Shown in pieces: positions 1-64,000 of a stretch of 64,000 bases of DNA. Each line of letters opens with the position of its first letter. Position 1 is the first letter of the stretch. The DNA is from Salinibacterium sp. NG253 (GTDB lineage Bacteria; Actinomycetota; Actinomycetes; Actinomycetales; Microbacteriaceae). The position numbers and the translations under genes were made by a program. The stretch covers positions 512,208 through 576,207 of the forward strand of contig NZ_JADYWF010000002.1 in assembly GCF_015864945.1 (NCBI RefSeq), given 5' to 3'. The notes beneath the pieces are model-generated. The model saw only the letters and a program-made list of their open reading frames with translations. It made no database searches and was not told the origin of the DNA.

Positions 1-1010
1 GCCTTCGACGTGAGAGATCCCACGTCGCCCGAGTAGTCGAGGGCCGAGGTCTGGGAGAGAGCCTTCACGCGTTCGGCGAAGGCGCGAGAGAACTCCGCAG
101 CGATCGACTTGTGCACGTAGATGCGTTCGATCGAAACGCACAACTGACCCATGGAAGCAAAGCAGGCATAGACGGCATCCTCAGCGGCCTGCACTGGATC
201 GGCATCGCCCAGCACGAGCAGCGGGTTCTTGCCGCCGAGCTCGAGCGAAGCGCCGATCAGACGCCCGGCCGCGCGCTTACCGACCTTGGTGCCCGTCGGC
301 GTCGAGCCGGTGAAACAGATGTAGTCGCTGTTATCGACAACGGCATTGCCGACCTGGTCGCCGGGGCCCGCCACAATCGGCCAGACGGCAGCAGGCACGC
401 CCGCATCAATGTAGGCCTCGCGAGTGGCGAGCATCGACAGCGCGCCCTGATTGTCGATCTTCTGGATGACGGCACTGCCGGCAGCGAGGGCGGGAACGAT
501 ATCCATCGCCCCTAGTGCGATCGGATAGTTCCACGGCGTGACGACACCGATGAGTTGCTTGGGGGAGTAGCTCACGTGCGTCGACATCAGCAGTGGGATG
601 CCCGCCCGGCGACGCTTGGTGGCCAACACCCGCTCGGCAGAAACGGCATAGTAGCGCGTGATCGTCGCGGCCTGAAAGATCTCTTCGAACGCTTGACCAC
701 GCGTCTTGCCTGACTCGGTTTGCAGCAGGTCGAGCAGCTCATCCTTGCGTTCCAGCAGCAGATCATGGGCGCGCAGTAGCACGCGGCGACGGTAAGCAAA
801 GCCGGCGGACTGCCAGGCGCGTTGCGCTCGGCGGGCGGATGTCGCGGCATCCCGAACATCCCGGGTCGAACTCTGCGGCAACTCATGCAGGGCCTTGCCC
901 GTGAAGGGAGCAATCACGGTGGCCGTGTCGGAGGTGGTGCACCGCAGCTGGGCGACGAGAGTGTCGCGACGACGCGACCCGATCAGTGAAACGACTGTGT
1001 GAGGCGACAT
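1..1010 (-). CDS. gabD2: Succinate-semialdehyde dehydrogenase, GabD2 type (partial; C-terminus outside window)
   Basis: NAD(P)+-dependent aldehyde dehydrogenase, probably oxidising succinate semialdehyde to succinate at the end of GABA breakdown. About 336 N-terminal residues are visible. They include the cofactor-fold segment VVTPWNYPIALG, the general-base motif SLELGGKNP and the catalytic cysteine in GQLCVSIERI, a wording I associate with the actinobacterial GabD2 subgroup. The C-terminal third lies left of the window. The ATG start is 6 nt from a TAGTGT box, which supports a leaderless mRNA. The gene is divergent from the GPH transporter gene with 60 bp between starts. Class assignment is firm; the exact aldehyde is inferred. 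Confidence 0.85.
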   Translation of the reverse strand, partial: MSPHTVVSLIGSRRRDTLVAQLRCTTSDTATVIAPFTGKALHELPQSSTRDVRDAATSARRAQRAWQSAGFAYRRRVLLRAHDLLLERKDELLDLLQTESGKTRGQAFEEIFQAATITRYYAVSAERVLATKRRRAGIPLLMSTHVSYSPKQLIGVVTPWNYPIALGAMDIVPALAAGSAVIQKIDNQGALSMLATREAYIDAGVPAAVWPIVAGPGDQVGNAVVDNSDYICFTGSTPTGTKVGKRAAGRLIGASLELGGKNPLLVLGDADPVQAAEDAVYACFASMGQLCVSIERIYVHKSIAAEFSRAFAERVKALSQTSALDYSGDVGSLTSK

Positions 1011-1016
1011 AACTCA

Positions 1017-1022
1017 ACACTA
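1017..1022 (-). promoter_or_regulatory. -10 box of gabD2, leaderless
   Basis: TAGTGT on the minus strand, then six bases (TGAGTT), then the ATG. Transcription would begin at the start codon. Confidence 0.6.
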
Positions 1023-1057
1023 CGACCGTGCGCCACAATTTCGGCTGAGCAAAGCGC

Positions 1058-1063
1058 TAGGCT
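1058..1063 (+). promoter_or_regulatory. -10 box of the GPH transporter gene, leaderless
   Basis: TAGGCT, seven bases, then ATG at 1071. No Shine-Dalgarno sequence is present. The spacing decides the start against the longer open frame beginning at 999. Confidence 0.6.
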
Positions 1064-1070
1064 CACGAAG

Positions 1071-2468
1071 ATGACGACCGCAGCGCCGCGAGCTCTTTCC
1101 CGAAGCTCCATCGCCACCTATGCCATCGGTTCTCTTGGCACCGGCGGTTTTGGTGCCCTGCCCGGGCTCGTGCTCGTGTACTACCTGACCGACACGCTGG
1201 GGATTGCGGCGCTTGCCGCCGGCATCCTCGTGACCGCAGCCAAAGTGTGGGACGTGATCATCGATCCTGTGATTGGTGCGCGTAGCGACCGCAGCCTGGC
1301 GCACCATGGCACTCGGCGACCGGCGATGCTTCTTGGTGCCATTCTGTTGCCGATCTTGTTTGTTCTCACCTTCGCGGTGCCGGCGGGCATCGGCCCGCTT
1401 GCGTCGGGCATCTGGGTGTTCATCGCCTTCGTCGCCACGGCAACCGCGTTCAGTATGTTTCAAGTGCCGTATATCGCCTTGCCCGCCGAACTCACCCGCA
1501 GCTATGACGAACGCACTCGGTTGCTCGCGGTGCGCGTCGTCGTGCTCACGGTGGCGATTCTGCTGTTCGGTGCTGGCGCACCAGAAATTCGTGATGCCTT
1601 TGCCGATGAACGGCTCGGCTATCTCGTGATGGCCGTTTCGGCCGCCGCGCTCATGGGCGTCTCGCTCGTAATTTCGTCGTTCTCGGCTCGCACCGGCACC
1701 GTCTCGCTGACGCCGACGGTGTCGATCGTTGACACCTATAAGTCGGGAATCGCGGCGCTCAAGCGGAGCCAGCCGTTCCGTGCCCTGCTGCTGACCTTCC
1801 TGCTGCAGGGGCTCGCCACGGGCGTCATGCTCGCGGGCGCGCAGTATGTGGCGACCTGGGTGCTCGGCACCGGAGTAGCCATCCTCTTCGTGTCGCTCAT
1901 CGGGCCAGCACTGCTCTTCGCTCCGGTCTGGGCTGCCATCTCCCGCCGCATCGGCAAAGAGCGCGCCTTCGTGTGGGCCTCCGCCTGCTATGGCCTCGGA
2001 GCCCTGCTGATCGTGCCGCAACTGTGGGCCCCCGGCGCGTGGATCTATGCGCCCGTCGCGCTCGCCGGAGCGGGCTACGCCGGAATGCAAGCACTGCCCA
2101 TGTCGATGCTGCCCGACGTGATCTCCCATGACTCCCGCCGGCACCGCATCGCCTCGGCCGGCACCTTCGGGGGAGTCTGGACCGCGGGGGAAACCACGGG
2201 CATGGCGCTCGGGGCCACTGTGCTCACGACTGTGCTCGCGGCATCCGGTTATCTCGAATCAGTGGCCAACCAGACAGTGACCCAACCCGATTCGGCCATC
2301 GCCGGAATCATCATCAGCTTCAGCATCGTGCCCGCCGTGATCATCGGCCTCTCGCTGCTGACCTTTAGGCGCTACCCGTTGCGCCGCAGCGACATTGACC
2401 ATGCCGATGCTGAACCACACCCCACAAGTGGCCCAACCACCACTTCGAACGATCAGGAGACCCGATGA
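1071..2468 (+). CDS. MFS transporter, GPH (glycoside/cation symporter) type
   Basis: Integral membrane secondary transporter of 465 residues with about 12 hydrophobic segments. The N-terminal block GTGGFGALPGLVLVYYLTD followed by KVWDVIIDPVIGARSDRS is typical of the GPH (MelB-like) branch, where the Asp/Arg loop between helices 2 and 3 is conserved. The substrate cannot be read from sequence. The stop codon overlaps the start of the downstream PLP enzyme gene (ATGA), so the two are translationally coupled and may take up and process the same compound. The frame remains open upstream to 999, but the leaderless promoter favours 1071. Confidence 0.85.
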   Translation: MTTAAPRALSRSSIATYAIGSLGTGGFGALPGLVLVYYLTDTLGIAALAAGILVTAAKVWDVIIDPVIGARSDRSLAHHGTRRPAMLLGAILLPILFVLTFAVPAGIGPLASGIWVFIAFVATATAFSMFQVPYIALPAELTRSYDERTRLLAVRVVVLTVAILLFGAGAPEIRDAFADERLGYLVMAVSAAALMGVSLVISSFSARTGTVSLTPTVSIVDTYKSGIAALKRSQPFRALLLTFLLQGLATGVMLAGAQYVATWVLGTGVAILFVSLIGPALLFAPVWAAISRRIGKERAFVWASACYGLGALLIVPQLWAPGAWIYAPVALAGAGYAGMQALPMSMLPDVISHDSRRHRIASAGTFGGVWTAGETTGMALGATVLTTVLAASGYLESVANQTVTQPDSAIAGIIISFSIVPAVIIGLSLLTFRRYPLRRSDIDHADAEPHPTSGPTTTSNDQETR

Positions 2469-3955
2469 AGTTCGACCACCAGCCCGCCGACATTCTTGAG
2501 CGCCTCAACGCGCTACGTGAAGCGGATGCTCCCACCCACGGTGGCCATGTGCTGTCGTATGTCTACGACTCCGGCCTCGCGGAGCTCGACGAACTTGCAG
2601 CTCAAGCAATCCGTGCCGTGCAACCCGTCAATGGCCTCGACCCGACGACCTTCACCTCGGTTGCCGTCATGGAACGCGAAGTGCTTGGCTTTGCCCGCGA
2701 CATGCTCGGTGGCGATGAGGATGTCGTCGGCACCGTCACGACCGGCGGTACCGAAAGCTGTCTGCTGGCCGTCAAGACGGCGCGCGACGTGTGGCGGGGA
2801 ACGGGCGCCTCGGCGCGCACGGGAATGCCCCGGTTGTTGGCTCCCGTCACAGTGCATGCGGCATTCCAGAAAGCGGCACATTACTTCGGGCTCGAACTGG
2901 ATCTCGTGCCGGTGGGCCCGGGCGGCGATGTCGCCGCGAGCGATCTCATCGCACGCATGGGCGACGATGTCGCTCTCGTGGTGGTGTCGGCTCCGAGCTA
3001 TGCGCACGCCGCGATGGACCCCGTCGTCGAGGTCGCGGCTGCAGCAGCCGAGCGCGGAATCGCCTGTCACGTTGATGCCTGCATCGGCGGCTGGGTGCTG
3101 CCGTTCTGGGAGGGCGTCGCCCCCTGGAACTTTGAAGTGCCGGGCGTCACGAGCATCAGCGCCGACCTGCACAAGTTTGGCTACTCGCCCAAGGGCGCCT
3201 CGGTGATCCTGCAGCGCGGTCGTGATCGCCAACGCACGCAATACTTTGCGACGACGCGCTGGCCGGGCTACCCGATCGTCAACCCCACCATCTTGGGCTC
3301 GAAATCTGCGGGGCCGCTCGCGGCTGCGTGGGCGATTATTCAGGCACTCGGCACGAGTGGGCTTGCCGAGCTCTCCGAGTCGTGTGCGCGGTCCACTCAG
3401 GCCCTGCGCGACGTCATCGGCGAGATTGAAGGCCTCCGCGTTGTGGGCAACCCGGTCGGACCGCTGTTAGCTATCGTATCCGATGACTCGGTTGCTGTTG
3501 ACCGCCGCGTTGACCCGCACCACTGGGCCGACCAAACGCGCGAGCATGGCTTCTTGCTGCAACTGCAGCCCTCGCTCGTGCAGAGTGACGGAACGATGTT
3601 GCCCGCCACGACCCACCTCACCGTGACTCCCGTGACTGCGAACGTGCTCGATGACTTGAGCGCGGCGCTGCGGATGGCGGCTGACGAAGTGCGCGGCGTG
3701 CCCGCCGTCTCTGCAGAAGCTGTATTGGCCACGTTGCCCGCTGAGGCGCTCGCAGCGTTGGGGAACCCGGATGCTGCACCCCTCGACTCGGCGACCGCAG
3801 CGGGCCTCCTCGGCGCGCTCGGCATCGGTGCTGGAGACCACGGCCTTCCCGACCGGATGGCGCCACTGTTGGCTCTCATCGCCGCGATGCCCGCACCGCT
3901 CACCGAACGCCTGCTTATCGAACTGCTTGCGCGACTGATCGAGCCGACCGAGTAG
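2465..3955 (+). CDS. PLP-dependent group II decarboxylase / sphingosine-1-phosphate lyase-like enzyme
   Basis: Fold-type I PLP enzyme of 496 residues. The substrate-entry region has GTVTTGGTESCLLAVK, an HVDACIGGWVLPF aspartate (cofactor N1 contact) and the Schiff-base lysine in SADLHKFGYSPKG (about residue 237), followed by a segment resembling S1P lyases (QYFATTRWPGYPIVNPT). Either lyase activity on a phosphorylated amino alcohol or amino-acid decarboxylation is possible. GGAG lies 5 nt before the ATG, which overlaps the transporter stop. About 80 C-terminal residues are alanine-rich and not obviously part of the catalytic domain. Family firm, reaction uncertain. Confidence 0.8.
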   Translation: MKFDHQPADILERLNALREADAPTHGGHVLSYVYDSGLAELDELAAQAIRAVQPVNGLDPTTFTSVAVMEREVLGFARDMLGGDEDVVGTVTTGGTESCLLAVKTARDVWRGTGASARTGMPRLLAPVTVHAAFQKAAHYFGLELDLVPVGPGGDVAASDLIARMGDDVALVVVSAPSYAHAAMDPVVEVAAAAAERGIACHVDACIGGWVLPFWEGVAPWNFEVPGVTSISADLHKFGYSPKGASVILQRGRDRQRTQYFATTRWPGYPIVNPTILGSKSAGPLAAAWAIIQALGTSGLAELSESCARSTQALRDVIGEIEGLRVVGNPVGPLLAIVSDDSVAVDRRVDPHHWADQTREHGFLLQLQPSLVQSDGTMLPATTHLTVTPVTANVLDDLSAALRMAADEVRGVPAVSAEAVLATLPAEALAALGNPDAAPLDSATAAGLLGALGIGAGDHGLPDRMAPLLALIAAMPAPLTERLLIELLARLIEPTE

Positions 3956-3974
3956 GGCGCCGTCGCTTCGAGCG

Positions 3975-4412
3975 TTACGAGTCGGAGGCGGGTCGCGTCA
4001 TCCACACGTCGTGGTCGTCTTCGTCGTAGGGCGTGAAACCGTGTCGTTCGTAGAGCCGCAACGCGGCACTGCCCTGAAGCACCATGAGGCGAAAGGGGCG
4101 GTGGTCTGGCCGGGCGAGCACTTCGGCGAGAACCTGGCTGCCGATGCCGCGCCCCTGCAGGCGCGCGGGCAGGTAGAAGTGTTCGATCCAGCGGGCATCC
4201 GGTTCGGGGCGCACGCTAATCGAGCCGACATCCTCGCCGGCGACCCGAATGATCTGAGTGTTCTCCGGCGCGAAGGCGTCGCTCATCCAGGTGCGCACCC
4301 GCACGGGATCGAAGAGGCCGTGGCGTTCGAGGTCGGCCCGAAGTCCAACTGTGCGAAGGTCAAGCAACCAGTTGAGGTCGTGTGCGGTGCTGGGGCGTAG
4401 CGAGTATTCCAC
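3975..4412 (-). CDS. GNAT family N-acetyltransferase
   Basis: Acetyl-CoA-dependent acetyltransferase of 145 residues, the usual single-domain GNAT size. The acetyl-CoA pyrophosphate loop is visible as RLQGRGIGSQVL (R/QxxGxG/A), preceded by the beta-strand IEHFYLPARL, with the C-terminal LYERHGFTPY motif. Substrate unknown. GTG start, 6 nt after a TAGAAT box. The gene is convergent with the PLP enzyme gene and follows the LysR gene on the same strand but has its own promoter. Confidence 0.85.
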   Translation of the reverse strand: MEYSLRPSTAHDLNWLLDLRTVGLRADLERHGLFDPVRVRTWMSDAFAPENTQIIRVAGEDVGSISVRPEPDARWIEHFYLPARLQGRGIGSQVLAEVLARPDHRPFRLMVLQGSAALRLYERHGFTPYDEDDHDVWMTRPASDS

Positions 4413-4418
4413 TCCGTG

Positions 4419-4424
4419 ATTCTA
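4419..4424 (-). promoter_or_regulatory. -10 box of the GNAT gene, leaderless
   Basis: TAGAAT, six bases (CACGGA), GTG start at 4412. It decides the GTG as start. Confidence 0.6.
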
Positions 4425-4446
4425 AGCGGGCGGATGCGCGGCGGCG

Positions 4447-5361
4447 CTAGACCGTGTGCTCGCGTTCGAAGCGCGTCGCCTCATCCACGAGGGCTTTCAC
4501 GACGGCGCGCACGGAGGGACGTTCGGCGCGGTCGGGGCGTAGCAGCGCCGAGATGAGCCGCGACGACGGAACGCCTTTGAGGGGGCGGGTGATGAGGCCG
4601 TTCTCGCGGTCTCGGGTCGTGAAGCGCGGCAGGATGGCGATGCCGTGGCCCGCTGCCACGACGGCTTCAACGATGCTGTTGTCGGTCAGACGCTGGGCGA
4701 CCTTCGCTGGAGCACCGTTTGCCGCTTCGATTCGCCGAAGGATGCGGTCGAAAGGCAGACCGGAAGGCACCCCGATCCACGTTTCGTCGAGAAGGTCAGC
4801 GGGGGTGAGCGCCGCCTTGCGGCCGAGCGGATGATCTTCGGGGAGTGCGACATCCAGAGACTCACGCATGAGAGGAACGACGGCGAGCCCCCGCTCGGTC
4901 CAAGCGGGGAGAACGTGCGGTGAGTCGGAGACGACGACGTCGTAGTCGGCGGTGAGGTTGGCGACATCTTCGAGCACAGAGTCTTGGTCGTGGCAGCTCA
5001 GGGTGAGCCCCTGCTGGCGATTGACGGCGTGAAACAGCCCCGGCAGCAACATCTCGCCACCGGTGGGAAAAATGGTCATGGTGACGTCTCCGCGCGGGGA
5101 CTCTCGAAAGTCGTTCCACAGTGCTTCGGCTTTCTCGATTGCGGTAGCCACATCGGCCGCGGTGTGGGCGAGCGCCCGGCCGGCCGACGTCAAGACGATG
5201 CCCCGGCCTACGCGCTCAGTGAGAGGGATTCCGGCCTCGCGTTCCAGAATTTTGAGCTGCTGAGAGACGGCCGATGGCGTGCGCATCGTTGCCTTGGCGA
5301 CCGCCGTAATACTGCCGCGGTCGGCTAGCTCGCGAAGCAGCTCCAAGCGCCGAATATCCAT
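4447..5361 (-). CDS. LysR family transcriptional regulator
   Basis: DNA-binding regulator of 304 residues with an N-terminal winged HTH (MDIRRLELLRELADRGS then AVSQQLKILEREAG) and a C-terminal periplasmic-binding-protein-like effector domain from about residue 90. Divergent from the 40-residue small ORF, which is the natural candidate target, with 72 bp between starts. The intergenic spacer carries a perfect dyad AAGAT-C-ATCTT. Leaderless start. The effector is unknown. Confidence 0.88.
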   Translation of the reverse strand: MDIRRLELLRELADRGSITAVAKATMRTPSAVSQQLKILEREAGIPLTERVGRGIVLTSAGRALAHTAADVATAIEKAEALWNDFRESPRGDVTMTIFPTGGEMLLPGLFHAVNRQQGLTLSCHDQDSVLEDVANLTADYDVVVSDSPHVLPAWTERGLAVVPLMRESLDVALPEDHPLGRKAALTPADLLDETWIGVPSGLPFDRILRRIEAANGAPAKVAQRLTDNSIVEAVVAAGHGIAILPRFTTRDRENGLITRPLKGVPSSRLISALLRPDRAERPSVRAVVKALVDEATRFEREHTV

Positions 5362-5367
5362 GTAGTT

Positions 5368-5373
5368 ACTCTA
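5368..5373 (-). promoter_or_regulatory. -10 box of lysR, leaderless
   Basis: TAGAGT, six bases (AACTAC), ATG at 5361. Confidence 0.6.
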
Positions 5374-5388
5374 CAAGGTTAGATAAGG

Positions 5389-5399
5389 AAGATCATCTT
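5389..5399. promoter_or_regulatory. Dyad operator candidate between lysR and small ORF
   Basis: Perfect inverted repeat AAGAT/ATCTT around a central C. It lies upstream of both divergent starts, where a LysR protein would be expected to bind. Not tested. Confidence 0.35.
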
Positions 5400-5433
5400 G
5401 TTCTAAAAGGTTGGCCACAGCCAAACTGTAGAC

Positions 5434-5556
5434 ATGAACTTCGAACTAATCATCATCGTGGCACTCGCCGCAACCGGTATCGCCGCAACCCTGCGTGCCG
5501 TTGCAACCGACGGATACCGTCGCGTGCCCACCCGTCGCTACAACACCATGCCGTAG
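5434..5556 (+). CDS. Small protein, 40 residues, one predicted membrane segment
   Basis: Starts MNFELIIIVALAATGIAATL, continues with RAVATDGYRR and ends shortly after PTRRYNTMP. An N-terminal hydrophobic segment (about residues 4-22) is followed by a basic, tyrosine-containing tail, so a small single-pass membrane protein is likely. Support for a real gene: position divergent from lysR, a clean coding frame, and a strong terminator 20 nt after the stop. I recall similar short proteins beside lysR genes in other actinobacteria, but cannot verify this. Function unknown. CAAACT lies 6 nt before the ATG as a weak leaderless -10. Confidence 0.6.
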   Translation: MNFELIIIVALAATGIAATLRAVATDGYRRVPTRRYNTMP

Positions 5557-5574
5557 CCAACCGCCAGCCGGTTT

Positions 5575-5614
5575 ACGCAACACCACAGCAATTACTGCTG
5601 TGGTGTTTTTGCGT
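5575..5614 (+). terminator. Rho-independent terminator after the small ORF
   Basis: Stem CACCACAGCA / TGCTGTGGTG with a five-base loop ATTAC and a T5 run. An outer ACGCAA/TTGCGT pairing flanks it. It separates the small ORF from the convergent HTH gene and may act on both strands. Confidence 0.85.
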
Positions 5615-5640
5615 TAACGGGGCGAACGAACTGGCGGCGA

Positions 5641-5853
5641 CTATTGCTGTTCGTCATCCCACACGAGGATGTCGCCGGGCTGGCAATCCAGAACGCGGCA
5701 GATCGAATCCAGGGTTGAAAACCGCACGGCCCGAGCTCGCCCGTTTTTGAGTACGGCGACGTTGGCGGGGGTGATCCCCACGGCCTCGGCAAACTCTCCC
5801 ACTGACATGCCGCGCTCAAGGAGGAGACGGTCAATGAGGATGCGTATCGCCAT
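5641..5853 (-). CDS. Cro/C1-type helix-turn-helix regulator, YozG-like
   Basis: Seventy-residue protein that is essentially only an XRE-type HTH: MSVGEFAEAVGITPANVAVLKNG covers helices 2-3, followed by FSTLDSICRVLDCQPGDIL. It is encoded directly after the DUF2975 gene with a one-base TAATG overlap, so the two are co-translated. This pairing of a small XRE regulator and a DUF2975 membrane protein is a recurring arrangement. The regulator is the obvious candidate to bind the perfect palindrome at the operon start. Confidence 0.9.
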   Translation of the reverse strand: MAIRILIDRLLLERGMSVGEFAEAVGITPANVAVLKNGRARAVRFSTLDSICRVLDCQPGDILVWDDEQQ

Positions 5854-6335
5854 TACACAACCTCATCAAGTTCGGTTCTCATCAGCACGGCTCGCTGCAG
5901 CAAAGATCGCAGCACAAGGAGAACGAGGAAGAGTGTCACGCCGACCAGAACGCTCGCGATAACCGCGAAAGCAAGCAGTGGTGGGCCTGGGATGAAAGCG
6001 AGCGTTGCTGCCGCTAAAACGGTGGCAATCACAACGCTGATGGCGAGCAGGTTCACTAGTCGTGCTGCATCAGGATTGAAGATCTCGTCTTGTCTAATAA
6101 AGCCAACCAAGACGGCTGTGGACGCGAGAATCACCTCAACGCAGAGCCCAAAAGCGAGGCCCAACGTGAGTAGCGGAACCCGCAGGTCGTCAAACTCTGG
6201 ATACTCGGTTGCTGCCAATTGCGATAGTGGCACCAGGGCGATGCAACTCGCTAGTACTGCAATCGCGAGCAGGCCGAGCGCGATCCAAGTCGCAATTGCT
6301 GCGCCAAGAGAAGGCCGGGGTAGAGAAAGTTCCAT
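5853..6335 (-). CDS. DUF2975 domain membrane protein
   Basis: Integral membrane protein of 160 residues with four hydrophobic segments (about residues 13-35, 52-78, 90-112 and 120-145) and short loops; the FIRQDEIFNPDAARLV loop lies between helices 2 and 3. Membership of DUF2975 is inferred from this topology, the loop and the XRE partner encoded immediately downstream. Biochemical role unknown. The start codon lies inside the operator palindrome, so binding there would block both transcription and start-codon access. Confidence 0.8.
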   Translation of the reverse strand: MELSLPRPSLGAAIATWIALGLLAIAVLASCIALVPLSQLAATEYPEFDDLRVPLLTLGLAFGLCVEVILASTAVLVGFIRQDEIFNPDAARLVNLLAISVVIATVLAAATLAFIPGPPLLAFAVIASVLVGVTLFLVLLVLRSLLQRAVLMRTELDEVV

Positions 6336-6354
6336 ACATCGATAATCGATGTAT
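6334..6354. promoter_or_regulatory. Perfect 21-bp operator palindrome over start codon and -10
   Basis: Arms ATACATCGAT and ATCGATGTAT around a single A. The site covers the ATG of the DUF2975 gene and its -10 box, which fits autorepression by the small XRE protein of the operon. Confidence 0.65.
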
Positions 6355-6370
6355 ATCTATCGAAAGTCAA
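6342..6370 (-). promoter_or_regulatory. Promoter of the DUF2975-HTH operon (leaderless)
   Basis: Minus-strand -35 TTGACT (6365-6370), 17-bp spacer, -10 GATTAT (6342-6347), then six bases to the ATG at 6335. The best complete -35/-10 promoter I saw in the window. Confidence 0.65.
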
Positions 6371-6433
6371 TAGCCTGCTTTCGGGATGCCGTGCTGCGTA
6401 TGCGTCCGGCTGCAGCAGTGCAGAACAGCAGCG

Positions 6434-7555
6434 TTAGCGGGGGCTGAGCCCCAACTTGCGGCCGGCAACGCTGCGCTTGAGCGAACGGAGAGTCGTGGCA
6501 AGAGCAGCGATTGCCTGAGCCGCCGGATCCTCGGGAGCCGCGATCACCACGGGCACCCCGGAATCGCCCCCCTCACGCAGAGCGATGCTGAGCGGGATCG
6601 AGGCGAGCACCGTGACAGGCTCGTCTGGCGTGGAGAGCTTGGCTGCGGCATCCGCCCCACCACCAGAGCCGAAGAGTTCGAGCACGCTGCCGTCGGGCTG
6701 GGGGAGACCGGCCATGTTTTCGATGACGCCGATCACGCGTTGCCCGGTTTGGCGAGCAACGAGGCCGCTGCGTTCAGCAACATCGGCGGCGGCCGACTGC
6801 GGGGTCGTGACGACCACGACATCGGAGTGCGGCAGCAACTGGCCGAGCGAGATTGCAACATCGCCCGTGCCGGGAGGCAGATCGAGCAGCAATACATCGA
6901 GATCGCCGAAGAACACGTCGGTCAAGAACTGCTGAATCGTGCGGTGCAGCATCGGCCCACGCCACGAGACGGCCGTGTTGTCTTCGACGAACATGCCAAT
7001 TGAGATGACCTTCACGTCGTACGCGACAGGCGGCAGAATCATCTCGCCCACCTGAGTGGGCTTGGCGCCGTGCAGGCCGAGGAGTCCCGGGATCGAGAAA
7101 CCGAACACATCGGCGTCGATCACTCCAACGCGCAGGCCGCTCTGGGCCATCGAGACCGCAAGGTTCGCGGTGAGCGTCGATTTGCCGACGCCACCCTTGC
7201 CACTTGTCACAGCCACAATCTGGGTGAGCGAATCTGGCCCGAACTGCATCGTCTTGGGCTTGCCCTTGCGCAGCTTCTCGGTGAGGGCAGTTCGCTGCGC
7301 CGGCGACATGATCGACACGTCAATGGTCACCGTCGTGATGCCGGGCACACGCTCGGTCGCCTCCCGCACGTCACGTTCGATGGAGGTCGCGGCCGGGCAT
7401 CCGACAATCGTCAACGTCAGGCCCACGGATGCCGCACCAGCGTCGTCGACAGAAACCCCAGAGATCATGTCGAGCTCTGTCACGGGTCGCCGAATCTCGG
7501 GGTCGATCACCGAGGCGAGGGAGGCAAGTACCGCGGCTTCGAGCTCAGCGTTCAC
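6434..7555 (-). CDS. mrp: Mrp/NBP35-type Fe-S carrier ATPase
   Basis: P-loop NTPase of 373 residues, probably delivering Fe-S clusters to apoproteins in the cytosol. It has an N-terminal MIP18/DUF59 domain (about 1-95, with VGLTLTIVGCPAA), then the deviant Walker A SGKGGVGKSTLTANLA and Walker B-like VLLLDLPPGTGD. Start chosen at the GTG after GGAG (5-nt spacing), which overlaps the end of the upstream DUF1003 gene by 11 nt; the frame is open further upstream but has no better signal. Part of the mgtE-like/DUF1003/mrp operon. Confidence 0.9.
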   Translation of the reverse strand: MNAELEAAVLASLASVIDPEIRRPVTELDMISGVSVDDAGAASVGLTLTIVGCPAATSIERDVREATERVPGITTVTIDVSIMSPAQRTALTEKLRKGKPKTMQFGPDSLTQIVAVTSGKGGVGKSTLTANLAVSMAQSGLRVGVIDADVFGFSIPGLLGLHGAKPTQVGEMILPPVAYDVKVISIGMFVEDNTAVSWRGPMLHRTIQQFLTDVFFGDLDVLLLDLPPGTGDVAISLGQLLPHSDVVVVTTPQSAAADVAERSGLVARQTGQRVIGVIENMAGLPQPDGSVLELFGSGGGADAAAKLSTPDEPVTVLASIPLSIALREGGDSGVPVVIAAPEDPAAQAIAALATTLRSLKRSVAGRKLGLSPR

Positions 7556-8084
7556 GGTTCTCCGTGTCGGCTTCGGCGGCGTCGTCTTTTTCGAGTTCTT
7601 CGAGCAGACCACGAAGTTCAGCGCGAATGAAGTCCTTGCTGGCGAGGTCGGTCATGGCCAGGCGCAGCGCAACCACTTCGCGTGCCAAGTATTCGGTGTC
7701 GTTGAGGTTGCGTTCTGCACGCTGACGGTCTTGTTCAATCTGCACGCGGTCGCGGTCATCTTGACGGTTCTGGGCGAGCAGAATCATGGGCGCAGCGTAG
7801 GAGGCCTGCAGCGACAGGATGAGCGTCAGCAGGGTGAAGTTGGTGGAGCGCGGGTCAAACTGCGCATCCAGAGGCGCGCTTGTGTTGTAGATCAACCAGA
7901 CGCCCACGAAGGCGGAAAGGCCGACCAAGAACCACGGGGTTCCCATACCGCGAGCGAAAGCTTCTGAGTAGCGGCCCATACGGTCGCGACTCTGGAACAT
8001 GCCGAACCCGCTGCGCAAACCCTTGGGGGTGTCGAGGCGCATGTCATTGCGCTGTGATCGAAGTGACCGCTTAGCTAGTGCCAC
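7545..8084 (-). CDS. DUF1003 domain membrane protein
   Basis: Protein of 179 residues with an N-terminal cytosolic stretch, two closely spaced transmembrane helices (WFLVGLSAFVGVWLIY and FTLLTLILSLQASYAAPMILL) and a long charged C-terminal coiled coil (QNRQDDRDRVQIEQDRQRAE). This is the standard DUF1003 layout. The GTG start overlaps the upstream gene by 14 nt and the 3' end overlaps mrp by 11 nt, so translation of the three is coupled. Physiological role unknown. Confidence 0.88.
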   Translation of the reverse strand: MALAKRSLRSQRNDMRLDTPKGLRSGFGMFQSRDRMGRYSEAFARGMGTPWFLVGLSAFVGVWLIYNTSAPLDAQFDPRSTNFTLLTLILSLQASYAAPMILLAQNRQDDRDRVQIEQDRQRAERNLNDTEYLAREVVALRLAMTDLASKDFIRAELRGLLEELEKDDAAEADTENRER

Positions 8085-9402
8085 GGGCTGCCCTCCCTGC
8101 GCGAATTTCTTTCTGCTGAACGATGGTTAGAGGTCTCGTAGAGGTGTCGTCGAAGCTCGCCGACTCGTCGGTGGTACTTCGCCAGTCATCGGGAAGCAGA
8201 TGGTCAAGCACGTCGTCAATGGTCACCACCCCGAGCAAACGATGGTTGTCATCGACCACGGGCACTGACACGAGGTCATAACTCGCAAGAATGCGCGACA
8301 CTTCTGCGGCCGTCGTGGACGAGCGTACCGGTTCAAGCGATTGGTCGATCAGGGCGCCCAAGCGTTCATTGGGTGGGTAGCGCAGCATCCGCTGGAAGTG
8401 CACCATACCGAGTAGGCGGCCGGTCGGCGGCTCATACGGCGGCAGCGTGACGCAAATGGCGGCACCGAGTGCCGGGGCAAGGTCGTGACGACGAATGAGG
8501 GCCAGACCCTCAGCAACAGTGGCGTCGGCAGACACAATGATGGGCTCGGTGGTCATGAGTCCACCTGCCGTGTCGGGAGCGTAGCTGAGCAAGAAGCGCA
8601 CATCTTCGGCTTCTTCGGGCTCCATGAGGTCGAGCAGTATCTCGCCGCGCTCATCGCTGAGGTGGGCGATGAGGTCGGCAGCGTCATCCGGCTGCATCTC
8701 GTCGAGCACGTCGGCGGCACGATCATCGTCGAGCTTATTGAGCAGCGAGACCTGTTCGTTTTCGGGCATCTCCTCCAGCACATCAGCGAGGCGATCGTCG
8801 GAAAGCTCTTCAGCCACTTCCATCATGCGCTGCGTGGGAAGTTCGAGCATCGCGTTGGCGAGGTCGGCAGGCAAAAGATCGGAGAAGCTCGCAACGAGCT
8901 GAGTCGCCGATTGGGCCTCGCCCTCGTGCGTGTTGTGCTTCAATTCGTCCCACTCGGCAAAGTCGGTGGGGCCCTTCGCGAAGAGCGGCGAACCGCTAGC
9001 CTTCGGGCGACGCAAGAAGAGCTGGCTGATTTCCCACTCGCCAATGTCGACCTCTTCGATCGACACGTCTTCGATTTGGGCTTCGCCAGAGCCATCGCGC
9101 ATCGACACCCGCCGACCCAAGAGCTCAGCCATGACACGGATTTCGCCACCACGCTGCTCGAAGCGGCGCAAGTTCAGAAGACCCGTGGTGATGATCTGCC
9201 CCGAGCCAATGCTCGTGACGCGACCAATCGACAAGAAAACATGGCGTTTACCGGGAACTTCAGCGATCATTCCGACCACGCGAGGGCTCGCATCGCCGCG
9301 CTCAACGACCAGCACGTCGCGGACCTTGCCCACGCGGTCGCCGTTGGGGTCGAAAATTGAGCAGCCCACCAATCGGGCAACGAATACTCTTGAGGTGCTC
9401 AC
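8071..9402 (-). CDS. MgtE-like cytosolic regulator: MgtE N-domain plus two CBS domains, no channel
   Basis: Soluble protein of 443 residues. A PRC-barrel-like N-terminal half (about 1-170) is followed by an MgtE_N superhelical region (LPTQRMMEVAEELSDDRLADVLEE onward) and two CBS motifs ending at VVTIDDVLDHLLPDDW. True MgtE channels continue with five transmembrane helices; this one stops after the CBS pair. It may be a Mg2+/nucleotide sensor working with the coupled DUF1003 membrane protein. GTG start 7 nt after TAGGGT. Confidence 0.85.
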   Translation of the reverse strand: MSTSRVFVARLVGCSIFDPNGDRVGKVRDVLVVERGDASPRVVGMIAEVPGKRHVFLSIGRVTSIGSGQIITTGLLNLRRFEQRGGEIRVMAELLGRRVSMRDGSGEAQIEDVSIEEVDIGEWEISQLFLRRPKASGSPLFAKGPTDFAEWDELKHNTHEGEAQSATQLVASFSDLLPADLANAMLELPTQRMMEVAEELSDDRLADVLEEMPENEQVSLLNKLDDDRAADVLDEMQPDDAADLIAHLSDERGEILLDLMEPEEAEDVRFLLSYAPDTAGGLMTTEPIIVSADATVAEGLALIRRHDLAPALGAAICVTLPPYEPPTGRLLGMVHFQRMLRYPPNERLGALIDQSLEPVRSSTTAAEVSRILASYDLVSVPVVDDNHRLLGVVTIDDVLDHLLPDDWRSTTDESASFDDTSTRPLTIVQQKEIRAGRAARGTS

Positions 9403-9409
9403 AAGTAAA

Positions 9410-9415
9410 ACCCTA
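9410..9415 (-). promoter_or_regulatory. -10 box of the mgtE-like/DUF1003/mrp operon, leaderless
   Basis: TAGGGT, seven bases, GTG at 9402. It decides the start against an open frame reaching 9552. Confidence 0.6.
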
Positions 9416-9438
9416 CCCCTGCATGGGAGAATGAACCG

Positions 9439-10071
9439 ATGAGTAACTTCACTGGATTTTCCCGCCGCGCACCGCTTCAGTCGAGCGTGCCCCGCGGAGA
9501 CGTACTTGGCCGGTATGCCAGCTACACCGACGCCCAAGCCGTAATCAACCAACTAGCCAAAGCAGAGTTCGATATCAAAGGCGTCGCGATCGTCGGTCGC
9601 GAGCTCACGACCGTCGAAGTGGTCACTGCACGCCTCAGTTATGGTCGTGCCGCACTCTCCGGTGCCACCAGCGGTGCCTGGCTCGGACTCTTCTTCGGAT
9701 TGATCTCGACGATCATTTCGCCCTTCACCACGCAACAGATCGGCATCTTCTTTGCCGCCATCGTGGCCGGTGCCGGAATCGGAATGATCTTCGGCGTCGT
9801 CAACTACTCGATCATGCGCAAGCGTCGCGACTACGCGGCAACCTCACAACTGCTGGCTGATCACTACGACATCATCATCGCGCCCGGCCTCACCGCCAAG
9901 GCTCACACAATCCTCGGCACGGCTGCCAGCGCGCAGGGCGTGCATTCAGCACCGCATGTACCTACCCCGACCGAAGCGCCCACCTCGACAGAAACTGTCG
10001 AGAGCAGCGATACCGTCGGGTCGGATGCCGATAGCGCCGACAATGCACGCTCAGACGACGCCGCCAAATAG
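9439..10071 (+). CDS. General stress protein 17M-like membrane protein
   Basis: Protein of 210 residues. The N-terminal domain has the ASYTDAQAVINQLAKAEF start typical of general-stress-protein 17M-like domains, then two glycine-rich membrane helices (SGAWLGLFFGLISTIISPF and IFFAAIVAGAGIGMIFGVV), a YDIIIAP strand, and a Thr/Ser/Asp-rich acidic tail (about 165-210) that is probably disordered. Divergent from the mgtE-like operon. GAGAAT lies 6 nt before the ATG; a GGGAG Shine-Dalgarno reading is also possible. Function unknown. Confidence 0.8.
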   Translation: MSNFTGFSRRAPLQSSVPRGDVLGRYASYTDAQAVINQLAKAEFDIKGVAIVGRELTTVEVVTARLSYGRAALSGATSGAWLGLFFGLISTIISPFTTQQIGIFFAAIVAGAGIGMIFGVVNYSIMRKRRDYAATSQLLADHYDIIIAPGLTAKAHTILGTAASAQGVHSAPHVPTPTEAPTSTETVESSDTVGSDADSADNARSDDAAK

Positions 10072-10104
10072 CGGCCACGCACCACTCAGTAGCGGTGCTG
10101 ATAT

Positions 10105-10134
10105 GGCGCGCGCCGCGCTGGGCTGACGCGCGCC
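10105..10134. terminator. GC-rich stem-loop between convergent genes
   Basis: GGCGCGCG pairs with CGCGCGCC across a 14-base loop. No T-run follows on either strand, so terminator function is uncertain. It sits between the convergent stress-protein and aminopeptidase genes. Confidence 0.35.
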
Positions 10135-10141
10135 TCCAGAA

Positions 10142-11620
10142 CTAGGAGCGGGCGATCCACGCTTCGACGGCATCCGCTGTTCTCGGGATGTTCACCGACA
10201 GGTTCTCAGCGCCGTCTTCGGTGACGACGATGTCGTCTTCGATGCGCACGCCGATGCCGCGGTATTCCTCGGGAACGGTGAGATCGTCGGGCTGGAAGTA
10301 GAGGCCGGGCTCGATCGTGAAGACCATGCCGGGCTCCAGCACGCCATCAAGGTACATGTCGCGACGGGCTGCAGCGCAGTCGTGCACGTCAATGCCGAGG
10401 TGGTGGCTCGTGCCGTGCACCATGTAGCGGCGGTGGAACTGCTTGTCAGCCTGCAGCGACTCTTCGGCGGAGACGGGCAGGAAGCCCCACTCCGCGGTCT
10501 TCTCGGCGATGACGCGCATGGCTTCGGCGTGGATGTCGCGGAACTTGATTCCGGGGCGCACGATAGCGAACGCCGCATCCGCCGCTTCCAACACCGCGTT
10601 GTACACGCGACGCTGCACCTCGGTGAAGGTGCCGCTGATGGGCAGGGTGCGCGTGATGTCGGCCGTGTAGTAGCTGTCGAGCTCAATACCAGCGTCGATG
10701 AGGATGAGGTCGCCGGCATTGACCGGCCCATCGTTGCGAGTCCAGTGCAAGACGCACGCGTGCGGGCCTGACGCGGCAATGGTGTCGTAACCGACTGTGT
10801 TGCCCTCGGCGCGGGCGCGACGGTTGAAGGTGCCCTCCACGAGGCGCTCGCCGCGGGTGTGCTCCACGATGTTGGGCAGGTCAGCGATGACGTCGTTGAA
10901 GCCCATCTGCGTGGCGTCAACAGCCGCGCGCATTTCAGCGACCTCGTAGGAATCCTTGACGAGGCGTAGCTCGCTCAGGTCGCGGCTCAGCTCGTCGTCA
11001 CCGTCATGCTCAAGAGCTTCAGAGTCGGCAGCGAGCAGGCGGCGGCCATCAACCTGGTCAGTGACATCGCGGTCGGCGTCGCGCACGATCAGCGTTGAGG
11101 CGTCGACGCTGTCGAGCACAGCCTCAAACTCGACCAGCGGCAGAGTTGCCAGGCCGAGATCGGTAGCAACGTTCTCCAGCGAGGGACGCGGTCCGGTCCA
11201 GAATTCTCCGACATCCGGGTTGGCATAGAACTCGCTCGTGTCGCGGCCGGCAGCCGGACGGAAGTACAGGGTGGCCGAGTGGCCAGTAGCGGTGGGCTCC
11301 ATCACGAGAACACTGCCGGCAACAACATCCGAACCCCACCCGGTGACGTGCGCAAAGGTGGAGTGAGCGCGGAATGGGTAGTCGGTGTCGTTAGAGCGCA
11401 CCTTGGCGGCGCCTGCCGGAATGATCAGGCGCTGGCCGACATGAAGCTGCGAGAGGCGCTCGCGGCGCGCAGCGGCAAAAGCAGACTGCTCGCGGGGAGT
11501 GACCTCGGCGTCAACGCGCTCAGCCCACCCCGAAGAGATGTACTCAGCGAAGCCCGAAGACTGCGGAGTCGTAGAACGGTTAGAGGTCGCGCGGGGGCTG
11601 GGTGCCGAAGTATCTGCCAT
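10142..11620 (-). CDS. pepP: Xaa-Pro aminopeptidase (aminopeptidase P family)
   Basis: Cytosolic M24B metallopeptidase that removes an N-terminal residue preceding proline. Length 492, as expected for actinobacterial aminopeptidase P. The N-terminal creatinase-like domain (about 1-215) is followed by the pita-bread domain with metal ligands in LILIDAGIELDSYYTADITR, HGTSHHLGIDVHD, FTIEPGLYF and GVRIEDDIVV. Start chosen at the ATG 6 nt after GACACT; an upstream in-frame start at 11683 would add 21 residues without family similarity. Confidence 0.92.
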   Translation of the reverse strand: MADTSAPSPRATSNRSTTPQSSGFAEYISSGWAERVDAEVTPREQSAFAAARRERLSQLHVGQRLIIPAGAAKVRSNDTDYPFRAHSTFAHVTGWGSDVVAGSVLVMEPTATGHSATLYFRPAAGRDTSEFYANPDVGEFWTGPRPSLENVATDLGLATLPLVEFEAVLDSVDASTLIVRDADRDVTDQVDGRRLLAADSEALEHDGDDELSRDLSELRLVKDSYEVAEMRAAVDATQMGFNDVIADLPNIVEHTRGERLVEGTFNRRARAEGNTVGYDTIAASGPHACVLHWTRNDGPVNAGDLILIDAGIELDSYYTADITRTLPISGTFTEVQRRVYNAVLEAADAAFAIVRPGIKFRDIHAEAMRVIAEKTAEWGFLPVSAEESLQADKQFHRRYMVHGTSHHLGIDVHDCAAARRDMYLDGVLEPGMVFTIEPGLYFQPDDLTVPEEYRGIGVRIEDDIVVTEDGAENLSVNIPRTADAVEAWIARS

Positions 11621-11716
11621 ACCTCTAGTGTCTCTCGTCAGGCTGCAAAAAGCACTATCGAGAGGGACCCTCAGGGTTCGCATGATTGCGCGGCAGTGGG
11701 CGCTCAGGCTGGGTGG

Positions 11717-12730
11717 CTACTGAGTGCGTGACAGCGTCGCAAGAATCGGGCGGTGGTCGCTGCCGAAGCCGTCGTGCGACTCGATCACGCGCATCCCCGT
11801 CGTGGTCCACTCGCTTGTGGACATCACATGGTCAATGGGGGCGCCCAAGAGCGAAGGCAACTGGGTCGGCCACGTGCCGATCGCGGCGTTATCGGTCGCG
11901 GACGCGGCATCCGTGCAGCTGCCGAGAGCAAAATCGGCACCATCGGTGAGGGAGGCATAGTGGTCGAGGGTCGAATTGAAATCCCCAGCGAGGATGACAT
12001 TGCTGCCGCGACACTGTTCGGCCAACCAATCGAGGTCGGTGCGCCAGTTCGTCATCTCGCCTCGCACGGGGGCGACGGCGTGCACGGCCACAATCGTGGG
12101 ATTGGCGGGGTCTTGAGGAATCGCTACGACACTCGGCAGAGTCGAGGTGGTTCGCGCTTGCAGGTCAACGTCATATTCGCCGAGGGCAACGCTGATGAGC
12201 ACTGTTGTCGATCGTGACTTCGAAATCTGGTCGTAGGCGAGAGTGTGAACCCACATCGGTCGGTCTGCTGCCGCCATCAGCTGGGCAACTTCGAAGCCCA
12301 ACTCTCGGGTGGTCTCCGGAAGGCTCACAATGTCGGCGTCGTTCTCGAGCGCAAGATCAGCAATCGCTTGAGCGCCGGGAGCGTCGCCGAGCGTGTTCCA
12401 CGACAGCACCGTTACATCGCCCTCAGCTTTCGTCTCAAAGCCTGGGCTGCCGAAACCACGCGTGGCCAACACCACGAGAGTGAGCGCGCTAAACGCGAGC
12501 GCCACCACCGCTAGCGATGCCGCGAAGCGGTGCATCCGCGCCGATAACAGAGCAATGAGTGTCAACGCCAGCACGGCCACGAAAGCGGCAGCAGCGCTGA
12601 GCCCGCGCATCGATACCACCTGGGCAGCACCAACCGTCTGCTCAAGGGAGAACAGTTGGGGCCAGGCCGCGACAATAAGGGCGGCTGCGGTGGCGAGTAT
12701 AAAGATCGCCGCAAGAAAGCGTTGAATCAT
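11717..12730 (-). CDS. Membrane-anchored endonuclease/exonuclease/phosphatase family protein
   Basis: Protein of 337 residues with three N-terminal hydrophobic helices (within about 1-95) and an extracytoplasmic EEP domain: VTVLSWNT (Asn), DADIVSLPE (metal-binding Glu), ILAGDFNSTLDH (Asp/Asn) and SDHRPILATL (catalytic His). Substrates of the family range from DNA to phospholipids, so the activity cannot be fixed. Divergent from the PHP gene with 33 bp between starts. TAGGCT (12740-12745) lies 9 nt before the ATG, giving a leader of only two or three bases. Confidence 0.85.
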   Translation of the reverse strand: MIQRFLAAIFILATAAALIVAAWPQLFSLEQTVGAAQVVSMRGLSAAAAFVAVLALTLIALLSARMHRFAASLAVVALAFSALTLVVLATRGFGSPGFETKAEGDVTVLSWNTLGDAPGAQAIADLALENDADIVSLPETTRELGFEVAQLMAAADRPMWVHTLAYDQISKSRSTTVLISVALGEYDVDLQARTTSTLPSVVAIPQDPANPTIVAVHAVAPVRGEMTNWRTDLDWLAEQCRGSNVILAGDFNSTLDHYASLTDGADFALGSCTDAASATDNAAIGTWPTQLPSLLGAPIDHVMSTSEWTTTGMRVIESHDGFGSDHRPILATLSRTQ

Positions 12731-12751
12731 AGCGACCCGAGCCTAGAGCAA

Positions 12752-12757
12752 TAGGCT
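12752..12757 (+). promoter_or_regulatory. -10 box of the PHP gene, leaderless
   Basis: TAGGCT, six bases (TGCATA), ATG at 12764. The same hexamer is present on the opposite strand at 12740-12745 for the divergent EEP gene. Confidence 0.6.
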
Positions 12758-12763
12758 TGCATA

Positions 12764-13630
12764 ATGCTCAACACACCGATCGACCTGCACACTCATAGTG
12801 CCGTGTCTGACGGTACCGAAACTCCTACCCAGCTGGTGCGCTCCGCCGCCCGCGCTGGATTGGGAACGGTAGCGCTCACCGACCACGACTCCACCGCTGG
12901 CTGGCACGAGGCCATTTCTGCGGCATCCGCGTCGGGAATCAATGTGATTCCGGGTATGGAATTGAGCACCAACTTTGGGCCGGCGAGCGTTCACGTGCTC
13001 GCTTACCTCTTCGACCCGCTCGATCGCACCATTGTGACCGAAACGGCGCGCATTCGTGATGGTCGGCTTCGTCGCGCCGAACGAATCGTCGAAAAGATTG
13101 CCCTCGACTACGACCTGACCTGGGATGACGTGCTCGCCGAATCGTCCGACGGCACCACGCTGGGGCGCCCCCACATCGCTGACGCGCTCGTTCGCAAAGG
13201 TCACGTCGCTAACCGCAGCGCCGCGTTTGAGAGCATCCTGCACTGGCAGGGCGGTTACTACGAGAAGTACTACGCGCCCAGCCCGCTCGAGGGAGTGAAG
13301 ATGATCGTCGCTGCCGGGGGAGTGCCCGTGCTCGCGCATCCGGCCGCCCACGGAAAATACCGATCAATGGATGACGCGGTGATCCGCGAACTCGTCGACA
13401 ACGGGCTCTTCGGTCTTGAGGTGTACCACCGCGATAACACTGACGAGGGCAAGGAATGGCTGCTGACCGTCGTGAAGAAATTCGGGCTCGAAATCACCGG
13501 GTCGAGTGACTATCACGGCGAAGGCAAACCCAACCGCCTCGCAGAAAACACCACGGCTCCCGAAGTGCTCGAAAAACTCATCGCCCGCGCGACCGGCTCG
13601 AAGCCGTTCATCGCCCACGCGACACCGTAA
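12764..13630 (+). CDS. PHP domain phosphoesterase (RNase AM/YciV-like)
   Basis: Metal-dependent phosphoesterase of 288 residues. All PHP motifs are present: DLHTHSAVSDGT, ALTDHD, GMELST, VPVLAHPAAHG and GSSDYHGE. Relatives of this length include nucleoside 3',5'-bisphosphate phosphatase / 5'-3' exoribonuclease AM, so a role in RNA end maturation or pAp turnover is possible but inferred. Leaderless start. Confidence 0.87.
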   Translation: MLNTPIDLHTHSAVSDGTETPTQLVRSAARAGLGTVALTDHDSTAGWHEAISAASASGINVIPGMELSTNFGPASVHVLAYLFDPLDRTIVTETARIRDGRLRRAERIVEKIALDYDLTWDDVLAESSDGTTLGRPHIADALVRKGHVANRSAAFESILHWQGGYYEKYYAPSPLEGVKMIVAAGGVPVLAHPAAHGKYRSMDDAVIRELVDNGLFGLEVYHRDNTDEGKEWLLTVVKKFGLEITGSSDYHGEGKPNRLAENTTAPEVLEKLIARATGSKPFIAHATP

Positions 13631-13635
13631 GAATT

Positions 13636-13658
13636 GCGTGGCCCGACTAGGCCAACGC
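13636..13658. terminator. Weak stem-loop after the PHP gene
   Basis: GCGTGGCC pairs with GGCCAACGC with one bulged base. No T-run. Candidate only. Confidence 0.25.
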
Positions 13659-13689
13659 ACATGTATCACCCCGCCGAGTAGGAGACAGC

Positions 13690-14862
13690 ATGACCAGCAA
13701 CGCCGAACAGTGGAACGCCCTCACCCCCGAACTTTTGCGCAGCCGAGGCAGCAACAAATGGACGGCGCCCGAAGGTGAACTGCTCTGTGCCGGCGTCGCT
13801 GAAATGGATTACGGCACCGCCCCCGCCGTGCTTGACGAGTGGGCCGCGATCGCTGAGCGCCTTGAGTTTGGGTACCCCGCAGAATCCGTCGCTCTCGAGA
13901 TGAACGCGGCGACAGCGAAATGGCACCGCGAGCAGTACGGCTGGAACGTGGATGCCGTCGACGTGCATCCTCTCCCTGACGTTCTCAAGGGGCTCGAGCT
14001 CGCCATCCTCGAGTTCAGCAAGCCTGGTGCGCCGGTAATCGTGCCGACTCCCGCCTACATGCCCTTCCTCATGCTGCCGAAGACCTTCGGCCGTGAGGTC
14101 ATTGAGTCGCCCATGTTGCGCGGTGACGACGGCAGCTTTTCGCTCGACCTCGACGACATCGCGCGGCACTTCGCGGCCGGAGCGAACGTGTTCGTACTCG
14201 CAAACCCGGGCAACCCCACCGGCAAGGTTTTCACCGCTGACGAACTCTCGGCGCTCGCCGACGTCGCTGACGCCCACGGCGCTCGCATTTTCAGTGACGA
14301 GATCCACTCGCCGCTCACTCTCTTCGGCAACAAGCACGTGCCGTTGGCGAGTGTTTCGGATGCCGGAGCACGCGTTGCGATCACCGCCACCAGCACGTCG
14401 AAAGCCTTCAATCTGCCCGGGCTCAAGTGTGCGCAAATTATCCTGAGCAACGACGCCGACCGCACACTGTGGGAAACAATCGGCTGGATGGCGTCACACG
14501 GTGCCAGCACGCCCGGAATGCGTCTCAACACTGCCGCCTACCTCGGTGGCGAGCCGTGGCTTGGCGAAGTGCGCGAATACATCGAAGGCAACATCGAGTA
14601 TGCGCGGGCGGCGCTCGCCGAGCTGCTGCCTGAGGCACGCATGGCTCCGATGCAGGGCACGTACCTGGCCTGGCTCGACTTGCGGGCCTACTCGGACGAG
14701 CCAGAGCTCTCCGAGATGTTGGCGGAGAAGGCGGGCATCCGGGTCAATGGGGGTGTCGGGTACGGCGCAGTCGGCGCGGGTCACATTCGTGTGAACCTCG
14801 CAACGTCGCGCCCCATTCTGGAGCGAATCATCGCGCAGCTCGCTGCGGCGATGACGGCCTAG
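13690..14862 (+). CDS. MalY/PatB family PLP-dependent C-S lyase or aminotransferase (copy 1)
   Basis: Fold-type I PLP enzyme of 390 residues, probably cystathionine beta-lyase-like (cleaving C-S bonds of cysteine conjugates to pyruvate, ammonia and a thiol). Motifs: [11 protein letters not shown] near the N-terminus, [20 protein letters not shown] (cofactor Asp) and the Schiff-base lysine in [19 protein letters not shown] precedes the ATG. A close paralogue lies at 25693-26880 in the ABC operon. The 3' end overlaps the convergent tetR gene by 4 bp. Confidence 0.87.
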
Positions 14863-15563
14863 CGGCTTGCGGCCGCCTCGCCCCAACCCGGGAGGGGTAG
14901 GCGCTGTTCGAGTGAATCGAGGATGAGCTCGAGTCCGACCTCAAATTCGTTGGCATAGCTGTAGCCGGGCAGCATCGCGTGGCCAACGGCCATTTCGGTG
15001 AGATGCGGAAACTCGCCGGCCGGCATCTCGGTGACGATTCCGTCGGCGACTTCGGCGAGCTCCTCAGCCGTTTCGAAGGGCAGGCTGAGCTCTTGCAGCA
15101 CGAAACCGTAGATGTAGCTGTCGAGCGCGGAGAAGGCATGCGCAGCGCCGGCGATCGAAAAACCGCCGGATCGCAGGGCGCCGATGACGGCATCGTGGTG
15201 ACGAAGCGTCGCAAGACCGGGGTCTCGGCGTGAATCCATGAGCCCGATAGCCCAGCGGTGGCGCACGAGCACGTTGCGGGTAGAGATGGCGCGGTCGTGC
15301 ATGGCCCTCCGCCAACCGTGTTCGGTGGTGGGGAGTTCGATTTCTCCGAAAACCAAGTCGACAAGGCCCGTGAGGATCGCATCCTTGTTGGGCACGTGGT
15401 AATAAATCGACATTGCTTCCACGCCGATGCGATCGGCGAGTTTGCGCATCGTGAGAGCGGCGGAGCCCTCTGCATCGGCAAGCTCGAGGGCGGCGGCGAG
15501 TACGGCGTCGCGCGTGATCGGTGGGCGCTTCTTGGTGGTGCGCGTTTGGCTCTTATCTGCCAC
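14859..15563 (-). CDS. TetR family regulator with TetR_C_1-like ligand domain
   Basis: Repressor of 234 residues. The HTH spans about 20-65 ([29 protein letters not shown]); the wording [11 protein letters not shown] is typical of the tetracycline-repressor-like subgroup. A helical ligand domain follows. GTG start preceded by AGGAG at 7-nt spacing. Divergent from the NAD(P)-binding protein gene, with two CTTAC-n3-GTAAG palindromes between them as likely operators. Confidence 0.87.
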
Positions 15564-15597
15564 TCGGCTGCTCCTTGTCGGACGGGGTATTGATTAT

Positions 15598-15610
15598 CTT
15601 ACTGCGTAAG
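15598..15610. promoter_or_regulatory. TetR operator candidate 1
   Basis: Palindrome CTTAC-TGC-GTAAG. Its centre is 18 bp from that of the second copy. Confidence 0.6.
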
Positions 15611-15615
15611 GTAAT

Positions 15616-15628
15616 CTTACGTCGTAAG
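15616..15628. promoter_or_regulatory. TetR operator candidate 2
   Basis: Palindrome CTTAC-GTC-GTAAG, 20 bp before the ATG of the NAD(P)-binding protein gene. Binding here would occlude its promoter and, with site 1, that of tetR. Confidence 0.6.
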
Positions 15629-15647
15629 GTTTATTTGGGAGGAAACC

Positions 15648-16385
15648 ATGACCAGCTCCGAAAACAGTCGTCCTGCCACCGAGGCAGCACGCCAGCGCGT
15701 CTGCATTGTCGGTATCTCCGGCAAGCTCGGCCAGTACCTGACAGCTCATGCGCTCGAGCGCGGTTACGAAGTTGTGGGCGTGTGTCGCCCTCAGAGCGTT
15801 GCGAAACTCGACCACTTCGGCGATCGCATTACGGTAATCCCGGGGGAGACCTCTGACCGCAGTGTCATCGAGCGAGCGGTCGCGGGCTGCACCGCCGTAT
15901 TGACGGTTCTTGCGCCGTGGGGCGTGCGGGATTATTCGTCGCGCACCGCTCAAGCCGTCATGGATTTCGCTCCGGACGGGGCACGCCTAATCTTCTCGTG
16001 TGGCTGGCATGTGCGAGCCAGTGCAGCCGACGTTTATTCGCGACGCTTCCTCGCGACGGTGGCCATCGCATCCTGGCTCGCGAAGGCGATGCGCGCCGTC
16101 GACATCGCTGACCAGACCCGCGCCGCAGAACAGATCTTCGCGAGCGACACTCGCTGGACGCTCGTGCGCGGGAGCGACCTCGAAGAGGGTGAGAGCGAAG
16201 GGCTGCCCGCGTGGAGCCCGGCGGTCGGTTCGCCGTTGTTGGAGAGCAACCTCACCCGCCGCACCGACTTTGCGCTTTTCATGGTGGAGGCAATCACCAA
16301 CGACGCCCTCATTGGCCAAGCGCCTGCGATCGTCGGATGCCGCAGCGAGTCTGCCTTGGGGCATGCTTCGTCGGCGCGCGCCTAG
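15648..16385 (+). CDS. NAD(P)-binding NmrA/atypical SDR-like protein
   Basis: Rossmann-fold protein of 245 residues. The dinucleotide loop reads CIVGISGKLGQYLTAHAL (GxxGxxG), followed by VVGVCRP at the end of strand 2 and an acidic GETSDRSVIERAV segment, as in NmrA-like or NAD(P)H-binding atypical SDRs. No classical YxxxK pair is evident, so it may be a redox sensor or an atypical reductase. GGGAGG precedes the ATG. Probable target of the divergent TetR. Confidence 0.75.
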   Translation: MTSSENSRPATEAARQRVCIVGISGKLGQYLTAHALERGYEVVGVCRPQSVAKLDHFGDRITVIPGETSDRSVIERAVAGCTAVLTVLAPWGVRDYSSRTAQAVMDFAPDGARLIFSCGWHVRASAADVYSRRFLATVAIASWLAKAMRAVDIADQTRAAEQIFASDTRWTLVRGSDLEEGESEGLPAWSPAVGSPLLESNLTRRTDFALFMVEAITNDALIGQAPAIVGCRSESALGHASSARA

Positions 16386-16545
16386 CTACCCCACGGCCAA
16401 AGCCGCGAGCGGCAACTTCGCAATGTCGCCGGTCTCTACGCTCTCGCGGCGGGTTTCGTTCCCCTCTACTACCTCGTTAGTTTTCACTTCGAGTATTCAG
16501 GGTAACTTCACGACCTCCGCGAGGCAGTCGTGGGACACTAATCGC

Positions 16546-17499
16546 ATGAGCCTTGTCGAGAACTCAAAGCTGACCATTGTTGGAGCCGGAAGTGTGGGGG
16601 CGAGCGCCGCCTATGCTGCCTTGATCAGAGGGTCGGCCCGCCAAATAGCCCTGTATGACATTGCGACGAAAAAGGTGGATGCCGAAGTTCTCGACCTTTC
16701 CCACGGCACTCAGTTCACCGGGTCGAGCCAGATCATGGGTGGTAGCGATATCTCGGTCGTGGAGGGATCCCACGTCGTGGTGATCACGGCTGGCGCAAAG
16801 CAGAATCCTGGCCAGTCCCGCATCGAACTTGCTGATGTCAACGCCCGCATTATTGGTTCGATGATGCCGCAGCTCATGGAGGTCGCGCCTGACGCGATCT
16901 ACATCATTGTGACCAACCCCTGTGACGTGCTCACGGTGCTCGCTCACGAGCAGTCGGGGCTTCCGCCCGAGCGTATCTTCGCGTCCGGTACCGTGCTTGA
17001 TACCTCGCGGCTGCGCTGGAAGCTTGCCGAGCGCGCCGGCGTCTCACCTTCTAGCGTTCACGCGTCGATTATTGGCGAGCACGGTGACTCCGAGTTTCCG
17101 TTGTGGTCACGCGCCACCATCGGTGGGGTTCCGATTCTGGAATGGCAGCGCGATGGCCGCCCCCGCATGACAGAAGCAGAGCTCGATGACATCGCCGACG
17201 GCGTCCGCAACGCCGCCTATAAAGTCATCGAGGGCAAGGGCGCGACGAACTATGCGATCGGGTTGTCGACTGCCCACATCGTGGAGGCGATCCTCGGTGA
17301 CAAGCACTCCGTCATGCCGGTTGCTCCCGTGCTCACTGACTTCCACGGAATCAGCGGTGTCGCGCTGTCAGTGCCCTGCATCGTGAGTGCCTCCGGCGCG
17401 GTCCCGATCAAAGAAACCACCTTCAGCGAGACAGAGTTACGCCTCCTCACCGAGTCGGCGGCTACCTTGCGCGGTGTCGCTGACTCGCTACGACCGTAG
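16546..17499 (+). CDS. ldh: L-lactate dehydrogenase
   Basis: Cytosolic NAD-dependent enzyme of 317 residues interconverting pyruvate and L-lactate. It shows the Rossmann loop VGAGSVGASAAYA, ITAGAKQNPGQSRIEL (substrate-loop Gln and Arg, indicating LDH rather than malate dehydrogenase), VTNPCDVLT, and catalytic His in IIGEHGDSEFPLWS. The in-frame sequence upstream of the ATG overlaps the previous gene and is not LDH-like. GACACT lies 6 nt before the ATG as a weak leaderless -10. The last 12 bp overlap the convergent hypothetical gene. Confidence 0.92.
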   Translation: MSLVENSKLTIVGAGSVGASAAYAALIRGSARQIALYDIATKKVDAEVLDLSHGTQFTGSSQIMGGSDISVVEGSHVVVITAGAKQNPGQSRIELADVNARIIGSMMPQLMEVAPDAIYIIVTNPCDVLTVLAHEQSGLPPERIFASGTVLDTSRLRWKLAERAGVSPSSVHASIIGEHGDSEFPLWSRATIGGVPILEWQRDGRPRMTEAELDDIADGVRNAAYKVIEGKGATNYAIGLSTAHIVEAILGDKHSVMPVAPVLTDFHGISGVALSVPCIVSASGAVPIKETTFSETELRLLTESAATLRGVADSLRP

Positions 17500-18231
17500 A
17501 AGCGTTGCCAGCAGCGACTTCGGCCTCGATGTCGCAGCCATCGACGCGATTTCTGCCGAGGTGGAGCGGATGTCGGTGGTGTCGTTTTCGATGAGAATCC
17601 GGCAATCATTGATAGCGCTCTGAAGCAGCGCTTTCAGTCGTTGGTCGGCGCCGGGCGAGCACGCGCAGGCGATACCAATCACTGAGCTGCGGATGATCGA
17701 CTGGGTCATTCGCGTCACATCCCGAGCTCGACGACCTCGACCACGGACGGGGTAGTCCGCACTGAACTTGCGCGCCCAGAATTCGGCCGCTGGTGCCTGA
17801 GCGAACGCCGCAGTGACGAGATCTGCCAGATCGTCGTCGGGGTGAGGCTCGATAGTCGCCAGCTGTGATTGCGCAGCAATGATGCCGACAGCGAGAGCCC
17901 GTTGCCGCCCTTCGCTGGCGATCGGCAGGGCCGCGGTTGCCGCGCGCAGTGCGATGCGAAGTTCTAGGCGCGGGTCGTCGCTCGTCAGACCGATGACGGA
18001 CGGGATGAGCTCGACCAACTCTGAGCGGTGGTGGTCGGGGGTGCAGTCATTGACGAGGCGCGCCAGAACGGCGAGTGCCGGATGAGTGCACGAGGGATGG
18101 TCACTCCACTTTTCGCCCGCGAGGTAGGAGGCGAACTCCATGAAGCAGCCGCCCCGGCGGGGAGTGCGATGGCGCCCAGCCGCGAGAACGGGCATGAAAT
18201 CTGGTGATGAGCTCTTCTGTTGCACCGGCAT
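17488..18231 (-). CDS. Conserved actinobacterial protein of unknown function
   Basis: Largely helical, soluble-looking protein of 247 residues. A cysteine-containing N-terminal region (FASYLAGEKWSDHPSCTHPAL) is followed by LIPSVIGLTSDDPRLELRIALRAA. I recall similar proteins as unnamed hypotheticals in other actinobacteria. Strong Shine-Dalgarno GGAGGAGATCA before the ATG. No catalytic motif recognised. The 3' end overlaps ldh by 12 bp on the opposite strand. Confidence 0.65.
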   Translation of the reverse strand: MPVQQKSSSPDFMPVLAAGRHRTPRRGGCFMEFASYLAGEKWSDHPSCTHPALAVLARLVNDCTPDHHRSELVELIPSVIGLTSDDPRLELRIALRAATAALPIASEGRQRALAVGIIAAQSQLATIEPHPDDDLADLVTAAFAQAPAAEFWARKFSADYPVRGRGRRARDVTRMTQSIIRSSVIGIACACSPGADQRLKALLQSAINDCRILIENDTTDIRSTSAEIASMAATSRPKSLLATLLRS

Positions 18232-18651
18232 TGATCTCCTCCTTGGCTACCGCGTGCTGAGGAACATTTTTTCTATTGTGCGCCTGTTCTAGCGATAAAA
18301 CCAGAGTCATTGTCGAGGGCATCGGGCGTCCTCAGTAGACGCGAGCGGTGGGCGGTGAGAATGGCCGGACGTAACAGTTGCTACGCGTGTTTTGAGGTGA
18401 TTACCGTCGTTTTTTGGTTTTCGCCGATATCAATAATTACTCAACACCGTGTTGCATTTTTGCGCTAAAACCTGCAGAGGTTTCAACTATGTTTCAGGCA
18501 CCTCCACAAATTGTTGCTTAAGTTACTTTCTTGTTGCGTGCTTCAACAACTATTGCAAGGCCTCCACTGCTTGTCATAACGTCGCCTCCAACGCGCCAAT
18601 GATGCCCCGTTTCTTCACATCCCGACCTGGAGCCGACCCAAGGAGACATCG
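18232..18651. promoter_or_regulatory. Long AT-richer intergenic region with several dyads (ABC operon control region)
   Basis: Gene-free 420 bp, visibly richer in A+T than its surroundings. It contains CAACAC-C-GTGTTG (18442-18454), AAACCT-GCAG-AGGTTT (18468-18483) and TTGTTG-n7-CAACAA (18531-18549), and ends in AAGGAG before the substrate-binding protein ATG. I expect the operon promoter and the binding sites of the YheO-like regulators here. Confidence 0.5.
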
Positions 18652-20301
18652 ATGTTGAACACACCCTCGAGGCGCACAATGCGTCTCGTCACGAGCGGGG
18701 CAGCAGCCCTCGCGATCACGGCGGGACTCGTCGCGTGCAGTGCAGAAGAAAGCACGACTGCGAGCGGGGGAGACCCCGTTTCGGGCGGGACCCTAACTTT
18801 CGCCTCAAACGGCGACACCGATTGCCTCGATCCGCACCAGAGCGCGGCGGACCTCGCGGCCCTCTACTCTCGCCCCATCCTCGACTCCCTCGTGAGCCTC
18901 ACTGACGACGGAGAGGTTCATCCCTGGCTGGCTAAATCGTGGACGGTCTCGGATGACCAACTGACCTACACGTTTGAGCTGCGCGACGACGTCACTTTCA
19001 CCAATGGCGAGAAGTTTGATGCCGCCGCGGTCAAAGCGAACTTCGATCACATCGTTGACCCAACCACAGCATCCGCACTCTCAGCCGGATACATCGCGCC
19101 GTTCGTGGCGGCAACAGTCCTAGACGACTACACAGTGAGCGTGGAGTTCTCCTCGCCCTTCAGCGCATTCCTTCCCTCGGTGGCTACCGCGTACTTCGGG
19201 ATGGAAGCGCCGGAGACACTTCTGCAAGATCCGGGGGAACTCTGCAAGGTAATCGTGGGCACCGGCCCCTTCATGAGCGAGACGGGATATGTGGCTCAAC
19301 AGGGCATTACGTATCTCAAGAACCCCGACTACAACTGGGCTCCGGAAACAGCCAACCATCAGGGCGCTGCTTACCTCGACGAGCTTGTCATGACGATCGT
19401 TCCTGAGGATTCTGTGCGACTTGGCTCACTCTCGAGTGGAGAAGTCGATGCGATCGCGAGCATTCCACCGGTGAATGTGGAATCGCTCGAGGCTGACTCC
19501 AACCTCTACACCGATAGCGCTGCGGCGCCAGGGGGAAACTACAACTACTTCCCCAACACCGAGATGGGCGTATTCGCAGATATCGACGTTCGCGAAGCAT
19601 TCCGCATGGGTATTGATTTCGATACGCTCGTCGGCTCGGTGTACTTCGGTGCTTTCGAACCAGCGAACTCACCCATTGCACCGAACACGGCCTACTACGA
19701 CCCCTCGCAAGAGTCCTCGTACGAATATGACGCGGATGCAGCAGCGAAACTGTTGGACGACGCAGGTTGGGTAATGGGCGCTGATGGCGTTCGCGTGAAG
19801 GACGGCGAGAAGCTTGCGATCCAAATGCCGATGATCTCTGGCGCACGCGAACAACGGGACACGCTCGCCCAGCAGGTGCAAGCGGAGGCCGCCAAGCTTG
19901 GCTTTGAGATGGTGATTGAGTCCCAAGACCTCGGTAGCTACGTAGAGGCACTCGGAAACGGCTCTTACGATCTCATCGAGATCAGCTGGCAGCGGTCCTC
20001 TCCCGACGTGCTTCGCACTCTGTTCGACAGTGCCAACATTCCCGATGGCGGCTTTAACACCGCGTTTTCACGATACACATCGCCTGTGATTGACGATTCG
20101 CTGGCGGACGCGCTCGCCACGCTCGACCCGGATGAGCTCACCGAGCTGTATGGGACAGCCCAGCAGGAGATTGCGGATCAGGTGTTGGTTTTCCCGCAGT
20201 ACGTTTTCTCCTACATCCTCGGAGCCTCTACCTCAGCGCAAGGGATCGAATGGGAACCGCAAGCGTTCCCGATCTTCTATGACGCTTGGAAATCCGAATG
20301 A
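18652..20301 (+). CDS. ABC transporter substrate-binding lipoprotein, SBP family 5
   Basis: Extracellular solute receptor of 549 residues for a peptide/opine/nickel-type importer. Signal peptide with lipobox LVAC (modified Cys about residue 29), then the family 5 signature TFASNGDTDCLDPHQS and LAKSWTVSDDQLTYTFELRDDVTFTNGEKFDA, an alignment landmark of DppA/OppA proteins. Start preceded by AAGGAG. First gene of an operon coupled by overlaps through to the MalY/PatB gene. Ligand unknown. Confidence 0.9.
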   Translation: MLNTPSRRTMRLVTSGAAALAITAGLVACSAEESTTASGGDPVSGGTLTFASNGDTDCLDPHQSAADLAALYSRPILDSLVSLTDDGEVHPWLAKSWTVSDDQLTYTFELRDDVTFTNGEKFDAAAVKANFDHIVDPTTASALSAGYIAPFVAATVLDDYTVSVEFSSPFSAFLPSVATAYFGMEAPETLLQDPGELCKVIVGTGPFMSETGYVAQQGITYLKNPDYNWAPETANHQGAAYLDELVMTIVPEDSVRLGSLSSGEVDAIASIPPVNVESLEADSNLYTDSAAAPGGNYNYFPNTEMGVFADIDVREAFRMGIDFDTLVGSVYFGAFEPANSPIAPNTAYYDPSQESSYEYDADAAAKLLDDAGWVMGADGVRVKDGEKLAIQMPMISGAREQRDTLAQQVQAEAAKLGFEMVIESQDLGSYVEALGNGSYDLIEISWQRSSPDVLRTLFDSANIPDGGFNTAFSRYTSPVIDDSLADALATLDPDELTELYGTAQQEIADQVLVFPQYVFSYILGASTSAQGIEWEPQAFPIFYDAWKSE

Positions 20302-21275
20302 CCATTTCGACACCCGTCGAATTGATTGTGGCTGCCCCGGGACGCAAGTCCCGGGGCCTCGCCCAAGCAATAGCTCGGCGCATTGGAATCGCGGTCATCG
20401 TGATTTGGGGAGCGATCACGGCGTCGTTCCTCGCGTTGAAATCGATGGGCGGGGACCCAGTGCAGTCCATCGCGGGTGGGGTGGTGCAAGTTACTCCAGA
20501 ACTACGCGAACAGATCATTGCAAAGTATGGGCTCGACGATTCATTTTTTCAGCAGTATCTGAGCTATCTCGGTGGTGTGCTGCAGGGTGATCTCGGTACT
20601 TCGTACGCGTTACGTCGCCCCGTCGTGGAAGCGATTGCGGAACAGCTCCCCAACACCATGACGCTCCTGATCACTGCCACAGTATTTGCCGTCGCCGTAG
20701 CTTTCATCGTGTCATTGACGACTGCTCATCGTGGCAAACGAGTGCGCTCTACTTTTCAAGCGTTGGAGTCGATCGGCGTAGCAGTTCCCGCCTTTTGGCT
20801 GGGCATCATGCTCATCACCATTTTCTCCTTTGGTTTGAGGATGTTTCCCTCCACAGGAGCAAACGGTGTGGCAGCTCTGGTGCTACCAAGCATCGCGCTC
20901 GGGCTCCCCGTTGCTGCCACCTTGAGCCAGGTGATGCGGGACACTCTGGAGAAGACTCTGGATGAGCCGTTCATCGTGACAGTCCGCGCACGCGGTGCAG
21001 GGGAATTTGTGGTTCGCGTGCGGCATGCACTGCGTCACAGCCTTGTCTCGGTGATCACTCTGGTGGGGTGGCTCTCAGGCACTCTCATTGGCGGGGCGGT
21101 CGTAGTTGAGCAGGTGTTCTCTCGGCCGGGAATCGGGCGAATGATCTTCTCCGCCGTTCTCAATAAGGACATGCCTGTCGTGCTCGGCATCGTGATCGTA
21201 GCGGCTGTCTTCTACGTCATTGTCAACACTGTCATTGACCTGCTCTACCCAATTATTGATCCGAGGCTCCGATAA
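20298..21275 (+). CDS. ABC transporter permease, DppB/OppB type
   Basis: Inner-membrane subunit of 325 residues with six predicted helices. It has the DppB-type extracytoplasmic segment (GGDPVQSIAGG, then LREQIIAKYGLDDSFFQQYL) and the cytoplasmic EAA loop (RDTLEKTLDEPFIVTVRARGAG). The ATG overlaps the stop of the substrate-binding protein gene as ATGA. A TTG 12 nt upstream is in frame, but the overlap favours the ATG. Confidence 0.9.
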   Translation: MTISTPVELIVAAPGRKSRGLAQAIARRIGIAVIVIWGAITASFLALKSMGGDPVQSIAGGVVQVTPELREQIIAKYGLDDSFFQQYLSYLGGVLQGDLGTSYALRRPVVEAIAEQLPNTMTLLITATVFAVAVAFIVSLTTAHRGKRVRSTFQALESIGVAVPAFWLGIMLITIFSFGLRMFPSTGANGVAALVLPSIALGLPVAATLSQVMRDTLEKTLDEPFIVTVRARGAGEFVVRVRHALRHSLVSVITLVGWLSGTLIGGAVVVEQVFSRPGIGRMIFSAVLNKDMPVVLGIVIVAAVFYVIVNTVIDLLYPIIDPRLR

Positions 21276-22144
21276 TGACGACACTTGCTTTGAAGCCGAC
21301 TATTTCGAACTCCATCCGCGAGGTATGGCATGCAATCACTAGGGCCCCTATCACTGTGGTGTTATCGGCGCTTATGCTCGCCTTCTTCGTCCTCGCGGCG
21401 GTGTGGCCAAACCTGATTGCACCGGGAAACCCGCTCGCAGCGGACCCTCTCCAGACGCTCAAGGCACCGAGTGCAGCGCACATCCTCGGCACCGACGAAA
21501 ACGGTCGCGACGTGTTTACCCGCATTGTTCACGGTGCGACCCCATCGCTGTTGACCGGTCTTGGTGCCTCCGCGCTCGCGCTTATTGCAGGAACTCTGCT
21601 TGGCGTGATTGCCGCGCAGGGCGGAAAATGGGCGGATGCCGTAGTCATGCGTTTCGTTGACATTCTGCTGGCAATTCCAGGACTGCTGCTCGTGCTCGTC
21701 ATCATCGCGGTGATGGGCAAGGGCACGCTTAACGTCATCATCGGCATCGCGCTTTTCTCCGTGCCGGGTTACGCGCGCCTAGTGCGTTCAGAGATCATGG
21801 TCATCCGTCGTTCCGGTTACGTCGATGCGTCAGTGTCGCTGGGCATTCCGCGATTGCAGATCGTAATGCGGCATATTGTGCCGAATGCGATTCGTCCCGT
21901 GCTTATCCTCGCCACAATCGGCATCGGATCGGCGATCGGCACGGGGGCGACGCTTAGCTTCCTCGGGCTGGGCCCGCAGCCACCAGCTCCAGAGTGGGGT
22001 GCAATGTTGGCGTCCAGCCAGAGCTACTTCTCCGTGGCTTGGTGGGCGGCGCTCTTCCCCGGCCTAGCGATCACCGCTGCGGTGCTTTCGATCACCGTCC
22101 TTGGTCAATATCTGCAACGTCGTCTCGACGGGAGAACAGCATGA
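21275..22144 (+). CDS. ABC transporter permease, DppC/OppC type
   Basis: Second permease subunit, 289 residues. It has the OppC_N-like first helix and the LGTDENGRDVFTRIVHGA motif that marks DppC/OppC proteins, plus the EAA loop RRSGYVDASVSLGIPRLQIV. One-base TAATG overlap with the preceding gene. Confidence 0.9.
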   Translation: MTTLALKPTISNSIREVWHAITRAPITVVLSALMLAFFVLAAVWPNLIAPGNPLAADPLQTLKAPSAAHILGTDENGRDVFTRIVHGATPSLLTGLGASALALIAGTLLGVIAAQGGKWADAVVMRFVDILLAIPGLLLVLVIIAVMGKGTLNVIIGIALFSVPGYARLVRSEIMVIRRSGYVDASVSLGIPRLQIVMRHIVPNAIRPVLILATIGIGSAIGTGATLSFLGLGPQPPAPEWGAMLASSQSYFSVAWWAALFPGLAITAAVLSITVLGQYLQRRLDGRTA

Positions 22145-23820
22145 CGAATACAGTCTCGAAGTTGGAAGATGCCGCTCCTCTCGTCGATGTGCGTCAATTG
22201 CGGATCGCATTTGGCGAGGGGGAAAAACGCGTCGAAGTTGTCCACGGAATCGACTTTCATATCGCCCGTGGTGAGTGCGTTGCGATCGTAGGCGAGTCTG
22301 GTTCAGGCAAGACGGTTACAGCACGCAGTCTCATCGGGCTCACCGGTGCTGGTGCGGTGGTCACCGCCGATGAGATCGCAGTCGGTGGGCGGAGCATCAT
22401 GGCGCTCAGCAACAAGCAGTGGCGAGAGTTGCGCGGAGTCGAGGTGGGTCTGGTGCTGCAGGATGCGTTGGTCTCATTTGATCCGCTCCGTACCGTCGGA
22501 AAGGAAATCTCGGAACCGCTCGAGCTCCACAAGACAGTTCCGTCAGCGGAAATCGAGGAGAAGGTGATCGAGCTGCTTCGGCAGGTTGGCGTTCCCGAAC
22601 CTGAGTTGCGCATGAACCAGTACTCCCACCAACTATCGGGAGGGCTCCGTCAGCGGGCGCTCATCGCATCAGCAATTGCAGCGAATCCTGCGCTGATCAT
22701 CGCCGACGAGCCCACAACGGCGCTCGACGTCACCGTGCAAGCTCAAGTCCTAGAGCTGCTGGCGGCGCGCAAGCGGGAGAACACCGGCATTCTGCTTATC
22801 AGCCACGATCTTGCGGTTGTTTCGCAGGTCGCAGACCGGGTGTACGTCATGCGCTACGGCGAATTTGTCGAAGACGGGCCAACGGCTGAGGTTCTGAACA
22901 ATCCCCAACACGAATACACCAAGGCGCTCCTGGCCGCCGATCCTGTAGAACATGCGAAGGGCACTCGGCTCTCGATCCAGGTCGGTGAGACTTTGGTTCA
23001 ACCTCGTGCCGAAATCTCCAGTGATGTTGTACTGAGCGCTACGAACCTCGTGAAGAGTTTTGGCGATCGCACCGTTGTTCATGGTGTCAGTTTCGACCTT
23101 CACCGCGGCGAAACGATTGGCATTGTCGGGGAGTCAGGTTCTGGCAAATCAACGACGGCCCGGATGGCGCTAGCGCTTGACGAGCCAGATAGTGGCAATG
23201 TGTCGCTCGATGGCCGTCCATGGTCGGGGATTCCAGAACGGCAGCGCCTCGCTCGGCGACCGCGAATGCAGGTTATCTATCAGGACCCGCTGAGCTCGTT
23301 CGACCCGCGTTATAGCGTGAGCCAACTTCTCGGTGAGACCCTCGCGAGGATCGACCATCCGCGCTCGGATCGGAAGGCGCGGAAGCTGGAACTGCTGGAT
23401 CTAGTCGGTCTCACGTCGAGCATGTTGGAGCGTCAACCTCTTCAGATGTCTGGTGGCCAACGTCAGCGCGTTGCGATCGCTCGGGCGCTCTCAATGCGTC
23501 CCGAAATAATTGTGTGCGACGAGGCAGTGTCGGCGCTCGACGTGTCAATTCAAGCGCAAGTCCTCGACCTTCTTGCCGATCTGCAAGCAGAATTTACGAT
23601 GTCGTACCTCTTTATCTCGCACCACCTCGGCGTAGTTCGTCACGTTAGCGACCGCGTTCTTGTCATGAAAGACGGCTGGGTAGTGGAGCAGGGCGATGTC
23701 GACGACGTATTCGAGCATCCACAACATCAGTACACCCAAGAACTGCTGGCGGCTATTCCGCGCATCAGCAGCGTCGCCGAAGCAGCGGCAGCACCGCAAC
23801 AAAGGAGAACTGCATCATGA
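22141..23820 (+). CDS. ABC transporter ATP-binding protein, fused DppD-DppF
   Basis: Two complete ABC ATPase domains in 559 residues. Domain 1 has Walker A GESGSGKTVTA, signature LSGGLRQRALIA and Walker B ALIIADEPTT. Domain 2 has GESGSGKSTTA, MSGGQRQRVAIA and EIIVCDEAVSALD. One chain thus supplies both nucleotide sites of the importer. Start at the ATG overlapping the DppC stop (ATGA); the open frame upstream runs inside the permease gene. Confidence 0.92.
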   Translation: MTNTVSKLEDAAPLVDVRQLRIAFGEGEKRVEVVHGIDFHIARGECVAIVGESGSGKTVTARSLIGLTGAGAVVTADEIAVGGRSIMALSNKQWRELRGVEVGLVLQDALVSFDPLRTVGKEISEPLELHKTVPSAEIEEKVIELLRQVGVPEPELRMNQYSHQLSGGLRQRALIASAIAANPALIIADEPTTALDVTVQAQVLELLAARKRENTGILLISHDLAVVSQVADRVYVMRYGEFVEDGPTAEVLNNPQHEYTKALLAADPVEHAKGTRLSIQVGETLVQPRAEISSDVVLSATNLVKSFGDRTVVHGVSFDLHRGETIGIVGESGSGKSTTARMALALDEPDSGNVSLDGRPWSGIPERQRLARRPRMQVIYQDPLSSFDPRYSVSQLLGETLARIDHPRSDRKARKLELLDLVGLTSSMLERQPLQMSGGQRQRVAIARALSMRPEIIVCDEAVSALDVSIQAQVLDLLADLQAEFTMSYLFISHHLGVVRHVSDRVLVMKDGWVVEQGDVDDVFEHPQHQYTQELLAAIPRISSVAEAAAAPQQRRTAS

Positions 23821-24923
23821 CTCAACATGTCGACACCGTCGTAGTCGGGGGCGGAGCGATGGGCTCATCAACCGCCTGGAATCTTGCGCGACGCGGGAGG
23901 CCCGTTGTCCTTCTAGAGCGTTTCGCCCCAGGCCACAAAAATGGGGCTTCGCATGGCGCGACGCGCAACTTCAGCACGGGGTATGTAGACGAGGTGCACA
24001 ACTCAATGATTCATGAGTCACGACGGCTCTGGAATGAACTAGAGGATGCAACCGGAGAAACCCTTCTCGATGTTATTGGCACCGTCAACCATGGCGGAAT
24101 TGATGTGACGCGAAACGATTGGTTGAGGGAGCACGGCGTTCCCGTTGAAATGCTTGCAGCCGAAGAAGCTCACGAGCGGTGGCCGGGCATTCGATTTGCT
24201 ACTGCGGTGCAGTACATGCCGGAGGGCGCCCGGGTGCGGGCAGATGCTGCCGTGGCCGCGCTTCAGCAACAAACGGCGGCGCTAGGTGGCGTGGTGAAAC
24301 ACAACACCGAGGTGCTCAAGATAACCGTGCTCTCAGACGACGCGGTGGAAATCGTGACGGGTGACGAAACCTATATTGCGAAGACCGTCGTCGTAACGGT
24401 GGGCGCGTGGACAACGAAATTGTTGGGCGCAACAATGGCCCTTCCACAACTAGTCGTCACCCAGGAGCAGCCTGCGCATTTTCAACAACGGGATATCGCA
24501 ACGCCGTGGCCGAGTTTCAATCACGCGCCCATCGCAGGTGACTCCGATTACGACTACTGGTACTCGCCCATCTACGGCATGCTCACCCCAGGAGAAGGAA
24601 TCAAGGCCGGTTGGCACGGCGTTGGTCCGGTGACGGATCCTGATTTGCGCAGTTTCGTTCCGGAATCAGTGCAACTCGCCGCGCTACAACGCTATGCGCG
24701 TGACTGGCTGCCTGGCACGGACCCAGACGATTTCATTGCGATCAGTTGCACCTACACGACGAGTCCCAACAGCGTATTCGTGCTCGACAGGGTCGGACCA
24801 ATTGTAGTTGGTGCGGGGTTCTCGGGCCATGGGTTCAAGTTCACGCCGAGTGTGGGGCGCATTCTTGCTGACCTCGTTGATGGCACGTCACCTTCTGCGC
24901 CGGTTTTCTCGCTGGCTCGCTAA
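23817..24923 (+). CDS. FAD-dependent N-methyl amino acid oxidase, SolA/sarcosine oxidase-like
   Basis: DAO-family flavoenzyme of 368 residues. The FAD-binding motif VVVGGGAMGSSTAWNLARRG is at the N-terminus; HGATRNFSTGY resembles the flavin-attachment region of monomeric sarcosine oxidase/SolA; ISCTYTTSPNSVFVLDR and GFSGHGFKFTPSVGRILADL close the fold. It would oxidise a secondary or primary amine to an imine with H2O2 release. Substrate unknown. ATGA overlap with the ABC ATPase gene ties it to the imported ligand. Confidence 0.87.
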   Translation: MTQHVDTVVVGGGAMGSSTAWNLARRGRPVVLLERFAPGHKNGASHGATRNFSTGYVDEVHNSMIHESRRLWNELEDATGETLLDVIGTVNHGGIDVTRNDWLREHGVPVEMLAAEEAHERWPGIRFATAVQYMPEGARVRADAAVAALQQQTAALGGVVKHNTEVLKITVLSDDAVEIVTGDETYIAKTVVVTVGAWTTKLLGATMALPQLVVTQEQPAHFQQRDIATPWPSFNHAPIAGDSDYDYWYSPIYGMLTPGEGIKAGWHGVGPVTDPDLRSFVPESVQLAALQRYARDWLPGTDPDDFIAISCTYTTSPNSVFVLDRVGPIVVGAGFSGHGFKFTPSVGRILADLVDGTSPSAPVFSLAR

Positions 24924-25696
24924 TGAAAGTGGATCGCGCCAGAAGTGATGATTATGAATCCTCGGCATCACACGAACTGAGCGCAGACGGAGAGCGGGTT
25001 CTCGAACTGTTTGCAGGGCTTGTTGAGCCGCTCTGGCGGAGCTTGAGCACGGATAGCGAAGTGGTGCTGCACGAGATCCGTTTGCTGCCGAATTCCGTGG
25101 TTGCTATCGCAGGCACGGTGACGGGGCGGCAAGTGGGCGACCCCGCAACTGATTTGCTCCTTGAGCAGCTACGGAATGTTGACCGGGTGCAGAACAACAT
25201 CGATTACCAGAGTGTATTGCCCGATGGTAGGCGGTTGCGTTCCTCCACGATGATTGTGCGGGACAGCGGCGGTATCCCGGTTGCTGCGCTGTGTATCAAT
25301 ACCGATATTTCGGATTGGCTCACTGCGCAGGAGCAGGTTGATGCGATGGTGTTGGGGCGTGCATCATCCGCACGTTCTCGACCGCCAGCGCGGCTCGAGA
25401 GTCCCGCCGTTCCTGCCGGGGAGAGGGGGAAGTCGGAGCGGGGGGAATCATTCCCTCGCAGTGTCGACGAACTGGTGTCGGAGCTAATCGGAAGCGCGAT
25501 TGAGAACACCGGTGTCCCCGTCGAACTTATGAAGAAGCAACACAAGCTGGCCGTAGTGGAGCAGCTTGAGGCACGTGGCCTCTTTCTCCTGAAGGATGCC
25601 GTCGAAGTCATCGCCGTAGCGCTCGGTGTGACTCGCTTTACTATCTACAACTACCTCAACGAACTCGCTGCAGCGGGAAAGAGTGAAAAATCATGA
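24923..25696 (+). CDS. YheO/DauR-like PAS-HTH transcriptional regulator (copy 1)
   Basis: Regulator of 257 residues: an N-terminal YheO-type PAS domain (about 25-135, VVLHEIRLLPNSVVAIAG and LPDGRRLRSSTMIVRD), a variable linker, and a C-terminal HTH_22 domain (VPVELMKKQHKLAVVEQLEARG, then ALGVTRFTIYNYLNELA). DauR, the D-arginine utilisation repressor, has this layout. TAATG overlap with the oxidase gene. Paralogue of the regulator at 26869-27600. Likely senses the operon substrate. Confidence 0.87.
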   Translation: MKVDRARSDDYESSASHELSADGERVLELFAGLVEPLWRSLSTDSEVVLHEIRLLPNSVVAIAGTVTGRQVGDPATDLLLEQLRNVDRVQNNIDYQSVLPDGRRLRSSTMIVRDSGGIPVAALCINTDISDWLTAQEQVDAMVLGRASSARSRPPARLESPAVPAGERGKSERGESFPRSVDELVSELIGSAIENTGVPVELMKKQHKLAVVEQLEARGLFLLKDAVEVIAVALGVTRFTIYNYLNELAAAGKSEKS

Positions 25697-26880
25697 CGAT
25701 GACCAACCCGATTAGTCCATTGGCCGCCCAATGGGATGCGATCAGTATTGATGAGCTCGTCGCACGAGGCAGCGCCAAATGGAGCCTAGAGCCCGGTGTG
25801 ATCGGAGCGTGGGTGGCGGAGATGGATTTCGGTACCGCACCTTCGGTTATTGAGGCGTGGCGAACATCGGAACGGCGTCTCGAATTCGGCTACCCGCCCG
25901 CAGCGTTAGCCGCGGATATGTCGGCAGCGACCGCCCAGTGGTACTCCTCGCACTATGGCTGGGACGTTGACCCCGAGGACATCTCTCCGATTGCGGACGT
26001 TATCAAAGGCCTTGAGCTGGCGATCGTGGAATTCACCGCACCCGGCGGCGCGGTTATCGTGCCGACACCGGCATACATGCCGTTCCTCTTTGTGCCGCCC
26101 GCCCTCGGGCGAGAGGTTATCCAAGTGCCCATGTTGACCGATGAGAACGGGCTGCTGGTGCTCGATTTGGAGACGATGGCGACGCACCTCGACGGTGGGG
26201 CGAATCTCATCATCCTGGCAAACCCGGGTAATCCCACGGGGCGTGTCTATACAGCGGCTGAGCTCACCGCGCTCGCCAACCTCGCGGATGCCCACGATGC
26301 TCGTATCTTCAGCGACGAGATCCACGCCCCGTTGACGTTGTTTGGCAACCGTCATATTCCGCTCGCGAGTGTGTCAGACGCAGCCGCGCGTGTCTCCATC
26401 ACTGCTACATCCGTGTCGAAGGCATTCAATCTTCCTGGGCTCAAGTGTGCGCAGATTATCCTGAGCGCTGACGCCGACCGCGAGAAGTGGAAAACGATTG
26501 GATTTATGGCCAGCCATGGGGCGAGCACGCCTGGTATCCGAGCCAATACGGCGGCGTATAAAGACGGCGCACCGTGGCTTGATGAGGTAACACGCTACCT
26601 CGAGTCGAACTACCTAATACTCAAGGATGCGCTCGCTGCACAGCTGCCGGATGCCAAGCTGCTACCGCTTCAGGGTACCTATCTGACGTGGGTTGATTTC
26701 AGCGCCTATGAAGTTGCTGGTGAGGTCGGCGAGGTCTTGCTGGAAAAGGCAAAGGTGAAGCTCAACAGTGGCCCCGCATTTGGCGAGGGATACAACGGTT
26801 TCGTACGGTTGAACATAGCAACGCCGCGGCCCGTGCTCGAAACCATCGTTGATCGAATCACGCAAGCGTTAACTGCCTGA
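25693..26880 (+). CDS. MalY/PatB family PLP-dependent C-S lyase or aminotransferase (copy 2)
   Basis: PLP enzyme of 395 residues, closely related to the product of 13690-14862 (shared stretches include [27 protein letters not shown] and [17 protein letters not shown]). The Schiff-base Lys lies in [12 protein letters not shown]. Last gene of the ABC-oxidase-regulator operon, joined by an ATGA overlap. It probably acts after the oxidase or on a parallel sulfur-containing substrate; transamination is an alternative. Convergent with the second YheO-like gene, overlapping by 12 bp. Confidence 0.87.
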   Translation: MTMTNPISPLAAQWDAISIDELVARGSAKWSLEPGVIGAWVAEMDFGTAPSVIEAWRTSERRLEFGYPPAALAADMSAATAQWYSSHYGWDVDPEDISPIADVIKGLELAIVEFTAPGGAVIVPTPAYMPFLFVPPALGREVIQVPMLTDENGLLVLDLETMATHLDGGANLIILANPGNPTGRVYTAAELTALANLADAHDARIFSDEIHAPLTLFGNRHIPLASVSDAAARVSITATSVSKAFNLPGLKCAQIILSADADREKWKTIGFMASHGASTPGIRANTAAYKDGAPWLDEVTRYLESNYLILKDALAAQLPDAKLLPLQGTYLTWVDFSAYEVAGEVGEVLLEKAKVKLNSGPAFGEGYNGFVRLNIATPRPVLETIVDRITQALTA

Positions 26881-27600
26881 GGGCCCGTCGGCGTCCCCGT
26901 GTTCGTTGCCGGGGGCGCCCTCGAGCTCGTTCAAGTAGTTGTAGATCGTGAAGCGGGTCACTTCCAGTGCGCCGGCGACGGTTTCGACTGCGTCCCTCAG
27001 AAGGAACATGCCACGCTCGCGAAGGCGGGCGACTACGGCGAGCTTGTGCTCTTTCTTCATTAGATCGACCGGAACCCCTGCGCGGGCGATGGTGTCAGCG
27101 ATGAGGTGATCGGCCAGCTCTTCAACGTCGTGTGCGAAGCGTTCGTTCGAGCCTGTCCCCAGGGTCTCCGCGGTGGCGGGAACAAGCGGGAAACCGCTCA
27201 TCTCTGACACTAGGTCGCGCAGTCGTTCCCAAGCGCCGAGATCAGAATTGACGCACAGCGCGGCTACTGGTTCACCCCGCGAATTTCGAAAGATCGTCGT
27301 GCTCGACGTTAGCTGTCGGCCATCGGGGAGCACCGTGGAATAGCCCTGAAGAAAGTCCCGTGAGCTCCCACTTGCCACGGTTTCGAGGAGAACATCCGTA
27401 GCGGGATCGCCAACGGCACGACCGGTGACGTTTCCAGCAACGGCAACGATGGACTCGGGCAGTTTCGCGATCTCGTGGAGCACCACTTCGGCCGTACCTG
27501 GCACGATCGGCGTGATGGTGCGCACAACGTTCTCAAGCATCGTGATGATGCTCGCGTTCTCGGCGACAATCCCGACTTTGGGCGTTTCCTTTTCGGCCAT
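26869..27600 (-). CDS. YheO/DauR-like PAS-HTH transcriptional regulator (copy 2)
   Basis: Same architecture as copy 1 in 243 residues: PAS part VVLHEIAKLPESIVAVAGNV and LPDGRQLTSSTTIFRN, HTH part VPVDLMKKEHKLAVVARLRERG then EVTRFTIYNYLNEL. The two copies differ mainly in the linker and at both ends. It faces the operon it probably co-regulates. CAGAAT lies 7 nt before the ATG as a likely leaderless -10. Confidence 0.86.
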   Translation of the reverse strand: MAEKETPKVGIVAENASIITMLENVVRTITPIVPGTAEVVLHEIAKLPESIVAVAGNVTGRAVGDPATDVLLETVASGSSRDFLQGYSTVLPDGRQLTSSTTIFRNSRGEPVAALCVNSDLGAWERLRDLVSEMSGFPLVPATAETLGTGSNERFAHDVEELADHLIADTIARAGVPVDLMKKEHKLAVVARLRERGMFLLRDAVETVAGALEVTRFTIYNYLNELEGAPGNEHGDADGPSGS

Positions 27601-27607
27601 AACTCTT

Positions 27608-27613
27608 ATTCTG
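27608..27613 (-). promoter_or_regulatory. Probable -10 box of YheO-like copy 2, leaderless
   Basis: CAGAAT (one mismatch to TAnnnT), seven bases, ATG at 27600. Confidence 0.4.
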
Positions 27614-27654
27614 CGTGACTCCGCCGCTAATCGTGGCGATTCTCGTCGTTTGTT

Positions 27655-29154
27655 CTACGCGGTCGGAGGCGCAGTCGGTGCGCCTTCGTTTCCGCCACGA
27701 CGACGACGCGTGCGCTTGCGACGGGCGGGTGCTCCGCCGTCGTGCGTGCCGCCGCCTTCGGGGCGGTTGCTGTCGTCAGTCGCACGGGCGCTGGCTACCG
27801 AGCTACCCTCGGTCGATCGTGCACCGGCGGTGGAGCCAGAACCCGATCCAGAACGCGTGCGGTTGCGGGGAGGACGTGACGAGTCGGTTGAACGCTGTGA
27901 TCCGCGGCCACCGGCTGATCCTGATCCGGAGCCCGAAGCAGCACCACTGGTGCGCAGCGACGGAGCGTGCGAGCCAGGAAGGCGGCCCTTGGTTCCCTCA
28001 GGAATGTCGAGGTCGGTGAAGAGGTGCGGGCTCGACGAGTAAGTCTCGGTTGGCTCGGGGATGCCCATTTCGAGCGCCTTGTTGATGTGCGTCCACTTGA
28101 GCATGTCAGCCCAGTCCACGAACGTGACAGCAACACCGGTCTTGCCGGCGCGGCCCGTGCGGCCTGCGCGGTGCAGGTACGTGTCGTGGTCGTCGGGGAT
28201 GGTGTGGTTGATCACGTGGGTAACGTCGTTAACGTCGATGCCTCGTGCCGCAACATCCGTCGCGATGAGAATGTCTTTCTTGCCGGCCTTGAACGCAGCC
28301 ATGGCGCGCTCACGCTGCTCCTGGTTGAGGTCACCGTGCACGGCGGCAGCGTTGAAGCCGCGGTCGTTCAGTTCTTCAACAAGCTTGGCAGCGGCACGCT
28401 TGGTGCGCGTGAAGACAACCGTCTTGCCGCGACCCTCAGCCTGCAGGATGCGCGCGATGACCTCGTCTTTGTCGAGGTTGTGAGCGCGGTACACGACGTG
28501 CTTGATGTTCTTCTGCGTCAGGCCCTCGTCGGGGTCGGTGGCGCGGATGTGGATGGGCTTGTTCATGAAGCGACGAGCGAGAGCCACGATCGGGCCGGGC
28601 ATCGTTGCCGAGAACAGCATCGTGTGACGGGTGGGAGGCGTCTGAGCAAACAGTTTCTCGATGTCGGCAAGGAAGCCGAGGTCGAGCATCTTGTCTGCCT
28701 CATCCAAAACCATCACCTTGATGTCTTTGAGTGACAGCATGCGCTGGCTGGCGAGGTCGAGCAAACGACCGGGCGTGCCGACGATAACTTGGGCGCCGGC
28801 CTTAATCTGTTCGACCTGACCTTCGTAGGCCTTGCCGCCGTAAATAGCGGCGATCTTGGTCGAGCGGTTGGATGCCGCGAGCACGAGGTCTTCAGCTACC
28901 TGAACACAGAGTTCGCGAGTCGGCACCACAATGAGTGCCTTTACTCCGGGCTCGGGATCTTTGCCGAGCGACTGCAGCACGGGAAGCCCGAAGCCGAGAG
29001 TTTTACCGGTACCGGTCTTAGCCTGACCGATGATGTCCTGGCCTGCGAGGCCCATAGGAATGGTTTGGGTTTGGATCGGGAACGGTTCGATGATGCCCTT
29101 GGTGGCAAGAGCATCGACCATGTCCTGATCGATATTAAGTTCTGAAAAAGTCAC
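27655..29154 (-). CDS. DEAD-box ATP-dependent RNA helicase, RhlE-like
   Basis: RNA helicase of 499 residues for RNA remodelling, possibly in ribosome assembly or cold adaptation. Visible motifs: Q motif region FPIQTQTIPMGL, motif I AKTGTGKT, Ia VVPTRELC, II VLDEADKMLDLGF, III LFSATMP, and VI HRAGRTGRAG. The last 120 residues are Ser/Gly/Arg-rich and end in RRRRGG-like basic clusters, an RNA-binding tail. GTG start. From memory the mycobacterial counterpart is Rv3211 (rhlE). Confidence 0.9.
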   Translation of the reverse strand: MTFSELNIDQDMVDALATKGIIEPFPIQTQTIPMGLAGQDIIGQAKTGTGKTLGFGLPVLQSLGKDPEPGVKALIVVPTRELCVQVAEDLVLAASNRSTKIAAIYGGKAYEGQVEQIKAGAQVIVGTPGRLLDLASQRMLSLKDIKVMVLDEADKMLDLGFLADIEKLFAQTPPTRHTMLFSATMPGPIVALARRFMNKPIHIRATDPDEGLTQKNIKHVVYRAHNLDKDEVIARILQAEGRGKTVVFTRTKRAAAKLVEELNDRGFNAAAVHGDLNQEQRERAMAAFKAGKKDILIATDVAARGIDVNDVTHVINHTIPDDHDTYLHRAGRTGRAGKTGVAVTFVDWADMLKWTHINKALEMGIPEPTETYSSSPHLFTDLDIPEGTKGRLPGSHAPSLRTSGAASGSGSGSAGGRGSQRSTDSSRPPRNRTRSGSGSGSTAGARSTEGSSVASARATDDSNRPEGGGTHDGGAPARRKRTRRRRGGNEGAPTAPPTA

Positions 29155-29329
29155 GTATGAAGCCCGTCTAGGTGCGATGCGCCCTTTTTGACCTGGGGCG
29201 CGGGACCCCCTCCTGAGTCGGGGGGATGCCCGCAGTTTAGCGGGTTCTGCTGGGTCGAGGCCGTGAATTGAGGCGGCGAGGCGGGTTGTTGCAACTGCGC
29301 AGGGCTCTCACACGCTCTAAGCTGGCTCC
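29155..29329. other. Intergenic region between divergent helicase and ferritin-like genes
   Basis: Gene-free. It carries the leaderless promoter of the ferritin-like gene at its right end and, near the helicase start, GC-rich segments (GCGCCC/GGGCGC and CCCCCT/CGGGGG) that could fold in the helicase leader. I could not place the helicase promoter. Confidence 0.4.
29318..29323 (+). promoter_or_regulatory. -10 box of the ferritin-like gene, leaderless
   Basis: TAAGCT, six bases (GGCTCC), GTG at 29330. It decides the GTG start. Confidence 0.6.
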
Positions 29330-30046
29330 GTGGTTAAGTGGTTTTCGCGCAAGCCAGGTCGCATCGAAGTGCCTCGCCTTCGGTCACGGTCTGATGTTGC
29401 AGCGACCGAAAAAGTAGCCCTCGCGGAGTTCACTCCCGACATTCTCGCCTTCTTGGGGCGCGCAGCGTATGTGCAGCTCAAGATTTTTGAGAACCTCTCG
29501 CGCGTCATCGCTAACGCCCCGACGACGGCGGCGAAGACCGCGATCGGTAAGGCCGCAGAGCTGTCGCTGTCGAAGCACCGTCAGCTGGTAGACGAAATCA
29601 CCAAGGCCGGCGGATCGCCAGCGGAAGTGATGGACCCCTTTACTGAGTCGGTCGACAACTTCGAGCGCATCGCTCGCGGCGCCGATTGGTATGAATCGCT
29701 CATCACGGCCTATCTGAGTGCCGGATTCTTTGACGACTTTTATGCGCTGCTTGCGGCCGGACTGCCGTCAGAATCCCACTCGCGCCTGGTCGCGATTTTC
29801 CGCGGAGAGTCTGGCGAGAAGGTTCTTGCGGAGTACTTGCAGGCAGCGATCGACGCAAACCCTCGCCTCGATTCACGGCTCGCCATGTGGGGTCGTCGTC
29901 TCATGGGCGACATGATGCTGTTGGCGCGATCGGCGCTCGTTTTCCCTGACCACACGCGCACCACCGAGGCGCAGGTTGAGCCGGTATTTACCGAACTTAT
30001 CGCGGCGCACACGCGGCGCATGGATGCGCTCGGCCTCACCGCCTAG
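29330..30046 (+). CDS. Ferritin-like fold protein (Rv3210c-like)
   Basis: Helical protein of 238 residues. The stretch AAYVQLKIFENLSRVIANAPTTAAKTAIGKAAELSLSKH, split by its acidic residues, and a later WYESLITAYLSAGFFDDFY fit a four-helix ferritin-like core. From memory it corresponds to mycobacterial Rv3210c and relatives of tRNA-(MS[2]IO[6]A)-hydroxylase-like proteins. Whether it binds a di-iron site or has an enzymatic role is not shown. Leaderless GTG start; divergent from the helicase gene, as in mycobacteria. Confidence 0.78.
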   Translation: MVKWFSRKPGRIEVPRLRSRSDVAATEKVALAEFTPDILAFLGRAAYVQLKIFENLSRVIANAPTTAAKTAIGKAAELSLSKHRQLVDEITKAGGSPAEVMDPFTESVDNFERIARGADWYESLITAYLSAGFFDDFYALLAAGLPSESHSRLVAIFRGESGEKVLAEYLQAAIDANPRLDSRLAMWGRRLMGDMMLLARSALVFPDHTRTTEAQVEPVFTELIAAHTRRMDALGLTA

Positions 30047-30060
30047 CGAACTGCGTTCAG

Positions 30061-30351
30061 TTAGCCGCGTGAGAGCGCTTCGAAGGAACGCACGTCGGCG
30101 GCTTCGCGGTGGCGCGGCAGGCGGATGGCGACAACCAGAGCCACGGCTATGCCGGCAAGCAGGCTTGCCACCCAGATCCAGGTGCCATCAAAGGTGAGAC
30201 CGGCCCACACGAGGGCGACCCACACCGTCGCGGTAACCGCAGCACCGACAGCGGGCAGCAGCGCCGCCCCGTACATGCCGCGCGACGGCAGCAGGTAGCG
30301 GATGATGGTTGCGAGCGACGCTCCGATGACGGTGACGAACAGCAGTTCCAC
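30061..30351 (-). CDS. Small membrane protein, 96 residues, three predicted helices
   Basis: Hydrophobic segments at about residues 1-18, 29-52 and 58-77, then a basic C-terminus (RLPRHREAADVRSFEAL). It follows the DUF3107 gene with only two bases between stop and start, so it is the second gene of that operon. I do not recognise a named family. Function unknown. Confidence 0.65.
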   Translation of the reverse strand: MELLFVTVIGASLATIIRYLLPSRGMYGAALLPAVGAAVTATVWVALVWAGLTFDGTWIWVASLLAGIAVALVVAIRLPRHREAADVRSFEALSRG

Positions 30352-30353
30352 TG

Positions 30354-30578
30354 TTAGGCCACGAATCCGATGCGGCGCGACTCTTCTTCGCCGAGTTCGA
30401 CGTAGGAGACCGACGCGGTAGGAACGATGTAAAGCTTGCCCTTGGCGTCACGCAGGCTCACGTACTTGGCATCCGAGTTCAATGCCTCGGCGATGATGGT
30501 CTCGACCTCGCTCGACGACTGTGCCGACTCGAAGTTGATCTCACGGGGGCTGTTGTTGATACCGATGCTAATGTCCAC
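30354..30578 (-). CDS. DUF3107 family protein (Rv3208A-like)
   Basis: Small soluble protein of 74 residues with the DUF3107 pattern: DISIGINNSPREINFES, an acidic helix (SSEVETIIAEALN), then LYIVPTASVSYVELGEEE and a final RRIGF. Actinobacteria-specific family; its place next to helicase and ferritin-like genes is conserved in mycobacteria, from memory. GTG start, leaderless. Function unknown. Confidence 0.88.
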   Translation of the reverse strand: MDISIGINNSPREINFESAQSSSEVETIIAEALNSDAKYVSLRDAKGKLYIVPTASVSYVELGEEESRRIGFVA

Positions 30579-30584
30579 GACCCA

Positions 30585-30590
30585 AGATTA
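30585..30590 (-). promoter_or_regulatory. -10 box of the DUF3107 operon, leaderless
   Basis: TAATCT, six bases (TGGGTC), GTG at 30578. Confidence 0.6.
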
Positions 30591-30640
30591 CGACACAACG
30601 GGGCGCGATGAATATCACGTTCACTGTCAGCGCATCCCGA

Positions 30641-30646
30641 TAGCGT
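30641..30646 (+). promoter_or_regulatory. -10 box of the adnA-adnB operon, leaderless
   Basis: TAGCGT, six bases (TGACGC), ATG at 30653. Confidence 0.6.
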
Positions 30647-30652
30647 TGACGC

Positions 30653-33600
30653 ATGGTCACCTTGCCCTCTGAGCGTGCGGATGCCGCGGCTAACGCACCG
30701 CATACGCTCGACGATTCTCAGCGCGCTGTTGTCGACCTCGCCGAGGGTGTGAGCGCGATCGTTGTTGGAGCTCCGGGCACGGGCAAAACCGAGACTCTTG
30801 TTGAGCTGGTGGCGCAGCGTGTGCACGCCCGCGGCTGGTCGCCCGAGCAGATTGTGGTGCTCTCGGCAACCCGTCAGAGTGCGACGGCGCTGCGTGATCG
30901 ATTGGCGGCACGCATTGATGCGACCACCTTGGGGCCGATGGCGCGAACTGCGAACTCCCTCGCGTTCGAAGTGATCCGCGAGGCCGCTGCTGTTGCCGGA
31001 GAAGGCCCGCCAACACTGCTCACAGGCGCTGAGCAAGACCAAATCATTTCTGACCTGCTTGCGGGCGAGATCGCTGACGGCATGGGAGCGCCGTGGCCGG
31101 CCCACCTCGATCCGGAGGTTCGCCGCCTGCGCGGGTTCCGCACCGAGTTGCGAGATCTCATGATGCGCTGTGTCGAGTTTGGGGTCACGCCCGCTGACTT
31201 GGCGGCGCTCGGCGAACGCACCGATCGGCCGGAATGGGTGGCGGCATCCGCCTTCATTGCGGTGTACGACCAGGTGAAGGCTAGCTATCGGGATCGGCAT
31301 TTTGATGCGAGTGAGCTGCTGGCTGAGGCCGCTGGGCTGATTGAGGGCGGGCACTATGCGGCGATCGATCGGCTGCGGTTGGTCGTGGTCGACGACGCCC
31401 ACGAACTCACCGAGGCCACCATTTCTCTCGTGCGGGCGCTCGCCAGTCGCGGCATAACGATCATCGGTTTTGGCGATCCTGACCTCACCACGGGGTCGTT
31501 CCGGGGCGCGCAGCCTGCCGTGCTGTCGCAGTGGGCGACGCGGCTCGGGCTTGAGAACTGCGAATCGTTGTTTTTGTCGTCGGTGCATCGGCACAGTGCT
31601 GAGCTACGTCAGACGGTGACCAACCTCACCCAGCGCATCGGTGTTGCGGGGCTCATCGAGCAGCGCAAGTCGCCGGCGGTCGCCACAGCGCCGTCGAGCA
31701 TCCAAAGTTTTCAGCTCTCGACACCGGCCGAAGAGGTTGCGTTCATTGCGCGCCATTTACGCGAGAAGCATGTGCTTGAGTCGGTGCCGTGGTCGCGCAT
31801 GGCCGTCATCGTGCGCACCGGTTCGCTGATTCCATCGCTGGCCCGGCAGTTGCGCACCCTCGAAGTGGTGACGAGTGTGTCGAGTGCGCGCAGTGCCGTG
31901 CGCGACGAATTCAGTGTCAACGGCTTGATCGTCTTGCTTGAGCTGGCATTGAAACGTCGCCCGCTGGATGCCGCAGCAGCCGTCGAGCTGCTGTGTAGTT
32001 CCGTTGGCGGTTTCGACACCGTCTCGCTGCGGCGCCTCAAGGCTGCGCTGCGTCACGAAGCGCTCGGTGCCGAAATTTATGACTCGGCCGACGAACTCAT
32101 TGCGCAAGCGCTGGCCGCCCCGGCAGGGTTCGTCACGATCGACAATCGTGTGGCCCGGCAGGCTGCAGCGGTCGCCAAGAACCTTCACGAAACCGCTGCT
32201 GCAGGGGCCGCCGGCGACACCATTGAAGAACTGCTGTGGGGCGCGTGGCAGCGCAGCGGGCTCGCCGATCGTTGGTTTGAGCAAGCTCTGGGAGCCGGCG
32301 TTGTCGCCGAAGAAGCCAATCGCCACCTCGATGCGGTTGTTGCACTGTTTTCGTCTGCCAAGCGTTTTGTGGAACGTCGACCGGATGCTCCCGCCAACGT
32401 TTTTCTCAACGAATGGCTTTCGGCGGATGTCGCTGAAGACACCCTCGCCGCGCGGTCGATCGTTGACTCGGTCACGGTTGGAACGCCGGCATCCGTCATC
32501 GGCCAAGAGTTCGATGTTGTGGTGGTTGCCGGTATGCAAGAGAACGTATGGCCAAACCTCCGCGTGCGCGGTTCGCTGCTCGGTGCGCACGACCTGCCCC
32601 GCGTGCTGGCGGGCGAGAAACTCGCGGTCGCCGACCGGCGCCGAGAAGTTCTCCACGACGAATTACGGATGTTCGCCCAGGCCGTGTCGCGGGCCACGAG
32701 CGAAGTGATCGTGACTGCCGTGGCCGGTGACGACAACATGCCGTCGCCGTTCTTGACGCTCATTCCTGAACCGGATGAGCCCGTGCGTTCGCGCCCGCCG
32801 CTCAGCCTGCGCGGTCTCGTGGGCGTGCTGCGCCGCGAGCTAACCACGGGCGCTCAGCCGGAGGCTGCTGCGGCGTCGCTGGCACGCCTCGCCGGCGAGA
32901 GTGTTCCCGGTGCCGATCCGCGCTCCTGGTACGGGCTTCGCGCGCCAAGCACCACCGCGCCGCTCGTCGACCTGACCGAACCGGATGCCGAAGTGCGGGT
33001 GTCTCCCTCGCGCATGGAATCGTTCGAAACGTGCCCGCTGCACTGGGCGATCGACCAGCTGGGTGGCTCCACGACAAACGTGGCCTCCAACCTTGGTTCG
33101 CTCATCCACGGTGTTGCTGAAACGGCCACTGATTTCAGCGCCGATGCGCTCTACAAGGCGGTGGAAGAACGCTGGGGCGAGATGACCTTCGAGGCCTCGT
33201 GGCAATCGGAGGCTGAGAAGCTGCGCGCCCGCACACTAACTCAACACTTAGCCGCCTACTTGCGCGACTTCGCCGCTGACGGGGGAGAACTCATCAGCAA
33301 CGAGATGGGCTTCGTGCTTCCCCTCGAACAGGCCCGACTGAGCGGAAAGATTGACCGCGTCGAAATGTATGGCGGCACCACCGCCGTGATCGTCGACCTC
33401 AAGACCGGCAAGAACGAGCCATCCAGCGACAAGGCTGTTGCCGATCATCCGCAGCTCGCCGCCTACCAACTTGCCTTTGCCTCCGGAGCCATTGAGGGCG
33501 TGCCCGAAGGCCTCGTCAATGGGGGAGCGAAGCTCGTGGTGCTCTCGCCGTCGGCCAAGACCCGCGACTATGACGCCCCCAAGCAACAACCGATGAACGA

Positions 33601-33754
33601 CGAGGAGCTCGAACTGTTCCGACAGCGCGTGATCGAGGATGCCCGCGGAATGGCCGGCAGCGTATTCGTAGCTAGGGTGAGCAGCCACTGCACCGACCCG
33701 TGGAGCTTCGGCAACTGCCGCATTCACGTCGTGCCGGCGGTGAGCGCCCGATGA
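30653..33754 (+). CDS. adnA: AdnA-like helicase-nuclease subunit (UvrD-like motor plus RecB-type nuclease)
   Basis: Large subunit (1033 residues) of an AdnAB-type DNA double-strand-break resection machine. Walker A is intact (VVVGAPGTGKTETL, near residue 40), but motif II reads VVVDDAHELTEA instead of DExQ, so the motor may be weak. The C-terminal third has a RecB/Cas4-like nuclease: SRMESFETCPLHWAID, GSLIHGVAE, KIDRVEMY and AVIVDLKTGK. Cysteines in FETC and SSHCTDPWSFGNC could be part of an Fe-S cluster, though only three are obvious. ATGA overlap with adnB. Assignment rests on pairing, length and synteny. Confidence 0.82.
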   Translation: MVTLPSERADAAANAPHTLDDSQRAVVDLAEGVSAIVVGAPGTGKTETLVELVAQRVHARGWSPEQIVVLSATRQSATALRDRLAARIDATTLGPMARTANSLAFEVIREAAAVAGEGPPTLLTGAEQDQIISDLLAGEIADGMGAPWPAHLDPEVRRLRGFRTELRDLMMRCVEFGVTPADLAALGERTDRPEWVAASAFIAVYDQVKASYRDRHFDASELLAEAAGLIEGGHYAAIDRLRLVVVDDAHELTEATISLVRALASRGITIIGFGDPDLTTGSFRGAQPAVLSQWATRLGLENCESLFLSSVHRHSAELRQTVTNLTQRIGVAGLIEQRKSPAVATAPSSIQSFQLSTPAEEVAFIARHLREKHVLESVPWSRMAVIVRTGSLIPSLARQLRTLEVVTSVSSARSAVRDEFSVNGLIVLLELALKRRPLDAAAAVELLCSSVGGFDTVSLRRLKAALRHEALGAEIYDSADELIAQALAAPAGFVTIDNRVARQAAAVAKNLHETAAAGAAGDTIEELLWGAWQRSGLADRWFEQALGAGVVAEEANRHLDAVVALFSSAKRFVERRPDAPANVFLNEWLSADVAEDTLAARSIVDSVTVGTPASVIGQEFDVVVVAGMQENVWPNLRVRGSLLGAHDLPRVLAGEKLAVADRRREVLHDELRMFAQAVSRATSEVIVTAVAGDDNMPSPFLTLIPEPDEPVRSRPPLSLRGLVGVLRRELTTGAQPEAAAASLARLAGESVPGADPRSWYGLRAPSTTAPLVDLTEPDAEVRVSPSRMESFETCPLHWAIDQLGGSTTNVASNLGSLIHGVAETATDFSADALYKAVEERWGEMTFEASWQSEAEKLRARTLTQHLAAYLRDFAADGGELISNEMGFVLPLEQARLSGKIDRVEMYGGTTAVIVDLKTGKNEPSSDKAVADHPQLAAYQLAFASGAIEGVPEGLVNGGAKLVVLSPSAKTRDYDAPKQQPMNDEELELFRQRVIEDARGMAGSVFVARVSSHCTDPWSFGNCRIHVVPAVSAR

Positions 33755-36700
33755 TCTCTTCTGTCGACCTCGCCGGTCTTATGGGCATCCACGCTCCCAC
33801 CGAACAGCAACGTGTCGTGATCGAGGCGCCGCTCAGCCCCGCCCTCGTCGTCGCCGGCGCGGGCAGCGGCAAGACCGACACGATGGCCAGCCGCGTCGTG
33901 TGGCTCGTCGCCAACAACTTGGTGAGCCCCGACCAGATTCTCGGCCTCACCTTCACACGAAAAGCCGCGGGTTCGCTCAGCAAGCGCGTGAGCGAACGCA
34001 TCGCGATCCTGCGCGACGTGCAAAGCGCGCATCCCGAACGATTTGTGGCGACCCCCGAAACAGCTTCGATCGAGTTTGATCAGCCCACGATCTCCACCTA
34101 CAACTCCTTTGCCAGCGCACTCTTCACCGAGAACGCGCTCCTCATCGGTCGCGAACCCGAATCGACTCTCCTCAACGATCCATCATCGTGGCAACTGGCC
34201 CGCAAACTTGTGGTGGCGAGCACGGATGAACGGCTCATCGGCCTCGAAAAGTCCATCAGCGCGCTCACGGAGGCCGTTCTCGACCTCAGCCATGCGCTCA
34301 GTGACAACGTGGCTAGCGCCGAAGATGTTGCTGCCTATGCGCAACGCTTCACTCAGATTTCCGAGCTTCCCTACGCCGAGACCGCCCGCAAGAAAACCCC
34401 CTACGCGTCGGTTATCGATGCGGTGAAAGAGGTCGGTTCGCTCGCGCCGTTGCTCACTCTGGCCGTTCAGTATGCCCAGCAGAAGCGGGCGCAGGGGCTC
34501 CTCGAGTTCAGCGACCAAGTTGCTCTCGCCCTCGAAGTAGCTGAGCGCTCAAGCGATGTCGTCGAGCACTATCAAGACCGCTACCGGGTCGTTCTGCTCG
34601 ACGAATACCAAGACACCAGTGTCGTTCAAACCCGACTGCTCGCACGCCTCTTTGGCAACCATTCGGTCATGGCCGTCGGTGACCCGCACCAGTCAATTTA
34701 TGGCTGGCGTGGAGCCAGTGCAGCCAACCTTGCGCGTTTCAGCCGCGACTTCACCGACAACGCTGATGCGCAATATTTCGCGCTTTCTACGAGCTGGCGC
34801 AATGCCACGACCGTGCTCGACGCCGCCAACGTGATCGTCGAACCGCTCAGCGCACGCTCACCCGTGCGCGTCGAATCGCTCGGTGCTCGTCCCGCCGCCC
34901 CCGTTGGATCGGTCGACACTTTTTATTTCGAACACATTGATGAAGAAGCTCATGGCGTCGCGAAGTGGTTTGCCCGTGCCCTGGCGCCGCAGGCGTGGAA
35001 CGACTACAACCCGGATCCTGACGCTGAGGCTCCCACCCCGCCGACCGCCGCCATCCTGTTCCGCCGTCGCAGCGACATGGAGCGTTTCGCAACTGCCCTC
35101 GGCGCAGAAGACGTTCCGTACCACGTGCTCGGCATCGGCGGCCTGCTCTCGACCCCCGAAATCGTTGACCTCGTGAGCGCGCTCACCGTGATCCATGACC
35201 CCACCGCCGGCTCTGAACTCATTCGGCTGCTGTCGGGCGCGCGCTGGTCCATCGGCCCGCGCGATCTTCAAGAGCTCGCATCACTCTCGCGCTGGTTGCT
35301 GAGCCGCTCAGTCACGCAGCAGGAGCTGAGCGCCGAAGTGCGCCAGCGGATGCGAGACTCCGTCGCCGTCGATGATTCGGCATCCATTGTGGATGCTCTC
35401 GACTTCGTGGGGGAGGCTCCCGCAAGTCATTCGCAACTCAAGGGTTTCAGCGAAGAAGGCCTGTCTCGGCTCAAGGACGCCGCCAAGCAGTTGGCGTTCT
35501 TCCGCTCCCGAGCCGGGCTTGAGCTTGGCGACCTCGTGCGCTTGCTTGAGCAAGAACTGCTCCTCGACATTGAAGTGGTGGCGAGCCGTCCGCAAGCCCA
35601 CGGGATGGCGAACCTCTATGCCTTCCACGATGAGCTTGCGGGCTTCTTGGCCAGCGATGACCAAGCTAACCTTGGCAGTTTCTTGTCGTGGCTGCGTCGA
35701 GCCACGCAGCAAGACATGATGGGCCCGCGCAGCGACGATGCCGAAGCCGGCACAGTGCAATTGCTCACAATTCACGCGTCCAAGGGCCTGGAATGGGATC
35801 TGGTAGCGGTGCCCCGCCTCGTAGACGGCGAAGTGCCGGCGACCTCACGCGAGGGCAAAGGATGGGTTAGTTTTGGCAAGCTGCCCTTCGCGTTCCGCGG
35901 TGATGCTGGAGAGCTCCCCGAACTCGAATGGGAGAACGCGCACTATCAATCCGAGTTCGATGGTTCCCTCAAAGAATTCAAGACAGCCCTCGCTGAGCGG
36001 CACCAGGCCGAAGAACGACGCCTTGGCTACGTTGCCATCACTCGTGCCCGCGACAATCTACTGCTGACCGGCTCATTCTGGTCGAGCCGCAGCAAGCCCC
36101 AAGCGCCCAGTATTTTCTTGCAAGAACTCGAAGAGCGCGGGCTGATCGCGGAGCTTCCCGCTGACCCGGTCAACGACGAGAACCCCACTCTCAACGATGT
36201 CGTCGACCCGCTCTGGCCGTTCGACCCCCTCGGCAACCGCCGCACGAGCGTTGAAACAGCGGCCCACCTCGTTGCCACCGCTGATCCGGGGGCTGATGGT
36301 CTCTGGTCACACGAAATCGACCTGCTGCTCGCCGAGCGCAGTCGTGCCGCGAGCGAAGCCCGCCGCACTCCACTGCCGCAGCGCATCCCCGCCTCCCGTT
36401 TCAAGGACTACATCGCCGACCCCGAAGCCGTCGCGCTCTCGCTCCGTCGACCGATGCCCGAGAGACCCTACCGAGCGACGCGCCTCGGCACCCAGTTTCA
36501 CGAATGGGTGGAATCACGCTTCGGCTCTACGGCATCCACCGAAACACTTGACGCTTTCGCCCTCGAGATCGACGGCACCGACTTTGATGGCTTCGATGGT
36601 GAGAATGCGGCGGATGTCGAAAAGCTCGCCGAGCTGCAAGCGACCTTCGAGCGTTCGGCGTGGGCCACGCGCAAACCCGTCGACGTGGAGATCGAGATCC

Positions 36701-37017
36701 ACGTCCCCTTCGGCGACCGCGTCGTTATCTGCAAGATCGATGCCGTGTATGCCGATGGTGATCGCTTCGAGATTGTCGACTGGAAAACGGGGCGAGCCCC
36801 ACGCGATGCGGCCGACCTCGAAGCGAAGCAACTGCAGCTCGCCCTGTACCGGCTCGCCTATGCGCAGTGGAAGGGCGTGCCGCCCGAGAACATCGATGCG
36901 GCGTTCTACTTCGTCGCCGACGACACCGTGATTCGTCCGAAACACATCTCGAGCGAAGCCGAATTGCGCGACGCCTGGGCGAAGTCTGTCGGCGCCGCCC
37001 CCAGTTTCGGTGGCTAA
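33751..37017 (+). CDS. adnB: AdnB-like helicase-nuclease subunit
   Basis: Partner subunit of 1088 residues. The motor is canonical: VVAGAGSGKTDTMASR, LTFTRKAAGSL (Ia), VVLLDEYQDTSVVQ (Walker B), GDPHQSIYGWRGA (III), LLTIHASKGLEWDLV (V) and RRLGYVAITRARDNLLL (VI). The nuclease at the C-terminus shows LGTQFHEWVE, ICKIDAVY and FEIVDWKTGRAP. In mycobacterial AdnAB the B motor drives translocation, which fits the intact motifs here. Start chosen at the ATG overlapping the adnA stop; the frame extends 51 nt upstream inside adnA. Confidence 0.87.
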   Translation: MISSVDLAGLMGIHAPTEQQRVVIEAPLSPALVVAGAGSGKTDTMASRVVWLVANNLVSPDQILGLTFTRKAAGSLSKRVSERIAILRDVQSAHPERFVATPETASIEFDQPTISTYNSFASALFTENALLIGREPESTLLNDPSSWQLARKLVVASTDERLIGLEKSISALTEAVLDLSHALSDNVASAEDVAAYAQRFTQISELPYAETARKKTPYASVIDAVKEVGSLAPLLTLAVQYAQQKRAQGLLEFSDQVALALEVAERSSDVVEHYQDRYRVVLLDEYQDTSVVQTRLLARLFGNHSVMAVGDPHQSIYGWRGASAANLARFSRDFTDNADAQYFALSTSWRNATTVLDAANVIVEPLSARSPVRVESLGARPAAPVGSVDTFYFEHIDEEAHGVAKWFARALAPQAWNDYNPDPDAEAPTPPTAAILFRRRSDMERFATALGAEDVPYHVLGIGGLLSTPEIVDLVSALTVIHDPTAGSELIRLLSGARWSIGPRDLQELASLSRWLLSRSVTQQELSAEVRQRMRDSVAVDDSASIVDALDFVGEAPASHSQLKGFSEEGLSRLKDAAKQLAFFRSRAGLELGDLVRLLEQELLLDIEVVASRPQAHGMANLYAFHDELAGFLASDDQANLGSFLSWLRRATQQDMMGPRSDDAEAGTVQLLTIHASKGLEWDLVAVPRLVDGEVPATSREGKGWVSFGKLPFAFRGDAGELPELEWENAHYQSEFDGSLKEFKTALAERHQAEERRLGYVAITRARDNLLLTGSFWSSRSKPQAPSIFLQELEERGLIAELPADPVNDENPTLNDVVDPLWPFDPLGNRRTSVETAAHLVATADPGADGLWSHEIDLLLAERSRAASEARRTPLPQRIPASRFKDYIADPEAVALSLRRPMPERPYRATRLGTQFHEWVESRFGSTASTETLDAFALEIDGTDFDGFDGENAADVEKLAELQATFERSAWATRKPVDVEIEIHVPFGDRVVICKIDAVYADGDRFEIVDWKTGRAPRDAADLEAKQLQLALYRLAYAQWKGVPPENIDAAFYFVADDTVIRPKHISSEAELRDAWAKSVGAAPSFGG

Positions 37018-37029
37018 GCGTGCCGGTGG

Positions 37030-37884
37030 CTAAGCCCGCCGCTGCACCGGCCGGCTCAGTATGGCGGTGCTGAGTGCCTCGATCGGTTCGCGTGCCGCCA
37101 TCGGATTGTCGAGCAACACGAAGTCGACATCGCCTAGCTCGGGCAGGTCGAATGATGCCGGAACCTGGGCCAAATCGGGCGGGATGAGCGACTGCGGAAA
37201 CACCGCGATACCGATCCCTGCGCGCACCGCGGCAAGAGCGCCATTCACTTCCTTCACGTTGCACGTGATGCGCCAGGTTCGTCCGACAGCCTCAAGCGCA
37301 CGCATCGCGTACGCGCGGCCCAGACTCGGAGCTTGGTAGGCGATGAGCGGAACCGGGGCCCCCGATTCAACGGTCATGCTTTTATGGCCCAGCCACACCA
37401 TCCGGTCTCGGCGCACCAAGCGCCCACCTTCGGCACCGGCGTCTTGTTTGACGAAAACCAGATCGAGTTGGCCGGCCTGAAGGCGGCGCACGAGATTGCC
37501 GCTCTGGCTCACGGTGAGTTCGAGATTGATGTGCGGGTAGAGCTGCCGAAAGTCACGCAGGATGCGCGGCAACTGGGTAAGGGCAAGGTCATCTGCTGAT
37601 CCGAACCGAAGCCGCCCGCGCATCGCAGAGCCGGTGAAGTACTTCACTGCTTGGTCTTCTGCCGCAAGAATTGCTCGCGCAAACCCGAGCATCGCTTCGC
37701 CGTTGTCGGTGAGCGAGACGGTGCGAGTGTCGCGCAGCACGAGTATGCGGCCTGCCGCAGCTTCGAGCTTGCGGATGTGTTGGCTAATCGTCGGCTGGCT
37801 GAGCTCAAGGGTGCGGGCGGCCTCCGTGAAACTGCGGGTGTCTGCGACAGCGACGAAAGATTTCAGGACGACAGGATCAAACAC
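37030..37884 (-). CDS. LysR family transcriptional regulator
   Basis: Regulator of 284 residues. The N-terminal winged HTH (SFTEAARTLELSQPTISQHIRKLEAAAG) is followed by an effector domain (about 90-280) with RLRFGSADDLALTQLPRIL. GTG start with GAGG 4-5 nt upstream. Divergent from the MFS exporter gene, with 81 bp between starts and a perfect ATTACG-n3-CGTAAT dyad (containing T-n11-A) just upstream. Probably controls the MFS gene and itself. Convergent with adnB. Confidence 0.88.
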   Translation of the reverse strand: MFDPVVLKSFVAVADTRSFTEAARTLELSQPTISQHIRKLEAAAGRILVLRDTRTVSLTDNGEAMLGFARAILAAEDQAVKYFTGSAMRGRLRFGSADDLALTQLPRILRDFRQLYPHINLELTVSQSGNLVRRLQAGQLDLVFVKQDAGAEGGRLVRRDRMVWLGHKSMTVESGAPVPLIAYQAPSLGRAYAMRALEAVGRTWRITCNVKEVNGALAAVRAGIGIAVFPQSLIPPDLAQVPASFDLPELGDVDFVLLDNPMAAREPIEALSTAILSRPVQRRA

Positions 37885-37892
37885 AATGCCTC

Positions 37893-37907
37893 ATTACGAA
37901 ACGTAAT
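37893..37907. promoter_or_regulatory. LysR box candidate (perfect dyad)
   Basis: ATTACG and CGTAAT arms around AAA, 8 bp upstream of the lysR start. It matches the T-n11-A palindrome bound by LysR proteins. Confidence 0.55.
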
Positions 37908-37952
37908 AGAATTTATAGCGTTGATTATGCCGTGAAATGAGTGACGAGACAA

Positions 37953-37958
37953 TACGCT
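37953..37958 (+). promoter_or_regulatory. -10 box of the MFS exporter gene, leaderless
   Basis: TACGCT, seven bases, GTG at 37966. It favours the GTG over the ATG two codons downstream. Confidence 0.55.
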
Positions 37959-37965
37959 TGAGCGT

Positions 37966-39423
37966 GTGAGTATGCCATCTGAGACGTCGCCGGCGACAGT
38001 GCCTATCTCGGCGGTCATGCAGCGGCCGCTCTGGCGCGATACCTTCAGCTCTCTTCGGCTGCATAACTACCGCCTCTATGTCATCGCGCAGTTCATTGCC
38101 TACACAGCGGCATGGGTGCAGCGCATCGCCGTCGACTGGCTCGTTCTGGAACTCACCGGCAACGTTGCGCTCGTTGGCCTGACGATCGCCATCCAGTTCA
38201 CGCCGACCATCATCCTCGGCGCCTATGCGGGGGTTATCGCCGACCGCTTCGACAAGCGGGCGACTCTGATGGTCGCGCAGTCCATCATCGGCACGCTCAG
38301 TCTTGCGCTGGCCATCGTCACGATCATGGGAGTGGCCCAGCTCTGGCTCGTGTATCTGCTCGTGCTGCTGATGGGCATCATTCAAGTTTTCGACAACCCC
38401 GCTCGTGCGGTGTTCGTCAACGAACTCGTCGGACCGCGCCATTTGCGCAATGCCATCAGCCTCAACGCGTCGATTTTCCACTCGGGCGCGTTTCTCGGGC
38501 CTGCCCTGAGCGGCGCGCTGATCGTCGCCGCCGGCTCGGGCTGGGCAATCGGTATCAACGCTGTTGCGGTTGTAATCGGCGTGATCATCTTGGCGTCCAT
38601 GCGCAAGAACGAACTACTGATCGCCCCTCGCGCGCCCGAATCGAAGGGCCAGATTCGCGAAGCGATTCGCTACATTCGGGCTAAACCTACGCTGTTCTGG
38701 ACGATGGTGATGGTCTTCGTTGTTGCCGTGTTCGGGATGCCGATGCCCACGCTCCTCGCTGCCATGGCCAACACCGTCTATGACACCGGCGCCAGCGGTT
38801 ACGGCCTGTACAACTCACTGGCCGCGATCGGTGCCTTGCTCGGAGCCCTTGCCTCTGCTCGTCGCGCGAGTCTCCGCCTGCGCACGATCATCTTTGGCGC
38901 GGTGCTCTACGGTGCCATGATGATGCTTGCCGGCGTCGTTCCCATTTATGGCATGTTCTTGGGGGTGCTGATCGGCATCGGCCTCAGTCGACTCCTGCTC
39001 ATGACGGCCGCTGAAACGATGGTGCAACTGTCATCCAACCTCGTGATCCGCGGGCGCGTTATGGCCTTCTGGGTCATGGTGATTCTCGGCGGCCAGGCCG
39101 TTGGTGGTCCGCTCATGGGAACCATCGCCGAACTCTGGGGTGCCAAGCTTGCCTTCGTTATCGCCGGTGGTGTGCCCGCCGCAGTAGCAATCGGTATTGC
39201 CATCGTGCTCGCGCGCTCCGGTCGTCTCACGGTAAAAGTGGCACCGCGCCGAGCCGGTCGGTGGGTGGCCATCGTGCCGAAGCATCAGTCGCGCGCGATC
39301 ACTGAGCCCATCACCATCGTGGATGCCGCAGCAATGCAACCGGAACCGCGCGGAATGCGATTGCGAAAATTACGCTCGTCCTTGCTGCGCTCGTCAGCGA
39401 AGAGACGCCGGGAACGCAAGTAG
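37966..39423 (+). CDS. MFS exporter, EntS/MFS_3-like
   Basis: Membrane exporter of 485 residues with about 12 helices. The motif-A equivalent between helices 2 and 3 is AGVIADRFDKRATLM, and VFDNPARAVFVNELVG after helix 4 is characteristic of the EntS-like MFS_3 branch that includes siderophore and macrolide exporters. A basic, probably cytosolic tail of about 75 residues ends in RSSAKRRRERK. Substrate unknown. The lysR-MFS pair interrupts an otherwise conserved helicase gene neighbourhood. Confidence 0.85.
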   Translation: MSMPSETSPATVPISAVMQRPLWRDTFSSLRLHNYRLYVIAQFIAYTAAWVQRIAVDWLVLELTGNVALVGLTIAIQFTPTIILGAYAGVIADRFDKRATLMVAQSIIGTLSLALAIVTIMGVAQLWLVYLLVLLMGIIQVFDNPARAVFVNELVGPRHLRNAISLNASIFHSGAFLGPALSGALIVAAGSGWAIGINAVAVVIGVIILASMRKNELLIAPRAPESKGQIREAIRYIRAKPTLFWTMVMVFVVAVFGMPMPTLLAAMANTVYDTGASGYGLYNSLAAIGALLGALASARRASLRLRTIIFGAVLYGAMMMLAGVVPIYGMFLGVLIGIGLSRLLLMTAAETMVQLSSNLVIRGRVMAFWVMVILGGQAVGGPLMGTIAELWGAKLAFVIAGGVPAAVAIGIAIVLARSGRLTVKVAPRRAGRWVAIVPKHQSRAITEPITIVDAAAMQPEPRGMRLRKLRSSLLRSSAKRRRERK

Positions 39424-39450
39424 CCAGCGAGGCGCGGTCAGAAGGCGAGA

Positions 39451-40452
39451 CTAAACTGCGCGGTTGTCCTTGCGCAGCATCGCTTCAACTTCGTCGACGG
39501 CCATGGTTGGCATTGTGTTGGCGCTGATGGGGTTCATGACATCGTCTCGGATGTCATCGAGCAGCGTCGTAAGCATCTCACTCGCGTCATCCACAATTTC
39601 AGTACTGCGCACTTCGGTGCCATGGAGCAACCATTTCGCGACCGAAAGCTCGGCGTAGAAGGTGGCGCGCTGCTTGAGCTGACGGTCACCGGCGCCCCGA
39701 GCATCCGCGTAGGCACCGAAGGCGGTGTCGATGATCGCGTCATTGCGCGGACCGAGTAGCCACTGCAGATCGGTGGCGGGGTCGCCGACTTTAATGTCTT
39801 GCCAGCCGAGTACGCCGGTCACAGCGTTGTCGGCACTCAAGAACGAATCGGAGACGAGGGAACCGTTGACGACGCTGGGCTGGAACTGCCAGAGCTTGGA
39901 GTCTTCGGCCGCTTTGCGCCAGCGTTCGAGCAGCGCAGCAGGCACCAGCTTGGTGGCGGCGGCACGGTCGATGATTGAAATGCAAGAGCGTAGGCACTCG
40001 CCGGCGGTCTGCACGGGGAGTCCGGCATCCGCAACGAAGCTTGTGGGAAGGGCGTGAATCGCGGCGATGGCGGAACCAATGGATGCCGCGAGCGACCCAG
40101 CACCGGTCGTGTACGCGCGCATCGGAACCTTGCTGCCGTACACAAATTCGTAGACGATGCCGCGAGTTTGACCGACAGGAACTTGCCCCGCGTAGCTCGT
40201 GACATTGAAGGGGAGACGGGTGCGCACACCGGCGCTCAAGGCGCGCAGGGCGACGAGGTCGGCGGACTGTACGTTCTCGGCCGCAGCGTTTCGTGGCACC
40301 CGAATAATCCAGTGTTTGCCGGCGCGGTCGGTGATGAGCGCCGAATCGAAGTCGTTTCCGTTGCCGGTGCCGAACGGGGCGGCTGCGGCAACTTCGAGTC
40401 CCTCGACAGCAGAGGTCGCCAGCGCGGCTAGAGTGAGATGTGATCTGGCCAT
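39451..40452 (-). CDS. Phosphotransferase family protein (aminoglycoside/macrolide kinase fold)
   Basis: Kinase-fold protein of 333 residues. The N-lobe has DSALITDRAGKHWIIRVPR (beta-3 lysine region) and IVYEFVYGSKVPM (hinge). The C-lobe is degenerate at the catalytic loop: VVNGSLVSDSFLSADNAVTG replaces the usual HGDLxxxN, while VLGWQDIKVGDPATDLQWLLG keeps the metal-binding Asp and DPAxDL motif. Resistance function is not implied; this is a housekeeping-like orphan near nudC and uvrD2. Start chosen 7 nt after TACCCT, although the frame stays open upstream. Confidence 0.75.
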   Translation of the reverse strand: MARSHLTLAALATSAVEGLEVAAAAPFGTGNGNDFDSALITDRAGKHWIIRVPRNAAAENVQSADLVALRALSAGVRTRLPFNVTSYAGQVPVGQTRGIVYEFVYGSKVPMRAYTTGAGSLAASIGSAIAAIHALPTSFVADAGLPVQTAGECLRSCISIIDRAAATKLVPAALLERWRKAAEDSKLWQFQPSVVNGSLVSDSFLSADNAVTGVLGWQDIKVGDPATDLQWLLGPRNDAIIDTAFGAYADARGAGDRQLKQRATFYAELSVAKWLLHGTEVRSTEIVDDASEMLTTLLDDIRDDVMNPISANTMPTMAVDEVEAMLRKDNRAV

Positions 40453-40459
40453 AACACTC

Positions 40460-40469
40460 AGGGTAGGTT
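40460..40469. promoter_or_regulatory. Back-to-back overlapping -10 boxes (phosphotransferase and nudC)
   Basis: The ten bases AGGGTAGGTT contain TACCCT on the minus strand (7 nt before the phosphotransferase ATG) and TAGGTT on the plus strand, sharing two base pairs. Polymerase could occupy only one at a time. Confidence 0.5.
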
Positions 40470-40519
40470 GCTCTGACGTGCATTTGCCGCACGCCACGCA
40501 CTTGGGACGGGGTCGATAC

Positions 40520-41446
40520 ATGTCACAGGCTTTTCTTTCGCGACTGCCATTGTCGCGATATGAGATCGATCGTGACCACTTAGCTCGGGAAGATCCGCGT
40601 CTTCTTGACCGCTTGTGGCGCGAATCGGCAACTCGTGTGCTGCCCATTTTTGATGGCTCGGCGCTGCTGGCGGCCGACGGTTCTTTGGCGCTCTTGCACC
40701 CGGATGCGATCGAGCGCGGCCACACGAGCGTCTATTTGGGGCGCTCGATGTCGACGACGAGTCCCGAACCGGTTGGCACGCCCATCGTGACGGTTGAACT
40801 CGAGGATGCCGGGCACTTTGCCGAGGCCGAGTGGGGCAACTTGCGCAGCATTGCACCGCAGCTGAGCGACCGGGATGCGGGGCTTTTCACTGAAGCGCTC
40901 GCGATTTTGAACTGGCACTCCTCACACTTGTTCTCGCCGCGCACGGGGGAGCCGACCGTTGTGGAGAAGGCGGGGTGGGTTCGCCGCGATGTCGCGTCCA
41001 AGCTTGAAGTGTTTCCTCGCACCGACCCCGCGATCATTGTCGGGGTCACCGACAACGATGATCGTCTGCTTCTCGGGTCGAACGCGCTGTGGGAGTCGAA
41101 TCGCTATTCCTTGCTCGCCGGGTTCGTGGAACCGGGGGAGTCGCTGGAGTCTGCCGTGCAGCGCGAAATTTTCGAAGAGTCGGGTGTTCCCGTGGTCGAT
41201 CCCGTCTATTTGGGCAGCCAACCCTGGCCATTTCCGGCGTCGCTCATGCTCGGCTTTATGGCATCCGTCGCTCCCGGTTTCACGGGCCCCGGCACCCCGG
41301 ATGGCACCGAGATTCTCGATCTGCGCTGGTTTAGCCGTGAGGAACTCGCAAACTCTCTCAATGAAATCCGCCTGCCCGGCCATTCGTCGATCGCTCGCGC
41401 CATCATCGAGCACTGGTACGGCCAACCGATTGACGAACAACCGTGA
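40520..41446 (+). CDS. nudC: NAD(+) diphosphatase NudC-like Nudix hydrolase
   Basis: Nudix enzyme of 308 residues, expected to cleave NAD(H) or NAD caps. The Nudix box GFVEPGESLESAVQREIFEE is intact, and the NudC-specific SQPWPFPASLM follows 20 residues later. The zinc-ribbon region preceding it reads SPRTGEPTVVEKAGWVRRD, and the whole protein contains no cysteine, so the usual Zn site is lost. Start uncertain: ATG at 40520 fits the protein family; an in-frame GTG at 40478 lies 8 nt after TAGGTT and would add 14 residues. GTGA overlap with uvrD2. Confidence 0.87.
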   Translation: MSQAFLSRLPLSRYEIDRDHLAREDPRLLDRLWRESATRVLPIFDGSALLAADGSLALLHPDAIERGHTSVYLGRSMSTTSPEPVGTPIVTVELEDAGHFAEAEWGNLRSIAPQLSDRDAGLFTEALAILNWHSSHLFSPRTGEPTVVEKAGWVRRDVASKLEVFPRTDPAIIVGVTDNDDRLLLGSNALWESNRYSLLAGFVEPGESLESAVQREIFEESGVPVVDPVYLGSQPWPFPASLMLGFMASVAPGFTGPGTPDGTEILDLRWFSREELANSLNEIRLPGHSSIARAIIEHWYGQPIDEQP

Positions 41447-43137
41447 CGCTTGACGCAAACGAATTACTCGACGCGCTAGACGAGGGCCAGCGTCAGGCCG
41501 CTGAAACTCTCCTCGGACCGGTGTGCCTTCTCGCGGGTGCCGGCACAGGAAAGACTCGCGCCATCACCCATCGCATCGCCTATGGGGTTGCGACCGGTGT
41601 GTACCCTCCCGGCCGAGTCATGGCTCTGACCTTCACGAACCGCGCCGCCGGTGAATTGCGCGGACGGCTTCGTAGCCTTGGCGCAGAAGGTGTTGCCGCA
41701 CGAACGTTCCACGCCTCGGCTCTCTCGCAGCTGAACGCCTTTTGGCCTCAGACCATCGGCGGCACCATGCCGCGCTTGTTGGAGGGCAAAGCGCGCATGA
41801 TTGCGCACGCCGCAGACTCGATCAAACTCAAGCTCGATACCGCAACGTTGCGGGATGTCGCTGCCGAAATCGAGTGGCGAAAGACGTCGCGGATGTCGGT
41901 CGAACAATACGGAAACGCTGGCCGCACCGTGCCCGCGGCCCTCACCATCGACAAGATGGTCGAACTTCAGTCCGCCTACGAGTCGATCAAGGATGCCCGG
42001 CGACAGATTGACTTTGAAGACGTGCTTCTGGCCGCCGCCGGCATGATCGAGGCCGAGCCCCGCATCGCGCAGCAGGTTCGCGAGCAATACCGTTTCTTTG
42101 TCGTCGATGAGTATCAGGACGTCTCGCCGCTGCAGCACGAACTGCTGCGGCTGTGGGTGGGCGACCGCGATGATCTTTGTGTCGTCGGCGATGTGAGCCA
42201 GACCATTTACTCCTTTGCCGGAGCAAGCCCTGACTTCTTGCTGCGCTTCGCGTCGCAACATGACAACGCTGCCGTTCTTCGACTCGAGCGAAACTACCGT
42301 TCGACTCCCGAGATTGTGCACACCGCGAACAAGTTGATGGGCAACCAGAAGGGTGCGCTCACCCTGCAGGCGGCGACAACCGAGCACTCTCCGACCCCGC
42401 AGGTCACTGGCTACGACGATGACAACGCCGAGGCCGCCGCGATTGCCGCCGCAGTCGCGGCCCAAATTGCCGCAGGAACCAGCCCCGAAGACATTGCAGT
42501 GCTCTACCGCATCAACGCTCAGTCGCAGCCCATTGAGGCCGCGCTCACCGAGGCAGGCGTGCCTTTCCTGGTGCGCGGAGCGACTCGCTTCTTTGACCAG
42601 CGCGAAGTGAAGGAAGCCATCATGCTGTTGCGTGGTGCCTCAATCACGACCGCTACCGAGCCACTGTTCAAGTCAGTCAGCGACATCCTTCGCTCCATTG
42701 GTTGGTCGCAAGAACCACCGGAGACCGCCGGGGCGGTTCGCGAGCGGTGGGAATCGCTCAACGTGATCATGCGTCTCGCCGAGGATGCCGCTGCCGAGAT
42801 GACGCTGCGGGAGTTCGTGGCCGACCTTGTCGATCGCCAAAGCAGCAACAACGAGCCGTTGCGTTCCGCCGTGAACCTCGCGACCTTGCACTCGGCCAAG
42901 GGCCTGGAATGGGAGTGCGTGCACCTCATCGGCCTCAACGAAGGCCTACTGCCCATCAGCTACGCCCGCACACCCGAAGCGATCGACGAAGAACGTCGAC
43001 TGTTGTATGTGGGTATTACGCGTGCCCGCCGGTCACTGGGGATGTCGTGGTCGGCTAGCGCACAAACAGGCCGGGGTGCGCGTCGTGCCCCCAGCCGTTT
43101 CCTTGACGACGTTCGGGACCGGACGCAGAGCTTGTAA
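41443..43137 (+). CDS. uvrD2: UvrD2-like superfamily 1 DNA helicase without HRDC domain
   Basis: ATP-dependent 3'-5' DNA helicase of 564 residues. Motifs: CLLAGAGTGKTRAITHR (I), ALTFTNRAAGEL (Ia), FFVVDEYQDVSPLQ (II), VVGDVSQTIYSFAGA (III), LERNYRSTPEIV (IV), VNLATLHSAKGLEWECV (V) and RRLLYVGITRARRSLG (VI). The mycobacterial relative is about 700 residues and has a tetracysteine linker and C-terminal HRDC domain; this protein ends soon after motif VI. GTG start within the nudC stop. Confidence 0.87.
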   Translation: MTLDANELLDALDEGQRQAAETLLGPVCLLAGAGTGKTRAITHRIAYGVATGVYPPGRVMALTFTNRAAGELRGRLRSLGAEGVAARTFHASALSQLNAFWPQTIGGTMPRLLEGKARMIAHAADSIKLKLDTATLRDVAAEIEWRKTSRMSVEQYGNAGRTVPAALTIDKMVELQSAYESIKDARRQIDFEDVLLAAAGMIEAEPRIAQQVREQYRFFVVDEYQDVSPLQHELLRLWVGDRDDLCVVGDVSQTIYSFAGASPDFLLRFASQHDNAAVLRLERNYRSTPEIVHTANKLMGNQKGALTLQAATTEHSPTPQVTGYDDDNAEAAAIAAAVAAQIAAGTSPEDIAVLYRINAQSQPIEAALTEAGVPFLVRGATRFFDQREVKEAIMLLRGASITTATEPLFKSVSDILRSIGWSQEPPETAGAVRERWESLNVIMRLAEDAAAEMTLREFVADLVDRQSSNNEPLRSAVNLATLHSAKGLEWECVHLIGLNEGLLPISYARTPEAIDEERRLLYVGITRARRSLGMSWSASAQTGRGARRAPSRFLDDVRDRTQSL

Positions 43138-43945
43138 TCTGCGTCACTTGTTGGCAGCCGCATTCAGGATGCCGAAATCGCAAGCTTTCATCGCGGCGCC
43201 CGGTGGCGTGGTCGATGCGCACCGACGCAGTAGCGTCGGCCGGGGTCTGATCGAAGACGGTGTACCCGCTGCGACCCAGACGATGCAGGGCCATACGGCT
43301 GGCCTCGCCGGCGGCTTCAGCGATGAGCGTGGGTGTTTGCGCGAGCGAGGTGCGCCCCATGAGCTGAGTCGCGATGGCAGGCCAGGATGGGTCAGCATCG
43401 CGGCGGTGAAGATCAATGCACAGAAGGCATCCGGTGATTCCGGGAGTAACGACCGGGCCAACTTCGGCAGCAGAATCGGTGATGACGACGGGCATATGGG
43501 GCACGTCACGGCGAAGCCAGTGCGAATGCACCGAGGGTGGAATGACGAAATGGCCGACAACGATTGCGAGATCCGGGTCGGGATTGGCAAGTTCATCGGG
43601 AGTTTCGGCGACATCAACGCTTACTCCGCTGGCGGCGAGAATGCGTGCGATGGACTCCACGAGCACACCAGAGCCGAGAACTGCGACCCGAGCACTTGGC
43701 GGCTGTGGGGGAGTCGCGACTAAGACTCGAGACAGGGCATCGAGCAGGTCGTTGCACTCAGCAGGATGAGACTTCGCCAGCATTCCGATGCCGCTACGAC
43801 TAATGCCGGCCACGAGAGCAGAGAGGATCTTCTCTTGGTTCTCGGTGACGCGCGGCAATACAACGACGGGTGGGTCAATGCCGAACTGAGCACTCGTAGG
43901 GGATCGCCACACGAGCGGTAGTCGGGGGTCTACACGCAGCATCAT
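43055..43945 (-). CDS. ThiF/TOMM leader-binding-like protein (Rv3196-like)
   Basis: Protein of 296 residues with a Rossmann-like glycine loop (VAVLGSGVLVESIARILAASG) and two cysteine pairs, GCLLC and HPECGC, that resemble the structural Zn site of E1-like/ThiF and TOMM cyclodehydratase partner proteins; GCLLCIDLHRRDADPSWPAIATQL, read across its Asp residues, is their hallmark region. No precursor peptide or YcaO gene is nearby. ATG chosen 6 nt after CACAAT; a GTG 15 nt upstream is possible. The 3' end overlaps uvrD2 by 83 bp. Confidence 0.65.
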   Translation of the reverse strand: MMLRVDPRLPLVWRSPTSAQFGIDPPVVVLPRVTENQEKILSALVAGISRSGIGMLAKSHPAECNDLLDALSRVLVATPPQPPSARVAVLGSGVLVESIARILAASGVSVDVAETPDELANPDPDLAIVVGHFVIPPSVHSHWLRRDVPHMPVVITDSAAEVGPVVTPGITGCLLCIDLHRRDADPSWPAIATQLMGRTSLAQTPTLIAEAAGEASRMALHRLGRSGYTVFDQTPADATASVRIDHATGRRDESLRFRHPECGCQQVTQITSSASGPERRQGNGWGHDAHPGLFVR

Positions 43946-44072
43946 GTGCCCATTGTGCACAACTGTCCGATTGGTCAGTGTGAAGATTCCACAGCCTGAA
44001 GATGAACTATCGGCGACAAAAACCTGTTGCGCGCGCGACTCTCTTCGTGCCCAGCACTTTCTTCAGTGCGGG

Positions 44073-45416
44073 CTAGGACTCCTCGCCCTCGTGAGGGCGA
44101 TCTCCCGACTCATCATTGAGAAGATCATTGATGGCTTGATCAACGTCATCCAGAGTGCTGCCACCGTCACGCAGGCGGGCAACGAGAGCGGCCGGGTCGT
44201 CGATATCGGCGGCCGTCGGCATGAGGTCGGGGTGCGACCACAGCGCGTCGCGTTGATCGGCACCGAGCTCGTCGGTGACGTGCTGCCACATCGCTGCTGC
44301 TTCACGCAGGCGACGCGGGCGCAACTCAAGACCCACGAGAGTGGCAAAAGCCGACTCAGCAGGGCCACCGGACGCGCGACGGCGTCGCACGGTCTCCGCA
44401 ATCGCCTCGCGCGCCGGAAGTCGCGAGGTGGCGGCGGCCGTCACAACATCCACCCAGCCTTCAACAAGCGCCAGAACGGTCTCGAGGCGCTCGAGCGCCT
44501 CACGCTGCTCTTCGCTCTTCGGTGGAATGAGCGAACCGTTCGTCATCGCGTCGCGAAGCTCTTCAGGATTATTGGGGTCAAAGTCGCTCGCCAACTCAGC
44601 AATGGCATCCGAATCAATGTGGATGTCGTGGGCATAGGCGGTAACAGACGTCATGAACTGCAGACGCAGCCACTTTGCGTGGCGGAAGAGTCGGGCGTGT
44701 GCGAGCTCGCGCACCGCCAAGTAGAGGTGAATCTCGCTGTCGGGCAGGTCGAGACCGTTGCCGAACGCGAAGACGCTCTGTGGAACGAGTACAGCTTGCT
44801 GTTCATCGAAGAGAGGGATGCCGATGTCGCCGCCCGACACCACTTCGCTCGACAACTGACCAACAACCTGGCCGAGCTGCATGGCGAAGAGGGTGCCGCC
44901 GATGTTGCGCATGACTTTGCTTGCGCCGCTGAGCATCTCGTCCATTTCCTCTGGCGCGTTCTGCTTGAGAACGTCCGTGAGGGAATTGGCGATCGAGTTG
45001 GCCACTGGTTCAGCAAGCTGAGTCCAGATGGGCATCGTGATGGTGACCCATTCGCTGCGGCTGAGCAGCTTGGGTTCCACGGTGAGTTCGGAGATATCGG
45101 TGACCTCATCGAGCCAGAGCGCAGCCACATGGAGGGCCTGCTCGAGTTTGGTGCGTTCGGCGGGCAAAGACACCACGGTGCTTTGCGACGCGAGGTTCTT
45201 AGCCTGCTCAAGAGCAATGTCCCAGTTGATGCCGTCGCCGCTCTTGCCAAGCGCGTTCTGGAGCTGGCTCAGCAGTTGCTGAATCATCGCAGGATCGTTG
45301 GGCAACCCTGCTGCACCAGCCAATTTCGCCGGATCGATTTCGCCCTCGCCCGAGAGAAAGTCGCGCATCATGTCGCGGAACTCGTCTTCGGAATTGTTCT
45401 CAGCATCGTCAGCCAT
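44073..45416 (-). CDS. DUF2342 family protein, predicted zinc-dependent metalloprotease-like (Rv3195-like)
   Basis: Protein of 447 residues, mostly helical, acidic at both ends. Family members are annotated as zincin-like, but here the expected HExxH reads RELAH in AVRELAHARLFRHAKWL, so one metal ligand is missing and protease activity is doubtful. A downstream DSDAIAELASDFD could supply acidic ligands. Divergent from the PDZ-protease gene. Leaderless ATG. The neighbour order is conserved in mycobacteria, from memory. Confidence 0.82.
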   Translation of the reverse strand: MADDAENNSEDEFRDMMRDFLSGEGEIDPAKLAGAAGLPNDPAMIQQLLSQLQNALGKSGDGINWDIALEQAKNLASQSTVVSLPAERTKLEQALHVAALWLDEVTDISELTVEPKLLSRSEWVTITMPIWTQLAEPVANSIANSLTDVLKQNAPEEMDEMLSGASKVMRNIGGTLFAMQLGQVVGQLSSEVVSGGDIGIPLFDEQQAVLVPQSVFAFGNGLDLPDSEIHLYLAVRELAHARLFRHAKWLRLQFMTSVTAYAHDIHIDSDAIAELASDFDPNNPEELRDAMTNGSLIPPKSEEQREALERLETVLALVEGWVDVVTAAATSRLPAREAIAETVRRRRASGGPAESAFATLVGLELRPRRLREAAAMWQHVTDELGADQRDALWSHPDLMPTAADIDDPAALVARLRDGGSTLDDVDQAINDLLNDESGDRPHEGEES

Positions 45417-45422
45417 GCTTTA

Positions 45423-45428
45423 ACGCTA
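45423..45428 (-). promoter_or_regulatory. -10 box of the DUF2342 gene, leaderless
   Basis: TAGCGT, six bases (TAAAGC), ATG at 45416. Confidence 0.6.
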
Positions 45429-45462
45429 GCCGCTCGATGCCGTGCGCGGCTGAGTTTTGACC

Positions 45463-45468
45463 TAGGCT
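45463..45468 (+). promoter_or_regulatory. -10 box of the PDZ-protease gene (leadered)
   Basis: TAGGCT, about 55 bp before the GTG start. Unlike its neighbours this gene has a leader and an AAGGAC Shine-Dalgarno sequence. Confidence 0.45.
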
Positions 45469-45524
45469 AGTGACTCTTACCGTGCGCCTGTGGCGAACAC
45501 CGCTCCCACCCCGTAAGGACTTAG

Positions 45525-46637
45525 GTGGCCCTGTTTACTGATAATCGACCCGAACCTTCATCGAGCCGCGCCCGAAGTGGCTGGCTCGGATGGTTGGTTC
45601 TGAGCGTCGCGCTTGTAGGAACCCTGCTGGCAACACTCGTCCCTTCGCCGTACATCATCGAGCAACCTGGCCCGGTGTACGACACTTTGGGTGACGTGGA
45701 GATTGAGGGCGCACTCGTGCCGCTCATTCAGATTCCGGTCGAGACGACCTACCCCACCGAGGGTGCACTCGACATGCTGACGGTCAACGTGTTGGGAAAC
45801 CCCGATTCACCGCTCAGCTGGTTTGAGGTCGGCGCCGCGTATTTCGATCGCAGTAAAGCAATCGTTCCGGTCGAAGCTGTTTACCCCGTTGGCGTGACGG
45901 TCGAGGAGTCCACCGAGGCAGGTGCAATTCAGATGGAGACGTCGCAGCAGGAAGCGATTGCCGCAGCGCTCTCTGACCTGGGCTACGAATTTGATGCCAC
46001 GCTGACCGTTGCTGAAACCTCCGCCGGTGGACCGTCAGAAGGCGTGCTCGAAGCGGGCGATGTCATTCGCAGCGTGAACGGTGAGACTTTTGCCGACGTA
46101 GCTGGACTGCGCGACGAGATCGCAGCAAACGGAATCACAACTCCTGCCGAGGTTGTCTTCGAGCGCGAAGACGAAGAATTGACCGTCGAGATCACTCCCA
46201 CAATGAGCGAAGGCGACGACGCCATCCCGATCATCGGCGTTGTGGTCGGTAGTGCCTATAATTTCCCGGTTGACGTCAAGATCCAGCTGGAGAACGTTGG
46301 CGGTCCGAGCGCCGGAATGATGTTTGCCCTCGGAATCATCGACAAGCTCACGCCCGGTGCAATCAACGGCGGCACCGAAGTTGCGGGCACGGGAACGATC
46401 ACCGCAACCGGCGATGTCGGGCCGATCGGCGGCATCCAGCAGAAGATGTATGGCGCGCAGGCAGCTGGTGCTGACTTCTTCCTCGCTCCCGTGGAGAACT
46501 GTGATGAGGTTGCAGAGAACACTCCCAAGGGCCTCACGGTCTATGCGGTCGATGATCTAAACGATGCGCTCGTAGCGCTGGCCAGCATCCGCGGCGGTTT
46601 GAGCGGCGCCGGACTTCCCACCTGCAGCGCCAATTAA
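45525..46637 (+). CDS. Membrane-anchored PDZ domain Lon-type (S16) protease
   Basis: Protein of 370 residues (Rv3194c-like). An N-terminal transmembrane anchor (about 20-40, WLGWLVLSVALVGTLLATLV), a PDZ domain (about 165-230, GGPSEGVLEAGDVIRSVNG) and a C-terminal S16 catalytic domain with the Ser in ENVGGPSAGMMFAL (about 260) and the Lys in GGIQQKMYGAQAAGA (about 306). The active site faces outside. GTG start 10 nt after AAGGAC. It precedes the UPF0182 membrane protein gene, a conserved pairing. Confidence 0.88.
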   Translation: MALFTDNRPEPSSSRARSGWLGWLVLSVALVGTLLATLVPSPYIIEQPGPVYDTLGDVEIEGALVPLIQIPVETTYPTEGALDMLTVNVLGNPDSPLSWFEVGAAYFDRSKAIVPVEAVYPVGVTVEESTEAGAIQMETSQQEAIAAALSDLGYEFDATLTVAETSAGGPSEGVLEAGDVIRSVNGETFADVAGLRDEIAANGITTPAEVVFEREDEELTVEITPTMSEGDDAIPIIGVVVGSAYNFPVDVKIQLENVGGPSAGMMFALGIIDKLTPGAINGGTEVAGTGTITATGDVGPIGGIQQKMYGAQAAGADFFLAPVENCDEVAENTPKGLTVYAVDDLNDALVALASIRGGLSGAGLPTCSAN

Positions 46638-46675
46638 GCGTTGCCCGACCCGTCAACTGTGCGACGAACCTTCCC

Positions 46676-46695
46676 GTGCGCTGCCCTCAGCGCAC
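46676..46695 (+). terminator. Stem-loop after the PDZ-protease gene
   Basis: GTGCGCTG pairs perfectly with CAGCGCAC over a CCCT loop; TTCCCT follows. Weak T-run, so possibly an attenuator or processing site. Confidence 0.45.
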
Positions 46696-46811
46696 TTCCC
46701 TGTGAAGAACATTGCGTGGAGCTTGTGTAACGCTGAGAGCGATCACCAACCCCGCGCCCATGAAAGACCTTTAAGATAGCTCTAAGCCCCCAATTTCAGG
46801 AGCAAAGTACT

Positions 46812-49691
46812 GTGTCGAGCCAAACCCAATCAGCCCCGACGAGCAAGACGAGGTCTGCGTTTACGATCACGGCGATAATTCTCGCCGTCATTGTCATCGC
46901 GTTCTTCTTGTTCTCGAACCTCTACGCCGATGTGCTCTGGTATAGCCAGACCGGGTATTTGGAGGTTCTCACTACCCAGTGGATCGCTACAGCCGTGATG
47001 TTCATGATCGGCTTCGTCGCGATGGCGGTTCCGGTCGGCGTCAGCCTGCTGATCGCTTTCCGTGCACGCCCGATCTACGCCAAGCTCAACGCACAGCTTG
47101 AGGGCTACCAGCAGGTAGTCGAACCGCTGCGCAAGCTCGCCATGGTTGGAATCCCGGTTCTGCTCGGCATCTTTGGCGGTGTCTCCTCCGCGAGCGCCTG
47201 GCCCGTTGCCCTGCAGTGGTTGAACCGCAGCTCGTTCGGCCAGACCGATCCGCAGTTCGGCTTGGACATCTCGTTCTACTTCTACGAGCTTCCGATGTAT
47301 CACTCCATCGTTGGCTTCGCTTCCGCCGTGTTGATCATCTCCTTCCTCGGAGCACTCGCGACGAGCTACCTCTACGGCGCTCTCAGCGTCCATGGTCGCG
47401 AGGTGCGCATTTCACGTTCTGCTCGCGTTCAGCTTGCGATCACCGCTGGTGTCTTCTTCGCACTGCAGGCCCTCAGCATTTGGCTTGACCAGTACACGAC
47501 GTTGTACTCCGCCAGCCAGGGCTTCCTGCAGACTGGTGCAAGCTACACCGAGGCAAACGCCACCATCCCGGGTCGTGCGATCCTCGCCGGCATCGCGGCG
47601 ATCGTGGCCATCCTCTTCATCGTGACGGCGATCATTGGCCGCTGGCGTCTGCCGATGATCGGCACCGCGCTGCTGCTCATCAGCGGACTTGTCGTCGGAA
47701 ACCTCTACCCGTGGATCGTTCAGCGCTTCCAGGTAGACCCCAACGCCCGTAGCTACGAATCTGAGTATATCGATCGCAGCATCCAAGCGACCCGGGATGC
47801 CTACGGTGTCTCTGATGTAGACGAAGTTCCCTACAGCGCGACAACGGATGCTGAGCCCGGAGCGCTTCGTGCCGACGCGGCGACTACGGCCAACATCCGA
47901 ATTCTCGACCCCGCGATCGCCCCAGCGGCGTTTGCACAGCTCGAGCAGTTCAAGCAGTACTACCAGTTCGGCAGTCACCTCGACGTTGACCGCTATGACA
48001 TTGATGGCGAGACTCAAGACACCGTGATTGCGGTTCGTGAGCTCAACCAGTCCGGTCTTGGTGAGTCACAGTCCTGGTACAACAACGCAGTCGTCTACAC
48101 CCACGGCTATGGCGTCGTTGCCGCTTTCGGTAACCAGCGTGCCGCGGATGGACAGCCCGTGTTCCTCGAGTCGGGAATCCCGAGCACCGGAGACCTTGGC
48201 GAATACGAACCCCGCGTTTACTTCGGCGAAGACTCTCCGGAGTACTCGATTGTTGGTGCCCCTGAAGGCTCCGACGACATCGAACTCGACTACCCATCGG
48301 GTGGCGAAGACAGCGACCAGAACGCCACGACGACGTTTGAGGGTGACGGCGGGCCCGTGCTCGACAATATCTTCAAGAAGCTTGTCTACGCGGTGAAGTT
48401 CCAGTCTGAGCAGATCTTCCTTGCATCAGACGTGACGGACGAGTCGCAGATTCTCTACGACCGCGAGCCCCTTGATCGTGTCGCGAAGGTCGCCCCGTAC
48501 CTCACCCTAGACAGTGACGTGTACCCGGCCATCGTGGACGGGCGTATCGTCTGGATTGTTGACGGCTACACCACGGGCGCTAACTACCCGTACTCGCAGG
48601 TTGAGCAGCTTTCTAGCGCGATCGCCGACACCTACACGCCGGCACCGCAGTTCGCACTCGACGACATCAACTACATCCGCAACTCGGTCAAGGCGACTGT
48701 TGATGCTTACGACGGTTCGGTGAACCTGTACGCGTGGGATGACGAAGACCCGGTTCTGCAGACCTGGAACAAGATCTTCCCGAACACCCTCTTGCCGCAA
48801 AGCGACATGACCGTGGATCTGCTGGATCACGTGCGGTACCCCGCTGACCTGTTCAAGGTGCAGCGCGAGATCCTCGGTTCGTACCACGTCACCGATGCTG
48901 GCTCGTTCTACTCGAGCGATGACCAGTGGATCAGTCCCGAAGATCCGGTTTCGGACACGGGCTCGCTCCAGCCGCCGTACTACCTGACGATGCAGGTTCC
49001 CGGAACGGACGACCCGGCGTTCACGCTGTACTCGACCTTCATTCCGCGAGGAACGGCTGACGCGAGTCGAAGTGTTCTTACCGGTTACTTGACCGCGAAC
49101 TCGGATGCGGGTCCTGACTACGGCAAGCTCACGCTGTTGACGTTGCCGAAGCAGGACACGATTCCTGGTCCTGGACAGGTGCAGAACAGCTTCAATACCG
49201 ACACCATCGTGGCCAACCAGCTGGCACTTCTGCAGCAGGGTGACACCGAGGTGAAGCTCGGTAACCTGCTGACGCTGCCCGTCGGTGGTGGACTGCTCTA
49301 TGTGCAGCCGGTCTACGTGCAATCGACCAGCGGAACTCAGTACCCGCTGCTGCGTAAGGTTCTGGTGTCATTCGGTGACGAGATCGCGTTCGAGGACACC
49401 CTCGACGAAGCTCTCGACACGCTGTTTGGCGGAGACTCTGGTGCCGAAGCCGGCGACGGTGAGGTTCCGGTAACGCCGGATGTTCCCGTTGACCCCGATG
49501 CGCCCGTCGACCCCGATGCGCCGGTAGTTACTCCCGGCGACAACGCGGCACTCGACAGCGCACTGGCGGACTACAAGTCGGCACTGGCCGATCGCAACGC
49601 GGCTTATGCAGACAACGACCTCGTCGCTGCTGCGGAAGCTGACCAGCGCATGGTCGACGCAATTGAGCGGGCAATCGCCGCCACCGAATAG
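46812..49691 (+). CDS. UPF0182 family large membrane protein (Rv3193c-like)
   Basis: Protein of 959 residues. Six or seven hydrophobic helices lie in the first 310 residues (for example AIILAVIVIAFFLFSNLYAD and ALLLISGLVVGNLYPWIV), followed by a large extracytoplasmic domain of about 550 residues (LYAWDDEDPVLQTW, TLLPQSDMTVDLLDHVRYP). A Pro/Asp-rich linker (PVDPDAPVDPDAPV) and an Ala-rich helix close the protein. Function unknown; near-universal in actinobacteria. GTG start after AGGAG. TAAGAT at about 46772 is a possible -10. Confidence 0.9.
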   Translation: MSSQTQSAPTSKTRSAFTITAIILAVIVIAFFLFSNLYADVLWYSQTGYLEVLTTQWIATAVMFMIGFVAMAVPVGVSLLIAFRARPIYAKLNAQLEGYQQVVEPLRKLAMVGIPVLLGIFGGVSSASAWPVALQWLNRSSFGQTDPQFGLDISFYFYELPMYHSIVGFASAVLIISFLGALATSYLYGALSVHGREVRISRSARVQLAITAGVFFALQALSIWLDQYTTLYSASQGFLQTGASYTEANATIPGRAILAGIAAIVAILFIVTAIIGRWRLPMIGTALLLISGLVVGNLYPWIVQRFQVDPNARSYESEYIDRSIQATRDAYGVSDVDEVPYSATTDAEPGALRADAATTANIRILDPAIAPAAFAQLEQFKQYYQFGSHLDVDRYDIDGETQDTVIAVRELNQSGLGESQSWYNNAVVYTHGYGVVAAFGNQRAADGQPVFLESGIPSTGDLGEYEPRVYFGEDSPEYSIVGAPEGSDDIELDYPSGGEDSDQNATTTFEGDGGPVLDNIFKKLVYAVKFQSEQIFLASDVTDESQILYDREPLDRVAKVAPYLTLDSDVYPAIVDGRIVWIVDGYTTGANYPYSQVEQLSSAIADTYTPAPQFALDDINYIRNSVKATVDAYDGSVNLYAWDDEDPVLQTWNKIFPNTLLPQSDMTVDLLDHVRYPADLFKVQREILGSYHVTDAGSFYSSDDQWISPEDPVSDTGSLQPPYYLTMQVPGTDDPAFTLYSTFIPRGTADASRSVLTGYLTANSDAGPDYGKLTLLTLPKQDTIPGPGQVQNSFNTDTIVANQLALLQQGDTEVKLGNLLTLPVGGGLLYVQPVYVQSTSGTQYPLLRKVLVSFGDEIAFEDTLDEALDTLFGGDSGAEAGDGEVPVTPDVPVDPDAPVDPDAPVVTPGDNAALDSALADYKSALADRNAAYADNDLVAAAEADQRMVDAIERAIAATE

Positions 49692-49699
49692 TGAAATCT

Positions 49700-49738
49700 A
49701 ACTCAGCGGGCCGCAGCACACTGTGAGCCCGCTGAGTT
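49700..49738 (+). terminator. Rho-independent terminator of the UPF0182 gene
   Basis: Twelve-base arms AACTCAGCGGGC and GCCCGCTGAGTT with a 15-base loop, followed by CGGTTTT, starting 9 nt after the stop. Confidence 0.8.
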
Positions 49739-49780
49739 CGGTTTTCGTGCCGTTCACCCTGTGTTACGCTTTATATACGC

Positions 49781-49857
49781 CGCGGGGTGGAGCAGTTCGG
49801 TAGCTCGCTGGGCTCATAACCCAGAGGTCGCAGGTTCAAATCCTGTCCCCGCAACCA
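49781..49857 (+). tRNA. Initiator tRNA-fMet (anticodon CAT)
   Basis: Seventy-seven bases with encoded CCA. The acceptor stem CGCGGGG/CCCCGCA has the C1-A72 mismatch that marks bacterial initiators, and the anticodon stem (CTGGG/CCCAG around CTCATAA) ends in three G-C pairs. The anticodon is at 49815-49817. The T-arm contains GGTTCAAATCC. Confidence 0.96.
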
Positions 49858-49861
49858 CGTA

Positions 49862-49894
49862 AAGAATCCCGGTCTCATTGAGACCGGGATTCTT
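49862..49894 (+). terminator. Terminator of tRNA-fMet
   Basis: Perfect 15-base arms AAGAATCCCGGTCTC and GAGACCGGGATTCTT with an ATT loop, starting 4 nt after the tRNA. The stem supplies the short T-rich 3' edge. Confidence 0.85.
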
Positions 49895-49897
49895 GCG

Positions 49898-49939
49898 TTA
49901 ACGGGCTTACGTTATCGGGCTTACGTTGTCGGGCTCATG
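49898..49939 (+). repeat. Three tandem 14-nt repeats after the tRNA terminator
   Basis: TTAACGGGCTTACG, TTATCGGGCTTACG and TTGTCGGGCTCATG in direct succession. Copies 1 and 2 differ at one base, copy 3 at four from copy 1. No coding function seen. Confidence 0.75.
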
Positions 49940-50053
49940 CAGTGCCTTCGGATGCGTGATCCGCTCGCGGGTGTGAGATTCTTAGCTGCACCGGACGCCG
50001 GTAGTTAAACCCGCGAAGCTCCTGAGCGGTGTTCCTGCAGAAAGAGACCCCCT

Positions 50054-51004
50054 ATGAATTCTTACGCCACCATGACCGCTCTCGTCACGGGCGCAAGCTC
50101 CGGGGTGGGTTGGGAAGCCGCAGCGCAGCTTGCCGAGGCAGGCTACGGCCGCATCATCATCACGGCGCGCAGTGCCGAGAAAGTCGCAGAGGCTGGGGCT
50201 TCGCTCAGCGCACGAGTTCCCGGCGCGCAGTTTGTGCCGGTGACTCTCGACCTCGACGACTTCGGATCCATCTCCCGGGCTGCTGACGGCCTCATCGCCG
50301 ACGGCACTGCTATCGACGCCCTCATCCTCAACGCGGGGGTTGCCTCCACCACTCAGTTGCGCCGCACCTCGGCTGGTATCGAGCAAATCATGGCGGCGAC
50401 GCTGACAGGGCACCACGCGTTTACCCAGCACCTGCTCCGGGGAGGGCTGTTGAGCGCCCACGCTCACATCATCATCGCCGGGTCGGAAGCCGCGCGCGGA
50501 GACGTTCCCTCGTTCACTGTTGTGGACGTGGCTGAACTGGCTGCGGCATCCTTCGACGGTGATCTGGAGCGTGCCATTGAGGCGATTCTTCGCGCGGAGC
50601 CGCCCGTGAAATACAGCAACAATAGTCAGTATGCGACGGCGAAGACCTTTGCGGTGTGGTGGGCGAGAGAGCTCGCCACCCAACTTCCCGCCGGCATGAC
50701 GGTGAACGCGGTGTCGCCCGGCAACACTCCGGATACGCAAGCATCACGGGCGATGCCCGCGATCATGCGCAGGGTTTTATTGCCGCTCATGAAACTCATT
50801 CCCGGCGTCTCGCACAGCGTTCCGGCGGCCGCTGCTCGGTATCTCAGTGCGATCGAGATGTCGGATGATGTGACTGGAACCTTCTTCGCGTCACCGCCGA
50901 AGAAAATGACGGGACCGCTCACCGCCGCGACCCAGAGCCATTTCACCAACCCAGCCGGGCAGCGCGCCCTCTGGAACGTGTTGGAAAGACTGACAGCCGA
51001 GTAG
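50054..51004 (+). CDS. SDR family NAD(P)-dependent oxidoreductase
   Basis: Short-chain dehydrogenase of 316 residues. Cofactor motif ALVTGASSGVGWEAAAQLAEAG, structural ILNAGVAS (NAG), and active-site tyrosine/lysine in NNSQYATAKTF (YxxxK). The C-terminal extension past residue 230 is longer than in classical 250-residue SDRs and resembles protochlorophyllide-reductase or retinol-dehydrogenase-like members. Substrate unknown. Convergent with the ThrE-like gene. Confidence 0.85.
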   Translation: MNSYATMTALVTGASSGVGWEAAAQLAEAGYGRIIITARSAEKVAEAGASLSARVPGAQFVPVTLDLDDFGSISRAADGLIADGTAIDALILNAGVASTTQLRRTSAGIEQIMAATLTGHHAFTQHLLRGGLLSAHAHIIIAGSEAARGDVPSFTVVDVAELAAASFDGDLERAIEAILRAEPPVKYSNNSQYATAKTFAVWWARELATQLPAGMTVNAVSPGNTPDTQASRAMPAIMRRVLLPLMKLIPGVSHSVPAAAARYLSAIEMSDDVTGTFFASPPKKMTGPLTAATQSHFTNPAGQRALWNVLERLTAE

Positions 51005-51023
51005 AAGCGTTCCGAGTTGGCCG

Positions 51024-52910
51024 CTACTTTTCGGCGGAGGCTTCGGTTTCCTTCTGAGTGCCAGGGGCGGGCACCGCTATCGGCTCGGTCGCGGGGGCCG
51101 GCTCAAGGAAGTCGAAAAGTTGGGGAATCCGTTGGTCGCGCAGCGAACTTGAGGCGGCGAGCCCGATGAGAACGCCCAGGGCGATCGCGATCATCGTGCC
51201 GACCGTGGTGATGAGGCTGCTGAACGCTCCTGTGTTGCCCCCTAAGACCTCGGTGACGCCCACGAGCCCCAACGCTCCCGGTACGAGCAGCCAGAACGCA
51301 GGGAGGAAGCTGACGATCGCGGGAGGGCCGCTGCGGTGTCGCGCGACGAGCACCGCGACAGGAGTCATCGCGATGGCACCGACGAGAGCCGACAGGACGC
51401 CGCCGAACAACACATCACCGATCACTTGGGCGCCATAGGCCACGTAGAGCACGAGCATGATCCACGGAATGGATGCCGGCCGTGCGCACTGATAGACGGA
51501 TATTCCGATTCCAAATACCGCGACCGCGATCCACGGTGCGATGGGGCCGAGGGGTTCGCTCGACACATCGAGGTTGATGGTGGGAACGCCCACAAGGGCG
51601 CCGGCGGAGACGATGCCGACCGCGAGCAGCAGCAGTCGCATGGCGCCAGCAGCGGCACGGGCAGAACCAGACATGATGTGGCCGGTCGAGAGTTCGATGA
51701 CGGCAGTGGTGAGCAGTCCACCCGGCAACAAGATCACCAGCGGTGCTACGAGCGAGGGCAGCACACCGGAGTCAGCAGATATCCGGGTCACGAGCAACAC
51801 AATCAGTGAGGAGCCGAGAGCGGCTCCCACAATCACAAGTGCGGTGTATCCGGAGGGCAGACGTTCGCCGAGCAACAGCAGTGTTCCGACGCCAAGGCCA
51901 AGCGCAGCAGCTAACAGCACTCCGAGCCATGATGAGCCCAGAAGCACCGCGATCGCGGCCGACGTGAGTGCATACGCAAACACTCGTTGAACGGTTGAAA
52001 AAGGCGCAGAAAGCGCGCGCACTTTTGCGAGCTGACGCGTGACCCACGCACTCGAGCCAGCACGAACCCGCCCCACCTTGACGACGCGGTCAATCACATC
52101 AATGGCATAAAGCAGATAGGACCGGCGGCCCGCCGACACTGCTCTCGTTTGCGCGGAACCGTCGGCATCCAGCGACACCAGAATTGCCGTAGGGAACACA
52201 ATTACTTCGGCAGAAGGGTACCCATTTGCCGTGGCGACATCCTGCACGGCAGAGCGAACCATGCTGACCGGGTAACCGCTATCGATCATCGCTTCGCCGA
52301 CATCCGCCATGGAATTGAGCACAACCCCAGCCGAGGTCGCGCTATCGCGTAGTGGCGCCGCAGGGGCAGCGGTGTGCGCCGTGAGTGAGCGCCGTCTCAG
52401 GGCGAGCCAGAGCACAATCAGGCTCGCGACCAAGACGGCAACAGCGATGAGTAATGACGTGAGCGAAACCGTGGATGTCGCAACACTGGGGGGAGTCGCC
52501 GGCAGCGGCACGACTTCGACCTCGTCTGCCGGAGTCTCGACCGGTGTGGGGGTGGCGCTCGGCGTCGGAGTGATGGTCTCGGAGGGAACCGGAGTTGGAG
52601 TCGATGTTGGGGTGGATGTCGACGTTGAGTTGGGAGTCGGGGCGACCGTCGGGGTCGGGCTAGGAGCGGTCGTCGCTGCGAAAGTTTCCGGAGCGCTCGG
52701 GCCGATCGCTGCCGGGTCTTCGTCGACAGCAGCCAGTGCACTGCCGCGAGACAACTCGCTAGAGGTGCTGTGTGCGGGCGTTGACGTAGTGGCGGCGCGC
52801 GCGGGGGAGCTTGGCCCCACCGCTGCCGAGACAGCCAACAGGAGTGCACCGGCCGAGCAGGCAGCGACGATCAGCACTCGAAGACTTAGTCGGCGCTGCG
52901 CGATTCTCAT
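51024..52910 (-). CDS. ThrE-like threonine/serine exporter with secreted Thr/Pro-rich extension
   Basis: Membrane protein of 628 residues. Residues 1-40 look like a signal peptide (LRVLIVAACSAGALLLAVSAA, then ARA). A Thr/Pro/Ser linker (about 75-125, repeated TPTP units) precedes a first transmembrane helix (about 145-165). The ThrE core follows: an N-terminal domain (MADVGEAMIDSGYPVSMV, about 200-310) and about ten helices to the end. An export role for small amino acids is inferred from Corynebacterium ThrE; the secreted extension is unusual and could contact the cell wall. Confidence 0.83.
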   Translation of the reverse strand: MRIAQRRLSLRVLIVAACSAGALLLAVSAAVGPSSPARAATTSTPAHSTSSELSRGSALAAVDEDPAAIGPSAPETFAATTAPSPTPTVAPTPNSTSTSTPTSTPTPVPSETITPTPSATPTPVETPADEVEVVPLPATPPSVATSTVSLTSLLIAVAVLVASLIVLWLALRRRSLTAHTAAPAAPLRDSATSAGVVLNSMADVGEAMIDSGYPVSMVRSAVQDVATANGYPSAEVIVFPTAILVSLDADGSAQTRAVSAGRRSYLLYAIDVIDRVVKVGRVRAGSSAWVTRQLAKVRALSAPFSTVQRVFAYALTSAAIAVLLGSSWLGVLLAAALGLGVGTLLLLGERLPSGYTALVIVGAALGSSLIVLLVTRISADSGVLPSLVAPLVILLPGGLLTTAVIELSTGHIMSGSARAAAGAMRLLLLAVGIVSAGALVGVPTINLDVSSEPLGPIAPWIAVAVFGIGISVYQCARPASIPWIMLVLYVAYGAQVIGDVLFGGVLSALVGAIAMTPVAVLVARHRSGPPAIVSFLPAFWLLVPGALGLVGVTEVLGGNTGAFSSLITTVGTMIAIALGVLIGLAASSSLRDQRIPQLFDFLEPAPATEPIAVPAPGTQKETEASAEK

Positions 52911-53032
52911 TCTCCAGTGTCCTCCGTGGTAGACAAACCGGTGTGTATGAAACGTACGCGGAATCGTCGGTAACAGCGAATGTGGTTGCGCTTATCGCCT
53001 GGTCTCATGCTCGCGTGAGCGAGAAAGGCAGC

Positions 53033-54658
53033 TTAGCGACGAGGCTGCGGTGCGCGCTGGCGTTGTTGAGGTCGCAGCGCTGAGCTGCGACGGACCGCGA
53101 GCAAAGTCGATCCGGCAAGGAGCAGGAAGGTGGCAGCCAGAGCCGCGTTTGTCGCATCCGAGCCGGTTGCAGGCAGCAATGCGCCGGCGAAACGAACGGT
53201 GGTGGCGTCGGAGGCGAGCGTGAGTTGGTCGGACGCGACCGAGGCGATGCTCGAGAAGTCGGCTCCGACATCCGTGACAACCAAGATCGCGGTGCAGGTT
53301 CCGGTAGCACCGGGGGCGAGGTTTGTGGGCATTGCCGAGCAGTCGAACGCCAGCGTCGGCAAGGTGCTGGTGACGACAACGTTGTCGAGGGTGGTGTTTC
53401 CCGTGTTGTGTGCCGAAACGGTGAAGGTCGCGGTGTCGCCCACGGCGGTGTACGTGGTCGTGTCGGCGCTCTGGGCGACGTCGAGTGCAGGGGCCTGATT
53501 AGCTGCGGTAGTCGCGGTGTCGGCGGCAGAGGTGACCGTTTCGCCCCACGTCTCTCCGGAGGCGGTGGCGGAGTTGGTGTAACTACCAGCGTCGATATCG
53601 TCTTGCGTCACAGCATGCTCAGCGGCGCAGGTCATGGTGGCGCCTGCGGCGAGGGTGTTTGCGGGGCACGAGAGGTTTTGCGCTCCGGCGTCGTTCACGG
53701 TGACGTTGCTGAGCGCGAGTGTGCCGGTGTTGGTGAGGAGAAAGCTGTAATCGATGAGGTCGCCGACCTGACTAGCCGTGGCGGGCAATGCTGTAGCGGT
53801 CTTCGCGATCGTGAGGTTTGCCGTGCCGTCGACAACGGACGGGCCGATGAAGCTCATTCCCTCCGCGACGGCAGTTCCTGTGTCGTGTTCGTCGCCCACG
53901 ATGACCACCATGCGCGAGACGGGGGTGGCGAGATCGGCGGTGAAGCCGATCCAGCGCGTGCTGCGGTTGCCGCAGCCGTCGGGATCTGTGCCGCACAGAC
54001 TTTGGTCGCCGCTCGGCACAATCTCTTCTTCAGAGATCAGTAAATCGTCGGTGTCGTACAGGCGCACGAGCGCGGGAACGCCGGACCCATCAGTGCGTGT
54101 TTCGAGATCGCCGAACCACCCGCCAAATGCAAGCACGTCAGCCGAAAACGTGAACTCAAACGCGTCACGGGTGTTGGCTTCTTGGGAGTTGCCGCCGGAT
54201 GCTCCGTAGCTGAAGCCAGCGCCGTTGGTGCAGCCGCTGTTGCCATCGAGGAGCGAGGGCCGAGGTGAGCTGCTTTGAAGGGTGTTGCCGCTGCCGGTGC
54301 ACTGGGCGATTCCGGGGTTAGGGCTCACACCGACAAGGGTGGTCGTGGCGCCGGGGGTGTACATGGTGCGTTCAACGGACACGGTGGTGCCGCCCGGTGT
54401 AGTTGCAATCACGCCCGAGAGTGGATCGTTCTGGGTGCCGTTGATGACGAGAGGCGCGGGAACTGTGCCGCCACGAGCGGTAACGGCGGTGCCCCACGCG
54501 TCGCGAAGGGTGGTGGCGGCGGCACGACCGGCGATGTTGTTTCCCGATGCTTCTGCCGAGACGTGCGAATACGTGGCAGCGGATGCCGGAGTCGCCACGA
54601 GCGCGACGAGAGAGGTCGCGAGGGCCGCAACGAAAGCAGTCTTAATCGGGTACTTCAT
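53033..54658 (-). CDS. LPXTG-anchored surface protein with DUF11-like repeats
   Basis: Secreted protein of 541 residues. Signal peptide (MKYPIKTAFVAALATSLVAL, cleavage after ASA near residue 30), an N-terminal domain with cysteine pairs (about 40-280), two beta-sandwich repeats of the DUF11/conserved-repeat type (LIDYSFLLTNTGTLALSNVTV and TATFTVSAHNTGNTTLDNVVV), then the sorting signal LPATG, a hydrophobic helix and a basic tail. A sortase should link it to peptidoglycan. AAAGGA precedes the ATG; an upstream in-frame start at 54706 lacks any signal. Confidence 0.85.
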   Translation of the reverse strand: MKYPIKTAFVAALATSLVALVATPASAATYSHVSAEASGNNIAGRAAATTLRDAWGTAVTARGGTVPAPLVINGTQNDPLSGVIATTPGGTTVSVERTMYTPGATTTLVGVSPNPGIAQCTGSGNTLQSSSPRPSLLDGNSGCTNGAGFSYGASGGNSQEANTRDAFEFTFSADVLAFGGWFGDLETRTDGSGVPALVRLYDTDDLLISEEEIVPSGDQSLCGTDPDGCGNRSTRWIGFTADLATPVSRMVVIVGDEHDTGTAVAEGMSFIGPSVVDGTANLTIAKTATALPATASQVGDLIDYSFLLTNTGTLALSNVTVNDAGAQNLSCPANTLAAGATMTCAAEHAVTQDDIDAGSYTNSATASGETWGETVTSAADTATTAANQAPALDVAQSADTTTYTAVGDTATFTVSAHNTGNTTLDNVVVTSTLPTLAFDCSAMPTNLAPGATGTCTAILVVTDVGADFSSIASVASDQLTLASDATTVRFAGALLPATGSDATNAALAATFLLLAGSTLLAVRRSSALRPQQRQRAPQPRR

Positions 54659-54771
54659 AGTGAATCCTTTAGCGTGAAGCCGCTTCGGGTGCGACCAACA
54701 CACCACCAGCCTATGGGAAAAGGGTCGCGCGGTTCATTACCCAGTTGGGGTGGCGTTGGAATCTGGCAGCT

Positions 54772-55395
54772 TTAGTGGGCGGCGTAACGCCAAGTGTCGA
54801 CTAGCCCATGGATAGCGGCAAACGCGGAGTGGATGTGCTCGGCGCCAGCCTGCGAGCGGATGGTGACTTGGAGCCCGAGAAACATCAGCGACAGAATCTC
54901 GGCCCGTTGTGCGGTGAGGGAATCGTTCTCGGTGCCTGCAGGGAGAGCGTTGGCGGCCAAAGCGGTCATCTGCAGGCGAAGCTCGCGACCGTAGTCGACA
55001 GAGAAATCTTCGTAGCCCGGGGTGCTGCCTCGCAGTTCATTCGCGCTCATCACCATGAGGCAGCCGAGGCTGCCTTCGTCGGTTCCTGCGAATTCTTCGA
55101 AGTTGTCGAAGAAGGTGTGGATGCCGTCAATGCCGGGCCCAGATTCGGCTCGCAGTTGGGTGAGCATCGCCATGCGTTCGCGGAGGTAGCGCCGCAGCAC
55201 GGTCGCGAAGAGTTCGTCTTTGCTGCCGAAGGTGCGGTACAGGCTGGGTTTGTGAACCCCGCTGGCTTCAACGATGTCGCTCATGGAGGTGTGACCGTAG
55301 CCCTGCTGCCAGAACAGCGCAGTGAGTTGATTGAGCACAGCTTCTTCGTCGAAGGCTCGCGGGCGGCCAGCGGTGGGTGTTAACGTGGTGCTCAT
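54772..55395 (-). CDS. TetR/AcrR family transcriptional regulator
   Basis: Repressor of 207 residues. The HTH (about 20-66) reads LFWQQGYGHTSMSDIVEASGVHKPSLYRTFGSK, split by acidic residues. The C-terminal ligand domain begins near residue 75 with LGCLMVMSANELRG, seen in regulators of reactive-electrophile or xenobiotic genes. Leaderless ATG. Divergent from the VOC-family gene, its likely target. Confidence 0.87.
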   Translation of the reverse strand: MSTTLTPTAGRPRAFDEEAVLNQLTALFWQQGYGHTSMSDIVEASGVHKPSLYRTFGSKDELFATVLRRYLRERMAMLTQLRAESGPGIDGIHTFFDNFEEFAGTDEGSLGCLMVMSANELRGSTPGYEDFSVDYGRELRLQMTALAANALPAGTENDSLTAQRAEILSLMFLGLQVTIRSQAGAEHIHSAFAAIHGLVDTWRYAAH

Positions 55396-55401
55396 TCACC
55401 C

Positions 55402-55407
55402 ACTCTA
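55402..55407 (-). promoter_or_regulatory. -10 box of tetR, leaderless
   Basis: TAGAGT, six bases (GGGTGA), ATG at 55395. Confidence 0.6.
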
Positions 55408-55499
55408 CGTCCATTCGTGGATATTTAGAACCCACCGGTATCAAAACAATCGTGTGCCGTTCCGGACGCTTCGTTGGTGAAAAACGGAGGGAAAGACCG

Positions 55500-55892
55500 A
55501 TGACCAGCTCCTTAGACAACGTAGAAGCCATCACCGTGTTCTCGGATGATGTTCCGGCATCCCGAGAGTTTTACACGAGAGTGTTTGCAGCGCCCATCCT
55601 CTTTGAAGACGAGGTGTCGGTCGCGCTGCGAATCGGTGCCATCGTGATCAACGTGTTGGCGCGAAGCGAAGCCCCCGCGCTGATCGCACCCGAACCAATT
55701 GCAGAGTCGGCGGCGGCGGCATCCGTGATGTTGACGGTGAATGTGCCCGATGTGGATGTTGTGTGCGCCACCCTGAAGAAACACGGCGTCGAGCTCGTCA
55801 ACGGTCCGATCGATCGGCCGTGGGGTCGCCGCACTGCAGTGTTTCTCGACCCGTCTGGGTTGCCGTGGGAGGTCGCTCAGGAGCTGGGCTAG
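55500..55892 (+). CDS. VOC (glyoxalase/dioxygenase-like) superfamily protein
   Basis: Protein of 130 residues with one bleomycin-resistance/glyoxalase-like fold: EAITVFSDDVPASREFYTRVF, then ASVMLTVNVPDVDVV and RTAVFLDPSGLPWEVAQ. Function within the superfamily cannot be set. GGAGGG lies 9 nt before the ATG. Divergent from tetR; the 3' end overlaps the small membrane protein gene by 4 bp. Confidence 0.85.
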   Translation: MTSSLDNVEAITVFSDDVPASREFYTRVFAAPILFEDEVSVALRIGAIVINVLARSEAPALIAPEPIAESAAAASVMLTVNVPDVDVVCATLKKHGVELVNGPIDRPWGRRTAVFLDPSGLPWEVAQELG

Positions 55893-56161
55893 CTCGAGCG
55901 CGTTCCCGCAGAAGTGCGCTCGATCTTCAGCATGACGAGTGCGCCGACGATCAGCACAGGGCCGACGAGGCGGGCGATCTGAGTGAGAAATTCGACCCCA
56001 CTGGCAAGGCCGCTCGCGAACTGTGAGGCGAGCGGAAAACCAATCGATTGCGCTGCCCAATAAAGGTTGGGGATCACGAAGTTGCCCAGAACGAATCCCA
56101 CGATGAGTAGGCCGAGCCCGGTCCAGAACGCAATTTTGGGGTGAAGTAGTTGATCGATCAT
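55889..56161 (-). CDS. Small membrane protein, 90 residues
   Basis: Two hydrophobic helices (about 12-32 and 60-78) joined by a loop with small residues, and a basic Ser-rich tail. AGGAG lies 7 nt before the ATG. I do not recognise the family; no partner is apparent. Confidence 0.6.
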   Translation of the reverse strand: MIDQLLHPKIAFWTGLGLLIVGFVLGNFVIPNLYWAAQSIGFPLASQFASGLASGVEFLTQIARLVGPVLIVGALVMLKIERTSAGTRSS

Positions 56162-56261
56162 CCGGGGCTCCTGTGTTTCGTGGGCGTAACAGTTTCAGGC
56201 TAACCCGCCGAGAGTTCGCGGCGCAGCAGAAGTGAACAATCCTAAACCTAAGAGCGCGGGT

Positions 56262-56267
56262 TAGATT
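56262..56267 (+). promoter_or_regulatory. -10 box of nadE, leaderless
   Basis: TAGATT, six bases (TAACGT), ATG at 56274. Confidence 0.6.
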
Positions 56268-56273
56268 TAACGT

Positions 56274-57098
56274 ATGACTCCGTTGCAGGCGCGCATCATC
56301 TCCGAACTGAACACCCAAGCTTCGATCGACCCTGCTGGTCAGATCCGCAGGCGTATCGAGTTTCTTAAGGAATACCTGACGGCATCGCATGCCAAGGGGC
56401 TCGTGTTGGGGATTAGCGGCGGGCAAGATTCGTCGCTCGCCGGGCGAATCTGTCAGCTTGCCGTCACGGAACTGCGCGCGGAGGGCGCCGAGGCGCAGTT
56501 TGTGGCCGTCCGGCTGCCGCACGGGGTGCAGCACGACGAAGACGATGCGCAATTGGCGCTCGACTTTATTGAGGCCGACCGCGAAGTCACCTTCAACATC
56601 CAGCGGGCCGTTGACGGTATTGCTGCCGAGTTCGCGGATGCGATGGGCGAGCCCATCACTGACTTTAACAAGGGCAACGTGAAGGCACGCGAGCGCATGG
56701 TGGCGCAGTACGCGATTGCGGGGCAGCTCGGCTACCTCGTGGTCGGAACCGACCACGCGGCCGAAGCCGTCACAGGTTTCTTCACCAAGTTCGGAGACGG
56801 TGGTGCCGACGTGCTGCCCCTCACGGGCCTCACGAAGCGCCAGGGCAAGCAGTTGCTCAAGCACCTCAATGCGCCCGAGCGCCTCTACGAAAAGGTGCCG
56901 ACCGCCGACCTTCTCGACCACACGCCCGGCCAGGCCGACGAAGCCAACCTGGGCGTCACTTACGAGCACATCGACGACTACCTTGAGGGCCTCGAGGTGC
57001 CGGCCGAGGCCGCTGCCGATATCGAGCAGAAGTTCCTCAACACTCGCCACAAGCGTGCGGTGCCGGTGTCGATGTACGACGAGTGGTGGACTGAATAA
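56274..57098 (+). CDS. nadE: NH3-dependent NAD(+) synthetase
   Basis: Last step of NAD biosynthesis: amidation of nicotinate adenine dinucleotide with ammonia and ATP. Length 274, equal to the short ammonia-dependent class. ATP-pyrophosphatase P-loop [13 protein letters not shown] (Ser at about 48), [30 protein letters not shown], and a C-terminal lysine/histidine segment ([14 protein letters not shown]). Leaderless. Confidence 0.95.
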
Positions 57099-57112
57099 CG
57101 GGAGCGCTCCCG
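57099..57112. terminator. Perfect 14-bp palindrome between convergent nadE and ptrB stops
   Basis: CGGGA and TCCCG around GCGC, filling the 15-bp gap between the two stop codons. It could fold as a hairpin in both transcripts; no T-run, so activity is uncertain. Confidence 0.4.
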
Positions 57113-57113
57113 A

Positions 57114-59330
57114 TCAGCCCACTGAGTCGCGCGTCACATCCACCATCCACGCGTAGTTGAAGGCGCGCTCGCGCCACGCGTCGTAGCGACCGGAGACGCC
57201 GCCGTGGCCCGCCGCCATTTCGGTCTTGAGTAGAGCATCCGCCCCCACCTCGCGCAGTCGGGCAACCCATTTGGCCGGCTCGACGTAGAGCACGCGGGTG
57301 TCGTTGAGGGAGGTCACAGCGAGGATGCGCGGATAGTGGGTGTCGTGCACGTTCTCGATGGGGGAGTACGACTTCATGTAGTAGTAAACCTCCTCGTTGT
57401 GCAGGGGGTCACCCCACTCGTCCCACTCGATGACGGTCAGCGGCAGCGAGGGATCGAGGATCGAGGTGAGCGGGTCGACGAAGGGGACGACCGCGAGGAT
57501 GCCCGAGAAGAGCTGAGGGGCCAGGTTCGCGACGGCACCCATGAGCAGACCGCCGGCGCTTCCACCCTCAGCAACCAGACGATCGCTCGAGGTCACCTCG
57601 GTGTCGATGAGGTGATGGGCACACGCGACAAAGTCGGTGAACGTGTTGCGCTTGTGCAGCTTCTTGCCGCCCTCGTACCAGGTGCGGCCTAGTTCGCCAC
57701 CGCCGCGCACGTGGGCGACAGCGAACACCATGCCGCGGTCGAGCAGGCTCAGGCGGGCAGCGGTGAAGCTCGGGTCAATGCTGATTTCGTACGAACCATA
57801 GCCGTAGAGCACGGTCGGGGCCGGGGTTCCGGGCACCACGAGGTCGTTGCGGTACACGAGGGAGATCGGCACGCGCGTGCCGTCGGAGGCCGTGGCCCAC
57901 TCTCGACGCTGGGTGTACAGCGCGGGGTCAAAGCGGCCGAGCACCGGCTGCTGCTTGCGCACGACGAGCTCGTTGTTATCCACCAAGTAGTCGTAGACGA
58001 TCGTCGGAGTTACGAAACTGCCATAGCTGAGGCGGATGCTCGGCTGATTCCATTCGGGGTTGGAGCTGAGGCCCACGGTGAAAAGTTCGTCGTCGAACTT
58101 CAGTTCGTGCGGGATGTCTTCGTAGCGTCCGCCATGCTTCGGAACGATCGCAATCGCCACGCGAGTGAGACCCTCGCGGCGGTACTCGATGGCCACGAAA
58201 TCCTTGAAGGCATCCACGCCCTCGAGGCGCACGGCTTCATTGTGGGGGAGGATCACGCGGCGCTCGCCGAGGGGATCCGCCGCCGCAACGCTCACGAGCT
58301 CGAAGTTGATCGCATCCTTGTTGTGCACAATCAGTAGACGATCCTGCGTGCCAACCACCACATGCTCAACGTCGTATTCGACACCCACTTCGCGCGGCCA
58401 GACAACCTCGAACTCACCGGTTGGATCGCTCGTGTCGAGCAGCCGCGTCTCACTCGTCAGTCGCGAGCCCGCCTCGATCGCCAAATACTTGCCGCTGCGC
58501 GAACGCCCAACGCCCACCCAGAAACTCTCGTCGGGCTCATGAAAGACCTGCACCGTGGATGCCGCGGCCGTGCCCAGCTCGTAGCGCCAAACCGTATCGG
58601 GGCGCCACGCATCATCCACCGTCGTATAAAAGACGTACTTGCCCGTGGCATCCAGAAGCGCGCCGCCCGCGGTGCCCGGAATCTCGTCAGGAAGGTCATC
58701 GGCGGAGCTGAAGCGGGTGACGGTCTCGGTGTCGGAGGGACTGCTCGCGGCAGCGCTCGCCGCAGCGGCATCACCGAGCTGGCGCACGCGCAGTGTGTAG
58801 CGCTCGTCGCCTTCGATGTCGACGCCGTAAAGCAACAGGGTGCCGTCATCGCTGAGCGAGAACGAGCCGAGGCTAAAGAACTCGTGGCCCTCTGCTTCGA
58901 TGTTGTCGTCGAGAAGGATCTGCTCGCCGGGGAGTGTCGTGGGGACAGCGGGCGCATCCGCGCCAGCGTCACCAGCCACAGGCTCGCCAATCGTCGGCGG
59001 AGTCCAGTCGTCGTCACTTGCGATCGGTGCGCGGCAGTGGATCGCGTATTGCTTGCCCTCTTCGGTGCGGCTGAAATACCACCACTGGCCGCGACGAACC
59101 GGAACGCTCAGATCGGTCTCCTGAGTGCGTGCCTTGATCTCTTCAAAGATCTGCTCTTGCAACACGCTGAGGTGACTCGTGCGCGCCGCGGTGAAAGCAT
59201 TTTCGGCATGGAGATGCGCGAGGGTGGCAGGGCTCTCTTTGTCGCGCATCCACTCGTAATTATCGACGTAGTGGTCGCCATGCTGGATGCGTTCGGTAGG
59301 AACCTTTGCGGCTTCAGGTGGAGTGAGCAT
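57114..59330 (-). CDS. ptrB: Oligopeptidase B (S9A serine peptidase, protease II)
   Basis: Cytosolic prolyl-oligopeptidase-family enzyme of 738 residues that cuts short peptides after Lys/Arg. An N-terminal beta-propeller (about 70-430) is followed by the alpha/beta-hydrolase domain with nucleophile Ser in AEGGSAGGLLMG (about 590), MVFAVAHVRGGGELGRTWYE and the catalytic His in MAAGHGGVSGRYD. The family start HGDHYVDNYEWMRDKESP is intact. Leaderless ATG. Confidence 0.93.
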   Translation of the reverse strand: MLTPPEAAKVPTERIQHGDHYVDNYEWMRDKESPATLAHLHAENAFTAARTSHLSVLQEQIFEEIKARTQETDLSVPVRRGQWWYFSRTEEGKQYAIHCRAPIASDDDWTPPTIGEPVAGDAGADAPAVPTTLPGEQILLDDNIEAEGHEFFSLGSFSLSDDGTLLLYGVDIEGDERYTLRVRQLGDAAAASAAASSPSDTETVTRFSSADDLPDEIPGTAGGALLDATGKYVFYTTVDDAWRPDTVWRYELGTAAASTVQVFHEPDESFWVGVGRSRSGKYLAIEAGSRLTSETRLLDTSDPTGEFEVVWPREVGVEYDVEHVVVGTQDRLLIVHNKDAINFELVSVAAADPLGERRVILPHNEAVRLEGVDAFKDFVAIEYRREGLTRVAIAIVPKHGGRYEDIPHELKFDDELFTVGLSSNPEWNQPSIRLSYGSFVTPTIVYDYLVDNNELVVRKQQPVLGRFDPALYTQRREWATASDGTRVPISLVYRNDLVVPGTPAPTVLYGYGSYEISIDPSFTAARLSLLDRGMVFAVAHVRGGGELGRTWYEGGKKLHKRNTFTDFVACAHHLIDTEVTSSDRLVAEGGSAGGLLMGAVANLAPQLFSGILAVVPFVDPLTSILDPSLPLTVIEWDEWGDPLHNEEVYYYMKSYSPIENVHDTHYPRILAVTSLNDTRVLYVEPAKWVARLREVGADALLKTEMAAGHGGVSGRYDAWRERAFNYAWMVDVTRDSVG

Positions 59331-59336
59331 GACTTC

Positions 59337-59342
59337 AGCGTA
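59337..59342 (-). promoter_or_regulatory. -10 box of ptrB, leaderless
   Basis: TACGCT, six bases (GAAGTC), ATG at 59330. Confidence 0.6.
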
Positions 59343-59397
59343 TGCCCGATTTCTGCGAAGCGGGCATGCCAGAGAAGTGAAACCGGTGGGAAAACTG

Positions 59398-60141
59398 TTA
59401 CTCGAGGAACCCGCGCAGCAGAAGCGCAGTGCCGGCCAAGTGCTCGCTCATGGCCTGCGCCGCGGCATCCGGCCGCCCAGTGAGGATAGCGATCGCAATC
59501 TGCTCGTGTTGAGTATTCGAGTGCGCGATATTGGGCCCGAGCGAGGGGATGCTATCGAGCAACTCGTTCACGCGCATCCGCACATCGGCGATGAGCGGGG
59601 TGAGAGATGCCGAACCCGCGAGCTCGCCCACCATGAGGTGAAAGCGGGAATCGAGTCGACGGTATTCTTCATCGCTCGCAGCGTTGGCGTTGCTGAGACT
59701 CTCCCAGAGAAGTTCTCGCTCGGAGGGCGTGAGGGCGCGGCCGGCAGCAGCGCGCGCACCACCGACCTCGAGGATCTCCCGCAGCGTGAGGGTGTCTTCG
59801 ATGACTTCGGGAGTGAGCTGGCGGGCAGCCGCAACAGGGTCGCCCGAGGCGGTTCCAGGAGTGTGCGTGGGGAGAGTTTCGCTGACGAAGGTGCCACCAT
59901 AGCGACCGCGACGAGACACCAGATAGCCAGCGTCGCTCAGTGAGGCGATGGCGTCCCGAACGGTGTCTCTGCTGACGGAGAGCATCGTGGCGAGCTCACG
60001 TTCGGCAGGCAATCGCTCTCCGGGAGCGACTAAGCCGAGGCGCACTGTCTGGAGGAGTCGCTGAACGGTCTCCTCGAAAGAGTTGCCCCCGCGCACCGGG
60101 CGCAGCAGCAACTCTCCGTGGAGACCGGTCGGCTCATCCAT
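59398..60141 (-). CDS. GntR family regulator, FadR/FCD subfamily
   Basis: Regulator of 247 residues. The winged HTH (about 22-90) contains PGERLPAERELATMLSVSRDTVRDAI and GYLVSRRGRYGGTFV; the FCD ligand domain (about 115-240) contains REILEVGGARAAA, a mid-helix HLMV histidine and HEQIAIAI. Last gene of the gamma-glutamylation operon; its ATG shares one base with the SDR stop, so it is co-expressed and probably senses the pathway substrate. Confidence 0.88.
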   Translation of the reverse strand: MDEPTGLHGELLLRPVRGGNSFEETVQRLLQTVRLGLVAPGERLPAERELATMLSVSRDTVRDAIASLSDAGYLVSRRGRYGGTFVSETLPTHTPGTASGDPVAAARQLTPEVIEDTLTLREILEVGGARAAAGRALTPSERELLWESLSNANAASDEEYRRLDSRFHLMVGELAGSASLTPLIADVRMRVNELLDSIPSLGPNIAHSNTQHEQIAIAILTGRPDAAAQAMSEHLAGTALLLRGFLE

Positions 60142-60929
60142 TACAGCGGTGTTGTGTAGGCGGAGCTGATTCCGCCATCGACAATGAACGTCGACGCGGT
60201 GATGAATGACGAGTCATCGCTGGCGAGGAATGCAACGGCGGCGGCGAGTTCGTCAGCTTCAGCGAAGCGTCCCATGGGGATGTGGACGAGACGGCGAGCG
60301 GCACGTTCAGGATCCTTCGCAAAGAGCTCTTGGAGGAGGGGAGTGCTCGTGGGGCCGGGGCAGAGTGCATTGACTCGAATTCCCTCCCGGGCGAACTGCA
60401 CGCCCAACTCACGGCTCATCGCCAGCACGCCACCCTTAGATGCCGTGTATGAAATCTGGCTGGTCGCCGATCCCATGATAGCGACGAAGGATGCCGTGTT
60501 AATGATCGAGCCCTTGCCCTGGGCGACCATGTGGCGAAGCGCGGCGCGGCAGCAGAGGTACACCGACTTGAGGTTGACGTCTTGCACTTTCTCCCACGCG
60601 GGCAATTCGGTGGTGACGATTGAGTCGTCCTCGGGCGGTGAGATTCCAGCGTTGTTGAAGGCGATGTCGACTGACCCGTAGGTGCTCGCGGTGGTGTCGA
60701 AGAGCTCATTGACCTGCGCTTCATCCGTCACATTGACCTTGATGAAGTGGCCGCCCACGAGCTCAGCGGCCGCGAGCCCCGTTGTCTCATCCATGTCACC
60801 GATGATGACGGTCGCACCTTCGGCGGCGAAACGACGTGCGGTAGCAAGACCGATACCGCTCGCTCCGCCGGTGATGACGGCGACCTTGCCAGCGAGGCGC
60901 TGTGTGAGGTCAATAGGGGTGATGCTCAT
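60141..60929 (-). CDS. SDR family dehydrogenase (3-oxoacyl-ACP reductase-like) of the gamma-glutamylation operon
   Basis: Classical SDR of 262 residues: AVITGGASGIGLATARRFA (cofactor), IGDMDET after strand 2, AFNNAGIS, Ser in INTASFVAI, and YTASKGG (YxxxK). AAGGAG precedes the ATG. In this operon an alcohol-to-aldehyde step on a gamma-glutamylated amino alcohol would be a fitting role; the 3-oxoacyl-ACP name is only a family label. Confidence 0.87.
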   Translation of the reverse strand: MSITPIDLTQRLAGKVAVITGGASGIGLATARRFAAEGATVIIGDMDETTGLAAAELVGGHFIKVNVTDEAQVNELFDTTASTYGSVDIAFNNAGISPPEDDSIVTTELPAWEKVQDVNLKSVYLCCRAALRHMVAQGKGSIINTASFVAIMGSATSQISYTASKGGVLAMSRELGVQFAREGIRVNALCPGPTSTPLLQELFAKDPERAARRLVHIPMGRFAEADELAAAVAFLASDDSSFITASTFIVDGGISSAYTTPL

Positions 60930-60962
60930 TCGGTGCTCCTTGAGTAGGAAGGGGTGATTTTG

Positions 60963-62324
60963 TCAGTCGACGGCGATGAAAACATTTTTGGTTTCGGTGA
61001 AGTTCAGTGGAGCATCCGGGCCGAGTTCGCGGCCGAGACCGGACTGCTTGAAGCCACCGAACGGGGTGGAGTACCGCACGGAGGAGTGCGAGTTGACCGA
61101 CAGGTTGCCGGCTTCGACGCCACGAGAAACGCGGATGGCGCGGCTGACATCGCGAGTCCAGATGGAGCCCGAGAGCCCATACTCAGAATCGTTGGCCAAC
61201 TGCAGCGCATCGGACTCGTCATCGAACGGGAGCACCGTCACTACCGGCCCGAAAATCTCATCGGTCACGCAACGGTCGCTGCGTGACTCTGGGGTCAGCA
61301 CTGTAGGCGCGAACCAGAAGCCGGGGCCGTCGGGCGCACTGCCGCGGAACGCGACGGGCGCATCCGCCGGAACGTAGGACTGTACTGACGCCAAGTGCTT
61401 GGCGGAGACCAACGGCCCCATTTCGGTCGCTTCGTCATGGGGGTCACCAACGCGCACGCCAGCAACGGCAGGCTCGAGAAGCTCCATAAAGCGGTCGTAG
61501 GCGCTGCGTTCGACGAGGATGCGGCTGCGGGCGCAGCAATCCTGGCCCGCGTTTTCGAAGACTCCGTAGGGTGCCGCGGCGGCAGCCTTCTCTAGGTCGG
61601 CATCCGCGAACACGATGTTGGCACTCTTGCCGCCGAGCTCGAGCGTGACGCGCTTTACTTGGTCAGCGCAGCCGGCCATGATCTGCTTGCCCACGGCGGT
61701 CGACCCGGTGAAGACAACTTTGCGCACCGTGGGGTTGGTCACGAAGCGCTCGCCGACGACGGACCCCTTGCCGGGCAGAACTTGGAACAGTCCTTCGGGC
61801 AGTCCAGCTTCGAGAGCGAGTTCGCCCAGCCGGATGCTCGTGAGTGGCGTCCACTCGGCGGGCTTCAGCACCACGGCATTGCCCGCTGCGAGGGCCGGAG
61901 CGAATCCCCACGCCGCGATCGTCATCGGAAAGTTCCACGGCGTAATCACGCCAACAACGCCGAGCGCCTCGTGGAAGGTGAGGTTGATACCGCCAGCGAC
62001 GGGAATCTGCTGGCCGAACATCCGCTCGGGGGCCGCAGCGTAATAGTTGAGAACGTCGCGCACATGGCCGGCTTCCCACCGAGCCTGAGAGATCGGATGC
62101 CCGGAGTTGCTGACCTCCAGCGAGGCAAGATTCTCGAGGTCGCCGTCTACTGTCTGCGCGAAGCGACGCAACAGGAGCGCCTTGTCGGCGGGGGAGACGC
62201 GAGCCCATGCCTTCTGGGCGACGGCCGCGCGGGCGATTGCCGCATCCGTCGCTTCGATATCGAGCAGATCGACAGAGCCGATCTCGGCCTCAGTTGCGGG
62301 GTTGATGACGGTGTAGGTGCTCAC
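60963..62324 (-). CDS. Aldehyde dehydrogenase, PuuC-like
   Basis: NAD(P)+-dependent aldehyde dehydrogenase of 453 residues. GVITPWNFPMTIAAWG, GSTAVGKQIM, VTLELGGKSANIVFADADL (general base Glu) and GQDCCARSRILVE (catalytic Cys) are all present. It is slightly short at the N-terminus relative to 480-residue relatives. It probably oxidises a gamma-glutamyl aldehyde to the acid. ATGA overlap with the upstream amidase gene; 33 bp separate it from the SDR gene. Confidence 0.88.
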   Translation of the reverse strand: MSTYTVINPATEAEIGSVDLLDIEATDAAIARAAVAQKAWARVSPADKALLLRRFAQTVDGDLENLASLEVSNSGHPISQARWEAGHVRDVLNYYAAAPERMFGQQIPVAGGINLTFHEALGVVGVITPWNFPMTIAAWGFAPALAAGNAVVLKPAEWTPLTSIRLGELALEAGLPEGLFQVLPGKGSVVGERFVTNPTVRKVVFTGSTAVGKQIMAGCADQVKRVTLELGGKSANIVFADADLEKAAAAAPYGVFENAGQDCCARSRILVERSAYDRFMELLEPAVAGVRVGDPHDEATEMGPLVSAKHLASVQSYVPADAPVAFRGSAPDGPGFWFAPTVLTPESRSDRCVTDEIFGPVVTVLPFDDESDALQLANDSEYGLSGSIWTRDVSRAIRVSRGVEAGNLSVNSHSSVRYSTPFGGFKQSGLGRELGPDAPLNFTETKNVFIAVD

Positions 62325-63064
62325 GCGAGAGCCTTTCGGTAGTGGCGGGCCGCTTCAACGAGACCCTCGAACAGTCGGATGTCTTCTGGCGCTGCCTCGG
62401 GATGCCATTGCACGGCAACAACGAAGGTTGCCGACGGTAGTTCGACAGCTTCAATAACGTCGTCGCTCGTGCGTGCCGTGACGACGAGTCCGTCGGCGAG
62501 GCGATCGATTGACTGATGGTGGTAGAGGGGCACGACGAGGGGGTCGGTTTGCCCGCCGAGCACCTGATCGATCTGCGAATCGGCTTCGATGGCGACGGGA
62601 AGGTGGCTGAAGTTGCCGCCACCTAGTTGATAGTTTCCGTGGCCGACGACTTCAGGAAGGTGCTGGTGAAGGGTGCCACCGAGAGCAACATTGAGCACTT
62701 GAGCACCCCGACAAATGCCGAGGAATGGCAGGTCGGCATCGAGTGCTTGGCGCATGAGCTCGTCTTCCCACGCATCACGATCGAGTCGAGGTTCGTCGGT
62801 TGTCGGGTGGGGTTCTTGGCCATAGCGCGCTGGGTCGAAGTCTTTGCCCCCGGTGATGATGAGGCCGTCGAGCCCCTGAAGCACCCGGCGGGCAATTTCT
62901 GGGCTTACCGGCTGCGGCGGAAGAAGCACCGCGATACCGCCAGCGCGAGTGACAGCCTCGAAGTAGGCCTTCGGCAAAAACGCTGCCGGAACATCCCACA
63001 CGCCCGTTTGCGCTTGTTCGAGGTAGGTGGTCAGGCCGATAAGGGGCCGATCAGAGTCGCTCAA
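62321..63064 (-). CDS. Gamma-glutamyl-gamma-aminobutyrate hydrolase family protein, PuuD-like
   Basis: Class I glutamine-amidotransferase-like hydrolase of 247 residues. Nucleophile Cys in LPFLGICRGAQVLNVALGG, His-Glu of the triad in VVAVQWHPEA. PuuD releases glutamate from the oxidised gamma-glutamyl product. The start overlaps the end of the GS-like gene by 14 nt, indicating translational coupling. Confidence 0.9.
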   Translation of the reverse strand: MSDSDRPLIGLTTYLEQAQTGVWDVPAAFLPKAYFEAVTRAGGIAVLLPPQPVSPEIARRVLQGLDGLIITGGKDFDPARYGQEPHPTTDEPRLDRDAWEDELMRQALDADLPFLGICRGAQVLNVALGGTLHQHLPEVVGHGNYQLGGGNFSHLPVAIEADSQIDQVLGGQTDPLVVPLYHHQSIDRLADGLVVTARTSDDVIEAVELPSATFVVAVQWHPEAAPEDIRLFEGLVEAARHYRKALA

Positions 63065-64000
63065 AGCCGCGCACCTTTTCCCAGTCAGTCACTGCCGAGT
63101 CAAAGGCAGCCAATTCGATAGCGGCGTAGTTGAGGTAGTGGTCGACTACTTCATCGCCGAACGCTTCGCGGGCGAAAGTGGATGCCGCGAAGAGTTCTGT
63201 AGCTTCCCGCAGTGACGAAGGCACCCGAGGAACATCGCTCGTGTACGCGTTGCCTTCGAAGGCATCGTCGAGCTCAAGCTCGTTGTCGATGCCGTAGAGC
63301 CCAGCGGCGATGAGGGCGCTGACGGCCAAATACTGGTTTACGTCGCCGCCAGGAACGCGGTTCTCGACCCGCATTCCGTGTCCTTGGCCAACGACTCGAA
63401 GCGCACACGTGCGGTTGTCGAGGCCCCATGCCAGCGCCGTCGGGGCAAAGCTTCCCGGAACGTAGCGCTTGTAGGAGTTGATGTTGGGAGCGGAGAAGAG
63501 CGTGAGTTCGCGCATGACCGCGAGCTGGCCGGCAATAAAGTGACGGAACATTTTTGACATGCCGTGTTCGGCATCCTTATCGGCAAAGACGGCGGTTCCG
63601 TCTGTTCCGCGCAGGCTGATGTGGATGTGACAGCTATTGCCTTCCTTCTCGTTGTACTTTGCCATGAAGGTGAGGCTCTTGCCGTGCGCATCGGCGATTT
63701 CCTTCGCGCCATTCTTGTAGATCGAGTGGTTGTCGCACGTGTCGAGGGCTGAGGCGTAGCGGAAGCCGATCTCTTGCTGGCCAGGGTTGCACTCGCCCTT
63801 CACTCCTTCGCAGTACATGCCGGCGCCATCCATGCCGTTGCGGATGTCGCGAAGCAGCGGTTCCATGCGCGTCGACGCCAGCACGTTGTAGTCGATGTTG
63901 TAGTCGGTGGCTGCTGAAAGCTCGCGATAGCCCTTCTTCCACGCCTCGCGGTAACTGTCATCAAAGACGATGAATTCGAGTTCAGTGGCAACGAAAGTGT
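63051..64000 (-). CDS. Glutamine synthetase family gamma-glutamyl-amine ligase (partial; N-terminus outside window)
   Basis: C-terminal 316 or so residues of a class I-III GS fold. ATELEFIVFDDSY carries metal-binding Glu residues, ANINSYKRYVPGSFAPT and NRTCALRVVG match the GS ATP/glutamate signature, and NSCHIHISLRG holds the catalytic His region. Because it heads an operon with a PuuD-like hydrolase and aldehyde dehydrogenase, it more likely makes gamma-glutamyl-amines (PuuA/GlnA3/GlnA4 style) than glutamine. The start lies right of the window. Confidence 0.85.
   Translation of the reverse strand, partial: TFVATELEFIVFDDSYREAWKKGYRELSAATDYNIDYNVLASTRMEPLLRDIRNGMDGAGMYCEGVKGECNPGQQEIGFRYASALDTCDNHSIYKNGAKEIADAHGKSLTFMAKYNEKEGNSCHIHISLRGTDGTAVFADKDAEHGMSKMFRHFIAGQLAVMRELTLFSAPNINSYKRYVPGSFAPTALAWGLDNRTCALRVVGQGHGMRVENRVPGGDVNQYLAVSALIAAGLYGIDNELELDDAFEGNAYTSDVPRVPSSLREATELFAASTFAREAFGDEVVDHYLNYAAIELAAFDSAVTDWEKVRGFERL

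Follow-up and report, generated by a model that had tools for sequence, protein, structure and literature searches.

A predicted glutamate-tagging operon for ethanolamine catabolism in Salinibacterium sp. NG253 and its likeness to the glnA4 cluster of Streptomyces

The right-hand end of the window, the whole stretch of 64,000 nucleotides analysed here, carries a tight minus-strand run of genes that has glutamate tagging, an aldehyde dehydrogenase and a class C26 hydrolase in common with the Puu putrescine pathway of E. coli but that, unlike the latter, includes an SDR instead of PuuB, raising the question of what compound such a gene set would consume. A first-pass annotation had placed five genes in this run, and both the reading frames and the Pfam domains, all of which score above gathering cut-offs, confirm their positions, their minus-strand orientation and their order, which is as follows:

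63051..64000, minus strand: GS-like ligase, predicted GlnA4 orthologue (gamma-glutamylethanolamide synthetase), truncated at the window edge; Gln-synt_C, 345.8 bits
62321..63064, minus strand: PuuD-like class C26 hydrolase, proposed gamma-glutamylglycine hydrolase; Peptidase_C26, 220.1 bits
60963..62324, minus strand: aldehyde dehydrogenase, proposed gamma-glutamyl-aminoacetaldehyde dehydrogenase; Aldedh, 516.5 bits
60141..60929, minus strand: SDR, proposed gamma-glutamylethanolamide dehydrogenase (alcohol to aldehyde); adh_short_C2, NCBIfam NF004713, PDB 4wec
59398..60141, minus strand: GntR/FCD (FadR-type) regulator, predicted EpuRI orthologue and proposed repressor; GntR and FCD domains

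The spacing of these genes is operon-like, with frames that overlap by 14 bases between ligase and hydrolase, by 4 between hydrolase and aldehyde dehydrogenase and by 1 between SDR and regulator, and with a gap of 33 bases between aldehyde dehydrogenase and SDR. The arrangement is more than chance, since in the 65 relatives with full flanks, out of a set of 80 neighbourhoods, the ligase is followed downstream on the same strand by an SDR in 64 and by an aldehyde dehydrogenase in 62; a C26 hydrolase occurs within the stretch examined in at least 60 of the 65.

The identity of the ligase is central to the question of substrate. Its full frame comprises 462 amino acids from the earliest possible start, 418-439 bases of it, depending on the start codon, lying beyond the window edge. 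The metal, glutamate and ATP residues are conserved, and E266 and F331 correspond to E269 and F331 of S. coelicolor GlnA4, which replace ammonium-site residues; at the same two positions the three other GS-family proteins of the genome hold N/E, P/E and G/L, GlnA having N and E. With 63-67% identity to the Streptomyces-type proteins, the ligase is, on sequence comparison, an orthologue of Streptomyces GlnA4, and the S. coelicolor enzyme is described as glutamylating ethanolamine in vitro, as specific for ethanolamine, and as required for growth on this compound (PMC6529630). The best structural matches, 5dm3 and 11zs, are tied; 5dm3 (Chromohalobacter salexigens Csal_0679) aligns with a Z of 50.4 and an rmsd of 1.4 over 374 residues at 46% identity, and is presumably the ethanolamine ligase of that organism, judging by the number it has beside Csal_0678, which is described as a homologue of an ethanolamine-binding protein (PMC10132767).

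Beyond the ligase, the operon as a whole appears from gene content in the 80 relatives, and from published primers that fall in the expected genes, to be orthologous to the ethanolamine cluster around glnA4 in Streptomyces coelicolor (SCO1610-SCO1615; Krysenko et al. 2019, PMC6529630). As that source describes it, the S. coelicolor cluster shares with ours a ligase, an aldehyde dehydrogenase, an FCD regulator (EpuRI), an SDR and an amidotransferase-type hydrolase. For the anchoring, single published primers were placed with at most 3 mismatches on 11 loci of the Streptomyces type, selected among the 80. The glnA4 reverse primer lies inside the ligase in all 11; the sco1614 reverse primer was found in 9, within the regulator's matched stretch in 8 and 80 bases outside it in one (L125); and the sco1612 dw primer was found in 10, in the aldehyde dehydrogenase in 9 and, with 3 mismatches, in the SDR in one (L113). 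The remaining primers were rarely found (glnA4 forward 1/11, sco1614 forward 3/11, sco1612 up 3/11). Ligase, aldehyde dehydrogenase and regulator are in this manner anchored to SCO1613, SCO1612 and SCO1614, the SCO1611 SDR standing outside the anchoring, and a hydrolase homologue, 46-50% identical, is present in 10 of the 11 loci, the eleventh (L119) starting too close to the cluster. Gene order differs, however: here the hydrolase is second, behind the ligase, and the operon ends with the regulator, whereas in the Streptomyces loci regulator and hydrolase are divergent and upstream of the ligase.

To the right of base 64000, where the annotation had proposed to look for a permease or a PuuB-like oxidase, no such oxidase is encountered over 24 kb, and the gene divergent from the ligase encodes a permease related to ethanolamine permeases (APC type). 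It scores 343.2 bits against TIGR00908, the ethanolamine permease equivalog, below the curated cut-off of 381.75, and we therefore call it a relative and not a member of that family; the cluster permease exceeds the cut-off in 7 of 10 relatives tested, and the permeases of this genome, Agromyces, Mycobacterium barrassiae and Nocardioides fall below it at 335-343 bits. Identity to the permeases of the Streptomyces-like group is 38-41%. A polyamine permease was rejected on scores of at most 82 bits to polyamine antiporter models, as against 343 to the ethanolamine model. Other Streptomyces are described as having a putative ethanolamine transporter in the cluster, and S. coelicolor as having none there (PMC6529630).

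These observations make it very probable that the locus is an operon for ethanolamine catabolism via glutamate tagging. In the path whose permease, SDR, aldehyde dehydrogenase, hydrolase and operator functions we infer, the divergent permease would import ethanolamine, which the GlnA4-type ligase would couple to the gamma-carboxyl of glutamate at the expense of ATP; the alcohol end would then be oxidized to the aldehyde by the SDR and the aldehyde to gamma-glutamylglycine by the aldehyde dehydrogenase, whereupon the C26 hydrolase would release glycine and regenerate glutamate, and ammonia would be freed by glycine cleavage. GcvP is encoded in the genome. The amino-alcohol (ethanolamine-like) route through four enzymes that the first-pass annotation had put forward is thereby supported, and it equals the four-step path that has been predicted for S. 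coelicolor (PMC6529630). In that source the SDR, dehydrogenase and hydrolase steps are likewise given as predictions for Streptomyces, and the open-licence literature searched, as far as it was available, offers predictions and no assays for the actinobacterial SDR and hydrolase steps.

SDRs, aldehyde dehydrogenases and C26 hydrolases are broad families, and this breadth, together with the sub-threshold permease scores of our genome and the three others named above, would also suit a route in which the same chemistry handles another amino alcohol, be it 3-aminopropanol, alaninol, 1-amino-2-propanol or a mixture, and delivers beta-alanine or alanine and not glycine. We consider such a route unlikely, for where the permease does exceed the cut-off, in seven relatives, the ligase is 63-69% and the SDR 71-75% identical to ours, and the reported specificity of S. 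coelicolor GlnA4 points to ethanolamine as well. That the SDR is an unrelated reductase of the fatty-acid type that happens to be located here is extremely improbable: although it passes NCBIfam NF004713, named 3-oxoacyl-ACP reductase, with 491.6 bits against a cut-off of 404, among 30 genomes of the order with the ligase at no less than 57% identity, 29 also hold the SDR, as against 1 of the 119 others (a genome 62% complete), and in 28 of those 29 the two genes are no more than 5 kb apart.

A polyamine route of the Puu type would require that an unlinked FAD oxidase replace PuuB and that the SDR have another role, for which the ligase, aldehyde dehydrogenase and C26 hydrolase common to both systems and the five full-length DAO proteins encoded elsewhere in the genome, any of which could be the unlinked partner, might be invoked. 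We rejected it as very improbable because all three shared enzymes remain far below the curated cut-offs of the Puu models (194.5 of 650 bits for PuuA, the gamma-glutamylputrescine synthetase, 354 of 850 for PuuC and 87 of 266 for PuuD) and because the oxidase is missing, the whole-genome search for the DAO family, to which PuuB-type oxidases belong, having returned 27 places, with no place lying inside the operon or the adjoining 24 kb on its right; the annotation, too, had seen none among these genes. Moreover, three DAO proteins of the genome used as queries have no match at 1e-8 in the neighbourhoods of the 80 relatives, yet the SDR is kept in 64 of the 65 with full flanks. The canonical eut pathway (EutBC, microcompartment) acts on the same substrate, ethanolamine, but was rejected because the genome has no match to EutB (PF06751), for which only E. 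coli among 14 control genomes gave one; in the operon proposed here, no free acetaldehyde would be expected.

Our preferred reading, ethanolamine catabolism via glutamate tagging, also has counterparts in proteobacteria. The systems of C. salexigens and Phaeobacter (EtoX type; PMC10132767, PMC9397018) follow, as described, the same gamma-glutamylation logic with a related ligase. By contrast, the families differ for two enzymes out of four and for the importer: the C. salexigens operon is listed with PF00465 (iron-dependent dehydrogenase) and PF05013 (amidohydrolase) (PMC9397018 Table 2), and the Phaeobacter importer is reported as a TRAP transporter (PMC10132767), whereas our operon, which contains neither PF00465 nor PF05013, has adh_short_C2 and Peptidase_C26 in their place, and an APC permease beside it.

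As to regulation, EpuRI is described as repressing the cluster in S. coelicolor (PMC6529630), and the regulator found here shares 46-51% identity with the Streptomyces gene bearing the SCO1614 primer sites. We propose that the FCD regulator would repress the operon, probably via a dyad, AATGGT-N10-ACCATT, that sits between ligase and permease and that may, on sequence conservation, be its operator; the dyad is possibly new. Because it was chosen from four Microbacteriaceae loci and the scoring rule was set after the scores were known, its score on Microbacteriaceae is partly circular. Of 60 relatives with the regulator, 38 have the dyad ahead of the ligase and 22 do not, and of 16 without the regulator none has it, counts in which the relatedness of the loci is uncorrected, so that Fisher values computed from them are no real probabilities; once the 25 loci listed as Microbacteriaceae are removed, the figures are 19/36 and 0/16. 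Among 26 loci independent of its choice (30 minus our own, two lying at contig edges and one with 48% identity) it occurs in 9, compared with a mean of 0.16 and a maximum of 2 in 50 shuffles. No fewer than 25 of the 26 genomes carry the regulator gene, and the 17 loci lacking the dyad therefore count against a universal operator. The shift predicted for regulator-first loci was largely not borne out, the dyad lying upstream of the regulator in 1 of 6. Across the genome the pattern has a single match, as does the reversed-pattern control, so that the weight of the case for the dyad lies with its conservation. A promoter scan returned one site per strand (0.2 expected from shuffles), and the one on the ligase strand is promoter-like but some 63 bases upstream of the dyad and does not overlap it. 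A generic palindrome screen for the operator was discarded, having yielded mostly G+C-rich noise and clade-specific repeats.

The pathway is thus a known one, with a new example in a Salinibacterium-like organism, such a gene set having already been described in Streptomyces (PMC6529630). We judge the chances somewhat better than even that three further propositions hold jointly, namely that the actinobacterial route was put together separately from its proteobacterial counterpart, an SDR taking the place of the iron dehydrogenase and a C26 hydrolase that of the formylglutamate-type amidohydrolase, that NF004713 is really a gamma-glutamylethanolamide dehydrogenase, and that one FCD repressor acts at a dedicated dyad, AATGGT-N10/11-ACCATT. 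Ethanolamine is an abundant fragment of membrane lipids, and an EutBC-independent route for it, widespread in Actinobacteria, would explain a gene set prone to misannotation, with the ligase likely to be taken for a glutamine synthetase and the SDR for a fatty-acid reductase, while the candidate operator makes the regulation of this route directly testable.

The five genes named in the first-pass annotation of the window (C2:512208-576207 in contig numbering, in a genome of 2.97 Mb) are all present, their frames overlapping or nearly abutting, and the gene observation is confirmed (Pfam domains in brackets):

minus strand, glutamine synthetase-like ligase (Gln-synt_C)
minus strand, PuuD-like hydrolase (Peptidase_C26)
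minus strand, aldehyde dehydrogenase, ALDH (Aldedh)
60141-60929, minus strand, short-chain dehydrogenase, SDR (adh_short_C2)
minus strand, regulator (GntR+FCD)

Directly left of the operon and on the same strand, a 738-aa frame (57114-59330) resembles by eye a prolyl oligopeptidase. In two stretches of 20 kb (L005) and 12 kb (L006), which reach about 24 kb beyond the right edge of the window, the ligase gene is completed (L005), its start probably being, on a reading by eye, the ATG at L005:8625 preceded by a GAGGAG site. A permease had been suggested as something to look for right of position 64000, and an APC permease does lie there on the plus strand, about 0.2 kb from the ligase.

The ligation, oxidation, oxidation and release path that had been proposed for these four enzymes coincides with a published prediction for Streptomyces coelicolor, whose GlnA4 (SCO1613) forms gamma-glutamylethanolamide in vitro (Km 0.47 mM for ethanolamine), and is required when the organism grows on ethanolamine in liquid medium; EpuRI (SCO1614) represses it, and SCO1611, SCO1612 and SCO1615 are proposed for the three subsequent steps (PMC6529630). 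The legend of the cluster figure in that paper names a short-chain dehydrogenase, an aldehyde dehydrogenase, glnA4, a regulator, a putative ethanolamine transporter and a glutamine amidotransferase, and the published glnA4, sco1614 and sco1612 primers map, with exceptions, to the ligase, regulator and ALDH genes of Streptomyces-type loci that had been matched beforehand to the operon genes by sequence; it is from the primers and the published cluster together that we equate the two paths. The ethanolamine interpretation is supported.

The identity of the ligase agrees with this assignment. The GlnA4 residues given for metals, glutamate and nucleotide are conserved, and the GlnA4 marker positions E269 and F331 correspond to E266 and F331 here (counted from the earliest possible start codon). 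At these two positions the other three proteins of the GS family in the genome have N/E, P/E and G/L, the last pair in a second ligase nearby. The best structural match of an AlphaFold2 model (mean pLDDT 86, pTM 0.90) was 5dm3, which is Csal_0679 of C. salexigens (Z 50.4, rmsd 1.4 over 374 positions, 46% identity), level with 11zs (Z 49.9, rmsd 1.6 over 420 positions); the glutamine synthetases that followed had Z 46 and identities near 30%. Ranking by sequence alone put 11zs first (453 bits) and 5dm3 second (417 bits), the third entry scoring 159. The 2026 structure 11zs, titled glutamine synthetase from Brucella melitensis and 48% identical to the operon ligase, may itself be an ethanolamine ligase.

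According to a review (PMC9397018), glutamylation steps have been proposed for C. salexigens too; beside SCO1611 and SCO1615 it tabulates for that species a dehydrogenase of the iron-dependent kind (PF00465) and an amidohydrolase of the formylglutamate type (PF05013), whereas the operon has an SDR and a C26 hydrolase, 71-78% and 46-50% identical, respectively, to homologues in Streptomyces-type loci. The C. salexigens and actinobacterial versions therefore have the ligase and ALDH families in common and differ in the other two enzymes. The Phaeobacter operon is induced by phosphorylethanolamine and has a TRAP importer (PMC10132767).

A 21-ligase profile run against genome_contigs confirmed at least 592 loci, of which the best 80 were analysed; 79 are actinobacterial by title, and the nearest named relative among them, Salinibacterium sp. 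SWN167, has a ligase 99% identical to ours, so that the source is taken to be a Salinibacterium-like actinobacterium. In the 65 loci with at least 6 kb of right and 4 kb of left flank, homologues of the SDR occur in 64, of the ALDH in 62, of the C26 hydrolase in at least 60 (a lower bound, because one locus, L108, carries it just beyond the examined stretch), of the regulator in 48 and of the permease in 30. Across the order, 35 of 149 genomes have a ligase match at E <=1e-60; with five matches of only 42-48% identity set aside, the SDR is present in 29 of 30 ligase-bearing genomes (29 of 35 with all retained), within 5 kb of the ligase in 28 of the 29, and in one of the 119 remaining genomes, itself 62% complete. 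Given that its close homologues follow the ligase nearly one to one in these 149 genomes, the name 3-oxoacyl-ACP reductase carried by the matching NCBIfam model, NF004713, is probably wrong. The SDR motifs TGGASGIG and YTASK and the Cys and His-Glu of the hydrolase are present by eye, and an acidic residue after SDR strand 2 suggests NAD as cofactor. Nine Mycobacterium or Mycolicibacter loci (L076, L082, L083, L085, L086, L091, L094, L095, L097), which presumably match Rv2857c-Rv2860c of M. tuberculosis, keep the four enzymes with neither regulator nor permease nearby, as if recycling internal ethanolamine.

An amine oxidase would instead point to the putrescine route. The reported absence of a PuuB-like enzyme holds: a whole-genome search for the DAO family gave 27 places, and the stretch from the operon to C2:600000 contains none of them. 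Five have a nearly full-length domain; the three of these that were scored against models of aminophosphonate oxidoreductase, N-methyltryptophan/sarcosine oxidase and D-amino-acid dehydrogenase fall below the cut-offs, and three DAO proteins of this genome used as queries matched none of the 80 ligase loci (3-19 kb long) at 1e-8. Within the window, 23832-24875 encodes a DAO-family oxidase nearest to the N-methyltryptophan/sarcosine oxidase models, under their cut-offs.

The best model for the divergent permease is that of ethanolamine permeases, TIGR00908, under whose cut-off it falls (343.2 vs 381.75 bits). Of the permeases of ten relatives, seven pass at 474-551 bits, namely those of Actinophytocola, Kribbella, Nocardiopsis, Saccharopolyspora and three Streptomyces; the others, from Agromyces, M. 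barrassiae and Nocardioides, reach 335-343 bits, like ours. The permease gene is found upstream of the ligase and on the opposite strand in both groups, with the regulator in between in Streptomyces. We read the operon-side protein as a sister clade of the ethanolamine permeases, with ethanolamine as its putative substrate. EutB was not found in the genome; GcvP was, so that glycine could give ammonia.

Farther right (L005:11478-19921 and L006:639-7369; C2:579478-595369), the second ligase is accompanied by a class-I amidotransferase, a PLP decarboxylase, a P450, an acetoacetate-decarboxylase-like protein and an APC permease, then by an aldehyde dehydrogenase nearest HpaE (under its cut-off), a LigB dioxygenase and an FAA hydrolase. 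This region, whose ligase recurs among the best 80 loci at L047 only, could be an aromatic amine route combining glutamate tagging with ring cleavage.

Between ligase and permease, 25-47 bases upstream of the ligase ATG, lies the dyad AATGGT-N10-ACCATT (C2:576651-576672), the sole genome match to WWTGGT-N10/11-ACCAWW, the reversed control pattern likewise having one match. Scored at >=9/12 with GGT and ACC both intact and within the 180 bases that precede the ligase match, a candidate dyad occurs, among the best 80 loci, in 38 of the 60 with a regulator within 6 kb, in none of the 16 lacking one within that distance and in two of the four too short for a regulator call, against a background of 2/320 coding stretches and 0-4/80 across 20 shuffles. 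Gel shifts of EpuRI on the glnA4 promoter have been published, the text on them giving no binding motif (PMC8998196).

The pathway is already known in print, and the operon is a further example of it, with a testable candidate operator and a predicted SDR step.
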